Assembly (NCBI RefSeq): GCF_900142125.1
Contig: NZ_FQZT01000001.1
Location: 558,001 to 622,000 of the forward strand
DNA from: Malonomonas rubra DSM 5091
GTDB taxonomy: Bacteria > Desulfobacterota > Desulfuromonadia > Desulfuromonadales > Geopsychrobacteraceae
Length of the DNA stretch: 64,000 nucleotides
Reading direction: 5' to 3'
In this document: one piece after another, positions 1 to 64,000 of the stretch
How the letters are laid out: every line of letters starts with the position of its first letter
Numbering within the stretch: position 1 is the first letter of the stretch
The notes under the pieces: model-generated
The model's database searches: none
What the model saw: the letters and a program-made list of their open reading frames with translations, nothing else
What the model was told of the DNA's origin: nothing
Made by a program: the position numbers and the translations under genes

Positions 1-690
<690 letters not shown>

Positions 691-815
691 TCAGTTTGCT
701 CACAACCGATTTTGTTGCGCCGGAACCGCCCCCGACTCAGGCGAACAAGACTATAGGAAGGGGCTGTTTTTTTGTCAAATTTTTTGTTTCGCCGGTATCG
801 TCGACAATGAAAAAA

Positions 816-837
816 GCCGGACTCAAAAGAGCCCGGC
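816..837 (-). terminator. Rho-independent terminator after the lipoprotein cytochrome
   Basis: GCCGG-GCTC/GAGT-CCGGC type stem with an AAAA/TTTT loop, followed on the minus strand by a run of T. It lies 30 bases beyond the stop of the cytochrome gene and separates it from leuB. Confidence 0.85.
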
Positions 838-867
838 CGAATTAAATTTTATCTTTGCAAAATCGAA

Positions 868-2280
868 TCAGAAGACAACCCTGGTCTGCGCGGCTGCCAT
901 CTCGACACTTTCAACCGGAGGATACTCCTCACCGGTCCGCTCAGCAGCTTCGTCCAGCGTTGCCTGGGTGAATGAGCGGTACATCAGCCGTGTGCTCACC
1001 TGATACTCACCTTTCGCAGGAAGAGCGATCTGGTAAGTCTCGCTATCCATCCCCTTGGCTGGAATGCGGCGATCATACCCGATCCCCTGAGCCCGCCAGC
1101 TTTTACCGGTCAAGTTGCCATCAGCATCGCGGAACTGAACGCGGAAGAAAACGGCATCAGGATCGACATGGTTTTTCTCATCAACAAGGCCGGAGCTGTA
1201 AACAACTTTGCCAGTCGCATCGGTCACGATGACTTCCAGCCACATGATGCGAATATAGGTTGTTCCGGTCGGGATTTTGTGCCCGGCTCCAACATTGTGA
1301 ACCTCGACCGTCAGGGCGAGGTTACCGTCGCCGGCAACGGTCTCGGCCAACTTCATTTCCGCCGCAGACTTCAGGTACTCACGCGCCATCTCGGCTTGCT
1401 TCTTGTTGCCCATCGCGTCCTGCACATAGGAACTGGCACCAACAAAACCATGGTACGGCATGTTGTCGCGCCACTTGCCGAGCAATGCTGCCCGCCCCGG
1501 AGTCTCCTGCACTCCCGGAGTCGGCGTCATGTGGCAATCCTGACAGGTGATATTCTGCTCGCCATACCAGTTGGTTTTCCAATCCTGCCAGGTATCGATA
1601 ATGTGGGTCCCGTTGGCCGGGTGGATGACCATGTGGCAGGATCCGCAAAAGTCAGCCTTGGTGTGATTTTCGTTGAACTTGACGCCGTGATAGAGCGAAC
1701 GACCATCGCCGCGTGGACCCTTTTTCTCGTTGCCCGGCTCAGAAACGTGTCCCATGTTATACATCTGGTCGAGCCCGGTGACGGTGTGACAGAAATCGCA
1801 GGAGATGCCGCGCTTGGCGGTCTCGTCAAACATGCTGCCGTCAGCAGGAGGCAGCTGTCCGGTACGGGCGGCGATCGGCGCATGGCAGGCACCACAGAGC
1901 AAATCGGTTGCGCCATCGGTTTCATGATGCGCCATCATGAAATCCTGCTGATACCACTTTTCTGTCCAGGCGTGTGCGTGCATCGACTCTTTCCAGTCAT
2001 TGTAAATATCACGGTGACAGTTTTTACAACGGTCTGGGCTTTCAAATGAGCCTGGTTCAAAAATTTGCGGCTCCGCCGGTTTCGCTTCCTCGACGACCTC
2101 TTCGGTTGCAGCGACGACCGGCTCGGCAGTTTCCTCGGCCTGCTCTGTTGCTGCGTCTTCCACAACAGCAACGGTCTCAACGTCTGCCGGATCGGAGGCC
2201 ATCTTCGAATTATAAAGTCCACAGCTGGTCAAAACAGCAGCCACAAGAACGAAAAGAGCAAACAGAGCGAAACGCTTCAT
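868..2280 (-). CDS. Pentahaem c-type cytochrome lipoprotein (cytochrome c554/c-prime-like)
   Basis: 470-residue electron-transfer protein. The N-terminal signal ends in a lipobox LTSC, so the mature protein is probably lipid-anchored and exported. A Pro/Glu/Val-rich linker of about 60 residues follows, then five CXXCH haem motifs (CKNCH, CGACH, CDFCH, CGSCH, CQDCH) in the central part. The C-terminal ~180 residues contain no haem motif and look like a beta-rich domain (HKIPTGTTYIRIMWLEV). The order of motifs resembles the cytochrome c554/c-prime family; I infer a role in periplasmic or surface electron transfer. Start: the ORF is open further upstream, but AAGGAGG four bases before this ATG decides it. 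It lies between leuD and leuB with no functional link to leucine synthesis. Confidence 0.88.
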   Translation of the reverse strand: MKRFALFALFVLVAAVLTSCGLYNSKMASDPADVETVAVVEDAATEQAEETAEPVVAATEEVVEEAKPAEPQIFEPGSFESPDRCKNCHRDIYNDWKESMHAHAWTEKWYQQDFMMAHHETDGATDLLCGACHAPIAARTGQLPPADGSMFDETAKRGISCDFCHTVTGLDQMYNMGHVSEPGNEKKGPRGDGRSLYHGVKFNENHTKADFCGSCHMVIHPANGTHIIDTWQDWKTNWYGEQNITCQDCHMTPTPGVQETPGRAALLGKWRDNMPYHGFVGASSYVQDAMGNKKQAEMAREYLKSAAEMKLAETVAGDGNLALTVEVHNVGAGHKIPTGTTYIRIMWLEVIVTDATGKVVYSSGLVDEKNHVDPDAVFFRVQFRDADGNLTGKSWRAQGIGYDRRIPAKGMDSETYQIALPAKGEYQVSTRLMYRSFTQATLDEAAERTGEEYPPVESVEMAAAQTRVVF

Positions 2281-2432
2281 AAAACCTCCTTCGGAGTAGA
2301 AATATAATAAAGACAAAACGAGTCCACACAGGACAAACCATCCAGGCACCGCTAGTCTATATCAGAGACTAATGAGATTGCAACGTAACAAGAGTGGAAA
2401 TGTGCAGGATCGTAAAATCGAAATGCAACCCG

Positions 2433-2639
2433 TCAGGACTTAGCAGACAAGCCGGCAGAAACGAGAGCAAAAAAACCTACAATAATAACCAGCAGAACAA
2501 ACAGGACTAATGACCGGGCCAGCCACTTGGCGATAAACTCTAAAATTTTCGATGGTTTATTTTTATCCAGGAATGACCAAACTGCTCCAAGAAGCAGCGA
2601 AACCAAGAAGCAGATTGTGTAAATATTGTAAAGCGACAT
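2433..2639 (-). CDS. Small two-helix membrane protein, unknown function
   Basis: 68 residues with two hydrophobic stretches (about residues 5-23 and 42-64) separated by a basic segment (DKNKPSKILEFIAKW). I do not recognise a family. GGGAGGAG lies just upstream of the ATG, which supports translation. It is transcribed toward the cytochrome gene, 150 bases ahead of it, and lies just after the terminator that follows leuD. Confidence 0.6.
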   Translation of the reverse strand: MSLYNIYTICFLVSLLLGAVWSFLDKNKPSKILEFIAKWLARSLVLFVLLVIIVGFFALVSAGLSAKS

Positions 2640-2690
2640 AAACTCCTCCCACCCGACTCGATATTACTGGCGTCATCACAAAAAAGAAAA

Positions 2691-2712
2691 GCCGATGAAA
2701 TAAATCACCGGC
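2691..2712 (-). terminator. Terminator after leuD
   Basis: GCCGGTGATTT...ATCGGC hairpin followed by TTTTCTTTTTT on the minus strand, about 30 bases past the leuD stop. It closes the T-box-leuA-leuC-leuD operon. Confidence 0.85.
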
Positions 2713-2743
2713 TTTTCATGACAAAAAAAGCTATTGCCGTCAA

Positions 2744-3274
2744 TCAATAACGCGCGTCGGCAAACTCGACCCAACCGCCGGATTCGACCAGCGCCTTGTC
2801 GAACTTGCTGATTTCGAAGCTGAAGCTTTTCTCTTCACTGCCAGCTTTGGCTGTGACGGTTTGGGCCTTCAGATCGACGGCGATTTCGACTTCGCCCTGC
2901 TGTTGCAGCGCCATCAGCTGATCGATATCAGCCTTCGGTAGTTCGATTGCCAGCATGCCACCATTGAACATGTTCTGGCGGAAAATGCGGGCGTAACTTT
3001 CGGCAATAACGGTGTGAACGTCGTTGACCTCGAAGACCCAGGGAGCATGCTCGCGGGAGGAGCCGCAACCGAAGTTTTCGCGCGAGACCACAACGGTCGC
3101 CTTCGCCAGTATCTCCCCTTTCGGGTCGAAACCTTCCAGCATCAGGTCTTCCAAAATGTAGGGTTTCAGGGCCTCCTTAGTCACCTCAGTGAGGTACTTG
3201 GCCGGGATAATTTCATCGGTATTGATGTCGGACCGGTCGAGAAAGATTGCCGATCCACCAAATTTCTTCTGCAT
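2744..3274 (-). CDS. leuD: 3-isopropylmalate dehydratase small subunit
   Basis: 176 residues; the swivelling domain of isopropylmalate isomerase, which pairs with LeuC to convert 2- to 3-isopropylmalate. Recognisable motifs are DINTDEIIPAKYL near residue 17, the substrate loop GCGSSREHAPW, and SYARIFRQNMFNGG. The short length and motif spelling fit the homoaconitase-like (archaeal-type) LeuD rather than the ~200-residue enterobacterial form. It starts 21 bases after the leuC stop with AGGAG upstream, so it is cotranscribed. Confidence 0.96.
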   Translation of the reverse strand: MQKKFGGSAIFLDRSDINTDEIIPAKYLTEVTKEALKPYILEDLMLEGFDPKGEILAKATVVVSRENFGCGSSREHAPWVFEVNDVHTVIAESYARIFRQNMFNGGMLAIELPKADIDQLMALQQQGEVEIAVDLKAQTVTAKAGSEEKSFSFEISKFDKALVESGGWVEFADARY

Positions 3275-3295
3275 CGTTTATTCTCCTCGTTCCGA

Positions 3296-4576
3296 TTACA
3301 ACGTACGGGCGTCGGTGATGACGCCAGTGATTGCAGTTGCCGCAGCGGTGGCCGGGCTCATCAAGTGAACCATGCCGCCCTTGCCCATCCGACCGCTGAA
3401 GTTACGGTTGGTCGTCGAGGCGCAGACTTCGCCCTCAGCCAGCACGCCGTTGCTCATGCCGAGACAGGCGCCGCAGGTCGGGTTGGTGACGCAGAACCCC
3501 GCATCCATGAAAACCTGGATAATTCCTTCGGCCAAGGCTTCCTGGAAAATTTTCGGTGTCGCCGGGGAAACGATACCCCGCACCGAATCAGCAACTGTCT
3601 TGCCTTTGAGGACCGCAGCCGCTTCGCGCAGGTCCTCGATCCGACCGTTGGTGCAACTGCCGATATAAATCTGATCGACTTTGGTGCCAGCCATTTCCGG
3701 CACTGTTTTGACGCAGTCCGGTTTGTAGTCGAAAGTGACCATCGGCTCCATGCTGGAGACATCGATGTCGACAACCTTGTCGTAACTGGCGTCGTCGTCA
3801 GAGATCCACTTGCTGTATTCTTCCAGTGCTGCTTCCTTGCTGGCAAACTCGTCCTGAATGAACGGCCAGAGGTACTCAACAGTGGTCATGTCCGGCATGC
3901 AAACACCTGAAGTACCGCCCGCTTCAATCGCCATGTTGCACAAGGTCATGCGCGCTTCCATGCTCATCTGGTCAACGATCGGCCCACGGAACTCGATGAC
4001 CCGATCGGTAGCACCATTCACACCGAGTTGACCAATGACGTAGAGAATGACGTCCTTGGCGAAAACGCCTTGCGGTAGCGAACCGTTCAGGTTGACGCGA
4101 AGAGATTTCGGCTCACGGAAGGAGCAGACCCCCTTGAGAATACCGACCTCCAAATCAGTGGTCCCGACACCGGCAGCGAAAGCACCGAAGGCTCCGTGGG
4201 TACAGGTGTGACTGTCACCCATGATGACGGTGAAACCGGGACGGATGTAGCCCTTCTCCGGGAAGATGGCATGGCAGACGCCGTTACGGCCGACATCGAA
4301 GAAATCGGGGATATCGTGACGACGCGCCCACTCGCGCAGAATCAACGCCTGGGTTGCTGTCTTGCTATCCTTGGCCGGGGTCACATGATCAATAACCACC
4401 TTGATTTTGTCCTTATCAAACACCCGGTCCTTCCCCCGCCACTCCAGATCGGCGATCGCCACCGGGGTGGTGATCTCGTGGCAGAGGACCCGGTCGAGGC
4501 TTAAGACCTTGGTCCCCTCGAACGGCTCATCTTTGAGATGGGCATCAAAAATCTTTTCCGCTAACGTCTTACCCAT
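3296..4576 (-). CDS. leuC: 3-isopropylmalate dehydratase large subunit
   Basis: 426 residues, aconitase superfamily, carrying the [4Fe-4S] cluster. The cluster ligands are visible in GSCTNGR and in TCGACLGMSNG; other family signatures are GDSHTCTHGAFGAF and NRNFSGRMG near the C-terminus. The length of ~420 is that of the compact LeuC2 group, matching the compact LeuD next door. It lies between leuA and leuD in one minus-strand operon under the T-box leader. Confidence 0.97.
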   Translation of the reverse strand: MGKTLAEKIFDAHLKDEPFEGTKVLSLDRVLCHEITTPVAIADLEWRGKDRVFDKDKIKVVIDHVTPAKDSKTATQALILREWARRHDIPDFFDVGRNGVCHAIFPEKGYIRPGFTVIMGDSHTCTHGAFGAFAAGVGTTDLEVGILKGVCSFREPKSLRVNLNGSLPQGVFAKDVILYVIGQLGVNGATDRVIEFRGPIVDQMSMEARMTLCNMAIEAGGTSGVCMPDMTTVEYLWPFIQDEFASKEAALEEYSKWISDDDASYDKVVDIDVSSMEPMVTFDYKPDCVKTVPEMAGTKVDQIYIGSCTNGRIEDLREAAAVLKGKTVADSVRGIVSPATPKIFQEALAEGIIQVFMDAGFCVTNPTCGACLGMSNGVLAEGEVCASTTNRNFSGRMGKGGMVHLMSPATAAATAITGVITDARTL

Positions 4577-4614
4577 GAGTTTCAGTTCTCCTGTTTTTGA
4601 AGCAATAACAAATC

Positions 4615-6156
4615 TCAGACATCGCCACGCGTACGCTTGGCGATGCTGGCAATCTTATTCAACGCATTGATATAGGCCTTGGCGCTGGCAACGATAATGT
4701 CCGGGTGAGCACCCTGACCCAGCACTTCTCGCCCTTCGGCATTCTTCAGGCGAACCGCACATTCACCCTGCGCGTCGGTTCCGCCGGTGATAGCACCAAC
4801 CGAGAAGTTGAGCAAGGGGTAATCGGTCCCGGTGATCTCTTTGATCGCCTTGAAGCTGGCATCGACCGGGCCGTCGCCCATTACCGCAGCTTTCTTCACT
4901 TCGCCCTCGACATCCAACTGCACGGTCGCGGTCGGAGCAGCAAAAGAGCCGGAACTGACATTCATCTGCAGCAGTTTGTAGGTTTCCGTGACGCGCAAGA
5001 CCTCATCGGCTACGATGGCATCGAGATCTTCATCGAAAATCTCTTTTTTCATGTCGGCAAGCGACTTGAAACGAACAAACGCCTTCTCGATCTCTTCTTT
5101 GTTGAGGTCGTAACCGAGCTCTTTGAGACGATCAATAAAAGCATGACGACCGGAGTGCTTGCCAAGCACCAGCTTATTGGCGTTGAGGCCGACCGACTCG
5201 GGAGTCATGATTTCGTAAGTTTCTTTATTCATCAGCACGCCATGCTGATGGATACCCGCCTCATGAGCAAATGCGTTGGCACCGACGATCGCCTTGTTCT
5301 GCTGCACCTGGATACCTGTGATGGTGGTCAAAAGCTTGCTCGACGGAACGATCTGCTCGGTGACCACACCGCAGCTGTAAGGCAGGAGGTCCTGCCGGGT
5401 CCGGACACTCATTACGACCTCTTCCAGCGAGCAGTTACCGGCCCGCTCACCGATGCCATTGATAGTACACTCCACCTGCCGTGCACCGGCTTGAACCGCT
5501 GCCAGAGAATTGGCAACAGCGAGCCCCAGGTCGTTATGACAGTGAACCGAGATAATCGCATCATCGATATTCGACACGTTTTCTTTCAGGTAACTGATGA
5601 TCTTGGTGAACTCTGAAGGAATCGTGTAACCGACGGTATCCGGAATATTAACCGTCGTTGCACCCGCTTCAATAACCGCCTTGACCACCTGTGCCATGAA
5701 CGGCAGACGGGTGCGCGCAGCATCCTCGCAGGAGAACTCAACATTCGGCGTGTAACCAGCAGCACGCTTGACCGCAGCAACAGCGGTATCGATGACCTGC
5801 TGCTCGCTCATCTTCAATTTGTGCTCCATGTGAATATCGCTGGTGGCGATAAAAGTATGGATGCGGCCGCGATCGCCAGCATACTTAAGTGCCTCCCAGG
5901 CACGGTCGATATCTTTATCGTTGGCACGGGAAAGGCCGGCAATCTGCGTCCTTTTGATGGTCTGGGCAATCTTTTTGACCGCCTCGAAATCGCCTTCGGA
6001 GGCGATCGGGAAACCGGCCTCCATAACATCGACGTTTAACCGCTCCAACTGGTGAGCAATGCGGAGTTTTTCCTCAATATTCATACTTGCGCCTGGAGAC
6101 TGCTCGCCGTCACGCAACGTGGTATCGAAAATAATAATTTCTTCTTTTTGACTCAT
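4615..6156 (-). CDS. leuA: 2-isopropylmalate synthase
   Basis: 513 residues. It catalyses the first committed step to leucine, condensing acetyl-CoA with 2-ketoisovalerate. The TIM-barrel part opens with FDTTLRDGEQSPGASM and contains NIPDTVGY, the metal site HCHNDLG and INGIGERAGN. The C-terminal ~130 residues form the LeuA regulatory (leucine-binding) domain. Start: an upstream in-frame ATG exists at 6186, but the ATG at 6156 (MSQKEEI) has AGAAGGGG eight bases before it and matches the usual family N-terminus. Expression is probably controlled by the leucine T-box just upstream, and activity by leucine feedback. Confidence 0.97.
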   Translation of the reverse strand: MSQKEEIIIFDTTLRDGEQSPGASMNIEEKLRIAHQLERLNVDVMEAGFPIASEGDFEAVKKIAQTIKRTQIAGLSRANDKDIDRAWEALKYAGDRGRIHTFIATSDIHMEHKLKMSEQQVIDTAVAAVKRAAGYTPNVEFSCEDAARTRLPFMAQVVKAVIEAGATTVNIPDTVGYTIPSEFTKIISYLKENVSNIDDAIISVHCHNDLGLAVANSLAAVQAGARQVECTINGIGERAGNCSLEEVVMSVRTRQDLLPYSCGVVTEQIVPSSKLLTTITGIQVQQNKAIVGANAFAHEAGIHQHGVLMNKETYEIMTPESVGLNANKLVLGKHSGRHAFIDRLKELGYDLNKEEIEKAFVRFKSLADMKKEIFDEDLDAIVADEVLRVTETYKLLQMNVSSGSFAAPTATVQLDVEGEVKKAAVMGDGPVDASFKAIKEITGTDYPLLNFSVGAITGGTDAQGECAVRLKNAEGREVLGQGAHPDIIVASAKAYINALNKIASIAKRTRGDV

Positions 6157-6317
6157 GGTTTCATCCCCTTCTGTCGTGGTGCCCATCGGTCAATACCGGG
6201 GCAGTTCTTGTTATTCGTGGTAAAAGTTTTTCGGTCGTTCAGTGCCAGGTCACTTAGGTCGGATTCCACTTAAGAACCACCCCCTTTCAGCAATTCGGTT
6301 ATTTGCGAAAAATAAAA

Positions 6318-6566
6318 AAGCTCCCGCTCCTGTATCGTTAAATACAGGGGCGAGAGCTCGAATGCTTCGCGGTACCACCCTGATTCGATTTTGCAATTCT
6401 GCTGCAAAACCCTTCATTTCCTTTTACGCAGGCTCACGACGGAAACTAACCTTTAAGTTTCATTCCCGCAGCTCCAAGGCGAGTTCAGCAGTTCTTCGTA
6501 CCGGCTTGCAGCGGCCGCCGGCTCTCTGAGACGAACAACTTACCTACTACTCCTCTTCATCGCTTT
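6318..6566 (-). promoter_or_regulatory. Leucine T-box riboswitch upstream of leuA
   Basis: Read on the minus strand, the leader begins with AAGAGGAGTAGTAGGT. It then has a stem I with AGAGAGCCGG...CAAGCCGG features, a candidate specifier loop GAACTCGCC (CTC, leucine, at 6481-6483), the invariant T-box AGGGTGGTACCGCG (6368-6381), and a terminator hairpin with T-run (about 6319-6358). Uncharged tRNA-Leu pairing with the specifier and T-box bulge should favour the antiterminator. Consequence: leuACD is transcribed when leucyl-tRNA is short. The terminator ends about 160 bases before the leuA start. Confidence 0.93.
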
Positions 6567-6748
6567 TCGATGTGAAAAGTGATTGAACCGGAAAAGCCGG
6601 GGCAAGTCAAGACGATTTTAAGATTTTATGACTTTTCCGGTAAAAAACCTGGTGCAGTGGGTGAGCACGATTCATGCGCCAATTCAGGCAAAAGAAAAGG
6701 CGACCAATTCGGCCGCCCGTTTCTTCGACATCTAGCTGTTACTGGTGA

Positions 6749-6949
6749 TCAATGAAACTCGATCGCCTGCTCTTCGTTCCAGATCTCGATCGCTTCTTCC
6801 ATACTGTCGGCAGATGCCATCTTATCGCAATCGTTCTTCGAACAGTAGACACCCCAGTGACTGGACGGGGCAAACTCACAGGGGCCAAAAATTTTTGCCT
6901 GGCCTCCGCAGCGGCAGGGAACAGCGATGTTGTGACTATGGGCTTCCAT
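6749..6949 (-). CDS. Small zinc-ribbon protein, Lar-like
   Basis: 66 residues. Cysteine pairs CRC and YCSKNDC and the ending SMEEAIEIWNEEQ follow the pattern of the Lar / restriction-alleviation-like zinc-ribbon family (CPxCGG...W.VxC..C...S.EEAI..WN), although the first CxxC is spaced differently. The role in this organism is unknown; the family name should not be read as anti-restriction function. Translation is supported by GGAG seven or so bases upstream of the ATG. It is monocistronic. Confidence 0.62.
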   Translation of the reverse strand: MEAHSHNIAVPCRCGGQAKIFGPCEFAPSSHWGVYCSKNDCDKMASADSMEEAIEIWNEEQAIEFH

Positions 6950-7309
6950 TTACAAGACTCCTTCCAGTTGAGACGGTATCAGCATTAGCAGCAAATACCT
7001 TTAGTGTTATTTTTTTTCATATATCACAACTGGGGTTCGAGTCAATTCATTTTTTCATTGCAATATCAACTAGAACGGGGGTTTGCCTGGCATAAAAACG
7101 TATACGGTAAGCACAAAGGTCATTTACCAGATCAAATACTTGCACAGAAACCAGCTAACTGTGCACAACATACCGTAATTACTAGCATCAGAAGATGAAT
7201 CAAATCTCGGCCAAGAAGAACAAGGCTTTCTATTTTAACGAAATGGATAACGATTATTTTTCCGTGTGAAATTTTTTAGATCGATGTTCTTCTGCTCATA
7301 AATAGAAAA
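6950..7309. other. AT-rich gap, no gene seen
   Basis: About 360 bases of low-GC sequence. A 24-codon ATG-TGA frame on the plus strand (7195-7269) has no convincing ribosome site and no recognisable family. I see no RNA gene or repeat. Confidence 0.5.
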
Positions 7310-7337
7310 GCCGGCAAGCTTATTAGCGCTCACCGGC
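7310..7337 (-). terminator. Terminator after ferredoxin gene
   Basis: GCCGG/CCGGC stem with TTTT following on the minus strand, 35 bases after the ferredoxin stop. Confidence 0.7.
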
Positions 7338-7372
7338 CCTCAAATGCCTTACAAACTTTTGCTACGATCGAT

Positions 7373-7573
7373 CTAAAACCCACAACCGCCAAGCTCGCCC
7401 TCGTCATAACCGATCGCGCTGACCGGGCAGGCGGGGATACAGATACCGTCAAGATCACAGAGTTTCATATCGATAACAGCCTTGCCGTCAACAAGGCTGA
7501 TTGCTTTCTCCGGGCAAACTTTGATGCATTCACCACTGCCACAACACAATGCGTGGTCGACAACGATTTTCAT
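7373..7573 (-). CDS. 2[4Fe-4S] ferredoxin
   Basis: 66 residues. Two cluster-binding motifs are present: CCGSGECIKVCP (residues ~10-21) and CDLDGICIPACP (~39-50), each with the CxxxxC/CxxxC spacing of small bacterial ferredoxins. The remaining residues are acidic and end in GGCGF. A soluble electron carrier with an unknown partner. It is a single gene with a GAGGAG ribosome site. Confidence 0.93.
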   Translation of the reverse strand: MKIVVDHALCCGSGECIKVCPEKAISLVDGKAVIDMKLCDLDGICIPACPVSAIGYDEGELGGCGF

Positions 7574-7663
7574 AAGCGAAATTCTCCTCGGACGTAAGAT
7601 TGAAAACTCATCCTAGAGAAACCCAACTGCGGGGTCAAGCTACGAGATAAAAAACACCTCCCC

Positions 7664-7981
7664 TTAATCACGCGGGGAAAGGCAGTTCCAGCATTGTTCG
7701 AACTGCGGGTCACACAACTCCCCACAGTCGGGGCAACGCCATCCCTGTTTATTCGATAGACTCTGCCGCAACCAACCGTCAAGCAGCAGCTGTGCCCGAG
7801 GGTAAACTTCATCATCAACAACCCAGAGTTCCGGATAACACTCGACAAAAGGAATTTCGCCAATGGCAGAAAAAAGCTGATCATTCTTCAGCAGGCACTC
7901 TACCCCCTCACGTGCCAGCAATTCGCGGTACATTGCTGCCTGCGGTCCCTCCCAAAGCTGAAACTGATGAAGTCTTTTCAT
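7664..7981 (-). CDS. DUF2007-type protein with C-terminal zinc ribbon
   Basis: 105 residues. The first ~70 residues (YRELLAREGVECLLKNDQLF...PELWVVDDEVYPRAQLLLDGW) match the DUF2007 'putative signal transducing' fold, and the tail holds CPDCG...CWNC, a zinc-ribbon knuckle. Function unknown. It diverges from the flavoprotein gene starting at 8082. Confidence 0.75.
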   Translation of the reverse strand: MKRLHQFQLWEGPQAAMYRELLAREGVECLLKNDQLFSAIGEIPFVECYPELWVVDDEVYPRAQLLLDGWLRQSLSNKQGWRCPDCGELCDPQFEQCWNCLSPRD

Positions 7982-8081
7982 GACTGTAATTATAACAGCT
8001 TACAAAAGAGAACAGTTATGGGAGAATTCTGATTCTCTGTTAAAATATGGAGACAAAGGTATTTTTCACAAGGAGGAGTTC

Positions 8082-9140
8082 ATGGCCGATCTATCGACCA
8101 CTTATATGGGCATTCCGCTACGCAACCCCTTTATTGTTGCCAGCAGCAGCCTAACAAAAACCCTGGATGGTGTTCGCCGTTGTGCCGAAGCCGGTGCCGG
8201 CGCCGTTGTCCTTAAATCGTTATTCGAAGAACAGATTGCTGCCGAAACAAGTGAACTGAGCAAACATGCGGATGATTATTCAGGCTACGGCGAAGCTTAC
8301 CACTACATTCAGGGCTACGGCATGGACCTCGGCCCGAAAGATTATCTGCAGCTGATCGTGGATGCAAAAAAGGAGCTCGATATCCCGATCATCGCCAGCC
8401 TCAATTGTATCAGTACCGAGCGTTGGGCCGAATATGCCGGACAACTGGAGAAAGCCGGAGCCGATGCGATCGAACTGAACGTCGGCCTGATGCCGACTTT
8501 GGCAAAAGAGGAAGGTCCGACCATCGTCGACCAGCACCTGCGCATCCTGCACAGCGTGAAGAGTCGGGTAAAAATTCCAGTGGCGATGAAAGTCGGCCCC
8601 TACTTTACCTCATTCGCCAACATTGCTGATCGCCTCACCCGCGACCGTGCCGAAGCCCCGGCCTACAGTGTCGGCTGGTTTGGCAAAAACAAGGATGTCG
8701 GCAAAATCACCTGGCACGGCGCCGATGCCCTGGTCATCTTCAACCGCTTCTACAAATTCGATATCGATATCGACAAGCTGGAGCTGGTGCACGGCAACCC
8801 GTACAGCACCCAGCAGGAGATTCACTACACGCTGCGCTGGCTGTCGCTGCTGAACGGCAAAATTCCGGCCGACCTCTGTGCCAGCACCGGCATCCACAAC
8901 GGCCGAGACGTGATCAAAGCGCTGCTGGCCGGCGCCAAGGTGACCCAGCTCTGTTCCAGTCTCTACCTCAACGGGGTTGAACAGATCAGTCAGATTGAAG
9001 CAGAAGTCAAAGACTGGATGCAGGTACAAGGGTTTCAGGAGCTGTCCGACTTCCGTGGCAAAATGAGCCAGATCAACAGTGAAAATCCATCCGACTACGA
9101 ACGCCTGCAATACATCAAACTATTTGTCGGTGTCGAGTAA
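8082..9140 (+). CDS. Dihydroorotate dehydrogenase-like flavoprotein
   Basis: 352 residues, FMN-binding TIM barrel. It opens with ADLSTTYMGIPLRNPF, as in class-1 dihydroorotate dehydrogenase, and keeps AGAGAVVLKS, ELNVG and the C-terminal phosphate-binding stretch STGIHNGRDVIKALLAGA. The substrate loop is not that of PyrD, and no pyrimidine gene is nearby, so the substrate is uncertain; this group is usually annotated as dihydroorotate dehydrogenase-like. Start chosen at the ATG preceded by AAGGAGGAG; the ORF is open 34 codons further upstream, but that stretch overlaps the divergent gene's start. Confidence 0.88.
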   Translation: MADLSTTYMGIPLRNPFIVASSSLTKTLDGVRRCAEAGAGAVVLKSLFEEQIAAETSELSKHADDYSGYGEAYHYIQGYGMDLGPKDYLQLIVDAKKELDIPIIASLNCISTERWAEYAGQLEKAGADAIELNVGLMPTLAKEEGPTIVDQHLRILHSVKSRVKIPVAMKVGPYFTSFANIADRLTRDRAEAPAYSVGWFGKNKDVGKITWHGADALVIFNRFYKFDIDIDKLELVHGNPYSTQQEIHYTLRWLSLLNGKIPADLCASTGIHNGRDVIKALLAGAKVTQLCSSLYLNGVEQISQIEAEVKDWMQVQGFQELSDFRGKMSQINSENPSDYERLQYIKLFVGVE

Positions 9141-9146
9141 CAGCTA

Positions 9147-9173
9147 GCGGGTCCGGGCAATGTCCGGGCCCGC
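9147..9173 (+). terminator. Hairpin after the flavoprotein gene
   Basis: GCGGGTCCGGGC / GTCCGGGCCCGC stem directly after the stop codon. It lacks a clear T-run, so it may be a weak terminator or an mRNA-end stabiliser. Confidence 0.45.
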
Positions 9174-9331
9174 CAGCAACAAACCCCTCCTGCCAATCCA
9201 GAGCCACAATACCAAGCTCATTAAAATTATATTGCACCAGAACGACAAATGCCATATTATCCACAGTAGACGACTGGTGTTCTGGAATTCAATTCCGACT
9301 TGCGCACTCAGCTCCACGTGGAGGGACGAAC

Positions 9332-10492
9332 ATGGCAGTAACAGCTTTCCCCAGAAACGCCAGAATGGCAGGCATACTTTTCCTTCTTACCGCAATCGGC
9401 CTGCTCATTACTCTCTCCCAAGCAAAAGCGACGATCAATGGCAGCTGTGTCGACTGCCACACCATGCACAACAGCCAGAACGGTGCCAGCATGAACTTCG
9501 ATGATTCAGCTACACCCAATGCTGCCCTGCTGAAAGGAAGCTGCCTCGGCTGTCATGCCCAAGGTAGTACCAGCGCTCTGGTCGATACTGGTTCGGATAT
9601 GATTCCGCAAGTCATGCATTCGGAAGCGACCGATCTCGCAGGTGGAAACTTTGGTTTTATCACTGGCATGAAAGGGTCTGGCGCCGACGACAACAAGGGG
9701 CACAATATTGCGGCATTAACGGGTGAGGATGGTACCGTTTCTGCTCTGCCAGGCGGAATTCAGCAGTCTTTTCACGAAGACCAGATCGTTAACACCAGCA
9801 ACTTGACCTGTGCAGGCACCAATGGTTGTCATGGTTATCGCTATGCGGGAGATAGCTTTCCTGAGGGAATCACGGGAGCGCATCACAACAATGTAGATGG
9901 CAAACTGACAACGGCTGACACGATAGGCAACAGCTACCGTTTCCTCACCGGCATCGTCGGGCTGGAAGATGACGATTGGCAATACACCAGAGCAAGCAAC
10001 GACCATAACGAGTACTTTGCCATGGCGGAGCCGATCAAGCTTGGCTGCTCCGGTGGCACCACCAGCTGTCACGCCACCGGCGGGGTTAAAGCGCCAGATG
10101 GCACCATCAGCCAGTATTGCGCCACCTGCCACGGCAATTTTCACACCATAGAAACAACTGCCTCGACCGGCATCGGCAGTGTTGCCAGTTCACCGTTTAT
10201 CCGCCACCCGACCGACATTATCCTGCCAGCTGACGGCGAATATGCACTTTACACAGCATACAATCTTGATGCTCCGGTCGCACGTACCACAGCAGTTCCT
10301 GATGTAGCAAGTGCCTCAGTTACACCGGGGTCGGATGCCGTCGTCTGTATGTCCTGTCACATGGCTCACGCCAGCGACTACCCGGACATGTTACGTTGGG
10401 ACTACCTCAATGATTGCAGCGCTAATCAGGTCAACACCGACTGCGGCTGCTTCGCCTGCCATACAGCAAAAGACGGGGACCCCAGCGAGTAA
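9332..10492 (+). CDS. OmcS/OmcE-like multiheme cytochrome with expanded haem motifs
   Basis: 386 residues with a signal peptide (cleavage after about residue 33). Canonical CXXCH motifs are at residues 39, 71, 263, 339 and 373. Two further motifs have extra spacing: CAGTNGCH at 160 (CX5CH) and CSGGTTSCH at 239 (CX6CH). Landmarks shared with the nanowire cytochromes OmcS and OmcE, from memory of those families, are CxxCHTMHNSQ at the start, GGNFG...KGHNI, LPGG, CHxNFHT followed by IRHP, and CxSCHxAHASDYPDMLRWDY near the end. Inference: exported, possibly filament-forming electron-transfer protein. A paralogue lies at 34.1-35.1 kb. GGAGGGA lies upstream of the ATG. It converges with the MYG1-like gene nine bases away. 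Confidence 0.85.
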   Translation: MAVTAFPRNARMAGILFLLTAIGLLITLSQAKATINGSCVDCHTMHNSQNGASMNFDDSATPNAALLKGSCLGCHAQGSTSALVDTGSDMIPQVMHSEATDLAGGNFGFITGMKGSGADDNKGHNIAALTGEDGTVSALPGGIQQSFHEDQIVNTSNLTCAGTNGCHGYRYAGDSFPEGITGAHHNNVDGKLTTADTIGNSYRFLTGIVGLEDDDWQYTRASNDHNEYFAMAEPIKLGCSGGTTSCHATGGVKAPDGTISQYCATCHGNFHTIETTASTGIGSVASSPFIRHPTDIILPADGEYALYTAYNLDAPVARTTAVPDVASASVTPGSDAVVCMSCHMAHASDYPDMLRWDYLNDCSANQVNTDCGCFACHTAKDGDPSE

Positions 10493-10501
10493 AATCGGTC
10501 G

Positions 10502-11347
10502 TTAAACTACAGCGGCATCGGCCACGACTGCTTGCATCGCCAACGCCAGAGCCTGATCCAACGGCAAGAGAGTCTGGGTTTTGGCAACAAAACCGTTGGC
10601 GTGAACAAAGCGAATTTCCGGATTATCCGCGACAGCGCGGAAATCGACACTGTGGTGGTCGGCCAGCCGCAGCAATTCCCAGCCCTCACCCCGTGTCGAC
10701 GGGGTAATGCTCATCGCCACCTGCTCATCGTTGAGAAAGCGCAGGAAACGATCCATCGACAGTTTCGGATCATCAGCAATGGTACTGACAATCGCCTTCA
10801 GATGCTTCACCGGAACCACCTGAGCTTCTGCCTTCAGCCGCTCCAGTCGGGTCATTTTCCGATCAATCATCGCCAATAAATCACGGCCGAGGTCCCTGAT
10901 CAGGGCGTAAAAAAGGTCGCCTTTGCGTAGCTCTTGCAACGTAGAGAAACGGGAGAGAATATAACCGTCGATGGGAGACGATGCAGCGAACAGCACACTC
11001 GAATCGATGCCAAGCTGCTGCGCCGTGCGGTAAGGTCCACGCACATCCATCATGCTCATGTGGCTGTACCACTCGAACATCAACATCGCCCGCTCGTGCT
11101 GACCAAAGTGCTTCATAACCAAGTGAAAAGCACAGGGCAGAAGCGGATCCTGATGATGATCGAAGTTATGCAGATCCTCGTTATACTCCATGCCGACATC
11201 GACAACATATGTCATCGGGTCGGCCAGGTCCTGCGGGGTCGCTTCCCGGCGGTAAACCGCATCAACGTCGAGATTCGAAAGCAGAACAGCGACGGAAAGA
11301 AAATCATCTTTGTGCGCACTTCCGGGGTGCACGATTACTGTGTACAT
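10502..11347 (-). CDS. MYG1/UPF0160-family putative phosphoesterase
   Basis: 281 residues. The metal-site motifs HPGSAHKDDFLS (residues 7-18) and NFDHHQ (~60-66), together with VVDVG, place it in the MYG1/UPF0160 family, related to DHH phosphoesterases. Family members are proposed metal-dependent nucleases or phosphohydrolases; the substrate here is unknown. The start ATG follows a weak GAG-rich leader. Monocistronic, convergent with the cytochrome gene. Confidence 0.82.
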   Translation of the reverse strand: MYTVIVHPGSAHKDDFLSVAVLLSNLDVDAVYRREATPQDLADPMTYVVDVGMEYNEDLHNFDHHQDPLLPCAFHLVMKHFGQHERAMLMFEWYSHMSMMDVRGPYRTAQQLGIDSSVLFAASSPIDGYILSRFSTLQELRKGDLFYALIRDLGRDLLAMIDRKMTRLERLKAEAQVVPVKHLKAIVSTIADDPKLSMDRFLRFLNDEQVAMSITPSTRGEGWELLRLADHHSVDFRAVADNPEIRFVHANGFVAKTQTLLPLDQALALAMQAVVADAAVV

Positions 11348-11488
11348 TGAGGTATCTCTAAACTGCCGAAAACAAACATAATCGAATCGAAAGCGGCAAA
11401 CTTTCGTCGACCAGAAACTGAATCTGCCCCGCAGTATTGATCACTACGGGGCAGGGCTCAAATAGTTTCTTTTTAATAAGCGAAAAGT

Positions 11489-11833
11489 CTAAACGGCGAC
11501 CGGCAACGGGGTGGCCTTCATCGGGCTCTGTTCCGGGGTCGGACGCACATCCTTGTGGAACTTCCTAAATTTCTCATGAAACTCCTTGCTGTGATAATTT
11601 TTCTTTTGCACAGGAGATTTCATCGAACGATCAATCTGCGGATGCAGAGATGAGAACGGGCACGTCTGCCCCGCATTCCCATCCATCACCATCAGGAACG
11701 ATTGGCCGGACGGGGTTGTGATGATGTAAGCCGAAGTAACAGCGCTCTTCCCTTGCCAGCCACCATCTGAAAGCGACCAAGCCATAGCGGTTGTCGAAAC
11801 GAACAGTGCAATCAGTACGAATATGAACCTCAT
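11489..11833 (-). CDS. Small exported protein, unknown function
   Basis: 114 residues. A hydrophobic signal with cleavage after TTAMA is followed by a ~95-residue mature chain with one cysteine and a His/Lys/Pro-rich tail (QKKNYHSKEFHEKFRKFHKDV). No family recognised. The ATG at 11833 has AGGGGGT upstream; a GTG two codons earlier is possible. The +/-250 bases around it hold nothing else. Confidence 0.6.
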   Translation of the reverse strand: MRFIFVLIALFVSTTAMAWSLSDGGWQGKSAVTSAYIITTPSGQSFLMVMDGNAGQTCPFSSLHPQIDRSMKSPVQKKNYHSKEFHEKFRKFHKDVRPTPEQSPMKATPLPVAV

Positions 11834-12092
11834 AAGCACCCCCTGCGTTCATCATTTACGTAAGCAGGTTATTTAAACCTACGGAGAAACAATCTCTTTT
11901 CCACTTTCAAACATTATAAAAACAATCACGCCGAAAAACAATGACCATTTTGGTTATATTTATTTCAGCAAGCGGGATAGAAGATCATAAACTGACATTC
12001 AAGCCAATATATGCTATTAGTTCGGGACTTTTCCAAATGTCTGAATCAATGAACAGAACAGCGGCCAGCCAACGACTCAGCAAGGAGCAATA

Positions 12093-13601
12093 ATGCAGAA
12101 GCTGATCCGTCAGATCCTAACTTCAAAAGTTTACGAAGCCGCCCACGAAACTCCCTTGGAGCCTGCGATTGGGCTTTCACGTGAGCTGAACAATAATATC
12201 CTGCTGAAACGGGAAGACCTGCAGCCGGTCTTTTCTTTCAAACTGCGCGGCGCATACAACAAAATCGCCCACCTCTCTGACCAGGAAAAACAGGCCGGCG
12301 TCATCGCGGCCTCGGCCGGCAACCACGCCCAGGGGGTCGCCTATTCCGCCCGTCAACTCGGCCTGAAAGTGCTGATCGTTATGCCCGCCACCACCCCGCT
12401 GATCAAAGTGGACGCAGTCAAAAGTTTGGGAGCGAAAGTCATCCTGCACGGTGATAACTATTCCGAAGCTGCCGATCGCTGCCAGGAGCTGGTCGCGGAA
12501 ACCGGCATGACTTACATCCACCCGTTCGATGATGAACTGGTGATTGCCGGCCAGGGAACAGTTGCCGACGAGCTGCTGCGCCAGAGCGCCGGCAAAATCG
12601 ACGCGGTTTTCGTACCGGTCGGCGGTGGCGGACTGATCGCCGGTATCGCCGCTTACTTCAAAGCACTCTGCCCGGAAGTAAAGGTAATCGGCGTCGAACC
12701 CTATGACAGCGATGCCATGTACCGTTCGCTGGAGGCAGGCAAACGGATCACCCTCGATTCTGTCGGTATTTTCGCTGATGGTGTTGCTGTGCGCAAAATC
12801 GGCAAACTCACGTTCGACCTCTGCCGTCAGCATGTCGACGAGATTATCCGCGTCAGCACCGACGAGCTGTGCGGGGCCATAAAATCAGTCTATCAGGCAA
12901 CCCGCTCCATCGTCGAACCGGCCGGGGCGCTGGCCACCGCCGGGCTGAAACAGTACGTGCAGAAGCACAAAATCAACGGCCAGACGCTGATCGCCATCAA
13001 CTCCGGCGCAAACATGAACTTCGAGCGCCTGCGCTATGTGTCCGAACGCACCCTGACCGGCGAAGGCCGCGAATCGCTGTTTGCCGTGTCGATCCCGGAG
13101 AAACCGGGCGCGCTGCGCTACTTCTGCGAACATGTTCTGGCTGAAGCGAACATCACTGAATTCAGCTACCGCCTCGCCGATCGCAGCGAAGCACAGCTTT
13201 TCCTGGGGATCTCGGTCAACAGCGAAGAGGATCGGGATAACTTTTCCGCGCGCTTGACCGGGCAGGGTTTTCGCAACATCGACCTGACCAACAACGAATT
13301 GGCAAAAACCCACCTGCGCTACATGATCGGCGGCCGTTCTGCTGAAGCGACCCGCGAACGCCTGTTCCGCTTCTGGTTTCCGGAGCGTCCCGGTGCTCTG
13401 ACCCAATTTCTCGCCGATATGGGCGCCGACTGGAACATTTCGTTGTTTCACTATCGCAACCAGGGTGGACAGTTCGGGCGTGTACTGATCGGGCTGGAAA
13501 TCCCATCGGCTGAAGAGAAGAAACTGCAGCCATTCCTCAACAAGCTCGGCTATCGTTACGAAGAACAGACCGACGACCCGGCCTATAAATTATTTCTCTA
13601 G
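12093..13601 (+). CDS. ilvA: Threonine ammonia-lyase, biosynthetic type
   Basis: 502 residues. PLP-dependent deamination of threonine to 2-oxobutyrate, the entry to isoleucine. The PLP lysine lies in FSFKLRGAYNKI (Lys50), with SAGNHAQGVA and the glycine loop PVGGGGLIAGIA downstream. The C-terminal ~170 residues contain two ACT-like regulatory repeats (each with a PE(K/R)PGAL motif), so isoleucine feedback is expected. AAGGAG is five bases upstream of the ATG. A cupin gene follows 11 bases after the stop. Confidence 0.96.
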   Translation: MQKLIRQILTSKVYEAAHETPLEPAIGLSRELNNNILLKREDLQPVFSFKLRGAYNKIAHLSDQEKQAGVIAASAGNHAQGVAYSARQLGLKVLIVMPATTPLIKVDAVKSLGAKVILHGDNYSEAADRCQELVAETGMTYIHPFDDELVIAGQGTVADELLRQSAGKIDAVFVPVGGGGLIAGIAAYFKALCPEVKVIGVEPYDSDAMYRSLEAGKRITLDSVGIFADGVAVRKIGKLTFDLCRQHVDEIIRVSTDELCGAIKSVYQATRSIVEPAGALATAGLKQYVQKHKINGQTLIAINSGANMNFERLRYVSERTLTGEGRESLFAVSIPEKPGALRYFCEHVLAEANITEFSYRLADRSEAQLFLGISVNSEEDRDNFSARLTGQGFRNIDLTNNELAKTHLRYMIGGRSAEATRERLFRFWFPERPGALTQFLADMGADWNISLFHYRNQGGQFGRVLIGLEIPSAEEKKLQPFLNKLGYRYEEQTDDPAYKLFL

Positions 13602-13612
13602 GGAGAAGAAAG

Positions 13613-13957
13613 ATGAAGATTACCAACCTGCAGGAATGTGAAAGCATGGCGGTTGCCATGGAAGGCGCCAAGGGTGCGAGCCGTCAGCTGCCAATCGGCA
13701 AAGCGGATGGGGCGCCGAATTTTTCGATCCGGGTTTTCACCCTGGAGCCAGGAGGGCACACGCCGCACCATATTCACGAGAGCGAACATCTCAACTACGT
13801 TATTGCCGGTGAAGGTGTGGCGATGGAAGGCGACACTCCGCGCCCGATCAAACAGGGAGATTTCGTCCTGGTGGTGCCGCACGAGAAACACCAGTACCGC
13901 AATACCGGCGATAGCCCGCTGGTGTTCATGTGCATGGTGCCGAGCGAGTACGAGTAA
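13613..13957 (+). CDS. Small cupin protein
   Basis: 114 residues forming a single cupin barrel. Motif 1 is PGGHTPHHIHESEHLNYVIAGEG and motif 2 is GDFVLVVPHEKHQYRN, so the metal-binding His/His/Glu/His set is intact. The substrate cannot be read from sequence. It starts 11 bases after ilvA with AGGGAGAAG upstream, so the two are likely cotranscribed. Confidence 0.85.
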   Translation: MKITNLQECESMAVAMEGAKGASRQLPIGKADGAPNFSIRVFTLEPGGHTPHHIHESEHLNYVIAGEGVAMEGDTPRPIKQGDFVLVVPHEKHQYRNTGDSPLVFMCMVPSEYE

Positions 13958-13993
13958 AAAGAGTTAAAGACTGTAGGGGTAAATCAATTGGAG

Positions 13994-14028
13994 GACTTAA
14001 CTGACGCCCGGAGAACGCCAGTTAAGTC
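13994..14028. terminator. Perfect inverted repeat between convergent genes
   Basis: GACTTAACTG at 13994-14003 pairs perfectly with CAGTTAAGTC at 14019-14028 around a 15-base loop. It lies between the convergent cupin and histidine-kinase genes. It has no T-run on either side, so termination is only inferred. Confidence 0.5.
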
Positions 14029-14086
14029 TCAAGGATGGGTTTACGCATCTCTGGAAATCGAGATCACGTACTTCGCTTAAGCTGAT

Positions 14087-16078
14087 TTAGCCGAAGGAGA
14101 AGTAGAACGTCGAACCACTGCCGACTTCACTTTCGGCCCAGATATCGCCACCGTGACACTGGATAATCCGCTGCACGGTGGCAAGCCCGACGCCGGTACC
14201 GTCGAATTCAGATTGTGTGTGCAATCGCTTGAACGGCTTGAACAGCATATCCGCGTTTTTCATGTCGAACCCCGCCCCGTTGTCGCGAACGTAGAAATAC
14301 GACTTTTCCCTGTCGCTCGCTGCTCCAAGCTCGATACTGGCCAGTTGAGTCTGATTGGTATATTTCCAGGCGTTGCCAAGCAGGTTTTCCAACACAATCG
14401 TCATCATATCGAAATCAGCATCGACCGACAGGTTGCCCGCCAATGAAACCTCGACCTTCCTGTTCGGTTCCCGCTGTTTGAATCGCTCAAAGATGTCCTG
14501 AGCCAAAGCGGACATATCAACCCGGGATCGCTCCAGATCGGCCGAACTCATACGCGACAGATCCATCAGCGTGCCGATAATGTTATCCATCTTCTCACCC
14601 GCGTAGATAATCGCCTTCAGGTATTCTTCCTGAACTTCAGGAGGGGATTCTTCCGCCAGCATCATCTCTGCATATCCGGTGATCAGAGACAGGGGGTTGC
14701 GTAAATCGTGTGACACCGCCGAGTTAAAAGCATCCAGCTCCTGATTGGCTTTTGCCAGTTCACGCGTGCGCTCTGCGACCCGCTGCTCCAGCCCGGCATT
14801 CAGTTCATCAACCTCCTGACGTGAAGCTAGCAGGTTATTCGACATCTGGTTAAAATGACGTGCCAGCTGCGCCAGCTCATCATTGCCTTCCAGGGCGACT
14901 TGTTGCTGCAGATCACCCCGGCTGACAGCGTCCATACCGTCTTTGAGCAGCTGCAGCGAAAGCAGAATTTTCTGGCTCATGCGCAAGATCAGCAACAACA
15001 GGAAGAGAAAAGCGATGCTGAGCAGAATAACCCCCTGCCGGCTGGCACGTGACGCCAGCATCAGCAGCTCTTCACTGCCCGATTTCAAGGTGGAAAAAAC
15101 CAGCAGAGGCAGATGATCACCGAGCGGGTTCTCCAGCGACCCTTGAACCATCATCAACAGGGCCTTGCGTGGCATCCCCTCCTGCCTGATACGCACAGCC
15201 TCGTCCTCGGCCCGCATCAAGTCATCCAGCGAAGTCACAATCTTGCTGACGCTGGAGACCGACATCGACAACTGCGGCTCGGAACCAAGCGACTGGTCAA
15301 AAGCCGCCAGGAACCAGTCGTTGATGGCACCACGGACCTCGACTTTCAGTTCCTCGTAGCGTTGCAGACTTTGCCTGTTCCCCGTAAGCAGATAAGTGGC
15401 GAGGGCAGAAAACTGTCGACTGCTGGTAGAATTAACCCGGCAACCGGCAATAACATTATGAATCGCCGCATGCGTTGTATCGAGAATTTCAGAGTTGTCG
15501 CCCGGCTTCCAGACACGGTTACCAATTGCCAGCAACAACTCGTGATAGGCATCCTCCACATCGTTGAAGCCATTCTGCATCGCGGCATCGATGCTGCTGA
15601 AAATCTCCTGCTCCAGCAGCGCCCAGGACCCATATTCAAACTGTTTCAGAGCAAGCGAACGTTGTCCCATGTCGATCAGATCGAAACTGCCCAGCACGTA
15701 ATCGACCCAACGAAAATAAATCTTACGCAGTTCCTCGGCCTCACCAGCGCTGATCAGGTCCCCCTGCACCCCCAGTAACTTTTGAGTTTGTGCCGAGTCG
15801 ATCCACAACTCAAATCCGCGCTCGACCTCTTCGGTCAACTGGTTAAACTCTTGCCGGTCGGTCAGATCACCGGTCACCAGATAATCGAATGCCTCTTTCG
15901 CCTGCCTGGCCAAACCGGTATTCACTTCAGCTATACCGAGCAGGTAGCCGGTGGCGGGCACAAACAGATTGACCTTCTTTTCCACCCGGAACGCAGAACT
16001 CATTTCGTGCCAGACCGCGGTTCCAAGGACCACGCTGATCAAGCTCAGAATCAAAATCATTTTGAGTTTTAGCGACAT
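14087..16078 (-). CDS. Membrane sensor histidine kinase
   Basis: 663 residues. A transmembrane helix at the N-terminus is followed by a long (~330-residue) helical periplasmic sensor region and a second helix (GVILLSIAFLFLLLLIL). A HAMP-like linker and coiled coil come next, then the HisKA H-box SHDLRNPLSLITGYAEM and the HATPase domain with N-box LLGNAWKYT, DNGAGFD and GTGVGLATV. All catalytic motifs are intact. No response regulator is adjacent. The ORF extends 24 codons upstream to another ATG, but this start has GAGG six bases ahead and the outer one has no ribosome site. The signal sensed is unknown. Confidence 0.92.
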   Translation of the reverse strand: MSLKLKMILILSLISVVLGTAVWHEMSSAFRVEKKVNLFVPATGYLLGIAEVNTGLARQAKEAFDYLVTGDLTDRQEFNQLTEEVERGFELWIDSAQTQKLLGVQGDLISAGEAEELRKIYFRWVDYVLGSFDLIDMGQRSLALKQFEYGSWALLEQEIFSSIDAAMQNGFNDVEDAYHELLLAIGNRVWKPGDNSEILDTTHAAIHNVIAGCRVNSTSSRQFSALATYLLTGNRQSLQRYEELKVEVRGAINDWFLAAFDQSLGSEPQLSMSVSSVSKIVTSLDDLMRAEDEAVRIRQEGMPRKALLMMVQGSLENPLGDHLPLLVFSTLKSGSEELLMLASRASRQGVILLSIAFLFLLLLILRMSQKILLSLQLLKDGMDAVSRGDLQQQVALEGNDELAQLARHFNQMSNNLLASRQEVDELNAGLEQRVAERTRELAKANQELDAFNSAVSHDLRNPLSLITGYAEMMLAEESPPEVQEEYLKAIIYAGEKMDNIIGTLMDLSRMSSADLERSRVDMSALAQDIFERFKQREPNRKVEVSLAGNLSVDADFDMMTIVLENLLGNAWKYTNQTQLASIELGAASDREKSYFYVRDNGAGFDMKNADMLFKPFKRLHTQSEFDGTGVGLATVQRIIQCHGGDIWAESEVGSGSTFYFSFG

Positions 16079-16287
16079 TTTTTCCTCAACAAGCAGCTTT
16101 TGATTTCTCAGTATCTGTCGCAAAAGAAATGCCAACCGGGAAAAATTCATAACAATATGTTTTTACAGGGAAATCACTAAAAAAAGGAAGTGTACCGAAA
16201 TAGCAGACGAAAGCAACCAAAGTTTCTCGTTCACCGACATATCAGGATAAACATATGATTTAAATGAACTTTCTCTGAATCGAAAAA

Positions 16288-16311
16288 AGTTGCACCCGCA
16301 ACTATAGTTGC
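16288..16311. promoter_or_regulatory. Palindromic operator-like element, copy 1
   Basis: Perfect palindrome GCAACTATAGTTGC (16298-16311), preceded by a further inverted half site AGTTGC (16288-16293) four bases away. It lies between the divergent histidine kinase and radical-SAM genes, about 105 bases upstream of the latter. The same motif occurs twice at 23.1-23.2 kb. No regulator identified. Confidence 0.55.
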
Positions 16312-16417
16312 GCAGTTTTATGGAATGATTTTCTCGGTAAAGATCCGCCTTGTGTCTTTTATTGTCACAGTTGTCGGCTATCTACGGATAAACAGAAACT
16401 GAACCGGAGAGCAATTG

Positions 16418-17755
16418 ATGTTACCTGCAAAGCAAATCCCAGCAACGACTGCGCCTGCCGTGCATAAATCGCTTGATGTGATGGAAAAACTGCAACTGCT
16501 CTCAACAGCCGCTCGCTACGATGCCGCCTGCGCGTCCAGCGGCAGCACCCGGCAGAACAGCGGAGAAGGATTCGGTGCAGCCCACAACAGTGGCATCTGT
16601 CATTCCTGGTCAGCCGATGGTCGCTGCATCTCGCTGCTCAAAGTTCTCTACAGTAACAACTGCCGCTACGACTGCGCCTACTGTGTCAATCGCCGCTCCA
16701 ACGATCACCGACGCACCAGCTTTACCCCGCAGGAACTGGCACAGTTGACCAGCGAATTTTATCGTCGAAACTATATCGAAGGCCTCTTCCTCAGTTCGGC
16801 CGTGTTCAGCAATCCGGATGACAGCATGCAGCCTCTTTTGCAGACGTTGCGCCTGCTGCGGCAAAATTACCGCTTTCACGGTTACATCCATCTGAAAATC
16901 ATACCCGGCTGCAGTCCTGAGTTGCTCGCTGAAGCGGCCAGGTTGGCCGACCGGATGAGCGCCAACATCGAGTTGCCAAGCGAACAGAGCTTGCGCCAGT
17001 TGGCCCCGGAAAAGGATGAGAGGGAGATTCTGCAGGTTTTTCACCATGTCCACCAGTTGACAGGTGACCACCGTCTGCCTGCCAGGCGGCAAAAAAAGGA
17101 CGGCATCAACCCGGCCGGCATGAGCACGCAGATGATTGTCGGCGCCACCCCGGAGACCGATTTCACCATTCTGCAGCGTGCCGACCTGCTCTATCGCGGC
17201 CCGGGTTTGAAACGGGTTTATTACTCGGCCTATATCCCGGTCAATGCCGACAACCGCCTGCCAACGGTCTCGACCACCCCGCCGCTGCTGCGTGAACACC
17301 GGCTTTACCAGGCCGACTGGCTGCTGCGTTTTTACGATTTCCGTTTGGATGAAATTATCGATCCGGCGCATCCGCAGCTTGAGACCGATCTCGACCCAAA
17401 AGCCGCCTGGGCGCTGCGGCACCTACAGCACTTCCCCCTCGACATCAACCGGGCCAGCAAGGAGGAACTGCTGCGGGTTCCCGGCATCGGCGTGCGCTCA
17501 ACCCTGCGCATCCTCAAGGCCCGCCGCCATACGCGGTTACAGGCGAACGACCTGAAAAAACTCGGCATCGTCATGAAACGCGCGCGCTATTTCCTGCACG
17601 ATGGCCGTCACTACCTCGGAGATGTCCCCCAGCAAGAAGATTTCATCCGCCGGGCGCTGACCTCGGAAACACGAAAACAGGCGAACCGACAACTCAGCTT
17701 CAATTTCGAAACCAGGGTCGAAACAGCGACTTCAGCCATCACTGGAGAGCTGTGA
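16418..17755 (+). CDS. Putative DNA modification/repair radical SAM protein (TIGR03916-like)
   Basis: 445 residues. The radical SAM cluster motif is CRYDCAYC (about residue 82), preceded by CHSWSADGRCISLLKVLYSNN. The C-terminus has a helix-hairpin-helix segment (DINRASKEELLRVPGIGVRSTLRIL), typical of DNA contact. This is the family called 'radical SAM linked to uracil-DNA glycosylase'. The ATG at 16418 has GGAGAG six bases upstream; the TTG one codon before is less likely. Its stop overlaps the start of the partner gene (TGATG), a conserved pairing in this family. The reaction is unknown. Confidence 0.9.
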   Translation: MLPAKQIPATTAPAVHKSLDVMEKLQLLSTAARYDAACASSGSTRQNSGEGFGAAHNSGICHSWSADGRCISLLKVLYSNNCRYDCAYCVNRRSNDHRRTSFTPQELAQLTSEFYRRNYIEGLFLSSAVFSNPDDSMQPLLQTLRLLRQNYRFHGYIHLKIIPGCSPELLAEAARLADRMSANIELPSEQSLRQLAPEKDEREILQVFHHVHQLTGDHRLPARRQKKDGINPAGMSTQMIVGATPETDFTILQRADLLYRGPGLKRVYYSAYIPVNADNRLPTVSTTPPLLREHRLYQADWLLRFYDFRLDEIIDPAHPQLETDLDPKAAWALRHLQHFPLDINRASKEELLRVPGIGVRSTLRILKARRHTRLQANDLKKLGIVMKRARYFLHDGRHYLGDVPQQEDFIRRALTSETRKQANRQLSFNFETRVETATSAITGEL

Positions 17756-18507
17756 TGATCCTGACCTACGACGGTTCCCTGTGCGGATTCCTCTGCCTGC
17801 TCGGTCGCGCGATCAAAGAGCGGATCGATGTCAGTGATATCCAGCGCCGCACACAACCTGGCACGGCCGATCTTTTTGACCAGGAACAACGTATTCACAA
17901 CGACCCCGAATGGGCAGCAAAGGTCGCTTCAGGGCTGGAATCGAAATTGGGAAGAGGCTTCATGATCACTTTCGCCCAAGCGTTCTACAGCGAAGAAGAG
18001 GGGGTTGAAAGTGACCTGTTGGCAGTGACCCGGCGCGCTTTGCGTGAGGGAGCCAGCATCATGAATCATCTGGCCGAACATCCTGTCGGCTGGGTCCATT
18101 TTGTCGCCCAGAAGAGCAACCGCGAACGCCATCGCCTGCTCGGACTGCTGCGTTTTCAGCAGTTAACCGACGGCAGCTACCTGGCTCGCACCAGCCCGCG
18201 CTGCAACGTCGTTCCTCTGCTCGGCAGCCACTTCGCCAAGCGACTCGGTGATCAGCGCTGGTTGATTGTTGATGAAAAACGCAAACTCGGCATCTGGGGG
18301 GAGAAAAGAAAGTGGTCGGTGGTGGAGAATATTGCCATCTCTGAAGAATTGACTTTGCACGACAACGAGCAAAAAGTTGCCGATCTGTGGCGCTGCTTTT
18401 ACCACAACATCAGCAACCCAGGCCGGCACAACCCAAAGTTACGCCAACAGTTCATGCCGAAAATGTACTGGCAGTATTTGACGGAAATGCAACCGTATAT
18501 GCCGTAA
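17755..18507 (+). CDS. TIGR03915-family partner of the radical SAM protein (putative DNA repair)
   Basis: 250 residues. Begins MILTYDGSLCGFLCLLGRAI and contains HFVAQKSNRERHRLLGLLRF, CNVVPLLGSHFAKRLGDQRWLIVDEKR and the C-terminal NPKLRQQFMPKMYWQYLTEM. These match the TIGR03915/DUF4130 family, elsewhere found fused or adjacent to uracil-DNA glycosylase-like domains. No such glycosylase domain is present here. It is translationally coupled to the radical SAM gene by the TGATG overlap. Biochemical role undetermined; DNA repair is inferred from family context only. Confidence 0.86.
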   Translation: MILTYDGSLCGFLCLLGRAIKERIDVSDIQRRTQPGTADLFDQEQRIHNDPEWAAKVASGLESKLGRGFMITFAQAFYSEEEGVESDLLAVTRRALREGASIMNHLAEHPVGWVHFVAQKSNRERHRLLGLLRFQQLTDGSYLARTSPRCNVVPLLGSHFAKRLGDQRWLIVDEKRKLGIWGEKRKWSVVENIAISEELTLHDNEQKVADLWRCFYHNISNPGRHNPKLRQQFMPKMYWQYLTEMQPYMP

Positions 18508-18508
18508 A

Positions 18509-18537
18509 AAAGCCCCCGTCCAAACAGACAGGGGCTT
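18509..18537. terminator. Bidirectional terminator
   Basis: AAAGCCCC...GGGGCTTT hairpin between the convergent TIGR03915-type gene and fccB, with A-run on the left and T-rich flank on the right. Confidence 0.8.
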
Positions 18538-18557
18538 TCGTGGTGTGCACTCAGCGA

Positions 18558-19826
18558 TCAGGTCAGCATATCCGACCAGATCCCCGCGGCCCAGTCTTCT
18601 GCGTGCCGGCCGTAACGTTCTGAGCGGCCAGATGAAGTTTTCGAAGCTTCAGCGATTTTGATATTTTCTCCAGCGGCAGCATCGTGCTTGTAAACACCGG
18701 TGACGTAAATTGCCTCGGTTGCGTTGACCATGCTGTAGCAGGTGTTGGCAAAGGATGGCATCGGCGCTGTTTTACCGGCCAGTTCAGCAATAACTGCGGC
18801 TGCAGCGACTTTACCCATCGAGCTGGCGACAAAACCGGATTTCGGCATCGGCCCACTGGTTTTCGGGTCAGTGGCGTCACCGATAACATGTACACCCGGC
18901 ACCAGGGTCGATTCCAGGGTAATCGGCTTGACCGGTGCCCAGTGCTTCTTCTCCGGTACCAACCCGAGTGCAAAGGCGAGGTCTCCGGCTTTCTGATCGG
19001 GGATAAAGTTGATAATGTCCGCCTTGAATTCCTCTTCATAGGTCGATACAGATTTATTCGCCGCGCTAACCGAGGCGATCACCTGCTCGGTACGGAAATC
19101 GATAACATCGGTATAGTAGTCATCCCACGCCTGCTTGAACAGCTTACCTTTCGAGGCGATCTTTTTATGCGGATCAAGGATAACCAGCTTGGAGCCTTTT
19201 TTGTTTTTCTTCAGGTAATCCGCAATCAGGCTGGCACGCTCGTAAGGCCCCGGCGGACAGCGATAGAAACCATCAGGCACACGCATCAACACCGTCCCAC
19301 CGGCAGGAAGGGCGGCCAGTTCCTGCTGCAGCTGTACGGTCTGCGGACCAGCTTTGTAAGCGTGCGGCATCAGCTTTTTCGCCGCCGCATCAAAGCCTTC
19401 GATACCATCGTAGCGGAAATCGATGCCGGGTGAAACAATCAGCCGGTCGTACTCCAGCTTGCCTTTTTTGCCCTGAACATATCCTGCCTTGGCGTCGATA
19501 CCGATGATCTCGTCATGCACAACTTTGATACCGCGCGCCTCCAGTCCCTGGTAGCCGATGGTGATATCATCCATCTTCTTCATTCCAGCGATCACCCAGT
19601 TACTGATCGGGCAGGAGACAAAATTCTGCTCCTTTTCCACCAAAACAACGTCCAGCGCCGGGTTCCCCATTTTCAGGTACTTGGCTGCCGTTGCCCCGCC
19701 GTAGCCACCACCGATCACAACAACCCGCTTATGCCCGCCGTGACTGGAGGCAAAGGCGTTCGGCCCGCACAGAGTAACGACGCCAAGCCCGATAGTTCCG
19801 TATTTGATAAAATCCCTGCGTTTCAT
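18558..19826 (-). CDS. fccB: Flavocytochrome c sulfide dehydrogenase, flavoprotein subunit
   Basis: 422 residues. Begins with a twin-arginine signal (KRRDFIK then a hydrophobic stretch), so it is probably exported folded with FAD. The FAD site VVVIGGGYGGATAAKYL is followed by VEKEQNFVSCPISNWV, where the Cys is one of the redox cysteines, and by VHVIGDATD and the C-terminal ANTCYSMVN. It oxidises sulfide (or related sulfur) in the periplasm and passes electrons to the dihaem subunit encoded 11 bases upstream. The direction and partner in this organism are inferred from the family. Confidence 0.9.
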   Translation of the reverse strand: MKRRDFIKYGTIGLGVVTLCGPNAFASSHGGHKRVVVIGGGYGGATAAKYLKMGNPALDVVLVEKEQNFVSCPISNWVIAGMKKMDDITIGYQGLEARGIKVVHDEIIGIDAKAGYVQGKKGKLEYDRLIVSPGIDFRYDGIEGFDAAAKKLMPHAYKAGPQTVQLQQELAALPAGGTVLMRVPDGFYRCPPGPYERASLIADYLKKNKKGSKLVILDPHKKIASKGKLFKQAWDDYYTDVIDFRTEQVIASVSAANKSVSTYEEEFKADIINFIPDQKAGDLAFALGLVPEKKHWAPVKPITLESTLVPGVHVIGDATDPKTSGPMPKSGFVASSMGKVAAAAVIAELAGKTAPMPSFANTCYSMVNATEAIYVTGVYKHDAAAGENIKIAEASKTSSGRSERYGRHAEDWAAGIWSDMLT

Positions 19827-19837
19827 CGCGCCCTCCC

Positions 19838-20410
19838 CTATTTCAGACTCGAGTAGTAATCGGCCATCTGCTTCAAAGTTGCTTCATCGATCCCTTTCAC
19901 CAGCATCATGGTGCCGGCTTTGCGCTCACCGTTTTTGTACTCAAGCAGCGCTTCCAACAGGTATTCAGGGTGCTGACCGCCAATACGCGGGAAATTGCCT
20001 TTACCCTCACCGTTCTTGCCATGGCAGCCTTGACAACTCTTCACCAGGGTAGCCTTTGCCGTGGACGCTGCAGCGTGGGGAGTATTGACCCATGGCTTGG
20101 TAAAAAAGAATTCCGCAATCTGCTTCTGCTCCTTGGCATCGTAGCCTTTCGCCAAGTTCGCCATGACGCTGCCGGGGCGTACGCCACTGGCATATTCCTT
20201 CATCACAGTCTGCAGATAGCCCTTCTTCTGGCCACCGATAATGGGAATCAGTTTGCCTGGGGACGCTCCGTCGGTACCGTGGCAGCTGGCACAGGTTTTA
20301 CTCAGGCGCTCTCCGGGTAAAGGCTGATTTCCAGCAGCGAAAACAACGCCGGCGAGGGCAAGCGAGAAAATCACAATCGAACAGCAAAGAAACTTTTGTT
20401 GCAGCGTCAT
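19838..20410 (-). CDS. fccA: Dihaem cytochrome c subunit of flavocytochrome c
   Basis: 190 residues. A signal peptide ending at about FAAG is followed by two tandem class-I cytochrome domains, each with one CXXCH (CASCHGTDGASPG and CQGCHGKNGEG) and a distal Met-containing segment (SVMANL, GTMMLVKG). This is the c4-like architecture of FccA. The ATG at 20410 has AAAGGAGG four bases upstream, which rules against the ATG nine codons earlier. It precedes fccB in the same operon. Confidence 0.9.
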   Translation of the reverse strand: MTLQQKFLCCSIVIFSLALAGVVFAAGNQPLPGERLSKTCASCHGTDGASPGKLIPIIGGQKKGYLQTVMKEYASGVRPGSVMANLAKGYDAKEQKQIAEFFFTKPWVNTPHAAASTAKATLVKSCQGCHGKNGEGKGNFPRIGGQHPEYLLEALLEYKNGERKAGTMMLVKGIDEATLKQMADYYSSLK

Positions 20411-20531
20411 AAAACCTCCTTTGTTTGAAAAAAACATCGACCAGCCATGTAACGAATCACAATCAGTATAGCTGTTATTTTTGTTTCGACAAGAACAATG
20501 TCTACCATTATGGTAACAATTTCATGACAAA

Positions 20532-20562
20532 AAAAGCCCACCCGTTGACAGGGCAGGCTTTT
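20532..20562 (-). terminator. Terminator after the membrane-protein gene
   Basis: AAAGCCTGCCC...GGGTGGGCTTTTTTT hairpin on the minus strand, about 25 bases after the stop at 20584. Confidence 0.8.
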
Positions 20563-20583
20563 AGTTATCTGGCTGGGTAAAAA

Positions 20584-21387
20584 TCAGTCTTTTTTGATCT
20601 CCTCGATCAACTGGACATCCTGCTGCGAGTCATCGTCGTAGCCAAGAGCGGTGTATTCTTCCTGCTGGTAGACAACCTCTCCCTCTTTGTTGAGCATGGT
20701 CCCATCGTCCATAAGCACCATACCGAACTGGTCCATCAGCTGCATTTTATATTCATGGCTGGTGGCCAGCTTCTTTTGCCGCAGACGATAACTGAGAATC
20801 ATCCAGATTGCCAAACCCAGGGCGATGACGACCAGAATCGCGACCAGTGAGATAAACAGGTATTCTGCCGTCGCTGCACCAGCCTGGGCCGCGTACAGGG
20901 CAATGGCGTCCATCTTGTAAGCGATGGCCGTTGCCGCAATCAGCAGCAGCAGGCTGAACAGAAAGGGCAAACGATGAACGATATGAAAGAAAGCCCCCAA
21001 CCGGTCTCCCTTACGCCAACTGATGGTGGAATAATCCATCCCACCGGGCGGTGTCGGTTCGACAGCATCACGGAAAAAATACCTGTTAAATGTCAGGATG
21101 ATCAGACCGAAAACGAAGGTGATAGCGATTGGGGTGATGAAGGTGGCAAACAGGTAAGGTTTCCAGGGAAACTCGGAACCCTCTGTTGCAAGGTGATTAA
21201 CGAAGCAAACGAAAAAGATCAGCCCTTCGATCACGAGCATGGTTGTCAGGTAGTTGACGAAAAAGTTATTCAGCCCCTTACTGTCAAAAGTCGCAGCCAC
21301 TCCGACAGGGCCACTCGGCTTGCGCGGCCGGGGCCTTTTCACCTTCTTGGCAGTCGTATCTTCTCTTTTATCTTCCAGTTTATGCAT
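20584..21387 (-). CDS. Four-helix membrane protein, unknown function
   Basis: 267 residues. A basic N-terminus (KKVKRPRPRKPSG) is followed by four hydrophobic segments (about residues 45-65, 80-105, 145-165, 180-205), then a charged cytoplasmic-type tail with an acidic repeat (YQQEEYTALGYDDDSQQD). No family recognised with confidence. The ATG has GAGAG upstream; a TTG three codons earlier is possible. Monocistronic with its own terminator. Confidence 0.65.
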   Translation of the reverse strand: MHKLEDKREDTTAKKVKRPRPRKPSGPVGVAATFDSKGLNNFFVNYLTTMLVIEGLIFFVCFVNHLATEGSEFPWKPYLFATFITPIAITFVFGLIILTFNRYFFRDAVEPTPPGGMDYSTISWRKGDRLGAFFHIVHRLPFLFSLLLLIAATAIAYKMDAIALYAAQAGAATAEYLFISLVAILVVIALGLAIWMILSYRLRQKKLATSHEYKMQLMDQFGMVLMDDGTMLNKEGEVVYQQEEYTALGYDDDSQQDVQLIEEIKKD

Positions 21388-21577
21388 AGCTCTCAACGTT
21401 TAAGAATTAAATATCAATGTAAAATGGAAAATGACCCCTATTTTTAATATCTGTGACCACATACAGTCAAATGAAAATCTACATAAGTTTCAAATACTCG
21501 CTCACTGCCAAAGGAACCCGAAGCGCTTGCAGAATATTTGATCGAAAAAAACGACACAACTCGTCAAATAAAAAAAA

Positions 21578-21600
21578 CCGCGGAGCCCGATGCCCCGCGG
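21578..21600 (-). terminator. Terminator after the exported-protein gene
   Basis: CCGCGGGGC...GCTCCGCGG hairpin with T-runs on both sides, about 50 bases after the stop at 21653. Probably bidirectional. Confidence 0.85.
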
Positions 21601-21652
21601 TTTTTCCATCGTTAGTTCTGCCGCGAATTAACGATTGTTTTTCTTCATTGCT

Positions 21653-22789
21653 TTACTCAGCCGGAATCGGAGTAAAGCGGATGACGAAGTTGTCTTTGTC
21701 GTAGTTCGAGTCGATGGCCAGGGAGTAGTTCAGACCAAGGTTCGCCAGGTCATCAATGGAACCGGTGTTGTACCACTGGTCAGCTTGCCATGCAGCAACG
21801 GTCGCAGCGGAGACAACTTTTCTCACACCGTCAGACTCGTAAGGAGCGCCGTTTGCGTCCAGGCCTTCCTGGCTGCGGTAGGTTACCCACTCACCATCAC
21901 AGATGATTTCTTCAGTCTCTTCGTTGATGACGGTGTACGGGCCTTCGCAGTTAGCCATCAGCAGGTTATCGGTGTTCGGATCCTGGTCATCATCGTAGAA
22001 GTATGCGAAAGGAACGGAATCGGTGTTGTTCCAAGGACCGACCAGGTCGGTGTAGTTGGTCGACTGGGCGCCGGTTGCCAGGCTATCTTCAGTTGCGTTC
22101 AGTTCGAAAACGAAACGTGCAAACGGGTCAAAGTAGCCCGGTTCCGGGTGGTACTTGTCAGCCGGGCCAGCCAGGCCTTGAGCGAAGTTCGCCGAGAGAA
22201 CGACGTCAGGCTGAACAGCGCTGGAGGTACTGGTGATGAAGTTGTTCTTGCGATCTACGAAACCGAGGCCGTCGCCAGCAGTCGAAGGAACGAAAGTGCC
22301 ACCATCCATGTAACCGAGTTGTGCGGTGAAACCGGCCCACTTAACATCGGTGCCGTCAGTGATCTTCTGGTAGGAACGGTAAACGGTCTTGGTCGAACCC
22401 GGAGTAACATTCAGTTTCACATCGATGTTACCGTTGGTGTAGTGCTTGATCTTCCAGCGCTTGGAAGATTTCAGATCGTCGGAGCACTGCTTGTCGGACA
22501 GATCGTAAGGATTGTAGCCGGTCACCATCAGGCAGTTGGAACCGTCAACGTCATCATTGTGAACAACCTTCATACCCGGATTCTGAACGTCGGACTCTTT
22601 CCAGATCATGACACCGTTGCTGAGGCCGTCAGCATTGTAGATGGCAGTGCCGTAAGTTTCGTACTCGGTGTACGGGCCTGCTGGAACTGCGTAAGTCGAC
22701 TCGTCCCAACCATCGATGGTACCAGCGTTAGCCATACCGGCAACCAGAGTCATACCTGCGATAAATGTGGCAACTTTTTTCAATTTCAT
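21653..22789 (-). CDS. Large exported protein, unknown function
   Basis: 378 residues. A clean signal peptide (KKVATFIAGMTLVAGMANA) precedes a long, Asp/Asn/Tyr/Gly-rich beta-type mature chain with five cysteines (two in the NCLMV and QCSDD region, two in MANCEGPY...ICDGEW). Motifs such as YFYDDDQDPNTDN recall acidic metal-binding loops of secreted beta-sandwich proteins, perhaps the 'choice-of-anchor' type, but it has no C-terminal sorting helix. AGGAG lies eight bases before the ATG. A long structured leader precedes it. An antisense frame of 395 codons over the same region is a shadow. Confidence 0.7.
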   Translation of the reverse strand: MKLKKVATFIAGMTLVAGMANAGTIDGWDESTYAVPAGPYTEYETYGTAIYNADGLSNGVMIWKESDVQNPGMKVVHNDDVDGSNCLMVTGYNPYDLSDKQCSDDLKSSKRWKIKHYTNGNIDVKLNVTPGSTKTVYRSYQKITDGTDVKWAGFTAQLGYMDGGTFVPSTAGDGLGFVDRKNNFITSTSSAVQPDVVLSANFAQGLAGPADKYHPEPGYFDPFARFVFELNATEDSLATGAQSTNYTDLVGPWNNTDSVPFAYFYDDDQDPNTDNLLMANCEGPYTVINEETEEIICDGEWVTYRSQEGLDANGAPYESDGVRKVVSAATVAAWQADQWYNTGSIDDLANLGLNYSLAIDSNYDKDNFVIRFTPIPAE

Positions 22790-23135
22790 TCTTCATTCTC
22801 CTTCATCAGTTACGTGCGTTAGACATTTTTGCGAAACTTAAGTTTTGTCGATCATCAGAGTGATGATGCCTCCGGGAAAAACTTAGCCTCCTTTCTTAAC
22901 CAATCTTTGGGATCGGCTATCCCCTCCCGGGTAGCCGATCTCAGTTGTCTTAAAATCATTCGAACTGGCAAACAAACATTGGGCTTTAGCCATCTGCTCG
23001 AAACAACTTGTCGTGCTGATCAATTTCGATTTCTTTTATAGGCAAGGGCAATGCCAACTTATACAAAATTCATAACCTACTGTTTTCAATAACAATAGCT
23101 GCCAAGTAGGGAATAGACACAGAAAACACAACTAC

Positions 23136-23149
23136 GCAACTAAAGTTGC
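23136..23149. promoter_or_regulatory. Palindromic operator-like element, copy 2
   Basis: GCAACTAAAGTTGC, matching copy 1 except for the two central bases. It has an extra CAACT half site five bases to the left. Located upstream of the exported-protein gene on the minus strand. Confidence 0.55.
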
Positions 23150-23213
23150 ACCACTAAGAGGAAAATAGGTACAAACCACTAAAAAACGGCAATCGCGCAG
23201 CGGATGCTACCCA

Positions 23214-23237
23214 GGTTGCAGCCGCAACTAAAGTTGC
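23214..23237. promoter_or_regulatory. Palindromic operator-like element, copy 3
   Basis: GCAACTAAAGTTGC (23224-23237) preceded four bases earlier by GGTTGC (23214-23219), the same composite arrangement as copy 1. The centre is 88 bases from copy 2. Confidence 0.55.
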
Positions 23238-23276
23238 ACTGTTTTGAAAAGGCGAAAAAATAAAAACAGATAAAAA

Positions 23277-23303
23277 AAGCCCCGGACAACGAATCCGGGG
23301 CTT
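23277..23303 (-). terminator. Terminator of the porin/PstS-like/GGDEF operon
   Basis: AAGCCCCGGA / TCCGGGGCTT perfect 10-bp stem followed by TTTTTTT on the minus strand, 34 bases after the diguanylate cyclase stop. Confidence 0.92.
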
Positions 23304-23336
23304 GTGACAGGAAAGTGAAAAGGATGAGAAGAAGAA

Positions 23337-25004
23337 TCAGCTGAAGTTAAAACAACTGCCACCACTATTTTTGGAAACATACATGGCAGAGTCGCTCTTT
23401 TTAATCAGGGTCTCAATGGCGGTTCCATCTTGCGGAAAGATACTGATACCGGCGCTGACACCAAGACGATGCTCGATCGTACCGAAAGAGAAAGGCTCGC
23501 AAAGCCCTTCCACCACTTTTTTTGCCAGGACGCCGGCGTCCTCCGGAGATTGCAGCGCATTGAGAATAATCAGAAACTCGTCACCCCCCATGCGGGCAAC
23601 GGTATCGTCAGCACGAAGAAGTTGCAGCAGCCGGTTACTGACCTCCTTGAGAACCATATCACCCACATCATGGCCCATGGTGTCGTTAATCTCCTTGAAT
23701 CTATCAAGGTCGAGATACAGCAGCGCAAAGGTACGGTTGTGCCGTTTGGCATCCTGAAGCGTTCGCTCCAGCCGGTCGAACAGCAGATTACGGTTCGGCA
23801 GCCCGGTTAAAGAGTCATGGTGGGCCATCTGGATCAGTTCGTTCTGTGCCTTCTTCAGCTCGGTAATATCATTGAGGATCCCAATGATGCCGATCAGCTC
23901 ACCATCTTCGCCGTACATGGCGGAGCCGGAGAAATGAGCTGGGAAAGTCAAGCCATCGCGGCCGACACATGTCATCTCCGCCTGTTTGACCAGGCCGACG
24001 TTGAGCAGTTCTTCAAGTCGCTCCGGGCTCAAAATCGAATCATCATCCAGTGCACTCAACAGATCGGCGGGCTGGCCGATCAACTCATCTTCGCTGTATC
24101 CGAATAGCTTCAACGTCTGTTGGCTGACTTTGTCGATCGTCAGGTCCGGCTTGAGGACGACAAGGCCGCCCGACATGTTGCTGATGATATTGTCGACATA
24201 GCGCTTGGAAACCGTGGTGCGTTTGAGCTTTTCGCCCATGCCCCAGAAGGCGATAGCCAGTTGAGCGATCTCGTCGTTGTCAGCGGTTAGAGTCGGCGGT
24301 TCCAGTTCGTAGCCAGACTCGAGGCGGCGGACGTTCGCCAGCACCCGCGACAATGGTGCCACGAGCAGGGTACTGGCCACCCGGTTTACGGTCAGAATGG
24401 CTGCTGCGAACCCCAGCAGGAACAGCACGCCCAAAACCATAAGGTGGGAAAGAACTCGCTTTTTATCACCCTCAATCACCTTGATCATCTCGTTATTCAG
24501 AACCAGGGAGATCTCTTCGACCCGTGCCTGTAAATCGTGCTGCAGTTGGCCAAATTCCTGTATTCTTCGCTGCTGCTCCAGGGACAGATCTTCAATAACG
24601 ATTGTCGGACGCAGTTCAACCGCCAGTCGCATCACACGAATATAGTCGCGCTTGAGCATCAGCAGGTTTTTCACTGTCACCGGGCTGTTATCAATGCTCT
24701 GCACCCAGATCATCAGGTCATCGAGCAGATCGACAAAAGAGACCTGCATGGCAATCGACTGTTGCGCCAGGTCCTGCTCGCCAAACAGGAAAGCATCTTC
24801 ATAGCGATTATTCTGACGCTTGATAATATCGTGCAGCTTTTCGCTACCACTCACTAACGGCCAGTAACTGGTCTGCAGGTGGGACAGGTGAGAATATTGA
24901 GAAATATTGACGTAAAAACCGACAACGACTGAAACGAAAAACCCACCGAGAGCGGTCAGAACACAGAGCCAGATTTTCGAGCGAATACTGCTGAACCTTG
25001 CCAT
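23337..25004 (-). CDS. Membrane diguanylate cyclase (sensor-HAMP-PAS-GGDEF)
   Basis: 555 residues. Two transmembrane helices (about 10-30 and 180-200) flank a helical periplasmic sensor. A HAMP segment, a PAS domain (VVLKPDLTIDKVSQQTLKLFGYSEDEL), a PAC-like end and a C-terminal GGDEF domain follow. The active site ARMGGDEF is intact, and a product-inhibition site RADD lies five residues before it. It makes c-di-GMP from two GTP. Its ATG overlaps the stop of the upstream PstS-like gene (TAATG), so the two are translationally coupled. Inference: the porin and the periplasmic binding protein feed a signal to this cyclase. Confidence 0.94.
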   Translation of the reverse strand: MARFSSIRSKIWLCVLTALGGFFVSVVVGFYVNISQYSHLSHLQTSYWPLVSGSEKLHDIIKRQNNRYEDAFLFGEQDLAQQSIAMQVSFVDLLDDLMIWVQSIDNSPVTVKNLLMLKRDYIRVMRLAVELRPTIVIEDLSLEQQRRIQEFGQLQHDLQARVEEISLVLNNEMIKVIEGDKKRVLSHLMVLGVLFLLGFAAAILTVNRVASTLLVAPLSRVLANVRRLESGYELEPPTLTADNDEIAQLAIAFWGMGEKLKRTTVSKRYVDNIISNMSGGLVVLKPDLTIDKVSQQTLKLFGYSEDELIGQPADLLSALDDDSILSPERLEELLNVGLVKQAEMTCVGRDGLTFPAHFSGSAMYGEDGELIGIIGILNDITELKKAQNELIQMAHHDSLTGLPNRNLLFDRLERTLQDAKRHNRTFALLYLDLDRFKEINDTMGHDVGDMVLKEVSNRLLQLLRADDTVARMGGDEFLIILNALQSPEDAGVLAKKVVEGLCEPFSFGTIEHRLGVSAGISIFPQDGTAIETLIKKSDSAMYVSKNSGGSCFNFS

Positions 25005-25456
25005 TATTTACCAACACTCAGTGGTTTAAGTGGCTCAACTACGGCATCCAGCGGCAGATAGCTGATCGCGTTGGGATGCTCTGTCAAATAAGCAACCACC
25101 TCGGCACTGTTGTCAGCCATGTATGGCATCATGCTCTGCCCACTGAACAGACGCTTGCGCCAATAGGTTTTCAGCTGTGCAGCCGACTTATTCAGCAGGC
25201 TGCGGCTGAATCCCTTGTGTGCACCATCCTTGGTGTTGTAAACCGGCAGCACTCTCTGCCCATCCGGCCACTTGCTGATTTTGCCGAGGAACATCCGTCT
25301 GACGTCGTGGGCAGTCACAGCACCAAGCTGCCTGTCTTTATGCACGACAACAACAAACTCCTGCGCGGGCGCAGCGGAGACATCAGGCCTCAGCAGCGCA
25401 AAACAAAGCAGGAATATGACGAAGAATCTCACCAGCAAAGTCGACCTCTGAATCAA
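25004..25456 (-). CDS. Short PstS-like periplasmic binding protein
   Basis: About 150 residues with a signal peptide (FFVIFLLCFALL...VSA). The mature chain contains VTAHDVRRMFLGKISKWPDG, VYNTKDGAHKGFSRSLLNKS and YWRKRLFSG, the pattern of the short phosphate-binding-like proteins. These correspond to one lobe or a reduced version of PstS. The start is uncertain: TTG at 25456 overlaps the porin stop, and TTG at 25438 has AGAGG six bases upstream. Transport genes are absent, so a sensing role beside the diguanylate cyclase is more likely than uptake. Confidence 0.8.
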   Translation of the reverse strand: MIQRSTLLVRFFVIFLLCFALLRPDVSAAPAQEFVVVVHKDRQLGAVTAHDVRRMFLGKISKWPDGQRVLPVYNTKDGAHKGFSRSLLNKSAAQLKTYWRKRLFSGQSMMPYMADNSAEVVAYLTEHPNAISYLPLDAVVEPLKPLSVGK

Positions 25457-26667
25457 AAACTGTAAGATAATTTAGCTGCGAAATAGCTCCAGTAACGATC
25501 GGGGTAAGCCTTGTCCGGATTAACGACATTAAGCTGCATGGCGCTACCATCGATATAGTGATATTCCGCCTTGAGCACCCAGTCATCGTTAATTTCGTAG
25601 CGAATCGCGCCCCCAAGATCTTTCCGCCAGGCGGTATAAGAAGGCGACTGCGGCTTGGTACTCCCATCGCGGTCGTATTTCAAACGATAGAACTCATCGT
25701 AAAGAACAGTAAAAGTCCAGCGCTCAAAAGGCGCATAGCTGAGCATTACGTACCAGGATTGCGAAGGACCATCCATGGTTACCTTGCCCGCCTGAGAGGT
25801 TTTCCTGTCAGTCTCTCCGTACTCTGAAACAAACATCCAGTCGCGCCACAGATATTCAAGGGAGAAAACAAACTTCCGCTTGACTGTATTCTCCATCAGC
25901 GGTGTCGAAGAGCCGTTGACATACACGTTGTTTTTCGAACGAAAAAGACTGAAACCGAGACGCAAATCATGCGCTGCGCTGTTAAAAACAATAGCGCCGC
26001 CGTAAAGGCCGTCACTTTTGCGCTCGCTCGACTCGAAGCTGTCAGGCAGAAGTGGATTTGTTTTGTTTTTGCGAATGCTCTCGCTGATAGAGTTATTCGT
26101 GCTCTGCGTCAGAATACTATCGTCAGGATAGGTCGATTCACCAGTGAAGACGTGGTAGTCGATATCGCCCCAGGATCCGACTGGAAGGTTACCGTACAAT
26201 CCTCCGCCAATGTAGGCCAGGTTGGTATCACGCCGACTTTCATCATAAATGCTCTGCGGCAGAAAAATCATCGGCTGCAGAAAATCGCTATCACGGGTTT
26301 CGTTATAGAGGCCAAGCGGCATTTTAACTTTACCAAGCCGCACACCAAGCCAATCAGAGGGCTGATAATCAACCAGCGCCCAGTCAAGGGTTATATTATC
26401 TTCGGAGTAATTACCAAGGTTCCGGTAGAAAGCCTGACCGCCGAGACGCAAATTATCCAGAGCCATCCAGTTGAGGTTCAGGCCAAGATCTGTAAATTCA
26501 TAGCTGCCACTGCGGCTTTCGGTGAGAAAATTGTTGTTGCTGCTGCTCATGTAACCTTGCGAAACAAAACCATGAATCTGTAGTGATTCCGCAAGATCGA
26601 AAGCCAGTAGCGGCGTCGCCAGCAGCAAAAAAAGAAGCGTCAGGACAAAAAGCTGAATTTTTTTCAT
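25453..26667 (-). CDS. Outer-membrane porin-like beta-barrel
   Basis: 404 residues. A signal peptide (cleaved near LLAFDL) is followed by alternating beta-strand sequence rich in Tyr/Trp/Asn and a C-terminal phenylalanine (AAKLSYSF), the insertion signal of outer-membrane barrels. HGFVSQGYM and VRLGKVKMPLGLYNETRD recall phosphate-selective or general porin families. First gene of a three-gene operon in which its stop overlaps the start of the PstS-like gene. Confidence 0.87.
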   Translation of the reverse strand: MKKIQLFVLTLLFLLLATPLLAFDLAESLQIHGFVSQGYMSSSNNNFLTESRSGSYEFTDLGLNLNWMALDNLRLGGQAFYRNLGNYSEDNITLDWALVDYQPSDWLGVRLGKVKMPLGLYNETRDSDFLQPMIFLPQSIYDESRRDTNLAYIGGGLYGNLPVGSWGDIDYHVFTGESTYPDDSILTQSTNNSISESIRKNKTNPLLPDSFESSERKSDGLYGGAIVFNSAAHDLRLGFSLFRSKNNVYVNGSSTPLMENTVKRKFVFSLEYLWRDWMFVSEYGETDRKTSQAGKVTMDGPSQSWYVMLSYAPFERWTFTVLYDEFYRLKYDRDGSTKPQSPSYTAWRKDLGGAIRYEINDDWVLKAEYHYIDGSAMQLNVVNPDKAYPDRYWSYFAAKLSYSF

Positions 26668-26993
26668 AAAGTATCGATGTCGACAGTAAATGTGGCAGCA
26701 ACTATGATATTAGCAATGGTTGATACTATCCTAACATTCCTTTTTTTAGCAAGCATTAACCAACCCTTTCTCCGATGCTCGCAAATGCACCCATATAAAT
26801 GACTGCTGCTCAGGCCGGCCAAGCCTTACGGTGGATTGCTCGTACTCGTAACTGGAGTGAGAAGACTCCGTTTGAATGCAGTCAATAATTAAACTTGATG
26901 ATTGTCCGAGAATTCTATGCAAAATAAAAGTTGACTTTCATATATATGTATTTCACAATGCTCCCAACATTTTAAGCAGAGGAGGAAAGTACT
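26668..26993. other. Divergent promoter region, porin operon / HesB-like selenoprotein
   Basis: About 325 bases. For the plus-strand gene a candidate promoter is TTGACT (26931-26936) and CACAAT (26954-26959), spaced 17 bases. No other structure seen. Confidence 0.45.
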
Positions 26994-27275
26994 ATGCTCA
27001 CAATAACTGATACCGCCTGCGAGAATTTCAAGCAGATCCTGGCGGAAAATCCGGGTAAATCGCTGCGGGTCGTATTTGAAGGCTTTGGCTGAGGTGGTCC
27101 CAGCCTGGGATTAGTTCTGGACGAACTAAAAGAAGAAGAAAGCACTGTAGAAGTAAATGGCATCGACCTGGCTATTGCCGATCATATTTTGCCGTACACC
27201 AAAGATTGTAAAATCGACTACATCAGCAACGCCCACGGACAAGGCTTTGCCATTGTTCCCAGCTACGGCTGCTGA
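26994..27275 (+). CDS. HesB-like selenoprotein (in-frame TGA read as Sec33)
   Basis: 93 residues if TGA at 27090-27092 is selenocysteine. The frame is open from ATG (GAGGAGG upstream) to TGA at 27273-27275, and both halves belong to one HesB/IscA-like domain: TDTACENFKQILAENPGKSLRVVFEGFG-U-GGPSLGLVLDEL...DGIDLAIAD-type continuation and a C-terminal GC. In HesB/IscA relatives the position is Cys (GxGCxGP). An 8-bp hairpin TGGTCCCA-GCC-TGGGATTA (27095-27113) starts three bases after the TGA, as expected for a bacterial SECIS. HesB-like selenoproteins are known in Desulfuromonadales. Probably redox or Fe-S related. No sel genes are in the window. Confidence 0.9.
27095..27113 (+). promoter_or_regulatory. 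Candidate bacterial SECIS element
   Basis: Stem-loop immediately downstream of the in-frame TGA of the HesB-like gene; 8 pairs including G-U, loop GCC. Within coding sequence, as bacterial SECIS elements are. Confidence 0.7.
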
Positions 27276-27297
27276 TTTTTAGATTCAGAAACAATTA

Positions 27298-27329
27298 AGG
27301 GCGCCGCGTAGCTAATCAACGCGGCGCCC
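27298..27329. terminator. Strong bidirectional terminator
   Basis: GGGCGCCGCG / CGCGGCGCCC perfect 10-bp stem with a long T-run on the plus side. It terminates the selenoprotein gene and lies 30 bases beyond the convergent cytochrome bd operon. Confidence 0.92.
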
Positions 27330-27357
27330 TTTTTTTATTTTTTTCAAATATATAGGT

Positions 27358-27441
27358 TTACAGCAGGTCAATCTTTTCCAAAATCTTGACTGACGCAAAG
27401 TAAGAGGCAGTCAGCATAATTATCCATAGAATTAACAGCAT
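27358..27441 (-). CDS. 27-residue membrane peptide after cydB (CydX/CydS-like)
   Basis: ATG-TAA frame coding one hydrophobic helix (LLILWIIMLTASYFASV) and a short charged end (KILEKIDLL). GAAGGAG lies about nine bases upstream of the ATG. It begins 22 bases after the cydB stop, the position of the small third subunit (CydX, CydS) of cytochrome bd in other bacteria. The sequence is not recognisably CydX, so the assignment rests on size, topology and position. Confidence 0.6.
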   Translation of the reverse strand: MLLILWIIMLTASYFASVKILEKIDLL

Positions 27442-27463
27442 AATCTAAATCTCCTTCATCTGA

Positions 27464-28594
27464 TCAGTAGCTCTTATCATCAGCAGCAAGTTCATCAATG
27501 CTCAGCTTTTTACTGTCCATCTGACGCCAGACCCAGGCGATGTAAGCCAGAACAAAGGGCACGCCAAGAGCCACGTAGGACATCATTGTCAGGGTGTAAT
27601 GACTGCTCGATGCATTGTAGATCGTCAGGCTGCTGGCGAGGTCAACTTTAGACGGATAGAAAGAGGTGTTGTTATAGCCGGCCATAGAAAAGATTGCCAA
27701 GCAGGTCAACACGGTACCGAGACCGGCGAACCAGATACCCCTGACCGATGCGGTAAAGCGATTGATCACAACACCGGCAACCACCAGAACCAAGCCAGCC
27801 AGCAGCATAATCAGTACCAGCGGCATTTCAAGCAGATTATTCAGGTATTTGCCCGGCTCCATGCCGACCATACCGTTGGCCGGATCAACAGCGTAGCCAT
27901 CCATGGTGACGAAGCTGTAGAGCAGGTAAAGCAGAAACGGCAGCGCGCAGAGCAGATTGTTGAAACTCGACTTCTTAAGCCGCTCGACCAGGCTGTCGTG
28001 GTCGAGGTTGTTGGCCAGATAGAGTGCGCCGAGAACCCGTGCCAGGAAAACCAGGAACAGGCCAAAGCTGAGGTTGAAAACGTTGAATGCGGCTTCCAAA
28101 CCACGCAGTGGATTGGTCCACTGCACCAGGTTGTAATCGTTGAGCACGAAGTTGGAACCGGTAAAGAAGGTTCCAACAGCAGCGCCGATCAGCAGCACAC
28201 CGATCGAACCGTTGATGAACATGAACTTTTCGTACACCGCCTGACCGAGAAAGTTATTCGGCTTACGACGGTACTCGTAACTGACCGCCTGAATAATGAA
28301 AGTAAACAGAATCGCAATCCAGACCCAGTAAGCACCACCGAAGCTGGACGCATAAAACAGTGGGAAAGAGGCGTAGAAAGCACCACCGAACAGAACCAGC
28401 GTGGTGAACGTCAGCTCCCATTTCCGGCCGAGGGAATTGACCATCAGGGTTTTTTCGTCTTCATCGTCAGTCAGGGTCAGAAGCAGTGTCTGCCCGCCCT
28501 GGACGAAGGTCAGGAAAACAAACAGGGAACCGACAACAGAAACAATCAGCCACCAGAGCTGCTGCAGGGTCGACCAATCAAGGCTGCCAATCAT
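27464..28594 (-). CDS. cydB: Cytochrome bd ubiquinol oxidase subunit II
   Basis: 376 residues with about eight to nine transmembrane helices; family features at the start (QLWWLIVSVVGSLFVFLTFVQGGQTLL) and near SLGRKWELTF. Partner of CydA in the haem b/b/d quinol oxidase that reduces oxygen with high affinity. Its ATG overlaps the cydA stop (ATGA), so the two subunits are translationally coupled. In a mainly anaerobic organism it probably serves oxygen scavenging. Confidence 0.95.
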   Translation of the reverse strand: MIGSLDWSTLQQLWWLIVSVVGSLFVFLTFVQGGQTLLLTLTDDEDEKTLMVNSLGRKWELTFTTLVLFGGAFYASFPLFYASSFGGAYWVWIAILFTFIIQAVSYEYRRKPNNFLGQAVYEKFMFINGSIGVLLIGAAVGTFFTGSNFVLNDYNLVQWTNPLRGLEAAFNVFNLSFGLFLVFLARVLGALYLANNLDHDSLVERLKKSSFNNLLCALPFLLYLLYSFVTMDGYAVDPANGMVGMEPGKYLNNLLEMPLVLIMLLAGLVLVVAGVVINRFTASVRGIWFAGLGTVLTCLAIFSMAGYNNTSFYPSKVDLASSLTIYNASSSHYTLTMMSYVALGVPFVLAYIAWVWRQMDSKKLSIDELAADDKSY

Positions 28595-30132
28595 ACGTCA
28601 CCTCCTTTGGGACCGAGCGAAATCTGCTTGGCCATAATCTTTAATTCTGCGATCAGCAGAGCAGTAAAAAGGAGTAGGAACATAAAGAAGGTCACAACGA
28701 CAGTTCCGGTATCCAGATTGGACCGCGCAACCGTAACCGGCAACATATCCTGAATCGCCCACGGCTGACGTCCCACCTCGCTGACAATCCAGCCTGCCTG
28801 CTGAGCGATATAACCGAGGAAAACCGAAACGATACCGGCGACGTGCAGCCCCCACATGCTCTCAAGTTTGTTTTTATAGGCAAAGTAGAGGTAAGCCAGG
28901 AACAACACAATAAAGAAGGTTCCCAGGCCGACCATGACGCGGAAAGCATAGAAAACCAGAGAAACCGGCGGCACCGCCTGATCAACCGATTGCAGGTAAC
29001 CGTAACCGAGGAAATCGCGGTTCTTGTCAAACTCGGTCAAAGCAGTTGCCGCACCCGGCTCATCGCCAGCTTTCTTCGCCGCCTTGTACGCTGCCAAGCT
29101 GCTGATTGCAGCCTGACCGCGGGTAATCTTCTCGTCAACCCCGACAATATTCTGTTCACTGTTCCCGTAAGCCAGGTCTTTAATCCCGGGAACAAACCCA
29201 TCCATCGAACGGGTCGCGAGAACCGACAACACACCCGGAACCTGGATATCAAAAATGAAAGCCTCCTCGTCGTTATCCAGTTCTTTCATCGGGTTCGGCA
29301 CACCGGCAACAACCAGTCCGGCGCCAGTCTCTCCTTCCCAAAGAGCCTCCATCGCCGCCAGCTTCATCGGTTGAGTGCTGGCAGTCACGTAGGCGTGCTC
29401 ATCACCGGAGAAAGCAACGAACAACGAACTGAACAACCCGAAAACAGCGGCAACGGCAATTGAACGCTTGGCGAAGAGAATGTGTTCTTTACGGATCAGG
29501 TACCAGCTTGAAATCGCGACGACGAAAAGCGAGGCAAGCAGAAAACCGGAACTGGTGGCGTGAGTAAAATGGCCGATCGCAACCGGGGAGGAGATCACCG
29601 CCCAGAGGTCCTGCATTTCAAACCGCGCCATATCAACGTTGAACTTCATGCCGACCGGGTTCTGCATCCAGCCGTTAGCAACAAGAATCCAGAGCGCCGA
29701 CAAGTTGGAACCGACCGCAACCATCCAGGTCGAGAACAGGTGGAATTTTTTCGTCACCCGATCCCAGCCGAAAAACATGACAGCAAAGAATGTCGCTTCG
29801 AGGAAGAATGCAAAAATGCCTTCAATCGCCAGCGGCGCGCCGAAGATATCGCCGACCATCCAGGAATAATTCGACCAGTTGGTTCCGAATTCGAACTCAA
29901 GGATGATCCCGGTCGCAACACCGATCGCGAAATTGATCCCGAATAAAGTCATCCAGAATTTGGTCAAACGTTTCCACTCTTCGTTCCCCGTGCGCACGTA
30001 AATCGATTCGAAAAACGCACAGAGGAAGGATAGCCCCAGGGTCAGGGGCACGAAGATCCAGTGATACATCGCCGTCAGGGCAAATGTCGCCCGTGCCCAG
30101 TTGACCTGGCTTACGTCGATTTGCTCAATCAC
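28591..30132 (-). CDS. cydA: Cytochrome bd ubiquinol oxidase subunit I
   Basis: 513 residues. Haem-ligand region MYHWIFVPLTLGLSF near the N-terminus, SPVAIGHFTHA in the middle and the conserved GRQPW of the quinol-site side are visible. The loop between helices 6 and 7 is long, as in the E. coli type. Start: a GTG preceded by GGGAGG at six bases; the ORF's earlier start lacks a ribosome site. It overlaps cydB by four bases and is preceded by the DUF4492 gene. Confidence 0.95.
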   Translation of the reverse strand: MIEQIDVSQVNWARATFALTAMYHWIFVPLTLGLSFLCAFFESIYVRTGNEEWKRLTKFWMTLFGINFAIGVATGIILEFEFGTNWSNYSWMVGDIFGAPLAIEGIFAFFLEATFFAVMFFGWDRVTKKFHLFSTWMVAVGSNLSALWILVANGWMQNPVGMKFNVDMARFEMQDLWAVISSPVAIGHFTHATSSGFLLASLFVVAISSWYLIRKEHILFAKRSIAVAAVFGLFSSLFVAFSGDEHAYVTASTQPMKLAAMEALWEGETGAGLVVAGVPNPMKELDNDEEAFIFDIQVPGVLSVLATRSMDGFVPGIKDLAYGNSEQNIVGVDEKITRGQAAISSLAAYKAAKKAGDEPGAATALTEFDKNRDFLGYGYLQSVDQAVPPVSLVFYAFRVMVGLGTFFIVLFLAYLYFAYKNKLESMWGLHVAGIVSVFLGYIAQQAGWIVSEVGRQPWAIQDMLPVTVARSNLDTGTVVVTFFMFLLLFTALLIAELKIMAKQISLGPKGGDV

Positions 30133-30205
30133 ACTCTGCCTCCCATGTTGATGTTTGAGCCGCACTGCGGCCGGAGAAAAATGATTCGTTAAAGACCGAT
30201 TGACT

Positions 30206-30436
30206 TCAGGGCTTGTTCACGTCCGCACGGTCCTGCACCTGTGTCAGGTTCTGCAGGACATGATCAGCTCTTTCCGCATCGGTGGAAAAATTTGTGGCAA
30301 GAAAGTTCGGGAAAAAGAAGGTTTTCAGAATTGCAAACATGATGAACAGTTTGATAAAAATTAGCTTCCACAGCGTTCGCCCCACAACCATGGAACGAAA
30401 ACCGTCGTAATACATACTGAAAACGTTTCTAAACAT
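30206..30436 (-). CDS. DUF4492 small membrane protein, cytochrome bd-linked
   Basis: 76 residues. YYDGFRSMVVGRTLWKLIFIKLFIMFAILKTFFFPNFL is the DUF4492 signature (one long hydrophobic helix after a GRTLW motif). Such proteins are found next to cydAB in epsilonproteobacteria and Bacteroidetes, which supports a role in bd oxidase assembly or stability. It is 73 bases upstream of cydA on the same strand. The remaining tail is hydrophilic. Confidence 0.85.
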   Translation of the reverse strand: MFRNVFSMYYDGFRSMVVGRTLWKLIFIKLFIMFAILKTFFFPNFLATNFSTDAERADHVLQNLTQVQDRADVNKP

Positions 30437-30678
30437 TCATCATCCCGATTTCGAGTTCAAGATTTCGGCAACAAATTAATATCTAACATGGTAAGAATTT
30501 ACACCTTAATATCCATATGTCAAGCAAAATGTCACCAATCAGGTCATATATCACCCGGAAGCCAACATCCTGTTTATATTGATATTTAAATATTAGCCAT
30601 GCTGCAGCGTGGATTCGCTAAAACAAATATGCTATTGAACAGAGATAACTTTTTTCAGCCGAAGGATCTCTACCAAAC

Positions 30679-32511
30679 GTGCCAAAACCAACTGCAAACA
30701 ACAGCCACCTGCCGACCAGTCGCAAGGAGATGCAGGCCCGAAACTGGGACGAACTTGACGTCCTGTTCGTCACCGGCGATGCCTACATCGACCACCCGGC
30801 GTTCGGCACACCGCTGCTGGCGCGCCTGCTGGAAGCAGAGGGCTACCGAGTCGGCATCCTCGCCCAGCCCGACTGGAAAAACCAGGACAGTTTTCTAGAG
30901 ATGGGCCGACCGCGCCTGTTTGCCGCAATCTCTGCCGGGGCCATGGACTCGATGGTCAATCACTACACGGCGGCAAAAAAGATCCGTCGCGACGATGCCT
31001 ACACACCGGGCGGCGGCGCCGGAAAACGGCCCAATCGAGCCGTTATCGCCTACACTGCTGCGGCCAAAGGAGCGTTTAAAGGGCTGCCGACAGTTATTGG
31101 CGGGATCGAAGCCAGTTTGCGCAGGCTGGCCCATTATGACTATTGGGACGATAAAGTGCGCCGCTCGGTCCTGGCCGACAGTAAAGCCGATCTGCTGCTC
31201 TACGGCATGGCGGAAACTGCGCTGCTGGAAATCACCCGCAGGCTGGCAGCTGGCGAAGACATCAAGCAGATCACGGATGTCCGTGGGACTGCTTTGTTCT
31301 GCAACACCTCACCACCCGATGCTGTCGAACTGCCGAGTTTTGAAGACGTTAGCGAAAACACTGATAGCTACAACCGCATGTTCAAACTGGCAAGCGAGCA
31401 GCTGAACCCGTTTTCCGGCAAACCCCTGACACAGGCCCACGGAACCCGTACCCTGTTGATCAATCCACCCGCGTTACCCCTGACGGAAACCGAGCTCGAC
31501 CGGGTTTATGCCCTGCCCTTCACCCGGCGACCGCACCCAAACCACACCGAAAAGATCCCGGCCTTTGAACAGATCCGCAACTCGATCACCAGTCACCGCG
31601 GCTGTTTTGGCGGCTGCGCCTTCTGCGCCATTACCCATCATCAGGGCAAAACAATCCAGTCACGCTCCGAACAGTCAATCCTGCAGGAGATCGACCGACT
31701 GGCCGAACAGAAGGATTTCCGCGGCACACTGAGCGATGTCGGTGGCCCGACCGCAAACATGTACGGCCTCGGCTGTGGCAACCCGGAAGCGGAAAAGAGT
31801 TGCCGCCGCGAGAGCTGCCTGTTCCCGGATGTGTGCAAGAACCTGAATACTGGCGATCAGCGTGCCGTGCGCCTGCTGCGAAAAATCAGGCAACGACAGA
31901 AAATCAAGCACGTCTTTGTCGCCTCCGGTATCCGCTACGACTTATTGCAATACCAGCAGAATTATTTCGACGATCTGCTGCAGCACCACGTCAGCGGACT
32001 GCTGAAAGTCGCTCCAGAATCGACCAGCGACCGGGTGACCGACATCATGCGCAAACCGGGTGTGAAACTGTTCACCGATTTCCTGGAAAAATTCCGCCGG
32101 CGCAGCAAGCAGCTCGGATTGCGCCAGGCAATCGTCCCTTACCTGATCAGCAACCACCCCGGTTGCACCTTGGAGGACATGGTCGACGTCGCCCTCTACC
32201 TAAAGCGACACAACCTGCAGGTGGAACAGGTGCAGGATTTCACCCCCACGCCGGGCAGCTTATCGACCTGCATCTACCACACCGGCAAAGATCCGTTCAG
32301 CGGCAGGAACCTGCACGTCCCGCGCTCGACCAAAGAGAAGCGGCTGCAGAAAGCCCTGCTGCTGTATCACAAGCCGGATGCCAAAAAAGACATCCTTGAG
32401 GCGCTACGTCTTTGTAACCGGGAGGATGCTGCCGGCGAACTGTTTGACCAACGCTCACCGAGAAAAAATGCCGGCAGCAACAAACCTCGCCGGCCGAAAA
32501 AGAGAAGATGA
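30679..32511 (+). CDS. YgiQ-family radical SAM protein
   Basis: 610 residues. A B12-binding-like N-terminal part (DVLFVTGDAYIDHPAFGTPLLARLLEAEGYRVGIL) is followed by the radical SAM core, with cluster motif CFGGCAFCAI preceded by SHRG, then VGGPTANMYG and DFTPTPGSLSTCIYHTGKDPF. These are hallmarks of the YgiQ / UPF0313 group, whose substrate is unknown. Start is GTG, chosen because the frame's first good family match begins here and AAGGAT lies upstream. The stop overlaps the next gene's ATG (ATGATG). Confidence 0.92.
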   Translation: MPKPTANNSHLPTSRKEMQARNWDELDVLFVTGDAYIDHPAFGTPLLARLLEAEGYRVGILAQPDWKNQDSFLEMGRPRLFAAISAGAMDSMVNHYTAAKKIRRDDAYTPGGGAGKRPNRAVIAYTAAAKGAFKGLPTVIGGIEASLRRLAHYDYWDDKVRRSVLADSKADLLLYGMAETALLEITRRLAAGEDIKQITDVRGTALFCNTSPPDAVELPSFEDVSENTDSYNRMFKLASEQLNPFSGKPLTQAHGTRTLLINPPALPLTETELDRVYALPFTRRPHPNHTEKIPAFEQIRNSITSHRGCFGGCAFCAITHHQGKTIQSRSEQSILQEIDRLAEQKDFRGTLSDVGGPTANMYGLGCGNPEAEKSCRRESCLFPDVCKNLNTGDQRAVRLLRKIRQRQKIKHVFVASGIRYDLLQYQQNYFDDLLQHHVSGLLKVAPESTSDRVTDIMRKPGVKLFTDFLEKFRRRSKQLGLRQAIVPYLISNHPGCTLEDMVDVALYLKRHNLQVEQVQDFTPTPGSLSTCIYHTGKDPFSGRNLHVPRSTKEKRLQKALLLYHKPDAKKDILEALRLCNREDAAGELFDQRSPRKNAGSNKPRRPKKRR

Positions 32512-33986
32512 TGCTCCTGCGCCCGCTATCGACCTTTCTATTTCTGCTGCTTATCAATCTGCCGCCTCACGCCTATTGCAGTGAGCTGCAACAACTTCTC
32601 ACTCCGCTACTGTCTGCGTATCCGCAGCAGTCCGGCGCCTATGTGCTCGAAAAGGGGGAGGAGGCACTACTGGCACGGGCATGGCTGGCCGATCGTGCTG
32701 AACAGAGCATCGAAGTACAGTATTTCATCTGGAGCAACGACAACATCGGCACACTGGCCACCGAGAGCCTGTTGCGCGCGGCCGAGCGTGGCGTACAGGT
32801 GCGTGTGCTGGTCGATGACCTGATGATCGACGCTCCAGACGATTTTCTGCTCGCGCTGGCAGCTCACCCGAAGATCGATATCTGTATTTACAATCCGCAG
32901 CACAAAGTCGGCACCTCGAAACCGAAACGGGTGCTGAACATCTTCACCAATTTTCGCGGCATCAACCAGCGGATGCACGACAAAACCTTCATCGTCGATG
33001 GGCAGGTCTGCATCACCGGCGGCCGCAACATGGCCGACGAATATTTCGATTACGACCAGAAATATAATTTCCGCGACCGCGACATCCTGCTGATTGGACC
33101 GGTTGCCGGAGAAATTCAAACCAGCTTTGAAAAATTCTGGCAGAACGAACTGGCCCATCCGGTGGAAAAACTACTGAAGGATTCCACGCAGCCGGGACCC
33201 AAAAGAATCAAAGAAATTTACCGAGAGCTGCATGACTATGCATTGGACAAGGATAATTTTGCCCCGGAAGTGAAACAGGCTCTTGCAGACTTGCCGGATA
33301 AATTCAAATATCTGATCGACAACCTGGTTTGGGATCAGCCTGCATTCATCAGCGACGTTCCGGGCAAAAACAGCGGTAAGCAGGGCCTTGGCGGCGGCGG
33401 TCGCACTACCGGCGAACTGGCCGATGCATTACGTGGCGCACAGAAACGGATCACCATTCAGTCGCCCTACCTGGTATTGCCGGAGGGCGGACTTGAGCTG
33501 TTCAGGGAATTGATTTCCTGCGGCGTGCAGGTGCGCATCAGCACAAACTCACTGCTTTCCACCGACAATCTGCAGGCTTTCAGCGGTTACAGCAAACAGC
33601 GCAAAGATCTGTTTGAAGCAGGCATCGAAATTTTCGAATTCAAACCACAGCCGGCTATTCAGAAAGAGTTGATCGAGCGCTACGCCAAACTGGAAAAACA
33701 GGCGCCGATTTTCGCCATCCACGCCAAAACCCTGGTGATTGATGGCAAACAGCTTTACATCGGCACATTCAATCTCGATCCTCGCTCCGCCAACCTGAAC
33801 ACAGAAGTCGGAGTTATTATCGACAACATGCAGCTGGCAGGCATCGTCGAAAAACAGATCGAACGCGATATCCAGCCGGAAAACAGTTGGCACAGCGCTA
33901 CCGAAACTCCAGATCGCCGTGCTCCACTTTGGAAGCGGATCAAGCTCGGGTTCTGGAAATTACTGCCGCTGGAAAAACTGCTTTAA
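32508..33986 (+). CDS. Phospholipase D-family protein (cardiolipin synthase-like), exported
   Basis: 492 residues. A signal peptide or anchor (LLRPLSTFLFLLLINLPPHAYC) precedes two HKD catalytic motifs: HDKTFIVDGQVCITGGRN and HAKTLVIDGKQLYIGTFN. YFIWSNDNIG and STNSLLSTDN are typical of the PLD/cardiolipin-synthase superfamily. It probably acts on phospholipids at the outer face of the inner membrane or in the periplasm. Start overlaps the ygiQ-like stop by four bases. Confidence 0.88.
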   Translation: MMLLRPLSTFLFLLLINLPPHAYCSELQQLLTPLLSAYPQQSGAYVLEKGEEALLARAWLADRAEQSIEVQYFIWSNDNIGTLATESLLRAAERGVQVRVLVDDLMIDAPDDFLLALAAHPKIDICIYNPQHKVGTSKPKRVLNIFTNFRGINQRMHDKTFIVDGQVCITGGRNMADEYFDYDQKYNFRDRDILLIGPVAGEIQTSFEKFWQNELAHPVEKLLKDSTQPGPKRIKEIYRELHDYALDKDNFAPEVKQALADLPDKFKYLIDNLVWDQPAFISDVPGKNSGKQGLGGGGRTTGELADALRGAQKRITIQSPYLVLPEGGLELFRELISCGVQVRISTNSLLSTDNLQAFSGYSKQRKDLFEAGIEIFEFKPQPAIQKELIERYAKLEKQAPIFAIHAKTLVIDGKQLYIGTFNLDPRSANLNTEVGVIIDNMQLAGIVEKQIERDIQPENSWHSATETPDRRAPLWKRIKLGFWKLLPLEKLL

Positions 33987-33994
33987 ACAATTCC

Positions 33995-34011
33995 GGGGGG
34001 GGGGGGGGGGG
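33995..34011. repeat. G17 homopolymer
   Basis: Seventeen consecutive G on the plus strand, nine bases after the PLD-family stop and just before a terminator. No gene is interrupted by it. Confidence 0.8.
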
Positions 34012-34022
34012 CTGAGCATAAA

Positions 34023-34058
34023 AAAAGCGGGATGAACGGCAGAGTCCATCCCGCTTTT
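34023..34058. terminator. Bidirectional terminator
   Basis: AAAAGCGGGATG / CCATCCCGCTTTT hairpin between the convergent PLD-family and cytochrome genes. Confidence 0.85.
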
Positions 34059-34077
34059 GTGTTTATTGCAGATCTTT

Positions 34078-35139
34078 TTAAATGCCGTCTTTGGCGGTAT
34101 GACAAACCAGGCAACCACAGGCAGCGGCATCACCTCCACTGACACACTCATTTTCATAATCCCAGCGCAGCATATCCGGATAGGGTGAGCCATGCGCACG
34201 ATGACAGGAGAGGCAAGTGACCACGTCACTGTCATGAGTAATTGTCGATGGAACAGATCCATCAAGAGTCTGTTTCGCCACCGGCGCCAGTGGGTCATAG
34301 GTCGTGTAGTCAGCGTACTCACCTGAATTCGGCAGAACGACATCAGAGGGGTGGCGAATCCAAACTCCCAGCGGACCAACGATCATACTGTTGTGGAAAT
34401 TTTCATGGCAGCCGGTACAAAGAGAACCGATACTGTTTTCGTAAGGGTAATAGGAGTCCCCATCACTATAGTTGGTCGCACCTTTGTAAACATTATGAGC
34501 AATCGAAGATGGATTCTGCTCCCAGTCGGCATCTTCTACTCCGATCACACCGGGCTTACCCACAGCAGTGGTTCCAGTATCGGTCGGATCAGCAGCATCC
34601 ATTGCGCTCCCGAGAAAGCGATACCAGCCATCCGCCTGCCCGGCGATGCCATCAGCATCACCAGTCGCATGGTGCCTCGGCCAATGGCAGCTCTCGCACC
34701 CTTTTTCGAGAGCGGCATGGCAAACAGCGCAATTGTCGAGTGATGCAAACCCGGGATCCCCCCCTGGGGCCATAGACAAGGTGCTATCCTGGCCAACGAT
34801 ACCGAAAACATTGTGCCCGTGGTTATCACCATTTTCGACCACCCAGTGAAAATTACCACCGGCAAGAGGCTTTGTTGGGGCTGCCTGATTATAGACAATC
34901 GGCACCCGGGATGAGCCAACTGTCACAATCGTGGAACTGGTCGTACTGGAGTGACAACCGACACAGTCGCTTGTCAGCAGTTTGCCAACCGGGCCGCCTG
35001 AGGCGATAACACTGCCATCCTGGCTGTCGTGCATGGTGTGACAATCAACACAATCACCTGTTATGGCAGCAGACGCGGCAGCAGAACAGCACAACGACAG
35101 AGCAATAAGCAAAAGTTTTACTTTTCTACGCATTTTCAT
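34078..35139 (-). CDS. OmcS/OmcE-like multiheme cytochrome, second copy
   Basis: 353 residues with a signal peptide ending near SAAASA. Seven CXXCH motifs in order: CVDCH, CVGCH, CAVCH, CESCH, CTGCH, CLSCH, CLVCH. The frame is the same as in the 9.3-kb paralogue: GDCVDCHTMHDSQDG at the start, GGNFHW...HGHN, MAPGG, CTGCHENFHNS followed by IRHPSD, CLSCHRAHGSPYPDMLRWDYE, and CLVCHTAKDG at the end. From the OmcS/OmcE family it is inferred to be exported and to take part in extracellular electron transfer. Start: ATG at 35139 (or 35133); the upstream extension lacks a ribosome site. Monocistronic. Confidence 0.88.
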   Translation of the reverse strand: MKMRRKVKLLLIALSLCCSAAASAAITGDCVDCHTMHDSQDGSVIASGGPVGKLLTSDCVGCHSSTTSSTIVTVGSSRVPIVYNQAAPTKPLAGGNFHWVVENGDNHGHNVFGIVGQDSTLSMAPGGDPGFASLDNCAVCHAALEKGCESCHWPRHHATGDADGIAGQADGWYRFLGSAMDAADPTDTGTTAVGKPGVIGVEDADWEQNPSSIAHNVYKGATNYSDGDSYYPYENSIGSLCTGCHENFHNSMIVGPLGVWIRHPSDVVLPNSGEYADYTTYDPLAPVAKQTLDGSVPSTITHDSDVVTCLSCHRAHGSPYPDMLRWDYENECVSGGDAAACGCLVCHTAKDGI

Positions 35140-35406
35140 TTCATGGCTTTCTGATAGGCAAATAAAACAGCAAGCTGATTGCAAAAGAGAAAATCGTCAA
35201 ACAATCATTTCAAGCCCTTAGCAATCACCGAAAAAAAGTTCAAAAAACCTTTTTAATGAAACCAAGAAGAGAATAATTAAGCTATATATTTCAATATGTT
35301 ACACTCATAAAAGAACAAGATCAAGAAACAATTTAACAACAAAAGACAGCGAAGGCGAGACCAATACGACCTCGCCCCACAAAAGCACTTCCTGCAGATG
35401 TAGAAA

Positions 35407-36864
35407 TCAGCTCTGAATATATTTTTTCACCGTGCGCCGGTCGAGCCGGGCCCGTCGCGCGACTTCTTCGTAGGTTCCAAATCGCCTGTACAGCTGGCAA
35501 CAATATTGCGTCAACAGCTCCTGCGCACTGAACTCGCCAGTGTCAACCATGTCATGCAGGTTCACTTCCCTGCCTGCTGCAGCCGGATCGCCAGCATAGT
35601 GTCCATTCAACAGCACCCGCCGCAGCGATTGTTCCAGCTCACGGACATTTCCAGGCCAGGGATAGTCAGCAGGCAATCCTTGTCGCAAAGTCTGCCCGAC
35701 ATCGCTGACTTGTCCCGGCTCAACACGTCCAAGAATCCGCAGCAACAGCTGTTCAAGCAGCAGATCGAGAGACTTTTCATCTTCCGCCATCTGCTGCCGC
35801 AGAGTCGGCACCTCGATAACATCGGAGCAGAGGCGATAATAGAAGTCATCGCGAAAGTCCCCGTCGCGACGTAATTCGGTCAATGAACGGTTGGTTGCCG
35901 CGATAATCCGACCGCGAAAGGTTTTCAGCTCGTGGCTGCCCACCGGGCTGAACGTTCTCTCCTGTAACACTTTGAGCAGCTTGATCTGCACCGGCACCGA
36001 AACATCGCCGATTTCATCGAGGAAGATGGCACCGTGGGGGACACAGCGTGCGAGCACACCATGATGCTGATCGACGGCCCCGGTAAAGGCGCCCTTTTTA
36101 TGGCCAAACAACTCCGATTCGATCAGCGACTCAGGAAACTGTGACAGGTTGATGGAAATATAGTTACGGGTAAAACTCTCCGCAAAACGTCCCCGTTTTT
36201 CATCGAAAGGAATGTAGCCAGATCGGCCGATCGCCGCAGCAGCTGCGCCTTTACCGGTGCCGGTCTCGCCAAGCAACAGGGTGGAAAAATCTTCCATCCG
36301 GTTCCACAGACTGACTTCGTAGCGCTGGATATCGTGGGTAAAAACATTATTCCACAGAGCGCAGCGCAAACGTCTCATGGAAGGACTCTGCCCGACCAGC
36401 TTATCGATAAAGAAAAAGGCCCGCCGCAGCTGATAGAAAAACGCCAGATAGTGCCTTGCTTCCTGCGCTTTGAAACCGTACTCACGCAAACGCGTCAGCA
36501 GCTCCGCCGAAAAAGGAACTGCACAGGGTTCGTCACCAGCATCCGCCTGCTGCTGAATCAGCTCATCGAAAGCAGACAGGTAGACATGAAACTGCTCAAA
36601 CAACAGTCCCAATTCCAGGCAGCGACGATCCTCTCCACGATAAAGGGACAAACTAGCCCTGCCGCCAGCCTGAAGATGTCCGACCCGTTCCCGAACTGAC
36701 TCGACCGCTGCCAGAAGCAAGGTTTCTTTACTTGCGCCGGTTATTCCTGCCAGCAACCGGTCCAGCTCATCCCGCTCATCACTGAACGGGTTGCTGAACG
36801 CCGCTTGACTGACCAACTGGAAGAACTGGCGATCCTCTACCGTCAAACTCAGACAATTAGACAT
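35407..36864 (-). CDS. Sigma-54-dependent transcriptional activator
   Basis: 485 residues. An N-terminal ~180-residue sensor region of unknown type is followed by an AAA+ domain with Walker A GETGTGKG, the sigma-54 contact loop GAFTGA, DEIGDVSV, and AATNRSL. A C-terminal helix-turn-helix follows (TYEEVARRARLDRRTVKKYI). It lacks a receiver domain, so control may be by ligand or partner protein. It diverges from the VIT/vWA gene, whose upstream region has a near-consensus sigma-54 promoter, so that operon is its likely target. No convincing Shine-Dalgarno is present. Confidence 0.92.
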   Translation of the reverse strand: MSNCLSLTVEDRQFFQLVSQAAFSNPFSDERDELDRLLAGITGASKETLLLAAVESVRERVGHLQAGGRASLSLYRGEDRRCLELGLLFEQFHVYLSAFDELIQQQADAGDEPCAVPFSAELLTRLREYGFKAQEARHYLAFFYQLRRAFFFIDKLVGQSPSMRRLRCALWNNVFTHDIQRYEVSLWNRMEDFSTLLLGETGTGKGAAAAAIGRSGYIPFDEKRGRFAESFTRNYISINLSQFPESLIESELFGHKKGAFTGAVDQHHGVLARCVPHGAIFLDEIGDVSVPVQIKLLKVLQERTFSPVGSHELKTFRGRIIAATNRSLTELRRDGDFRDDFYYRLCSDVIEVPTLRQQMAEDEKSLDLLLEQLLLRILGRVEPGQVSDVGQTLRQGLPADYPWPGNVRELEQSLRRVLLNGHYAGDPAAAGREVNLHDMVDTGEFSAQELLTQYCCQLYRRFGTYEEVARRARLDRRTVKKYIQS

Positions 36865-36987
36865 ACACACAATGTATAGCAGTAGTACATTTCATGCCAG
36901 ACAAATCAAACAAACACAAAACACCAAGGCATCCTTCATCAACACAAAAAAAAGCAGTATCAGCAACTTAGAAGACAGATCGCAATC

Positions 36988-37002
36988 TGGCACAGCAGCT
37001 GT
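36988..37002 (+). promoter_or_regulatory. Candidate sigma-54 promoter for the vWA/rhombosortase operon
   Basis: TGGCAC-N5-CTGT against the consensus TGGCAC-N5-TTGC: the -24 box is perfect and the -12 box keeps TG but has T in place of C. It is 40 bases upstream of the VIT/vWA ATG and shares its intergenic region with a sigma-54 activator gene. Confidence 0.5.
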
Positions 37003-37041
37003 AAAGAGAGGAGAAAAACAACAACCGAAAGGAGACAAAAA

Positions 37042-39066
37042 ATGAGACCCAAACAGATTGCAGCCAAACTTATCTTCCTTCTCACCCTGATGCTACTCGC
37101 CGGCAATGCCATGGCGGCAGGACTGCTCAAGCCGGTCGGTGCAAACGACAGCGCCGCCCTGGCGATCAGCAGCCACAAGGTCGATGTCACCATCAACAAC
37201 GGCTTCGTTCGCACCGAAGTCGACCAGACCTTCGCCAACAGCAGCGGCACAGCGACCGAAGTCATCTACTCTTTCCCACTCCCGAAACAGTCAAGCCTGT
37301 CGGAATTATCCCTCTGGATCGCCGGGCAGGAAATCCTCGGCGAAGTAGTGGAAAAGCAACGTGCCCGACAGATCTACGAAGAACAGAAAGCCCAGGGCAA
37401 CCAGACCGCACTGGCGGAAAAAAATGATTACAGAAGTTACGACGTGAAGGTTGGCAACATCCCGGCTCAAAGCGATGTGCGCGTACGCCTGGTTTACTAC
37501 CAACCGCTGGAAATCGACCTCAACATCGGCCGCTACATCTACCCGCAGGCCGAGGGCAATGTCGATGAAGAACGAATTTCGTTCTGGTCGACCGACGATA
37601 AAGTTTCCGGGCCATTCCACTTTCACCTGCAACTGAAATCGGCCTTCCCGGTGAAAGACGTACGCCTGCCTGGACTGGACCAGGAAGCGATCATCCAACG
37701 TAGCGGCGGTATGAGTGAAGAAAATGCCGGTGACATTATCGACGTGACCATTGATCGCCCGGAAGGTTCGCAACTGAATAAAGATATCGTCTTCTACTAC
37801 CGCCTCGACGACAGTGTCCCGGCGCGCATTGAACTGGTCCCATACAAGGCAGATAAAAACAGCGAAGGCACCTTCATGCTGGTGGTCACTCCGGCCGCTG
37901 ACCTACAACCGATTTCTGAGGGCACCGACTGGACTTTCGTCCTCGACAACTCCGGCAGCATGGGAGGGCACAAAATTTCGACCTTGACAGACGGCGTCAA
38001 CAGAGTGCTGGGCCAGATGCGTGCCAACGACCGCTTCCGCATCATCACTTTCAATAACAGTGCACAGGAACTGACCTCCGGCTACATCAACGCCACAACA
38101 GAAAACGTCCAGCAATGGATCAGCGCGCTGAAAAACATTCAGGCCGGTGGCGGCACCAACCTGTTCGCCGGACTGGAATCCGCTTACCGCAAGCTGGATG
38201 AGGACCGCACGTCCAGCATCATCCTGGTCACCGACGGCGTCGCCAATGTTGGCAACACCGCCCACAAAGACTTCCTTCGCCTACTGCAAAAGTACGATAT
38301 CCGCTTATTCACCTTCGTCATCGGCAACAGCGCCAACCAGCCGCTGCTCGACCGACTGGCACGTGATTCCGGCGGCTTCGCCATGAACATTTCCGATGCC
38401 GATGACATCAGCGGCCGACTGCTGCAAGCCAAAGCGAAAGTTCTCCACCAGGCCCTGCACGATGTTGAAATCGACATCTCCGGCGAACGGGTCACCGACC
38501 TGACCCCGGAGAAGATCGGCAATCTCTATGCAGGACAACAGCTGGTCCAGTTCGGTCGCTACAACAGCGACGGTGAAGTGACCATCAAAATGAAGGCGAA
38601 GATCTCCGGTCAGCCACACAGCTGGAAAACCACCGCGAACCTGCCACAAACTGCGACCGACAACCCCGAACTGGAACGACTCTGGGCGCTGGCAAAGATC
38701 GATCAAACAATGGAAGAGGTTCGTGAAAAAGGGGAAATCGAAACACTGAAAAACAAGGTAATCGATTACGGTCTGAACTACTCACTGGTGACTGATTACA
38801 CCTCAATGCTGGTGGTGACCGTTGACGTGCTGGAAAACCAGGGCATTCAGAGACGCAACGCTGATCGGGTACAGAAGGAGCGCATAGCCCAGCAGCAAAA
38901 AGCCGCTGCGCCTGTACAGAATCACCGCATCGACCAAAGTTCGAATAACGGTGCGGGTAGCTTCAACAACCGCCCCTCACCCGGCATTAACTTTGGCTCC
39001 GGTTCCGGACCAGTCGGCCTGTTGACAATCCCACTACTGGCTTGGATGAACCGGAAAAAGAAATAA
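37042..39066 (+). CDS. VIT and von Willebrand A domain protein with GlyGly-CTERM-like tail
   Basis: 674 residues. Signal peptide (LIFLLTLMLLAGNAMA); VIT domain from about residue 35 to 165 (VDQTFANSSGTATEVIYSFPLP, EILGEVVEKQRARQIYEEQ); vWA domain with MIDAS DNSGSMGG near residue 301 and TDGVANVG. The C-terminus is linker-like (Gln, Asn, Ser, Pro), then GSGSGPVGLLTIPLLAW and basic NRKKK. That small Gly/Ser motif, one helix and basic end is the form of a GlyGly-CTERM sorting signal. The proteins are similar to 'marine proteobacterial sortase target' proteins, but the next gene is a rhombosortase. AAGGAGA lies upstream of the ATG. Confidence 0.9.
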   Translation: MRPKQIAAKLIFLLTLMLLAGNAMAAGLLKPVGANDSAALAISSHKVDVTINNGFVRTEVDQTFANSSGTATEVIYSFPLPKQSSLSELSLWIAGQEILGEVVEKQRARQIYEEQKAQGNQTALAEKNDYRSYDVKVGNIPAQSDVRVRLVYYQPLEIDLNIGRYIYPQAEGNVDEERISFWSTDDKVSGPFHFHLQLKSAFPVKDVRLPGLDQEAIIQRSGGMSEENAGDIIDVTIDRPEGSQLNKDIVFYYRLDDSVPARIELVPYKADKNSEGTFMLVVTPAADLQPISEGTDWTFVLDNSGSMGGHKISTLTDGVNRVLGQMRANDRFRIITFNNSAQELTSGYINATTENVQQWISALKNIQAGGGTNLFAGLESAYRKLDEDRTSSIILVTDGVANVGNTAHKDFLRLLQKYDIRLFTFVIGNSANQPLLDRLARDSGGFAMNISDADDISGRLLQAKAKVLHQALHDVEIDISGERVTDLTPEKIGNLYAGQQLVQFGRYNSDGEVTIKMKAKISGQPHSWKTTANLPQTATDNPELERLWALAKIDQTMEEVREKGEIETLKNKVIDYGLNYSLVTDYTSMLVVTVDVLENQGIQRRNADRVQKERIAQQQKAAAPVQNHRIDQSSNNGAGSFNNRPSPGINFGSGSGPVGLLTIPLLAWMNRKKK

Positions 39067-39077
39067 CGAGCAATCAA

Positions 39078-39100
39078 GGGCAGGGCTTTTTGCCCTGCCC
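39078..39100 (+). terminator. Intercistronic hairpin between vWA gene and rhombosortase
   Basis: GGGCAGGGC-TTTTT-GCCCTGCCC, perfect 9-bp stem, 20 bases before the rhombosortase start. It lacks a following T-run, so it is more likely an attenuator or 3'-end stabiliser that lowers downstream expression. Confidence 0.55.
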
Positions 39101-39120
39101 GACTCTAAATGGAGGCAGGC

Positions 39121-39807
39121 ATGGCCAGCGAACAGTTATCTATAAACAACCCGATCTTATCCACGGAAAAACCATCCGAGAGCAAGCAGGTTGAAATCCG
39201 CGCCCTGCTGGCATTACTGATCCTGGCAAATCTTGACCTACTGCTCGGCAATGCCCCGGCGACCAAACTGGTTTTTCACCCACAAAGCATCATCGACGGT
39301 GATTGGTGGCGCGTCATCAGTTGGCCCTTCGTTCATGTCAGCCGCTACCACCTGCTGATCGATGGAGCCGCCTTTATTATGCTCTATCATGGATTACGCG
39401 AAGAAAGTCGCAGAAGCAGAGTTTTCTTCATTCTGTCCGTCGCCGCTGGCAGCCTGCTACTGCCCATATTCATCTCACCGCAGATATCCCAACTCGGCCT
39501 TTGCGGCCTTTCCGGGCCTGCTCACGGCTTGATGGCAATCAGCTCACTGGAATTTCTGCATGGGAAAGAGAAAAAAACGGGTGGACTCCTGCTCGCCCTC
39601 CTCTTACTGAAAACCGGCTGGGAAGTTTTAAGCGGCAATGTCTTTTTACACCAACTCCACCTCGGGGATATCGGTCAACCGATCGTCAGCACGCATGCAG
39701 GTGGTGTTCTCGCCGGACTAACCTGTTACTACGTTCACTTTCTCAGCAAAAAAACCCTGTTCCGCAGAAGAGACATACAAAAACAAAAAGGGCAGACTAA
39801 GAGCTAA
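39121..39807 (+). CDS. Rhombosortase (rhomboid-family processing protease)
   Basis: 228 residues with about six transmembrane segments. Rhomboid catalytic serine in LCGLSGPAHGLMA and histidine in STHAGGVLAGL; DGDWWRVISWPFVHVSRYHLLIDG is the N-terminal signature of the rhombosortase subgroup. Rhombosortases cut GlyGly-CTERM tails of exported proteins, so the vWA protein just upstream is its evident substrate. Start: ATG at 39121 has GGAGG five bases upstream; an ATG four codons earlier lies within that ribosome site. Confidence 0.85.
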   Translation: MASEQLSINNPILSTEKPSESKQVEIRALLALLILANLDLLLGNAPATKLVFHPQSIIDGDWWRVISWPFVHVSRYHLLIDGAAFIMLYHGLREESRRSRVFFILSVAAGSLLLPIFISPQISQLGLCGLSGPAHGLMAISSLEFLHGKEKKTGGLLLALLLLKTGWEVLSGNVFLHQLHLGDIGQPIVSTHAGGVLAGLTCYYVHFLSKKTLFRRRDIQKQKGQTKS

Positions 39808-40362
39808 AGAAACCACATCAATGGAAAGCAAAAATGCACGTCAGCAAAACATTGTCTATCTACACAAAGAGCATAGAAAGCGAGACCTTTTATTTAAAAT
39901 AGAATTTTTTTAACGACGGGCACCCAGCAAAAGGCAGAGAAAAACTTATTGGTAAAATGGTCAGATCAGTTCTTCGATAAAATTTTAAAGTTCTCAAAAG
40001 AAAGGAAAAGATCTCTAACATTTTCAAGAAGATACGAGCAAAAAAACCACCGAGACATGAAATTTTCCTAGCCATAAATGCCGACAAACCCACACTCGAA
40101 TTAGAACCACCTAACAACCACACAAAACAGTCTAAACTAAACCTGTAATTTTTTATCCTAAATAAAATTTCTCTTGACAATTTAGCCATATTTTTGTTTG
40201 TTTACCTGTGCAAAAAACAGCGTTTTAAGTTTGCCTGAAATTGAATTTTATTAATCATTACTTTTTAAATAGTCAACCTGTTATCAAAAAGTCATCCGGC
40301 TCATTCTAGAGCTTTCTCACCGAGCCGGGCCTAATTCCAATCGACGCAAAGGATTGTCCGAG
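39808..40362. other. AT-rich gap upstream of the carboxylase operon
   Basis: About 550 bases without a supported gene. TTGACA at 40174-40179 could be a -35 box, but its -10 partner is poor. A 7-bp hairpin CCGGCTC / GAGCCGG (about 40296-40328) lies 35 bases before the start codon. An opposite-strand frame of 99 codons here has no ribosome site and is rejected. Confidence 0.4.
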
Positions 40363-42087
40363 ATGTCAAAGACTACGATTAAACCCTCATTGCAGAACCC
40401 TCTTGCAGCAGCGGAAGAAGTAGAATTCACTATTCCGGGTGAAATCGCCGGCCAGACTGGTGGCTACGAAGAGGTTATGAAAGAAGGTCACGACCTGATC
40501 GAGCGACCGATCAAATCGGTTGCCGTCGGCCAGATCGAGAAGCAGCACTTCAAGCAGCGGATGACCGTCTGGGAGCGGATCAAGGTCCTCACCGACAACG
40601 ACCCGAACATCCTCTTCCAGAACTGGGGCAAAAACCTTGACGGCGCTTCGCTGGTCACTGGCATTCTCAACATTGGCGGCCGCGACGTGGCTCTCTACGG
40701 CCATGATTTCACCGTACGCGCCGGTTCCATCGACGCCACCAACGGTATGAAGCTGGCCAAGATCATGCAAATGGCTGGTGAAAAAGGGATTCCACTGATC
40801 GGCATGAACGACTCCGCTGGAGCTTTTGTTCCCGCCGGTGTCGGTGGCCTCGACGGATACGCCGAAGCCTTCACCGCCCTACGCAAAATCAGCGGTGTGG
40901 TTCCAACCGTTATGTGTATGTTCGGCTTCAACGCCGGTGGCGGCTCCTACCTGCCACGTCAGGGCTCCTTCGTCATCCAACCGGAAGACACCTTCTTCGG
41001 CCTGACCGGTCCGGGCGTTGTCAAGTCAGTTCTGGGTGAGGACATCACCCCGGAAGAACTGGGTGGCCCACTGGTCCACAGCGCATCAGGTGTCACCGAT
41101 CTGGCCGTTGCCGACGAAACCGCTGCCCTGCGCACCGCGGTTCGCCTACTCAGCTACCTGCCGGACAACAACTACAGCATGGCGCCGTTCCAGGAAACCA
41201 GCGATCCTCTCGACCGCAAGACCTGGGAAATCAACACGCTGCTAAAGAAAGCCTTCAACTCGCCGACCGGCTTCAACACCCCGTTCGACGTTTCCATCAT
41301 CATCCAACAGATCTGTGACCACGGCGATTACTTCGAGGTTCAGCCGACCCGTGCCCGTGAAGCGATTACCGCATTCGGTCGCCTCGGCGGCAACGTCGTC
41401 GGTTTCGTCGCCAACAACTCGGCTGTCGCCTCCGGTCAGATCGACTGCGACTCAGCAGTTAAGATCGCCCGCTTCGTCCGCTTCTGTAACATCTACAACA
41501 TTCCATTGATCTTCATGGAAGACACCACCGGTTTCCTGCCGGGCCGCGAGCAGGAAGCCCGCGGCATCGTTCAGGCCGGTCGCTCGATGCTCGACTCCAT
41601 CGTCGACGTCCGTACCCCACGCATCCTGCTGATCCTGCGCAACGCTTACGGCGGCGCTTACGCCTCCTACAACAACTACCCGACCGGCGCCGATCTTGTT
41701 CTCGCCCTGCCGACCACACGCCTAGCGGTTATGGGCCCGGCCGGTAAAGAGTTCGTTTACAAAAATGAACTGCGCGGCCTGCGCGGTTCGGTCAAGAAGA
41801 AGATCGCCGAAGCGGTTCAGGAGCGTACCAAGGCCGGCATGGAAGGCGATGCAGCAACCAAAGATGCTGAGAAGGCGGTTGCCGAGTGGCTGAAGAACGA
41901 AGAAGCTGCCCTGAACACCCGCTACGAAAAAGAACTGATGAACCCGAAAGAAGGTCTGGCCCTCGGCTCGATCTCCTCACTGGTCATGCCGACCGATCTG
42001 CGCAAGGTCCTCGGCGAAAACCTCAACTTCTTCCTGCGCCATTACCAGCCATCCGCATGGCAGGACGTTCAGCGCGAGTTCCATTAA
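40363..42087 (+). CDS. Acyl-CoA carboxylase, carboxyltransferase subunit
   Basis: 574 residues; crotonase-fold carboxyltransferase of the PccB/AccD5 type. Motifs: [41 protein letters not shown], the oxyanion-type loop [18 protein letters not shown], and [16 protein letters not shown] plus [14 protein letters not shown]. It transfers carboxyl from carboxybiotin to an acyl-CoA; propionyl-CoA is plausible but the substrate is not proven. An insertion of charged Ala/Lys sequence ([21 protein letters not shown]) lies near the end. ATG at 40363 chosen over TTG three codons upstream. Operon with the biotin carboxylase. Confidence 0.88.
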
Positions 42088-42146
42088 AGAGTTGAGTCGA
42101 ACCGATGAAGAATCGCACAACACAATTAAACGTGGAGATTGAAACC

Positions 42147-45011
42147 ATGGAACAAAATACAGACCTTTATGCAAACAACCCCTTGATTCACAAGGACCGC
42201 CGCCTCGGTCAGGCATCGTCCGAATGGGTCCGCTCCTTCGGCTGCGAAGACCTAAAACCACTTATCGTCTGTCGCGGCCCGATCCGCAAAGAAGCGATGG
42301 ATGTCTACGAAGAGATGGGCATCACCCACTATGGCATTCTGCTTTCGGAGAAGGACTCAATCGTTTACCCGAACGCCCTCTCACCGGAGCTGAAGCAGCT
42401 GACAGATAACAGCCGTGTTCACCGGGTACCGGACTATTCGGGAGCTTCGAAAGAAGAACGGGTTGAGCGGATTCAGCAGATCATCGACACTGCTCACGAC
42501 AACGGCTACGACTCGGTTTTCGCCGGTTACGGTTTCATGGCGGAGGATGACGAATTTGTTGCCGCCATTGAGGATGCTGGTCTTAAGTTCATCGGTCCCT
42601 GCTCCGGCACCCAACGCGCTGCAGGTAAAAAAGACGAAGCAAAACGAACTGCACTCGAAGTAAACGTTTCCGTTACCCCAGGTATCGACAACGTCACCGC
42701 CCGCACCCTGCTGAAAAAGCACAAAACTCGTGACCAACTGCTGGCCTTGGCCAAGGCTGAAGACCTGAGTGTCGATGACGATGGCAAAATGTCGCTGGAA
42801 GAATTGGCCGACGTCGTCCTCTTTGCCTCCTACGATAAAGGTATCGACCTCTTCTCCATCGAAGAGCTCTGTGCCCAGGTCGAAGCTGAGTGTGCCGACA
42901 TGTTCAAAAACTACCCTGGCGCCCGCATCCGCCTGAAGGCAATCGGCGGCGGTGGCGGCAAGGGTCAGCGTATTCTCGGCGCCTCCCTGCTGATGAACAA
43001 GCAGCCGAGCGACAAACAGGTTGCTGAAGCGGCTGCTGACGCTCCCGGCCTGGTGCGCGAGATCCTCAACGAAGTTAAGGCTAACGGCGTCGGCGACAAC
43101 AAGAACGTCTTGATCGAGTTGAACATCGAGCAGACCCGCCACAACGAAATCCAGCTGCTCGGTAACGGCAAATGGGCGATCGCCCTTGGTGGTCGTGACT
43201 GTTCGCTGCAGATGCACGAACAAAAACTGCTTGAAATCTCGGTCACCCAGGAAGCCCTGACCGCCGAAATCGAGAAGGCGAAAAAAGCCAAGAACAAGGC
43301 TCAGCAGAAAGCCCTCGAGTCCGACCTGAAGGTTCTCAAGGCGATGGAAGAGCAGTCGGAGCGTTTCGGCGCTGCCGTCGGCCTCGACTCAGCATCAACC
43401 TTCGAGTGTATTGTTGACGGCGACCGCCACTACTTCATGGAGGTCAACACCCGGATTCAGGTTGAGCACCGTGTCACCGAGTTGGTCTACAGCCTCAAGT
43501 TCGTCAACCCGGACGACAAGAACGATTTCTTCATCGTCGAGTCGCTGGTCGAGGCAATGGCACTGCTCGCCATGCACAAAGAGCGGCTGCCGAAGCCTGA
43601 GCGTATCCCCCGCTTTGGTGCCGCCGCCGAGGCTCGTCTCAATGCAACCGACTGCTCGCTCTCGCCGAGTGCCGGTGGTTACATCCGTTACTGGTCGAAG
43701 CCGATCGAAGGCGAAATCCGTGATGACCAGGGAATCTGCATCCCCAACCCGGACACCAACCAGTTCATGCGCTACCACTTAGCGGGTGCATACGACTCCA
43801 ACATTGCCCTGCTGTTGACCAAGGGTGAGGATCGCATCGACAGCTACAATCACCTGTCGACCGTCCTGCGCCGGACCGTCCTGCGCGGCAGCAACCTGGC
43901 GACCAACCTGGAGTTCCACTACGGTCTGTGCAACTGGTTCATCGGCAACAACGTCATGGCCAAGCCGACCACCCGCTTTGTCGTTCCTTACCTGACTCTG
44001 GTTGGCAAGCTGAAGGAAGAGGCTCTGAAACTCGACATCGTTTTTGCTTTCCTGTCGATGAAGAAGCACTATGCCAAGCAGTACGCTGACGATGCCGACG
44101 CAGCCAAAGCCGTTTCAGAAACCCTCGACAGAAAAGGCACCCTGCTGACCCGTCCAATGGAGAAGCTGCTGAACGATCCGCACCTGCTCTCCGGCTGGCT
44201 GAGCCTGAATAAGAAGAACTTCGAGATCAAGAATGGAAAGGTGGTCTGGCTACGCAACCCGCTCGTCATCCTCGAAGAAACCTACGAGTACCTAAACATG
44301 ACCTGGCGCGAAGACGCTCCGGCTGCTGAGGTCATCTGGACTCACGACCGCGACCTGCTCAACAACGCTCTCGAGTTCTACGCTCAGTTGCGAGAGAAGT
44401 TCGGTTTCGAGAAAGAAGAGTTCGTCAAACTGAACGACATCCTCGGCAAAGCCAAACCACAGGGTGGTTACGATGCAGACACCTGGGCCAAAATTCAGGC
44501 TGCTCATGTCGGCTATGAAATCGGCAACGAACTGCTCGGCCTTCTCTGCATGGTGGCTGAAAAAACAGACTTCTATGACCTCAAGGTTGAAGAGGACCTG
44601 GAAGTGACCATCCCGGACTACTTGCATGATCCGGAATTGCAGGCAGCGATGAAGAAAGTCCTGGTGCCGCCACCGGCCACCAAAGCCGACGAGATCGTCA
44701 CCCCAGGTGGTGGTATGTACTACGCCCAGGAAGCACCGGGCATGCCACCGTTCGTTACTGAAGGCATGCATTTCGACAAGGGGCAGCCACTGTTCATCCT
44801 TGAGGTTATGAAGATGTTCAACAAGGTTCCGGCACCCTTCTCCGGCACCATCGATAAGATCCTCATCGAAGGTGGCGACGGCACCATCGTCCAGAAGGGC
44901 CAACCGCTATTCAAAGTCACCCCGGACGAGAAATTCGTTGAGGTCGATCCGAAGGAACTCGCCAAGCAGAAGCAAGCCATTACCGGCGAGTACCTAAAAG
45001 CAGTTCTGTAA
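42147..45011 (+). CDS. Biotin carboxylase / biotin carrier subunit of acyl-CoA carboxylase
   Basis: 954 residues. An ATP-grasp biotin carboxylase domain (GGGGGKGQRI, LQMHEQKLLEIS, MEVNTRIQVEHRVTE) is followed by a middle connector (~350 residues) and a biotinyl domain with LEVMKMFNKVPAPFSG, the Lys of VMKM being the biotinylation site. The N-terminus departs from the usual IANRGEIA (here IVCRGPIRKEAMD), and a ~60-residue charged insertion precedes the glycine loop. It is longer than ordinary PccA (~670). ATG at 42147 has GGAG upstream; an ATG 14 codons earlier is possible. Follows the carboxyltransferase by about 60 bases. Confidence 0.87.
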   Translation: MEQNTDLYANNPLIHKDRRLGQASSEWVRSFGCEDLKPLIVCRGPIRKEAMDVYEEMGITHYGILLSEKDSIVYPNALSPELKQLTDNSRVHRVPDYSGASKEERVERIQQIIDTAHDNGYDSVFAGYGFMAEDDEFVAAIEDAGLKFIGPCSGTQRAAGKKDEAKRTALEVNVSVTPGIDNVTARTLLKKHKTRDQLLALAKAEDLSVDDDGKMSLEELADVVLFASYDKGIDLFSIEELCAQVEAECADMFKNYPGARIRLKAIGGGGGKGQRILGASLLMNKQPSDKQVAEAAADAPGLVREILNEVKANGVGDNKNVLIELNIEQTRHNEIQLLGNGKWAIALGGRDCSLQMHEQKLLEISVTQEALTAEIEKAKKAKNKAQQKALESDLKVLKAMEEQSERFGAAVGLDSASTFECIVDGDRHYFMEVNTRIQVEHRVTELVYSLKFVNPDDKNDFFIVESLVEAMALLAMHKERLPKPERIPRFGAAAEARLNATDCSLSPSAGGYIRYWSKPIEGEIRDDQGICIPNPDTNQFMRYHLAGAYDSNIALLLTKGEDRIDSYNHLSTVLRRTVLRGSNLATNLEFHYGLCNWFIGNNVMAKPTTRFVVPYLTLVGKLKEEALKLDIVFAFLSMKKHYAKQYADDADAAKAVSETLDRKGTLLTRPMEKLLNDPHLLSGWLSLNKKNFEIKNGKVVWLRNPLVILEETYEYLNMTWREDAPAAEVIWTHDRDLLNNALEFYAQLREKFGFEKEEFVKLNDILGKAKPQGGYDADTWAKIQAAHVGYEIGNELLGLLCMVAEKTDFYDLKVEEDLEVTIPDYLHDPELQAAMKKVLVPPPATKADEIVTPGGGMYYAQEAPGMPPFVTEGMHFDKGQPLFILEVMKMFNKVPAPFSGTIDKILIEGGDGTIVQKGQPLFKVTPDEKFVEVDPKELAKQKQAITGEYLKAVL

Positions 45012-45038
45012 AGTTAAAGCAAAGAAACTATCAGCAGA

Positions 45039-45062
45039 GGGCTCCGAAGAGATTCGGGGCCC
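45039..45062 (+). terminator. Terminator of the carboxylase operon
   Basis: GGGCTCCGAA / TTCGGGGCCC stem followed by T7, 27 bases after the stop. Confidence 0.9.
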
Positions 45063-45110
45063 TTTTTTTAGAAAGAGTTCTTTTTATTTCTAGAACAAAA
45101 GAACAAACAA

Positions 45111-45140
45111 AAAAAGAGCTGCCATTCGACAGCTCTTTTT
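45111..45140. terminator. Terminator of the ECF sigma operon (bidirectional)
   Basis: AAAAAGAGCT / AGCTCTTTTT perfect 10-bp stem 15 bases past the DUF3106 stop. Confidence 0.88.
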
Positions 45141-45154
45141 TCTTTACTCAATTA

Positions 45155-45760
45155 TTAGTTTCGGCCACCGGAACCGCCACCGGAACCGCCACTGGAACCA
45201 CCACTGGAACCACCACTGGAACCACCACTGGAACCACCACTGGAACCACCACTGGAACCACCACTGCCAGAATTGGTACTGGTGTCACCAATGGATCTAG
45301 CACCAGCTTTCAGTTGTTCAGTTATTTGAAATTTTTGCTCCGGCGTCAACTTCTGCCACCGCTGCTTCAGCTTTTTCTGCGTCTCAAACGGAAGCGACTG
45401 GTACTGCTTGTTCGCTGCACGCAGTTTTTGTTTCTGCGATGGTGAAAGAGCTTTATACAGCTCAAAACGATAACGAATCTGCTTCTGTTGCTGCGAGTCC
45501 AGCTTCTGCCACTGCTGCAGGCGCTCTTGCGCTTTAACTCGCTGCTGAGGGGTCATCGAAAGCCAACTGTCAGCCCCCTTCTGCAGTTGTTGTTGTCTTT
45601 GCGCCGGCAGGGACTCCCAGCCTTCAGCATATTGCTGTAAAAGTTGCTGTTGGTCGTTCGACAAATCTGCAAACTGGCCTGCATATACCTGCAGAGGAAG
45701 AAGCATCAAGCCACAGAGCAGAGCGGCAAGAACCATCGGAAGCACAAGATTATTTTTCAT
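45155..45760 (-). CDS. Exported DUF3106-like protein with Gly-Gly-Ser tail
   Basis: 201 residues. Signal peptide (cleaved near VYAGQ); then repeated Trp/Leu/Gln segments of the form LSNDQQQLLQQYAEGWESLP, MTPQQRVKAQERLQQW, LSPSQKQKLRAANKQYQSLP, TPEQKFQITEQL. These are degenerate DUF3106 repeats, likely helical and periplasmic. The last ~35 residues are Gly/Ser only. Its ATG overlaps the end of the upstream small exported protein. DUF3106 genes commonly follow an ECF sigma factor and a small membrane protein, as here. Function unknown. Confidence 0.82.
   Translation of the reverse strand: MKNNLVLPMVLAALLCGLMLLPLQVYAGQFADLSNDQQQLLQQYAEGWESLPAQRQQQLQKGADSWLSMTPQQRVKAQERLQQWQKLDSQQQKQIRYRFELYKALSPSQKQKLRAANKQYQSLPFETQKKLKQRWQKLTPEQKFQITEQLKAGARSIGDTSTNSGSGGSSGGSSGGSSGGSSGGSSGGSSGGSGGGSGGRN
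45166..45265. repeat. 12-bp tandem repeat coding (Gly-Gly-Ser-Ser)n
   Basis: GGAACCACCACT repeated about eight times (first copies read GGAACCGCCACC). It encodes the C-terminal low-complexity tail of the DUF3106 protein and may vary in copy number. Confidence 0.85.
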
Positions 45761-45956
45761 CTTCCTGCTCCTCAGCTTCAGGCTCACTGAGCGCCCCGTA
45801 ATTCTCGGGAACAACTTCGAAGGGATCGACCCAACCATTCTCACCATCGCTAAACTCCCCCAGAAAATCTAGCAGTTCGAGACTGGGCTGCTCCTGCAAG
45901 CCGTCCTGTTGTGCCAAAAGTGGAGTCGCCGACAGAAACAGAAGAACGACCACCAT
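45750..45956 (-). CDS. Small exported protein of the ECF operon
   Basis: 68 residues from ATG at 45956 (preceded by a G8 tract that serves as ribosome site): signal peptide with cleavage near PLLAQ, then LELLDFLGEFSDGENGWVDPFEV and an acidic end. The LELLxFLGxF...GxWVDP motif is typical of the small third gene in sigma/DUF3619-like/DUF3106 operons, from family memory. The start could also be ATG at 46001, but that would overlap the upstream gene by 150 bases. Confidence 0.68.
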   Translation of the reverse strand: MVVVLLFLSATPLLAQQDGLQEQPSLELLDFLGEFSDGENGWVDPFEVVPENYGALSEPEAEEQEDEK

Positions 45957-46311
45957 CAGCCCCCCCCTCTTCAATCGCAAACTCTTCAGACAACCATTCA
46001 TAAAACTCGATCTCTTCCTGATAAAATTCGAGAGGTTCTGTCGCTGTCAGGATACTGAGATCGCCAAGCTGTAGCTCAGACGAGGCCTCCTTCTGCAGAT
46101 CGGGAAGATTCAGAGCCAACATAAGCAGCATTGCAACACCTGCCGGAACTGCCCCCCAATACAACTTGGGCAGGCTGCGCTTCCGAGGCTGAGTAATGGC
46201 CTGATGACGCGCCTGAGCTAACCGGACACAGGTCTTCGTGCCCAGAGTCTCTAGCGACCGATCCAATTCCTGACGAATTTTCTCGATCAATTTATCATCT
46301 TTTTCTATCAT
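45850..46311 (-). CDS. Membrane protein of the ECF operon (DUF3619/anti-sigma-like), frame uncertain at a G8 tract
   Basis: 153 residues as read. N-terminal cytoplasmic part (KLIEKIRQELDRSLETLGTKTCVRLAQARHQAI), one transmembrane helix (LYWGAVPAGVAMLLMLALNL) and a C-terminal part containing EFYQEEIEFYEWLSEEF, the usual end of such proteins. After that the frame enters GGGGGGGG (45960-45967) and runs 34 more residues of Ser/Gly/Arg-rich sequence overlapping the next gene. One more G would give a stop at TGATG, coupled to the next ATG. A regulatory role on the sigma factor is inferred from position (ATGA overlap). Confidence 0.72.
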   Translation of the reverse strand: MIEKDDKLIEKIRQELDRSLETLGTKTCVRLAQARHQAITQPRKRSLPKLYWGAVPAGVAMLLMLALNLPDLQKEASSELQLGDLSILTATEPLEFYQEEIEFYEWLSEEFAIEEGGADGGRSSVSVGDSTFGTTGRLAGAAQSRTARFSGGV

Positions 46312-46823
46312 GGCCAATGTTCTCCAAGCTTTTCTCGCAAACGAGACAAAGCACGTGAATAATGTGTTTTTACCGAGCCTTCAGAACAGCCCATGACCTT
46401 TGCAGTCTCGGCAACGCTCAACTCCTCCCAGCTCCGCAGTAAAAAAACCTGCCGCTGACGGAAAGGCAGCTGTTTCAACGAAGTTTCAAGCTCGGCAAAG
46501 GCGCCATCGACCTGCAACTGATGTTCAGCACCCGACTCGGCGGGATCTGCCATATTCTGCAGAGGGTCGTCATCGTCATCGTCGTTGCCCAGCCAGCTAA
46601 AGAGCCGCGAACGAACTATCCTTCTTCGCTGATAATCCTTAATCTGATTATTCAGGATTCGGTAAAAAAGCGGCTTCCACTCTGCTTCCGGCTTGCCACT
46701 GTATTTTGCAACCAGCCGAATCATCGATTCCTGGACAATATCCAAAGCATCTTCCGGTTGACCACAGCCCAGCAAGGCAATTCGGTAGGCTTTTTTTTCA
46801 ACCGCTTTCAGAAAATTGTCCAT
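46308..46823 (-). CDS. ECF-type RNA polymerase sigma factor
   Basis: 171 residues: sigma region 2 (DALDIVQESMIRLVAKYSGKPEAEWKPLFYRILNNQIKDYQRR) and region 4 (LPFRQRQVFLLRSWEELSVAETAKVMGCSEGSVKTHYSRALSRLREKL). An acidic insert (NDDDDDDPLQ) separates them. First gene of a four-gene operon that overlaps at every junction. Start: ATG at 46823, four codons inside a GTG alternative; neither has a strong ribosome site. Confidence 0.92.
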   Translation of the reverse strand: MDNFLKAVEKKAYRIALLGCGQPEDALDIVQESMIRLVAKYSGKPEAEWKPLFYRILNNQIKDYQRRRIVRSRLFSWLGNDDDDDDPLQNMADPAESGAEHQLQVDGAFAELETSLKQLPFRQRQVFLLRSWEELSVAETAKVMGCSEGSVKTHYSRALSRLREKLGEHWP

Positions 46824-46918
46824 GCACCGTTTCACTCAAATCTGTTTCTACCAATTTAAAACGTTCCATGCTGCGATTGGTTGACAACAAAGGTCATTTA
46901 TTTTCTTCACAAACGAAA

Positions 46919-46944
46919 ACGGGCTGCCAAAAATGACAGCCCGT
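46919..46944 (-). terminator. Terminator after desulfoferrodoxin
   Basis: ACGGGCTG / CAGCCCGT stem followed by TTTTCGTTTG on the minus strand, 24 bases after the stop. Confidence 0.82.
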
Positions 46945-46967
46945 CTCGGTTTAACAATATTTCAGCC

Positions 46968-47348
46968 TCAGGCCTTAGCTGCCCAATGCCCATGCAGGTT
47001 GCAATATTCGCGTGCGGTCACCGCAGTTGCGCTGAGGTTAAAAGTTGCTTCAGGCGCCTCACCCGGCTTCAGATACTTACGGTAAACTTCACCATCCGCG
47101 ATCAACTCAACCCACTCAATATAGTGAGCATCTTCCATCGGATGGGCAACACTGCCAACCTTAACAGTGATCGTGCCATCACCCATTTCGATCACAGGAA
47201 CATGTTTTTCTGTCGCTGCATCGGTGGTGTTTTCAGTCAGCAGATCCATATTTTTGCCGCAGCACACCAGCGCGCCAGGGCCAGCATGCATAACTTCGAC
47301 GATATTTCCACAGATCGGGCATTTGTAAACTTCGAGTTGCTTGGACAT
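46968..47348 (-). CDS. dfx: Desulfoferrodoxin (superoxide reductase)
   Basis: 126 residues. N-terminal desulforedoxin domain with FeCys4 centre I (YKCPICG and CC near residue 29) and a C-terminal superoxide reductase domain with centre II ligands: [17 protein letters not shown] and EYCNLHGHW. It reduces superoxide to hydrogen peroxide without making oxygen, usual in anaerobes. GGGAGGAG precedes the ATG. Monocistronic. It lies divergent from the 6S RNA gene. Confidence 0.96.
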
Positions 47349-47483
47349 CGGAGGCTCCTCCCTTCAATGATTGGTTATTGTTCAGATCAACTTCCAGACA
47401 AACAATTACTTAAGCGGTAATAATACCAGCTTTTCAACAAAAAAACATCTGACTGAATTAATATTTTTCATTCCTCTTTTTTA

Positions 47484-47512
47484 CTGACCATCTGCGAAGA
47501 TTTCTTTATAAT
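47484..47512 (+). promoter_or_regulatory. Sigma-70 promoter of the 6S RNA gene
   Basis: TATAAT at 47507-47512 and CTGACC at 47484-47489 (four of six to TTGACA), spaced 17 bases; predicted start about 47520, where the RNA closing stem begins. Confidence 0.7.
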
Positions 47513-47519
47513 GGCTTCA

Positions 47520-47716
47520 ACAATTTGCTTCGACTCTCTGCCCTGCAGGTGAGGTCAGAACGTCCACTCGGAATACTTTATTTTCGGGATCATTTTAAGA
47601 AGCCCGGTGTGCCTGCCCGCCTCGTAGCGGGACGCCTAATGGGTTTACAAATGGTCCCACCTCATTGGAACTCGATGTGAGTCCAATGACCCACGGCAGA
47701 GTGGAGAGTCGCAAAT
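47520..47716 (+). ncRNA. ssrS: 6S RNA
   Basis: About 195 bases, rod-like. The ends pair (TTTGC..GACTCTC..TGCC with GGCA..GAGAGTCGCAAA). The inner arm pairs GGGATCATTT with AAATGGTCCC, then AAGCCC with GGGTTT, then a CCCGC-loop-GCGGG apex at the exact centre. A large central bubble has a small hairpin (CATTGG...CCAATG) on its 3' side. This is the 6S RNA architecture that mimics an open promoter and binds sigma-70 RNA polymerase. It has a good promoter and a strong terminator. The identity rests on structure, not on a search; the usual downstream ygfA gene is absent. Confidence 0.82.
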
Positions 47717-47723
47717 CCTTAAA

Positions 47724-47748
47724 AAGGCGCTTTCGCAAGAAGCGCCTT
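47724..47748 (+). terminator. Terminator of the 6S RNA gene
   Basis: AAGGCGCTT-TCGCAAG-AAGCGCCTT stem followed by TTCTTTT. Confidence 0.88.
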
Positions 47749-47827
47749 TTCTTTTGCGTGCGTCCCGCAAAACCCTATGCTAAACTTGCGCGCTGTAAAA
47801 ATCACTCTACTGGAGGGATATCCCCGG

Positions 47828-49003
47828 ATGCCGGATAAACAGAACGATTACACAAAACTCTATGTCGATGATAAGGAAATTATCCTGATCGGCACGGCCC
47901 ATATTTCCCAAGAATCGGTCGACACCGTTATAGGTACCATCGACGAGTACCTGCCCGATGCAGTCTGTGTTGAACTCGACCACCAGCGCTACCAAGCGTT
48001 GATCAACCAAAAAGGTTGGGAAAACCTCGACCTGAAAGACGTCATCAAAAAGAAACAGCTGCCCTTTCTGCTGGCGAACCTGGCGCTCTCTTCCTACCAG
48101 AAACGAATGGGCCTGCAGACCGGTGTCAAACCAGGGGCTGAGCTGGCAGCGGCAGCGCAGACCGCCGAAGAACGAGGCATGGAAGTAGAACTGGTCGATC
48201 GTAACATCCGCACCACCTTGCTGCGGGTCTGGCGCAAAACCGGCCTTTGGAACAAGATGAAGGTGATGGCGGCGCTGCTCGGCAGCATCTTCGAGAAGCA
48301 GGAATTGGATGAAGCGGAGCTAGCCAAGCTGCGCGAAAGTGATACCCTCTCCAGCATGCTGGATGAAATGGGCAAGCTGCTGCCATCGGTCAAACAGATC
48401 CTCGTCGACGAACGAGACGAGCACATGGCTTTTTGCATCCGCAACGCTCCCGGCGAAAAGGTTCTTGCCGTTGTCGGTGCGGCTCACCTGCCTGGAATTG
48501 TCCGTCACCTGCAGGGCGAGGAGATTGAGCCGGAGAGGATCGAAGAGATCACAACCATTCCAGAAAAAACCGCAGTATCGAAGATGATCCCATGGCTGAT
48601 CCCAAGTATTGTCATTGTTCTCTTTATCGGCGGCTTCTTTTTCGGCAACCGGGATCAACTGGCCGACGTTGCCACTGCCTGGGTGCTGGCCAACGGGCTG
48701 CTCTCAGCAATCGGTGCGCTCATCGCCTGGGGGCACCCGATCACCATTATCAGTGCATTTGTTGCCGCCCCGCTGACCTCGCTTAACCCGACCATCGGCG
48801 CCGGCTTCGTGACCGGTTTCGTGCAGGCGATTGTCGCCCCACCAACGGTCCGCGACATGGAGCATGTCGGCGACGATCTGGTGACACTGAAAGGCTGGTG
48901 GCATAACCGGCTGGCGCGCGTGCTGCTGGTATTCCTGTTTTCGTCCATTGGCTCCGCCCTTGGGACATTTGTCGCTTTAGGCTGGCTGAAGAACCTGTTT
49001 TAG
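47828..49003 (+). CDS. TraB/PrgY-family membrane protein
   Basis: 391 residues. Soluble N-terminal part with the TraB signature IGTAHISQESVDTV, VCVELDHQRYQAL and VGAAHLPGIVRHL (the conserved GTAHxS and Glu/His set of the Tiki/TraB/PrgY fold). About five transmembrane helices form the last ~130 residues. Some relatives are metalloproteases or inhibit peptide pheromones; here the role is unknown. ATG at 47828 is preceded by GGAGGGA; the longer frame begins inside the leader. The gene is 80 bases downstream of the 6S terminator. Confidence 0.88.
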   Translation: MPDKQNDYTKLYVDDKEIILIGTAHISQESVDTVIGTIDEYLPDAVCVELDHQRYQALINQKGWENLDLKDVIKKKQLPFLLANLALSSYQKRMGLQTGVKPGAELAAAAQTAEERGMEVELVDRNIRTTLLRVWRKTGLWNKMKVMAALLGSIFEKQELDEAELAKLRESDTLSSMLDEMGKLLPSVKQILVDERDEHMAFCIRNAPGEKVLAVVGAAHLPGIVRHLQGEEIEPERIEEITTIPEKTAVSKMIPWLIPSIVIVLFIGGFFFGNRDQLADVATAWVLANGLLSAIGALIAWGHPITIISAFVAAPLTSLNPTIGAGFVTGFVQAIVAPPTVRDMEHVGDDLVTLKGWWHNRLARVLLVFLFSSIGSALGTFVALGWLKNLF

Positions 49004-49110
49004 ACCAGCTGCTATTTCGCCTGCAGGCAAATCTGTTATATGCTTAATTGACAACACAACGCCGACTTGCACTTGGCAGCACCATCAACTTCATACCGAA
49101 AGAGGTTAAG

Positions 49111-50139
49111 ATGCAGGATTGGGGACAAGGACCATCTCCCGATGATCTGGAAAAGAAGGTCATCGAAATCACAGACCAGATCAAAAAAAAGTTTAACCCG
49201 CAACGCGGCTTCCTACCGGTCGTAATCATCATCTTTTTGCTTGTGATTGGCGGCTACAGCAGCTTTTATGAAGTCGATACCGAGGAGACCGGTGTCGTAC
49301 TCCGTTTCGGCGAGTTCGCTGGATTCTCCGATCCGGGGCTGCATTTCAAACTCCCCTTCGGCATTGAGCAGGTCTACCTGGTACAGACCGGGCGCGTGCT
49401 GAAGGAAGAGTTCGGCTACCGCACCGTCACCCCCGGAGTTCGCTCCAGCTTCAGTAAGCGCGGTTTGGAAGAAGAATCACTGACCCTCACCGGCGACCTG
49501 AACGTTTCTGACGTCGAATGGATCGTGCAGTTCCAGATTTCCGATCCCTTCAAATACATCTTCAAGATTCAGGACCCGGTCGGCACCATCCGCGACATCT
49601 GCGAAGCGATGGTACGCAAAGCGATCGGTAACGCCAACGTCACCCAGGTCCTGACCACCGAGCGTGCAGCGCTGGCCGGGGAGATTGAGGTGGATCTTCA
49701 AAACACACTGAACCAATACGATATCGGCGTACGTATCGTCACCGTCAAATTTCAGGATGTCACTCCGCCCGATCCGGTCAAAGATGCCTTTAACGAGGTT
49801 AACGAGGCTGAGCAGCAAAAAGAGAGTCTGATTTTCCAGGCCCGTGAGCAATTCAACCGCGAAGTACCACGTGCCCGCGGTGAAGCAAAACGCGCCCTGC
49901 AGGAAGCGGAAGGTTACGCCGTTGAGCGGATCAACAAGGCTCAGGGTGAGACCAACCGCTTCATCGCACTGCTCACAGAGTATAAAAAAGCGCCCGAGGT
50001 CACTCGCCGTCGCATCCACCTGGAAACCATGGAAGAAATCCTACCGAGACTGGAGGAGACTTACATCATGGACGATAAAAACGGCGGGCTGCTGCCGCTG
50101 CTTCCCTTGCGAAAAGCGATGGAAGGAGGCGTGAAATGA
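49111..50139 (+). CDS. hflK: HflK, SPFH-domain subunit of the FtsH regulator
   Basis: 342 residues. Short cytoplasmic N-terminus (WGQGPSPDDLEKKV), one transmembrane helix (LPVVIIIFLLVIGGY), then a periplasmic SPFH domain (VDTEETGVVLRFGEF, DPGLHFKLPFGIEQV) and a helical region with EAEGYAVERINKAQGETNRF. With HflC it forms the membrane cage around FtsH. AGAGGTT upstream of the ATG supports this start over one 21 codons earlier. Overlaps hflC by four bases. Confidence 0.95.
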   Translation: MQDWGQGPSPDDLEKKVIEITDQIKKKFNPQRGFLPVVIIIFLLVIGGYSSFYEVDTEETGVVLRFGEFAGFSDPGLHFKLPFGIEQVYLVQTGRVLKEEFGYRTVTPGVRSSFSKRGLEEESLTLTGDLNVSDVEWIVQFQISDPFKYIFKIQDPVGTIRDICEAMVRKAIGNANVTQVLTTERAALAGEIEVDLQNTLNQYDIGVRIVTVKFQDVTPPDPVKDAFNEVNEAEQQKESLIFQAREQFNREVPRARGEAKRALQEAEGYAVERINKAQGETNRFIALLTEYKKAPEVTRRRIHLETMEEILPRLEETYIMDDKNGGLLPLLPLRKAMEGGVK

Positions 50140-51068
50140 AAAAAACACCATTTCTGGTCTTTCTGATTTTTGCCGCCGTCCTCCTCGGCCGCGGCGGGCT
50201 CTATGTCGTTAACGAAGCTGAACAGGCAATTGTCACCCAGTTCGGTAAACCTGTCGGTGATGTCATTTATCCAGGTCTGCATTTTAAAATTCCTTTCGTG
50301 CAGAAAGTCATCCGCTTCGAACGGCGTATCCTTAAATGGGACGGCGACCCGAATCAGATTCCGACCAAAGACAAAAAATTCATCTGGGTCGATACTACTG
50401 CTCGCTGGCGGATCAAAGACCCATTGCTGTTCTACACCAGCGTCGCTACCGAACGGGGCGCGCAAAGTCGCCTTGATGACATCATCGACTCGGTGGTGCG
50501 CGATGCAGTATCTGGCCGTCTGCTAGTCGAATTGGTGCGCGGCAAAGACTACAAAGCCCAAGAGGGCAATGTTGAAAAGTTCGAGGTTGACGGTGTCACC
50601 ATCCCGGCAGACCAGCTGGTCGGCCGCGAAGATATCCTGACCGGAATTTTGGAAAAAGCTCGCGCCAGCACTCCTGAGTACGGCATCGAACTGATAGACG
50701 TGCAGATCAAACGGATCAATTACGTCGAGCAGGTTCGTACCCGAGTTTACGAGCGGATGATCAACGAGCGGAAAAAAGTTGCCGCCCAGTATCGCTCCGA
50801 GGGTGAAGGCGAAAAAGCTGAAATTCTCGGTCAGATGCAACGCGAGCTAAAGGAAATCAGTTCTGGCGCCTACCGTAAAGTATTAGAAGTCCGCGGTGCC
50901 GCAGACGCTGAAGCTGCTGCGATTTACGCCAATGCCTACAATCAGGACAAGGAATTCTACGCTTTCCTGCGTACTTTGGAATCGTACAAAAAGTCGATTC
51001 AGAAAAATGGCAAACTGGTTATTTCGACCGACTCCGACTACTACAAGTACCTGAAAAAAGCGCAATAG
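50136..51068 (+). CDS. hflC: HflC, SPFH-domain subunit of the FtsH regulator
   Basis: 310 residues. N-terminal helix (FLVFLIFAAVLLGRGGLYVV), SPFH domain (EQAIVTQFGKPVGDVIYPGLHFKIPF), coiled region with RSEGEGEKAEI and the C-terminal VISTDSDYYKYLKKAQ. Partner of HflK. Translationally coupled by the ATGA overlap. ftsH itself is not in the window. Confidence 0.96.
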   Translation: MKKTPFLVFLIFAAVLLGRGGLYVVNEAEQAIVTQFGKPVGDVIYPGLHFKIPFVQKVIRFERRILKWDGDPNQIPTKDKKFIWVDTTARWRIKDPLLFYTSVATERGAQSRLDDIIDSVVRDAVSGRLLVELVRGKDYKAQEGNVEKFEVDGVTIPADQLVGREDILTGILEKARASTPEYGIELIDVQIKRINYVEQVRTRVYERMINERKKVAAQYRSEGEGEKAEILGQMQRELKEISSGAYRKVLEVRGAADAEAAAIYANAYNQDKEFYAFLRTLESYKKSIQKNGKLVISTDSDYYKYLKKAQ

Positions 51069-51083
51069 AAAACAACCCTCCCC

Positions 51084-51113
51084 GCAAAGGGCCCGCCCAT
51101 ACGGGCCCTTTGC
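51084..51113. terminator. Bidirectional terminator after hflC
   Basis: GCAAAGGGCCCG / CGGGCCCTTTGC perfect 12-bp stem with T-run on the plus side, between convergent hflC and the PsiE-like gene. Confidence 0.92.
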
Positions 51114-51122
51114 TTTTTCAGG

Positions 51123-51569
51123 TCAATGTTCTTTGGATGCTTTTCCTTCCAGTTCATCCTTGCGTACGACCCAGTAAGCGACCGTCGCCGCCAGTACCAG
51201 AGCAGCCAGACCGAACAACGAAGCCCAGTCTTCCTTGTGATAATCGACCAGCACCATCTTCCGTGCCAGTGCCAACAAAGCCACCAGAATAACCGCACGC
51301 ACTTTGACGATCGGCGTACCGCTGGAAATTTCCGGCAACACCGTATGATTGAATTCCAACGCGATCAGTACCGTCATGAAAGCTCCGAACACTGTCACGA
51401 ACTGATCATGCCCAAACTTGTGTACTCCTGCCCCAATGCTGTGAAACAGCTCGTAGCCGGCATGAGTCAGGGTCAAAACAACCGAAACAGCAACCAGCAA
51501 AGTCAACACGGCAACAGTCAGCAGCTCGAACCATTGATAGCCTTTGGTCCCAAAAAGCAATCGCTTCAT
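51123..51569 (-). CDS. PsiE-family membrane protein
   Basis: 148 residues, four transmembrane helices. FVTVFGAFMTVLIALEFNHTVLPEI and VRAVILVALLALARKMVLVD are the core of the phosphate-starvation-inducible PsiE family. Function unknown even in E. coli; phosphate control cannot be read here. AAAAGGAG lies upstream of the ATG. Confidence 0.86.
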   Translation of the reverse strand: MKRLLFGTKGYQWFELLTVAVLTLLVAVSVVLTLTHAGYELFHSIGAGVHKFGHDQFVTVFGAFMTVLIALEFNHTVLPEISSGTPIVKVRAVILVALLALARKMVLVDYHKEDWASLFGLAALVLAATVAYWVVRKDELEGKASKEH

Positions 51570-51707
51570 TATGTCTCCTTTTAAATAGAATCATCGAGCG
51601 GGCTGATTATGCCACAAATTTCTGCCGACATAATCTTGCCGGAAGATTTTTTCTGCGTTAATTTATCAATTATCTCTTCTTTCCAGTTCAGCCACAGGAG
51701 CCACAAC

Positions 51708-52445
51708 TTGAACGCCTACCAACGTCAAAATTTTTTCATCACCCGCTCATTGCGCGGTCACTCGCTGGTACAAATCCTCATCTACGCCAACCTGGCCATG
51801 TTTACCCTGATGGTTTTGCACGGCACAGTGCTTGGATACGGCATGACCCTGTTCCTCAATCCCCCTATCGAGCTCCTCGCCAACTGGGGTGGACAATTCT
51901 GGCCCTGGGCGCTAAATGGTGAGCTGTGGCGCTGCATATCTTACGCCTACATGCACGGTGGCATTATTCACCTTGGATTCAATATGGTTGTCCTCTACCA
52001 GATCGGACCGCTGATCGAGTCGGAGGTGGGCTGGCAACGCTTTTTTGTCATCTACACGATTACCGCAATTTTTGCCACCCTGGCAGGACTGATCATCCAC
52101 CCACGGGTTGTCGTCGTCGGCGCTTCCGGCGCCCTGTTCGGCATTTTCGGTTTTGCAGTCAGTTACTACCATCGCGTCGGTGGCAGCATCGGCATTCAAC
52201 GCCGCAACTTTCTTTTTCAGTGGATTGTCATCGCCCTGGTTTTCGGATTCGTCATCGGCGCCGACAATGCAGCTCACATCGGTGGGCTGGTCAGTGGTGC
52301 TGCCTTCGGCTGGCTAATTCCGACCACGATCCGTTCCCAGCGCAAAACTGACTCGTTTTTCAATGGACTGGCCTGGCTGTTGATTGCGACGACGGTTCTA
52401 AGCCTTCTACTGGTAATCATCACTCTCGCTCTCAGGGTATTCTGA
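51708..52445 (+). CDS. Rhomboid intramembrane serine protease
   Basis: 245 residues with six or seven transmembrane helices. Conserved ELWRCISYAYMHGGIIHLGFNM in the early loop, catalytic Ser in VVGASGALFGIFGF and His in NAAHIGGLVSGAAFG. It cleaves membrane-spanning substrates; the target is unknown. Start: TTG at 51708 with AGGAG seven bases upstream; the frame is open 33 codons further but without a ribosome site or membrane-protein character. The stop overlaps the ybaK start by one base. Confidence 0.92.
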   Translation: MNAYQRQNFFITRSLRGHSLVQILIYANLAMFTLMVLHGTVLGYGMTLFLNPPIELLANWGGQFWPWALNGELWRCISYAYMHGGIIHLGFNMVVLYQIGPLIESEVGWQRFFVIYTITAIFATLAGLIIHPRVVVVGASGALFGIFGFAVSYYHRVGGSIGIQRRNFLFQWIVIALVFGFVIGADNAAHIGGLVSGAAFGWLIPTTIRSQRKTDSFFNGLAWLLIATTVLSLLLVIITLALRVF

Positions 52446-52933
52446 TGGCAAAATCGAGAGACAAAATACCGGCGACGCAGGCAATCAGGGAGTTGAAAAA
52501 ACATAAAGTCAAGTTCGTCCCTCGTCTCTACAACTACGAGGAAAAGGGCGGCACGAAAGTCAGTGCCCGCGAATTGGGTGTTGATGAATACAGCGTGATA
52601 AAAACACTTGTGATGGAAGACGAGAAAGGTCAACCGCTGATTATCCTGATGCACGGCAGTTGTGAAGTTTCTCAAAAGCACCTGGCGCGGCAGTTGAAAG
52701 TGAAACAGATCTCCCCCTGCTCGGCGGAAAAAGCTGATCGGCTGACCGGCTACCAGACTGGCGGCATCTCCCCCTTCGGCACAAAACAGCAGTTGCCGGT
52801 CTACGTTGAAGAGTCGATCCTGTCGCTGGAATCGCTCTGCATCAACGGTGGTAAACGCGGCCTGCTGGTCGAAATCGATCCACAGGTGCTGGTGAAAATT
52901 CTCAACCCGACTCCGGTCAGTGTTGCCATTTGA
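52445..52933 (+). CDS. ybaK: Cys-tRNA(Pro)/Cys-tRNA deacylase
   Basis: 162 residues. YbaK/EbsC fold: KIPATQAIRELKKHKVKF, ARELGVDEYSVIKTLVMED, the catalytic-lysine region and TGYQTGGISPFGTKQQLPVYVEES. It hydrolyses Cys-tRNA(Pro) formed by proline-tRNA synthetase errors. Coupled to the rhomboid gene by TGATG. Confidence 0.94.
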   Translation: MAKSRDKIPATQAIRELKKHKVKFVPRLYNYEEKGGTKVSARELGVDEYSVIKTLVMEDEKGQPLIILMHGSCEVSQKHLARQLKVKQISPCSAEKADRLTGYQTGGISPFGTKQQLPVYVEESILSLESLCINGGKRGLLVEIDPQVLVKILNPTPVSVAI

Positions 52934-52961
52934 GTCATAAAACAACAAACAGGAGGCCCTG

Positions 52962-53792
52962 ATGTCCGACGCCCCATTTACCGAAGCAGCCGAAGCGATC
53001 AGCAACGCAACCGCCATGGTGATCACTGCCGGAGCTGGAATGGGGGTTGATTCGGGCCTCCCCGATTTTCGCGGTAACCAGGGTTTCTGGAATGCCTACC
53101 CGATGTACGAAAGACTGGGGTTGAGCTTTGTTCAGGCCGCCAACCCTGAACATTTCGAACGCGATCCACTCTTCGGTTGGGGTTTTTATGGCCACCGCAC
53201 CAACCTTTACCGTGCTACGGTGCCACACCGTGGTTTTCACATTCTGCAGGACTGGATCAAAGAGTTCGATCTCGATCATTTTGTCGTCACATCGAATGTC
53301 GATGGCCAGTTCCAGAAAGCCGGATACGCGGAAAACCGCATCCTTGAAGTCCACGGCTCAATCCATCATTTGCAATGCACTGTCCCCTGCTGCAGAGATA
53401 TCTGGCCTAACAACGAGACGATAAGCATCGATGAGTCGGTCATGCGCGCAGAAAGTGCGCCTGAGTGCCCTCGCTGCAGGCGCGTGGCCCGCCCCAATAT
53501 CCTGATGTTCGGCGATTACTCCTGGCTGCATCAACGTACTTCCGATCAAGAGGACAACTTTGACGCGTTTCTGCAGAAAAACAGCGACGGCAAATTGGTC
53601 GTCATCGAAATGGGAGCAGGTTCCGCCGTCCCGACCATTCGCAATTTAAGCGAGCGACTCGGACACAGCAACCAGACGACCGTCATCCGCATCAACCCGA
53701 GAGAACCACAGATAGGTGCTCCTCACTTTTCTTTTTCCTGTGGAGCCGTTAAAGCCCTCAGTGGCATAGATGACATTTTCGCCAGCCTATAA
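52962..53792 (+). CDS. Sir2-family NAD-dependent protein deacylase
   Basis: 276 residues. NAD-site ITAGAGMGVDSGLPDFRG, TSNVDGQFQKAG in place of the usual TQNID, catalytic His in LEVHGSIHHLQC, and a four-cysteine zinc site (C, CC spacing near residue 140 and CPRC at ~168). C-terminal MGAGSAVPTIR and INPREP are family-typical. The NVDGQ variant suggests a divergent subgroup that may prefer another acyl group or act as ADP-ribosyltransferase. AGGAGG precedes the ATG. It may or may not share a transcript with the SPFH gene 270 bases downstream. Confidence 0.92.
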   Translation: MSDAPFTEAAEAISNATAMVITAGAGMGVDSGLPDFRGNQGFWNAYPMYERLGLSFVQAANPEHFERDPLFGWGFYGHRTNLYRATVPHRGFHILQDWIKEFDLDHFVVTSNVDGQFQKAGYAENRILEVHGSIHHLQCTVPCCRDIWPNNETISIDESVMRAESAPECPRCRRVARPNILMFGDYSWLHQRTSDQEDNFDAFLQKNSDGKLVVIEMGAGSAVPTIRNLSERLGHSNQTTVIRINPREPQIGAPHFSFSCGAVKALSGIDDIFASL

Positions 53793-54061
53793 AACAATGT
53801 TTAGTTTTTTCAAATATTCTTCATGGTCTGCAAAAGCACACTTGTACATCAGTTTTTAAATGGCATATCCAATAAAAACTTTGAAAACTTCAAAAGCTTA
53901 GCTTTCAGCAATTTGCACGGCGAACAAGCCCAAAAGAAAATAGTAAAACACCTTTCTATTTTAATCTGGATTTCATCTCGATTCCTGCTATCATTAGAAA
54001 CCTGCCCTGAAACCGCAAAACTGACGGCACTACGAACGCCCTGCGCCATAGGAGGCTAGTT

Positions 54062-55033
54062 GTGACCCAGGAAGCCCAATCGAGCATGCTGCACCGCGCC
54101 CGTCTGAAAGCACTTTTCAAGCGGATCATCGTGACGATTTTTATCTTCGTTCTCTGCTACAGCGCTATCGCCATGGTTTACGCCAGCAAAACCTTTTACA
54201 AAGTTCGGCAAAATTATGCCTTTATCCTCGAGACACTGAGCGGCGAACGGAAAGCGGTCAGCCGTGTCGGTTGGCATATCCGCCTGCCGATCTTCACCAA
54301 ACTGGAGCTTGAAGTGCCATTGATGAACCAGGAGCTGCACCTCGGCAATTCGATCGAACCGAAAAGGATCATGTCGAGGGGAAACGTTGCTCTCTGGACC
54401 AGTGCCATGCTCACCTACCGGATTCGCGATCTGCACCGCTGGGGGATTGAAAATCGCTCCCCCCTAACCCTGCTGCAGACCGATTTTGACGGCATTGTGA
54501 AAGACGTGATGCAGGGAGAAACTATCAACGAACTGATTTCCGACCGGGTACGGATAAAGGAACAAATCTACCGCACCCTGAAAGATACCCCGATCAACGA
54601 AGGCGGCCTGACCCTGGAAGAGAAATACGGCATCGAGGTGATATCTTTTGTCCTGCGCGATACCCGCTACGGTGAAAAGCTGGCCGCTGCCAGTGAGGAG
54701 AAGAAACGCCGTGAACTGATTGCTGAAGCGGAAAACTATGCCGCCGACCTCGAAGCAAGCCGAACCCGCAAGCTTTACGCCGCCTACAGTGAATCGATCC
54801 AGCAGATGCGCCAGTCGCTCGGCATCAGCAGCGCAAACGACCCGTCACTCTTTGATTTTCTCAATCAGCAGAAGTGGGCGGCCGCGTACGAGAAAAATCA
54901 ACAAGGGCAAAACACTTTCGTCCTTAACAACACTGCGACGGCAGTTCCTGTGACCTTACCATCGGCGGTCACCTCGATGCCGCAAGCGGCGGAAGAAGAC
55001 CCCAGAGGACTTCCTTATGCCCCAAAGCCGTAA
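54062..55033 (+). CDS. SPFH-domain membrane protein coupled to the AAA-AAA-Lon protein
   Basis: 323 residues. One N-terminal transmembrane helix (IIVTIFIFVLCYSAIAMVY), then a prohibitin-like SPFH domain (NYAFILETLSGERKAVSRVGWHIRLPIFTKLE, WTSAMLTYRIRDLHRWGIEN, GEKLAAASEEKKRRELIAEAENYAADLEASR in part), and a variable tail with Pro/Ala. It is distinct from HflK and HflC in this window. GTG start, with AGGAGG six bases ahead. Its end overlaps the next gene by 17 bases, so stoichiometric coupling with the AAA-Lon protein is expected. Confidence 0.87.
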   Translation: MTQEAQSSMLHRARLKALFKRIIVTIFIFVLCYSAIAMVYASKTFYKVRQNYAFILETLSGERKAVSRVGWHIRLPIFTKLELEVPLMNQELHLGNSIEPKRIMSRGNVALWTSAMLTYRIRDLHRWGIENRSPLTLLQTDFDGIVKDVMQGETINELISDRVRIKEQIYRTLKDTPINEGGLTLEEKYGIEVISFVLRDTRYGEKLAAASEEKKRRELIAEAENYAADLEASRTRKLYAAYSESIQQMRQSLGISSANDPSLFDFLNQQKWAAAYEKNQQGQNTFVLNNTATAVPVTLPSAVTSMPQAAEEDPRGLPYAPKP

Positions 55034-58000
55034 AACCAGAGCACCGATCTACGTCAGCCTGTCGGAAGAACGGATCAGGCAGATTGAAGCGCTGGTCTCC
55101 AGCTGGAGCAACGAAACCCGCCGTTTTGTGTTGAGGCGCTTGCACCAGTATACGCCATCCCGCTCGCTGGCCAAACGCCTGTTCCTGTTTCTGCGCAATC
55201 TGGTCAACGAACAGGAGCGCGAATTCGACCTGCTGCAGGACCCCGCCAAACTGAACGACTGGCACAACCGCTTCGAGGCAGCCGGTTCGCAGGATGCAAC
55301 CGCAGCCTGGAACAGAATTCTTTCCAGGGAGCTGGATCAGCAAGACCACCAGTACCTGACCTACCTGCTGGAAAAAGAGACCATCGACACCTTTGTCCCG
55401 CACTCGCTAGCAGAAACCTTTGACAAGCTCTATCACGCCTTCATCATGAAGGAATATTCCGATGATCCGGAAGTGCCGCGCGCACCGCTGGTGCTGGTAA
55501 TCGGCAATTCCGGCAGCGGAAAAAGCGCGACCATCAAACAGGCGATCGAAGAAACATTCTTCTCTTCCGAAGTCACGCCGGTGGTCGATCTGAAAGCGAA
55601 AAAAGATGAAGTGATGGCCAATCAGCCGTTCTGGCGCAGCCTGGCTGAGGTCGACCCTGAACTTGCAGTGCGTATCGAGCACCGCCGGAAAAGAGCAACC
55701 CTGCGCCTGCTGTCACGCCTGCCACTGATCCGTTATATCTTTCGCAACCGTATCAGCGCAGCCCTGTCGACCCTGGACGAAGAAGGTGTACGGGTCGATT
55801 ATGCCATGATCACTCCCAACGACTATCAGACAGCGCTGGCCGGCGAACCGGGCAACTACCTGCGTAAAGCGATGGGACATCCGCGACGACTCTGCCTGCG
55901 CCACATGGAGGAAGCCCACTCCGCGTTCGGCGTGCCGGACGAACGCAGCTCGGTCAAATCACAGCAATCGACACTGGTCGACACGGCCAACATCATCCTC
56001 GACGAAATCGCTCATGGCCGCCGCGACTGCATCCTGATCGCCACCACAGATCAACCGGAACAGCTCGACCCGGCAATCTATCGACGCTTTGTTGAACGTG
56101 GCCTGATCATCGATGTCAACGACATCTGGGAAGATCCGGCCAATCTGCGCGAAGTCGTCTGCCTGGAACTGCGCCGAAAAAACCACCCGAAAGATCCAAC
56201 CGAGCCGCGCCCACCGCACCTGCCAGAAGAAGCCCTCGACCGTGCAGTGGAAAAGCTCTACCCGATTTTCCATCAACGCAGTTTGCGGATTACGCCGGCT
56301 TACGTACGTCGCCTGGTCGACTCCCTGATCACGATCAAAGGCAACTTCCAACCGAAATATCTGGATGACCAGCTGCTGGTACGTGACGCATTGAAGGCGG
56401 TCGCGCGCAATGTTCACGGTTCGATCTACAACAAGGTGGTCGCGCAGATGGACCGTGGCATTGCCTGGAAAGAGTACATCGGCGGAATCAAGAACGAATT
56501 TTCAGAAATGGCCAACAATGCCCTGTTCTACAACATCAACGACGAAAAAGGGGTTGTGCTGACCGGCCCTCCAGGTTCAGGGAAAACTTTCATGGTTCGC
56601 GCCTGGCTGGGAGACAACCACGATGTGCAGGATATCTGCGCAAACCTGACCGACCTGACCGATGTTAACAACCCGTTGGAAGGGATGGTCGCCAACCTGG
56701 AGCGGATTTACGACATCGCCAAAATGATTTCCCCGGCGATGGTTTTCTTCGATGAAGGCGACGCAGTGGCGCCACGCCGTTCACAACAGGGGGGCAGCCC
56801 TTACGACAAGATCACCAACAAGTTCCTCTCGATCATCGATGGAGAAACGCCCCTGCACCGGGTTTTCACTGTGCTCACCACGAACCGGCTCGACATCATC
56901 GATCCGGCTCTGATCCGTTCGAAACGACTTAAGGTGCTCAACGTCACCGGGCATCTGCGCGAAGACGACTGTGCCGACATCGTTGCCCAGGAACTGGAGG
57001 GGATCCCGCTGGAGGAAAATCTCACGGCAGAGGAGATCACCCGCCAGGCAAACGCCCTGTGCGAAACCCCCGCCGACTACACCGCCTATGCTGAAAAAGT
57101 GCGGTCACTGCGCACTACCGAATTGGAAGTCATCCACAAAGCAAAAGAGATTAGTGCTTTCAGCAGCGAAGAAAAGGCTCGTTTTGTGCGCTTTAACTAC
57201 AAAATCCTGCTCGGCCTGCTGGAAGGGATGATTCCCGACTCCAGCCTGACGACAAGTGCCCGACGGGGGGAAGAGGAGCTGCTCGAACGACTGGATGAAG
57301 TGGTCGCCAAGCTGACGGAAATCGAGGATGACAACGACTTCCCGATCACCCGCTGGCACCTGCAGAACGCGCTGCAACAGCTGGCCAACAGTCCTCTTCG
57401 CAAAGGCAAACAGCAGCTTGATGAATTTCTCGAAACCGAACTTTCGGAAGAGCCCCAGGTCGGCTTTGTCGTTGGTGTCGGCGCCAACGATGTCAACGGC
57501 GTCATCCTGCCGATCGCATCGGCGCTGGTCTATCGCATGTTCCCGGAAAAAATCGTCGTCACCGGTGCAGTCTCTTCCAATACAGCCGCCAGTGCGGAGA
57601 TGGATCTGGCAGTGCAGATGACCCATCAGAGTTCGCGTGAAGCGATGACTCTGGTGGAAAGCTATCTGCAGTCACTGCTGCCGGAGGTCAACATCTCACG
57701 CCTGCTGGGTGAATTCCTCGACGGTTACTCTGTACATCATCAGATGCTCTCGGCTTCCTACAACGTCGGCGGGCCATCGGCCGGTTTCGCCCTGGCAATC
57801 AACACCCTGTCGGTACTGGTCAACCTGCCGGTACTGAACGATTTCGGCATCACTGGCGCCCCTTGGATAAAAGGTTCGCGGCGTGGCGAAATCGGCGCCT
57901 CCGTGATCATCGGTGGTCACCACAAAAAGACGGAAAAAGTGCTGCAGTACCTGCAACGGATGTATATGCCGGTTAAGAATTACTACGACATGGGCAACGA

Positions 58001-58343
58001 GGTATTGGCGTCCTATCGCTCTATTGGCAAAGACGTGGTCGCGGTCTCCAGCTTCTCGTCACTGGTGCCGGAAGTTTTCTACATCGACGATAATTTCCGC
58101 CAGCGACAGAACGAATTTTTCCAGCAACGCCTAAGGTTGGAATCAGGCATAAACGAGAAGGATCGTGAGCAGCTTGAACGGGAAAACCGTGTACTGCTGG
58201 CTGAACTGCGTAAGCAGATGGAAGACGAAGTCCGCGCCAGGCTGAAGGCAATCGAGCGGCACATGTGCAACAACGAAAGCCAGTACGAGAGCCTGGAGCG
58301 GATCTTCACTCGCAATCATCAGTCTTCAGGCAACGCAATCTGA
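55017..58343 (+). CDS. Double AAA+ protein with C-terminal Lon-type protease domain
   Basis: 1108 residues. Helical N-terminus (1-150). First AAA+ module: Walker A GNSGSGKS at 163-170, but Walker B is degenerate (LCLRHMEEA, ~293-300); ATTDQPEQL and YRRFVERG follow. Second AAA+ module: GPPGSGKT at 517-524, intact Walker B MVFFDEGDAV (575-584), LTTNRLDIIDPALIRSKR. Last part: Lon (S16) protease fold with Ser921 in GGPSAGFALAIN and candidate Lys970/971 in IGGHHKKTEKV. A coiled coil ends the chain. No transmembrane helix, so membrane contact would be through the SPFH partner. Domain order differs from Lon (one AAA+) and LonB. Role inferred: membrane-associated ATP-dependent proteolysis. Confidence 0.88.
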   Translation: MPQSRKTRAPIYVSLSEERIRQIEALVSSWSNETRRFVLRRLHQYTPSRSLAKRLFLFLRNLVNEQEREFDLLQDPAKLNDWHNRFEAAGSQDATAAWNRILSRELDQQDHQYLTYLLEKETIDTFVPHSLAETFDKLYHAFIMKEYSDDPEVPRAPLVLVIGNSGSGKSATIKQAIEETFFSSEVTPVVDLKAKKDEVMANQPFWRSLAEVDPELAVRIEHRRKRATLRLLSRLPLIRYIFRNRISAALSTLDEEGVRVDYAMITPNDYQTALAGEPGNYLRKAMGHPRRLCLRHMEEAHSAFGVPDERSSVKSQQSTLVDTANIILDEIAHGRRDCILIATTDQPEQLDPAIYRRFVERGLIIDVNDIWEDPANLREVVCLELRRKNHPKDPTEPRPPHLPEEALDRAVEKLYPIFHQRSLRITPAYVRRLVDSLITIKGNFQPKYLDDQLLVRDALKAVARNVHGSIYNKVVAQMDRGIAWKEYIGGIKNEFSEMANNALFYNINDEKGVVLTGPPGSGKTFMVRAWLGDNHDVQDICANLTDLTDVNNPLEGMVANLERIYDIAKMISPAMVFFDEGDAVAPRRSQQGGSPYDKITNKFLSIIDGETPLHRVFTVLTTNRLDIIDPALIRSKRLKVLNVTGHLREDDCADIVAQELEGIPLEENLTAEEITRQANALCETPADYTAYAEKVRSLRTTELEVIHKAKEISAFSSEEKARFVRFNYKILLGLLEGMIPDSSLTTSARRGEEELLERLDEVVAKLTEIEDDNDFPITRWHLQNALQQLANSPLRKGKQQLDEFLETELSEEPQVGFVVGVGANDVNGVILPIASALVYRMFPEKIVVTGAVSSNTAASAEMDLAVQMTHQSSREAMTLVESYLQSLLPEVNISRLLGEFLDGYSVHHQMLSASYNVGGPSAGFALAINTLSVLVNLPVLNDFGITGAPWIKGSRRGEIGASVIIGGHHKKTEKVLQYLQRMYMPVKNYYDMGNEVLASYRSIGKDVVAVSSFSSLVPEVFYIDDNFRQRQNEFFQQRLRLESGINEKDREQLERENRVLLAELRKQMEDEVRARLKAIERHMCNNESQYESLERIFTRNHQSSGNAI

Positions 58344-58873
58344 CTGAACCCCTGAGCCGGCAAACCAAGAGCACTGTTGAACTTGCTCGACAGGTTCTGA
58401 AAACCGATCAATCCGGTCAGCTCGACGATGCCATCATCGTCAAACCAGTTGCGCAAAGTAGCGACCATTTCGTCGCTGACCTGGCTTTCTGAGAGGGTCA
58501 TCGCTTCGGTATACTCAAGCACCGCTTTTTCCTGATCGCTGAACAAGTCGCTCTGGCGCCAATATTCCAAAGCCTGAACTTTTTCCATCGAACCACATCG
58601 ACGCGCCAGCACGGACGCGTTGATATCGGTTCAGAAATTACACCAGTTCAACTGCGACACCCGCACCGTGATCATCGAGCGCAATATCGGGTTGACCGGT
58701 GAGCTACGACGGTCAAGTACTCCATAAAGAGCCGCAACAGCGGCAAAGAGTTTCGGCTCACGCGCCCAAGCTAAAGCAGGTTTCAACAGTTGTCCGTATG
58801 TCCGCTTCTGTTTCCAGAAAAAAGGTTTCAGATACCAAGGGTACTGCTGATATTCTTTAAGTTTGATTCGCAT
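58319..58873 (-). CDS. Carboxymuconolactone decarboxylase-family selenoprotein with CxxU motif (Sec81)
   Basis: 184 residues if TGA at 58631-58633 encodes selenocysteine. The same frame continues on both sides: SQLNWCNF-U-TDINASVLARR, where relatives of the AhpD/CMD family have WCxFCxDxN. Thus the resolving or peroxidatic cysteine of the CxxC pair is replaced by Sec. The downstream half (MEKVQALEYWRQS, VLEYTEAMTLSESQVSDEMVATLRNWFDDDGIVELTGLIGF when read in parts) is a normal CMD C-terminus. A SECIS-like hairpin with bulged U follows. ATG at 58873 has GAGGTG upstream. Convergent with, and overlapping by 25 bases, the AAA-Lon gene. Likely thiol-dependent peroxidase or disulfide reductase. Confidence 0.88.
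58597..58624 (-). promoter_or_regulatory. Candidate bacterial SECIS element
   Basis: Six bases after the in-frame TGA: ATC-A-ACGCG-T-CC / GG-CGCGT-C-GAT around loop GTGCT. Ten pairs, one A-C mismatch and a bulged U below the two pairs closing a five-base loop, as in the E. coli fdhF SECIS. Confidence 0.75.
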
Positions 58874-59053
58874 CCGGCTCACCTCAGGTCAACAAAGGAG
58901 TTAAGAGTCACTGGAAGTTTAGCAGAGAGAGTAGCAGTTTTCCCGTCATCCTCTGCCAAGCCGAGAAAACAATTGCCTTTTTATTAACAATAATAAATAA
59001 TATCTTGATAATTTCAGTTTGTTTTTCTGGAAGAACAAAGGAGCCTGAGGCCT

Positions 59054-59896
59054 ATGGCGAGAAAAAGGCTGGGTGAAACTCTGGTCGGCATGGGGATTAT
59101 AGACCAGGCAACGTTAGACAAAGCTCTGGCAATGCAGAAAGGCAGTAGCCGACGGCTCGGTCAGGTGCTGGAAGACATGGATGTCCTGCTCGAGGAGGAC
59201 ATTGCCCGCGCTCTGGCCAAACAGTTCGGCTTTCGCTATGCCAAAGGGCTCGCCCGATTCCGTTTCTCACCCGACGTTCTAAATCTCATCGATCCAGAAA
59301 CCGTTCTTAGCAAATTGATTTTTCCGCTGAAAATCGACGGGAAAACCCTTCACCTGGCTATGGTCAACCCTCTTGATATCGAGCTTCAGGACGATATCGC
59401 CTTTAAAACCGGGCTGAATGTCGCTGCCTGCGTCACCTCACCGGAAGAGATCAAAGCCGGCCTGCGGACAAGCTACATGGTCGATGTGTCTGGCAAAGAG
59501 GAAAAAGACCGGCACTGGAGCGTACTGATAATCGACGACCAGGAGATCGTCCTCAACGCTGCCGAAGCGGCGCTGAAAAAAGAGGGCTACACCATCTACA
59601 AAGCCGAGAACGGCGCAGAAGGGTTAAAAACAGCCCTGCAGCTGCGTCCTCATGTTATCCTTACTGATGTTCTGATGCCCCGCATGGGCGGCATGGAATT
59701 CTTTCGAGTGCTGCGTAGCAACAGCAACATCGCCGATACTCCAGTGATCGCACTGTCGGCCAAAGCCACGCCGGAAGCGGAATACGAGCTGCTCGACATG
59801 GGCTTCTTCGACTTTGTTCCCAAACCGATCAACCCGATCCGGCTGGCAGCCCGGGTCAAGCGCGCCATGCGCGTTGTTTACTCTGCGGCACGTTAA
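59054..59896 (+). CDS. MshEN (c-di-GMP-binding) / receiver domain fusion
   Basis: 280 residues. N-terminal ~145 residues match the GspE/PilB N-terminal MshEN domain: RLGETLVGMGIID...LDKALAMQ and RLGQVLEDMDVL...LAKQFGF, the paired RLG-x-L motifs that bind c-di-GMP. The C-terminal ~120 residues are a CheY-like receiver: LIIDDQE, phospho-Asp in VILTDVLMPRMGG, ALSAKA, and KP. So it may integrate phosphorylation and c-di-GMP. No kinase adjacent. Its last bases overlap the convergent M24 peptidase gene by four. Confidence 0.9.
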   Translation: MARKRLGETLVGMGIIDQATLDKALAMQKGSSRRLGQVLEDMDVLLEEDIARALAKQFGFRYAKGLARFRFSPDVLNLIDPETVLSKLIFPLKIDGKTLHLAMVNPLDIELQDDIAFKTGLNVAACVTSPEEIKAGLRTSYMVDVSGKEEKDRHWSVLIIDDQEIVLNAAEAALKKEGYTIYKAENGAEGLKTALQLRPHVILTDVLMPRMGGMEFFRVLRSNSNIADTPVIALSAKATPEAEYELLDMGFFDFVPKPINPIRLAARVKRAMRVVYSAAR

Positions 59897-61083
59897 AGTT
59901 CAAGCAAGGTCTCGTCGCTGTAGGTCAGCCGCTTGACCCCTTCCGCGGCAACACGCCAGCTATTCTCTACCCCCAGCGCGCCAAGCCCCGGGAAAACCAC
60001 CTTCGGCTCGAAAGCGAAGGTCATATTCTCCTCCAGAGGGTGCTGATCAAAACCACGGGCAATAAAGGGACACTCGTCCAGTTCAATGCCAATACCATGG
60101 CCGATAAAGCTGACCTGCGCTCCTGAAGCTCCCATAAAATGATCTTTGTACCCCATATCGGTGGCTAACTGCAGGCACTGCTGGTAAACCGTTCCCCAGG
60201 CAACTCCCGGTTTGGCAACTTCACTCATTTTCTCCTGCACCTTCAGCATCGCCATATATGCTTCGCTGAGCTGATCGGGCAATTTCCCGATGGAAAAAGT
60301 GCGGGTCTGATCGACCATGTAGCCTTCATAAGCGATCACCAGGTCGAGAATAATCGGCTCTCCAGCAGCTATTTTCTTATAACTTGCACCCTGCCCGACA
60401 GCAGGATTCGGCCCCAGGCCACCAAGCGGCGTATCGGAATATGTCGGCACAGCGCCATCGGAGCCGGAAAAAAGATGGCCGAATCCAGCTTCGCCGTTGA
60501 AACCGCGAAAGCGGATCAGCCCCTGATGGCCTTCACCTTTTGCGTACTGCTCCAGTTCGGCCAGCACTTCCCAGTCGGTTCTGCCGACTGCTATCACGTC
60601 TTTTGCGCGCTGAAAAACTTTATCCATGATCAACGCACAATCTTTCATAATACTGATTTCGTAATCACTTTTGATTGCACGGACCTCTCTGACCAGCGGT
60701 GAGGCATCAACAATATCTGCCGGTGCCAGTAATTTCTGATAATGCTTGTACTGACGCACCGGCAGGACATCCAGTTCCATCGCGATCTTCTGCGGCAGAG
60801 CAATCCCCTGTTCGCGCAAAATAGCAAATAACTGCTTGCTGCTCGCCAGCGGCAGCACATGCTGCAGACCACATTCCATACGTGCCCGGCCAAAATCTTT
60901 ACGCACCAGGTAAACCGGTTCCCCTTCAGCCGGCAGATAATAAAACCCCTGCTGAACCGATCCGGTGAAATAGAACAGGTCGCTGTTTTGAACCAGAAGC
61001 GCAGCATCCAGTTGGTGTTGTTGCAGTCGTTTTTGCAGGGATTTATAGCGAGTGGTCAACTCTGTCGCCGGAGTAAAACGCAT
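59893..61083 (-). CDS. M24-family aminopeptidase (Xaa-Pro aminopeptidase-like)
   Basis: 396 residues. Creatinase-type N-terminal domain (QLDAALLVQNSDLFYFTGSVQQG) and a pita-bread catalytic domain with metal ligands in ILDLVIAYEGYMVDQTRTF, GHGIGIELDECPF, and EPKVVFPGLGALGVENSW. It cleaves N-terminal residues before proline or other small peptides. Monocistronic. Confidence 0.9.
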   Translation of the reverse strand: MRFTPATELTTRYKSLQKRLQQHQLDAALLVQNSDLFYFTGSVQQGFYYLPAEGEPVYLVRKDFGRARMECGLQHVLPLASSKQLFAILREQGIALPQKIAMELDVLPVRQYKHYQKLLAPADIVDASPLVREVRAIKSDYEISIMKDCALIMDKVFQRAKDVIAVGRTDWEVLAELEQYAKGEGHQGLIRFRGFNGEAGFGHLFSGSDGAVPTYSDTPLGGLGPNPAVGQGASYKKIAAGEPIILDLVIAYEGYMVDQTRTFSIGKLPDQLSEAYMAMLKVQEKMSEVAKPGVAWGTVYQQCLQLATDMGYKDHFMGASGAQVSFIGHGIGIELDECPFIARGFDQHPLEENMTFAFEPKVVFPGLGALGVENSWRVAAEGVKRLTYSDETLLEL

Positions 61084-61378
61084 GGAAGAAATCCTTTGAA
61101 AAAAGTGCTATTGGAATCGAAAAATGGAGATACCACAGACGTATGCAGAGGTCAAACAGGGCGGTCGAAAAAATTTCATTTCAGAGCATTTTCAGGTTGC
61201 TTTTTTCGCCAAAACTTCTCAACGATTTTTGCATGTTTTTTGGGCAAAGCGGAGACAATCACGCAACTCCGGACCCGAGAAAGCAGTACCGACAGTTTTT
61301 CACAAAGCTATCCACAGCAATTGTGTACAGAGATTTTCAGTCACTGAAAAAGCGCATAAAAGAGAGGGGAAATAGATC
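61084..61378. other. Gap without supported gene
   Basis: About 295 bases. Short plus-strand frames have no ribosome site. A CTATCCACA sequence (one mismatch to a DnaA box) is single and not part of an origin. Confidence 0.45.
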
Positions 61379-62092
61379 TCAGGCAGCCCCAGCCAGATAG
61401 CGTTCAACGACACCACGCTGTTCATGGTCAAGCCCTGAAAACTCAATCCCTATACCACTGGGCAAATGAGGCTGCTTCCGCCCCTGCTCTGACCGGTTCA
61501 ACCAGGCGACACGACCCCGGCAGGTCAAACTTGTTCCTGCCGAAGGAAACTTGACTTTCAATGACAGAGGGGTATCGACAGGCAGAATTGCATCCGTTGC
61601 CAGAAACAAGCCACCGGGACTGAGATTAACCGTGTAGTTGGTTCCACGCTGCGTATCGTGGCTGAACTCTACTTGCAAGCGGGCATCCACCCGCCCCATC
61701 TGGCGATCCGCCAACTCAAGAAAAGTACGTGCTGCTGATAACAGTTGCTGACGGCGAACCGGCCGATGGATAACAGCATCACAGCCCGCCTGCCGGCAAA
61801 GAGACTCGGTGACGCTGTCACCGGAATCGACCACCATGATAACCGGGATCCGGCACAGGCTGTCATCCTGCTTCATCCAGCGGCAGATCTCATCACCACG
61901 TTTCTCAGCAACCTCCGTATCCATGAACACAAGATCCGGTCTGCGCTTAAGAACCAGCTGCATGATCTCCTGTGGGTTGACGGCCACGAGCAAGTCGAAA
62001 CCTTCGCGGTGAAAAAAGGTCCTTTCCAACTCAAGGAAGAGTTCGACATCATCAACCAGCAGAATAGACCTGTTTTCTGATACTGTTTTCAT
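61379..62092 (-). CDS. Receiver-PilZ response regulator
   Basis: 237 residues. Receiver domain (SILLVDDVELFLELERTFF; phospho-acceptor in VFMDTEV; PVIMVVDSGDS) then a PilZ domain (RVDARLQVEFS...GTNYTVNLSPGGLFLATDAILP, GIGIEFSGLDHEQR). The PilZ c-di-GMP site keeps the NLSPGG core, but the upstream RxxxR has become RVDAR. A c-di-GMP effector common in deltaproteobacteria, probably for motility or surface control. Confidence 0.88.
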   Translation of the reverse strand: MKTVSENRSILLVDDVELFLELERTFFHREGFDLLVAVNPQEIMQLVLKRRPDLVFMDTEVAEKRGDEICRWMKQDDSLCRIPVIMVVDSGDSVTESLCRQAGCDAVIHRPVRRQQLLSAARTFLELADRQMGRVDARLQVEFSHDTQRGTNYTVNLSPGGLFLATDAILPVDTPLSLKVKFPSAGTSLTCRGRVAWLNRSEQGRKQPHLPSGIGIEFSGLDHEQRGVVERYLAGAA

Positions 62093-62185
62093 TTCACGTT
62101 TCCATTTAGGTTAAGGCCGCAAGGCAACACAGAAATAATACCAGATGCAGGGAGCTCTCGTCAGCAGCTAATACTTTTTTCTTAG

Positions 62186-62692
62186 TTAACGAACCGGCTC
62201 AGCACAGTCTGAATCATCGCCGGCCAGTTTCGCCAGCGCATGCGGCAATGCCGGCAACAGAACCTCCAGGTTTTCTTTCACCCCCTTCGGGCTGCCAGGA
62301 AGGTTGACGATCAGGGTTTTCCCGCGGACACCGACAAGCGCCCGAGAAATCATGGCATGGGGTGTTTTCTGCATACTGGTGCTGCGCATAGCTTCCGCCA
62401 TCCCCGGCACCTGATAATCGAGCACCTGCTCGGTTGCCTGCGGTGTGACATCGCGCTCGCTCAGGCCGGTACCACCTGTTGTCAAGATCAGATTCAGTTT
62501 CAACTCATCGGACCAGCTGGTCAGCAGCATGACGATTCTGCTCTCTTCGTCCGGCACAATCTGGTAGCGGGCGACGCTACCGAATGGAGCAATCATCTCG
62601 CCAATCAAACGACCGCTTTCGTCTTCCCGCTCACCGCGAGACCCTTTATCTGACAAGGTCAGTACCCCGATCCGAAAATTATGCTCCTGCAT
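62186..62692 (-). CDS. MogA/MoaB-family molybdopterin biosynthesis protein
   Basis: 168 residues. RIGVLTLSDKGSRGEREDESG, LILTTGGTGLSERDVTPQAT and VNLPGSPKGVKENLEVLLPAL are the MogA/MoaB signature; it adenylylates molybdopterin before molybdenum insertion. Three ATG codons are in a row; the last (62692) has AGGG at the best spacing. It follows the alpha-helical hypothetical gene by 17 bases on the same strand, so they may be cotranscribed. Confidence 0.9.
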   Translation of the reverse strand: MQEHNFRIGVLTLSDKGSRGEREDESGRLIGEMIAPFGSVARYQIVPDEESRIVMLLTSWSDELKLNLILTTGGTGLSERDVTPQATEQVLDYQVPGMAEAMRSTSMQKTPHAMISRALVGVRGKTLIVNLPGSPKGVKENLEVLLPALPHALAKLAGDDSDCAEPVR

Positions 62693-62708
62693 CATCATCC
62701 CTCTCTTG

Positions 62709-63698
62709 TCAGCGCTTTTTGCTCATCAGCATACGGCGCGCGTTATTAACAATCACTTGGGAAACGTTGCGACTTTTGGAAAGCTCTCTGATATCCTTTT
62801 CAGAAAGGAAATTCATAAAGCGCATCGCTTTCTGTACCGGCGTGCGTGGATGCTCAACCAGAGCCTTTTTCATATCGTACAGTTTCACCCAATCCTTATT
62901 GAGCAGGATAATTCGGATCAGCTCCTCACTTGATGTCCGGCTCTTGGCTACGGCGAGCACCTCGCCATCGGTAATCCGGGGATTCTTCAGAACCGCCGAA
63001 CTGACCAGTTTATTGGACTCGCGGATCAGTAATGTACGCCACTCTTTGTCTCCGGTCAGCGCCATTTTGATTTTCTCGGCGACCACCATCTCCTGCAGCT
63101 GCTGATACTTGGAAAGGTCTTCCTTGTCCTCTTCTTCGTCCCCTTCCTCCTCGTTCTCTCCCTCTTTCGCCTCCTCCTTGGCTTTTGGTTCCGGTTTCGG
63201 TGCTGGTTCCGGTTCCGCCTCAGGCTCAACCCAGCCGAGACGCAGCTTCATGACTTTGTCGGCATGGGGGTTGTCTATGATCGCCTGACGCAGGTCGGCC
63301 GCCTTCGCCAGCAGCCTATCATTATGCGAAAGCATATCGAGAACATCGCCTGAGCTCTTCTTGGCGACGAAAAGATAGGTCCGGAGGCCAGTCATTGGAT
63401 GCGAGAGGACTTTCTCCATCACAGCCGAATCACGGAAACGGCAACGAGCAATCAGATCAATGATGGAAAAATGCAGATCCCTGTTTTCAAGTGCAGAGAG
63501 AAGAATTTGTGCAGGGAGGGTCTTCAGGGTGCTCAGAGATTCTTTTTTCAGTTCTTCATTGTCGCCATGGTAGAAGATGAAGAGCACGGTGACTAGGTTG
63601 GGGCCGGACATCGGCAACGCACCACGAGCGGCGGCGAGACGCACACTGTGCCCGCCCCACTTACTCATGATCTTGGCCACTTCGGCCGGTATTTTCAT
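62709..63698 (-). CDS. Alpha-helical hypothetical protein with acidic linker
   Basis: 329 residues. Two helical, Leu/Arg-rich halves are separated by a Pro/Glu/Lys linker (about residues 165-210, PEAEPEPAPKPEPKAKEE onward) that is strongly acidic. The halves share short repeats resembling leucine-rich-variant or HEAT-like solenoids (MEKVLSHPMTGLRTYLFVAKK; VLKNPRITDGEVLAVAKSR; LVEHPRTPVQKAMRFM). No catalytic motif seen and no family name I trust. The ATG at 63698 has AAGG upstream; a TTG 19 codons earlier is unlikely. Confidence 0.7.
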   Translation of the reverse strand: MKIPAEVAKIMSKWGGHSVRLAAARGALPMSGPNLVTVLFIFYHGDNEELKKESLSTLKTLPAQILLSALENRDLHFSIIDLIARCRFRDSAVMEKVLSHPMTGLRTYLFVAKKSSGDVLDMLSHNDRLLAKAADLRQAIIDNPHADKVMKLRLGWVEPEAEPEPAPKPEPKAKEEAKEGENEEEGDEEEDKEDLSKYQQLQEMVVAEKIKMALTGDKEWRTLLIRESNKLVSSAVLKNPRITDGEVLAVAKSRTSSEELIRIILLNKDWVKLYDMKKALVEHPRTPVQKAMRFMNFLSEKDIRELSKSRNVSQVIVNNARRMLMSKKR

Positions 63699-63768
63699 TT
63701 GGACCTTTTCCGGCCCTTGTTGTTTCTCTGTCACGGCAATCCGTTCTCGCCCCAAAACGGCATTGATC

Positions 63769-64000
63769 TTATTTGCTCACCACCACAGCTTTAAAACCGG
63801 CATCGGTCAGTTTGGCTGCTATTTTTCGAGCCTGTGCCTGAACGGCCTCACCGACGATAAACATTTTACCATTCATTTCGATGTCACTGGCAACAGTCGT
63901 GACATTCAAGCCCTTTTTCAGCAAAAACTTCTGATATTCTTCGGCCCTCTTTTGATCACTGAAGGAACCAACATAAATTGCCAAGTTGCCGCCTTCCGGC
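63769..64000 (-). CDS. SPOR-domain protein, partial (N-terminus beyond right edge)
   Basis: About 77 C-terminal residues. IYVGSFSDQKRAEEYQKFLLKKGLNV and MFIVGEAVQAQARKIAAKLTDAGF follow the SPOR fold (Y-V-GSF, A..., then YRV-like turn), which binds denuded peptidoglycan at division sites. The frame is open to the window edge, so the start is not seen; an apparent TTG start at 63984 is not credible. Confidence 0.78.
   Translation of the reverse strand, partial: PEGGNLAIYVGSFSDQKRAEEYQKFLLKKGLNVTTVASDIEMNGKMFIVGEAVQAQARKIAAKLTDAGFKAVVVSK

Follow-up and report, generated by a model that had tools for sequence, protein, structure and literature searches.

A gene of the CMD/AhpD fold on the minus strand of the analysed window (a stretch of 64,000 nucleotides from Malonomonas rubra DSM 5091) is very probably a genuine selenoprotein gene with selenocysteine (Sec) at codon 81. 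Its sequence relationships indicate a recent replacement of Cys by Sec within this Desulfuromonadales lineage. Predictions of CxxU selenoproteins in the CMD/AhpD superfamily go back to 2005 (PMC1088965, PMC2398784, PMC9312934, PMC13188914), the sequence-only reading had noted such predictions for AhpD-like proteins of environmental and deltaproteobacterial genomes, and such switches are known in bacteria. The value of this gene lies in a clean and apparently recent change from Cys to Sec, for which a SECIS was newly formed.

The predicted coding sequence has 184 residues (58319–58873, minus strand), with the ATG start at 58871–58873 and a TGA stop at 58319–58321. A Shine-Dalgarno-like GAGGTG (58880–58885, minus strand) is located 6 nt upstream of the ATG, and a promoter scan picked out a single weak minus-strand candidate upstream. 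The sole interruption of the frame is the TGA at codon 81 (58631–58633, minus strand), which is found in the context WCNF-U-TDIN. Cys78 (TGT, 58640–58642, minus strand) opens the CxxU motif. The match to the Pfam CMD domain PF02627 crosses the TGA (residues 43–126 of P0001, corresponding to 40–123 from the ATG) and scores 35 bits against a Pfam cut-off of 23, which places the protein in the CMD superfamily. The coordinates and the single frame broken only by TGA, both described from the sequence alone, hold at start, TGA and stop. The same is true of the same-family sequence on either side of the TGA, since PF02627 spans it and the orthologue from the same genus aligns over 185 residues. The sequence-only reading expected automatic annotation to split the gene or call it a pseudogene; the mechanical ORF list gives pieces of 83 and 97 codons instead of one frame. 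Two separate genes (97 and 83 amino acids) were ruled out, as the Pfam domain extends across both pieces and so do the orthologues. General recoding of UGA was ruled out because the gene's own end is TGA TGA.

The 3' end of the gene overlaps a large Lon-like protease gene (55017–58343, plus strand) tail-to-tail by 25 nt (58319–58343). Around the orthologue of the same-genus relative (L025) the neighbours and their order are identical. No recurrent flanking partner hinting at a substrate was found among the genes neighbouring the orthologues, and an Rfam scan of the region returned chance matches only.

The TGA occupies the position of the second Cys of the WCxFC motif, as had been proposed. 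In the 80 nearest loci of the species-genome collection, mostly from Pseudomonadota, the codon in this column is TGT (53) or TGC (27), so that all 80 orthologues carry Cys. The same-genus orthologue (76% identity over 185 residues) has TGT, and throughout the family (44 genomes) and the order (136 genomes) all orthologues with 63–76% identity have Cys. In the same family and order genome sets, six distant relatives with about 30% identity have TGA in this column, in the context ECxFU or ECRYU. The column thus holds Cys or Sec in the homologues; the random residues that would have pointed to a nonsense mutation were never seen among them. Within the same order, CMD selenoproteins with ECxFU make up a group of their own (L032, L033, L034, L035, L036 and L037), and most members have a hairpin with a CGUGA loop 24 nt from the UGA. 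No second Sec sequence of the WCxFC subfamily was detected in any other genome searched. A strict Sec DNA pattern matched this gene alone in 395 genomes of the phylum, and no relatives were found on viral contigs.

The genome (a 3.96-Mb assembly, completeness 100) encodes the machinery for Sec insertion. The genes selA, selB and selD are clustered on the same contig as the window (L018), SelA and SelD being recognised by sequence within the cluster, without profile scoring. A tRNA-Sec (selC) with the anticodon UCA scores 69.9 bits. All four genes named for checking in the sequence-only reading are therefore present, and the absence of selB or selC, which would have spoken against a selenoprotein, does not apply. 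At least four other selenoprotein genes occur in the genome, this count being a minimum: SelD, FdhA and two further CMD proteins. Judged by sequence, SelD is a Sec protein too (SGUAAK; gene at L018:7173–8123, minus strand, and upstream), and the mechanical ORF of selD begins only after the TGA. The gene for FdhA, the formate dehydrogenase alpha subunit, contains an in-frame TGA (QARIUHSATV; L128, C22 near 17236–17997, minus strand) and is located about 10 kb from the tRNA-Sec and molybdenum-cofactor genes. The CMD genes with in-frame TGA have the CxxU motifs CEPU (GCEPUVEH; L008:1501–1737, C38) and CVHU (GCVHUTATH; L021:4024–4419, minus strand, C29).

Directly at the UGA, a putative bSECIS hairpin of 45 nt (58589–58633, minus strand) is predicted with an energy of −23.3 kcal/mol. 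The 48 nt from the UGA onwards fold with the same energy, and 49 nt give a z-score of −3.4. In the 80 Cys orthologues this stretch reaches −8.6 kcal/mol on average and −16.4 kcal/mol at best, and none equals the M. rubra gene. Equally stable folds are rare both among synonymous recodings of the same peptide (3 of 5000) and among coding 48-mers of the window (3 of 1150). The apical loop is CGUGCU (58608–58613, minus strand), or GUGCU in a form with a bulged U. The hairpin reported by the sequence-only reading is real, and the bulged U with a five-base loop is possible as a suboptimal, near-equal form (−22.6 kcal/mol). The actual hairpin, on the other hand, is longer and starts at the UGA itself and not six bases after it.

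In the published bSECIS model (PMC13188914) a loop of 3–9 nt with G in loop position 1 or 2 is found 16–37 nt from the UGA, on an upper stem of 4–16 bp and with a minimum free energy at or below −7.5 kcal/mol. The hairpin passes this check: its loop has 5–6 nt with G first or second, the spacing is 17–18 nt, and the energy without the UGA is −17.9 kcal/mol. As in the model, G is followed by U near the start of the loop (PMC13188914). This rule is weakly specific, as 29 of the 80 Cys orthologues pass at −7.5 kcal/mol, and it was rejected as proof by itself. In some register, two Cys orthologues even surpass the energy of the M. rubra hairpin. Counting the U of UGA as position 1, the loop G is at position 22. 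The same register is found in the genome's own FdhA (loop GGUCU, positions 22–26) and CEPU gene (GUU, 22–24) as well as in E. coli fdhF (GGUC, 22–25).

Two residues that are private to this protein take part in the stem. In the lower stem, GGU is the pairing partner of the Thr82 codon (ACC, 58628–58630, minus strand); all 80 orthologues have Val, Ile or Met at this residue. The codon of Cys93 (TGT, 58595–58597, minus strand) pairs with the Asp-Ile codons; nearly all orthologues have Ala, Ser or Thr and none has Cys. With Val and Ala codons put back at positions 82 and 93, the hairpin weakens to −16.1 kcal/mol. Judged from these comparisons, the SECIS hairpin appears to have been built partly by synonymous and partly by amino-acid changes.

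A premature stop in a young pseudogene would also account for a TGA that is seen in this subfamily in one genome only. In addition, the protein has more private residues than most orthologues (8 versus a median of 2), including the loss of a conserved C-terminal Cys. The TGA, however, falls exactly on an invariant redox Cys. Near-invariant Cys is found in only three of 184 columns (78, 81 and 177), which gives a random nonsense codon a chance of only about 1.6% of striking a conserved Cys. The strong hairpin in SECIS register, to which two private residues contribute, is likewise confined to this sequence, and the organism has the insertion machinery and other selenoprotein genes with in-frame TGA. 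Compared with the four nearest Cys relatives in the family, dN is 0.13–0.24 and dS is above 2 or saturated. On either side of the TGA, third-position changes are three to seven times as numerous as second-position changes. Relative to the same-genus sister, the gene shows no faster evolution before the TGA and only a slight acceleration after it. These patterns indicate that purifying selection acts on both halves, which makes a pseudogene highly improbable. A sequencing or assembly error in an ordinary Cys protein is scarcely credible. TGA is one base away from the Cys codons TGT and TGC, and all orthologues have one of these, but an error would not yield a matched hairpin together with the codons of Thr82 and Cys93, which are private to this gene and are paired within it.

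Within a selenoprotein, the direction of the change can be read from the tree. The gene and the same-genus Cys sequence form a pair (SH-aLRT 90) within a five-member clade (99), which is itself part of a Cys clade (97), and the tree requires two or more origins of Sec. Since the gene is nested among Cys sequences, Sec most likely took the place of Cys in this lineage. The published criterion for a Cys-to-Sec conversion is one Sec sequence standing alone amid Cys sequences both near and distant (PMC1794560), and the sequences place this gene in that class. Sec as the ancestral state of the subfamily, with the relatives having gone to Cys, is very unlikely. The more distant CMD relatives of the same order do carry Sec in this column, but 80 of 80 nearest orthologues have Cys with the gene nested among them, so that many parallel losses would be required. 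Furthermore, the nearest relatives lack a comparable hairpin at this site despite the tRNA-Sec in their genomes. As Cys-bearing relatives within the family also possess tRNA-Sec, a switch from Cys to Sec needed no new machinery. Such a switch agrees with a published trend in thiol-redox families, where changes from Cys to Sec predominate (PMC1794560).

The known AhpD-like CxxU selenoproteins of the CMD superfamily (COG2128 YciW, PF02627) share the fold, Sec as the second residue of CxxU and a predicted bSECIS right after the UGA. They differ from the present case in that its WCxFC subfamily is otherwise all Cys among the sequences examined. TIGR01926 (peroxidase-related enzyme), which a 2026 review (PMC13188914) assigns to the AhpD-like selenoprotein as its model, does not include the protein (49.4 bits versus a cut-off of 81.8), whereas the CVHU protein of the same genome scores above this cut-off. 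The best-scoring curated family is NF053654 (YciW-related (seleno)protein), which matches over nearly the whole length with 138.2 bits, far below the cut-off of 310. The Cys orthologues score similarly (127–147 bits). No curated NCBIfam selenoprotein family has a cut-off that the WCxFC subfamily reaches.

The AlphaFold2 model (38 sequences) has a pLDDT of 93.5. The top structural matches (Z 20–23) are AhpD-like peroxidase-related proteins, with 2PRR, 6K40 and 2OYO at about 22. The debrominase Bmp8 (PDB entries 6OHI and 6OHJ) is also similar (profile match with E of about 1e-12, structural Z of 20.5). Its identity, however, is only 18%, and a halogenated substrate finds no support in the present protein. 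M. tuberculosis AhpD and P. aeruginosa PA0269 (PMC3141380) have in common with it the all-helical AhpD-like fold and a CxxC-type centre, here in the CxxU form. PA0269 uses Glu36, Cys48, Tyr50, Cys51 and His55 (PMC3141380). In the sequence alignment these residues correspond to Ser66, Cys78, Phe80, Sec81 and Asn85, respectively, and the subfamily shows no variation at Phe80 and Asn85. The two redox residues are thus kept, but the AhpD proton relay, formed around CxxC by Glu, Tyr/His and His, is not.

With Ser, Phe and Asn in place of the relay residues, the canonical AhpD peroxidase mechanism is doubtful. Of the earlier proposal of a Sec-dependent thiol peroxidase or disulfide reductase, the Sec protein of the CMD fold stands and the peroxidase part is questionable. 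Reduction of a peroxide or a disulfide is the best guess for the activity, held with slight preference. The ribosome would read UGA 81 as Sec with the aid of tRNA-Sec and of SelB attached to the hairpin that immediately follows. Sec81 and Cys78 would form a CxxU redox pair close to where a helix begins. At neutral pH Sec81 would be ionised without help and would attack an oxidised or electrophilic substrate, e.g. a hydroperoxide or a disulfide. It would then join Cys78 as a selenenyl sulfide, which a cellular thiol donor would reset.

The switch may have had a price. At position 177 the protein has Ser (QGFC to QGFS; 58343–58345, minus strand), where 79 orthologues have Cys. It is about an even bet that, as the cost of building the SECIS, the lineage tolerated two residues seen in none of the orthologues (Val to Thr82, immediately following the active-site Sec, and Ala to Cys93) and that it dropped Cys177, Sec having made the second thiol dispensable or having moved it. 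More speculatively, the change of Cys177 to Ser may mean that Sec altered how the enzyme is reset.

A gene of this kind is liable to be split or discarded by automatic annotation. Together with the 76% identical Cys sister from the same genus and the 80 Cys orthologues, the Sec gene constitutes a clean natural pair for comparing Sec and Cys in a CxxC enzyme. The same comparison bears on the origin of a SECIS inside a coding sequence.
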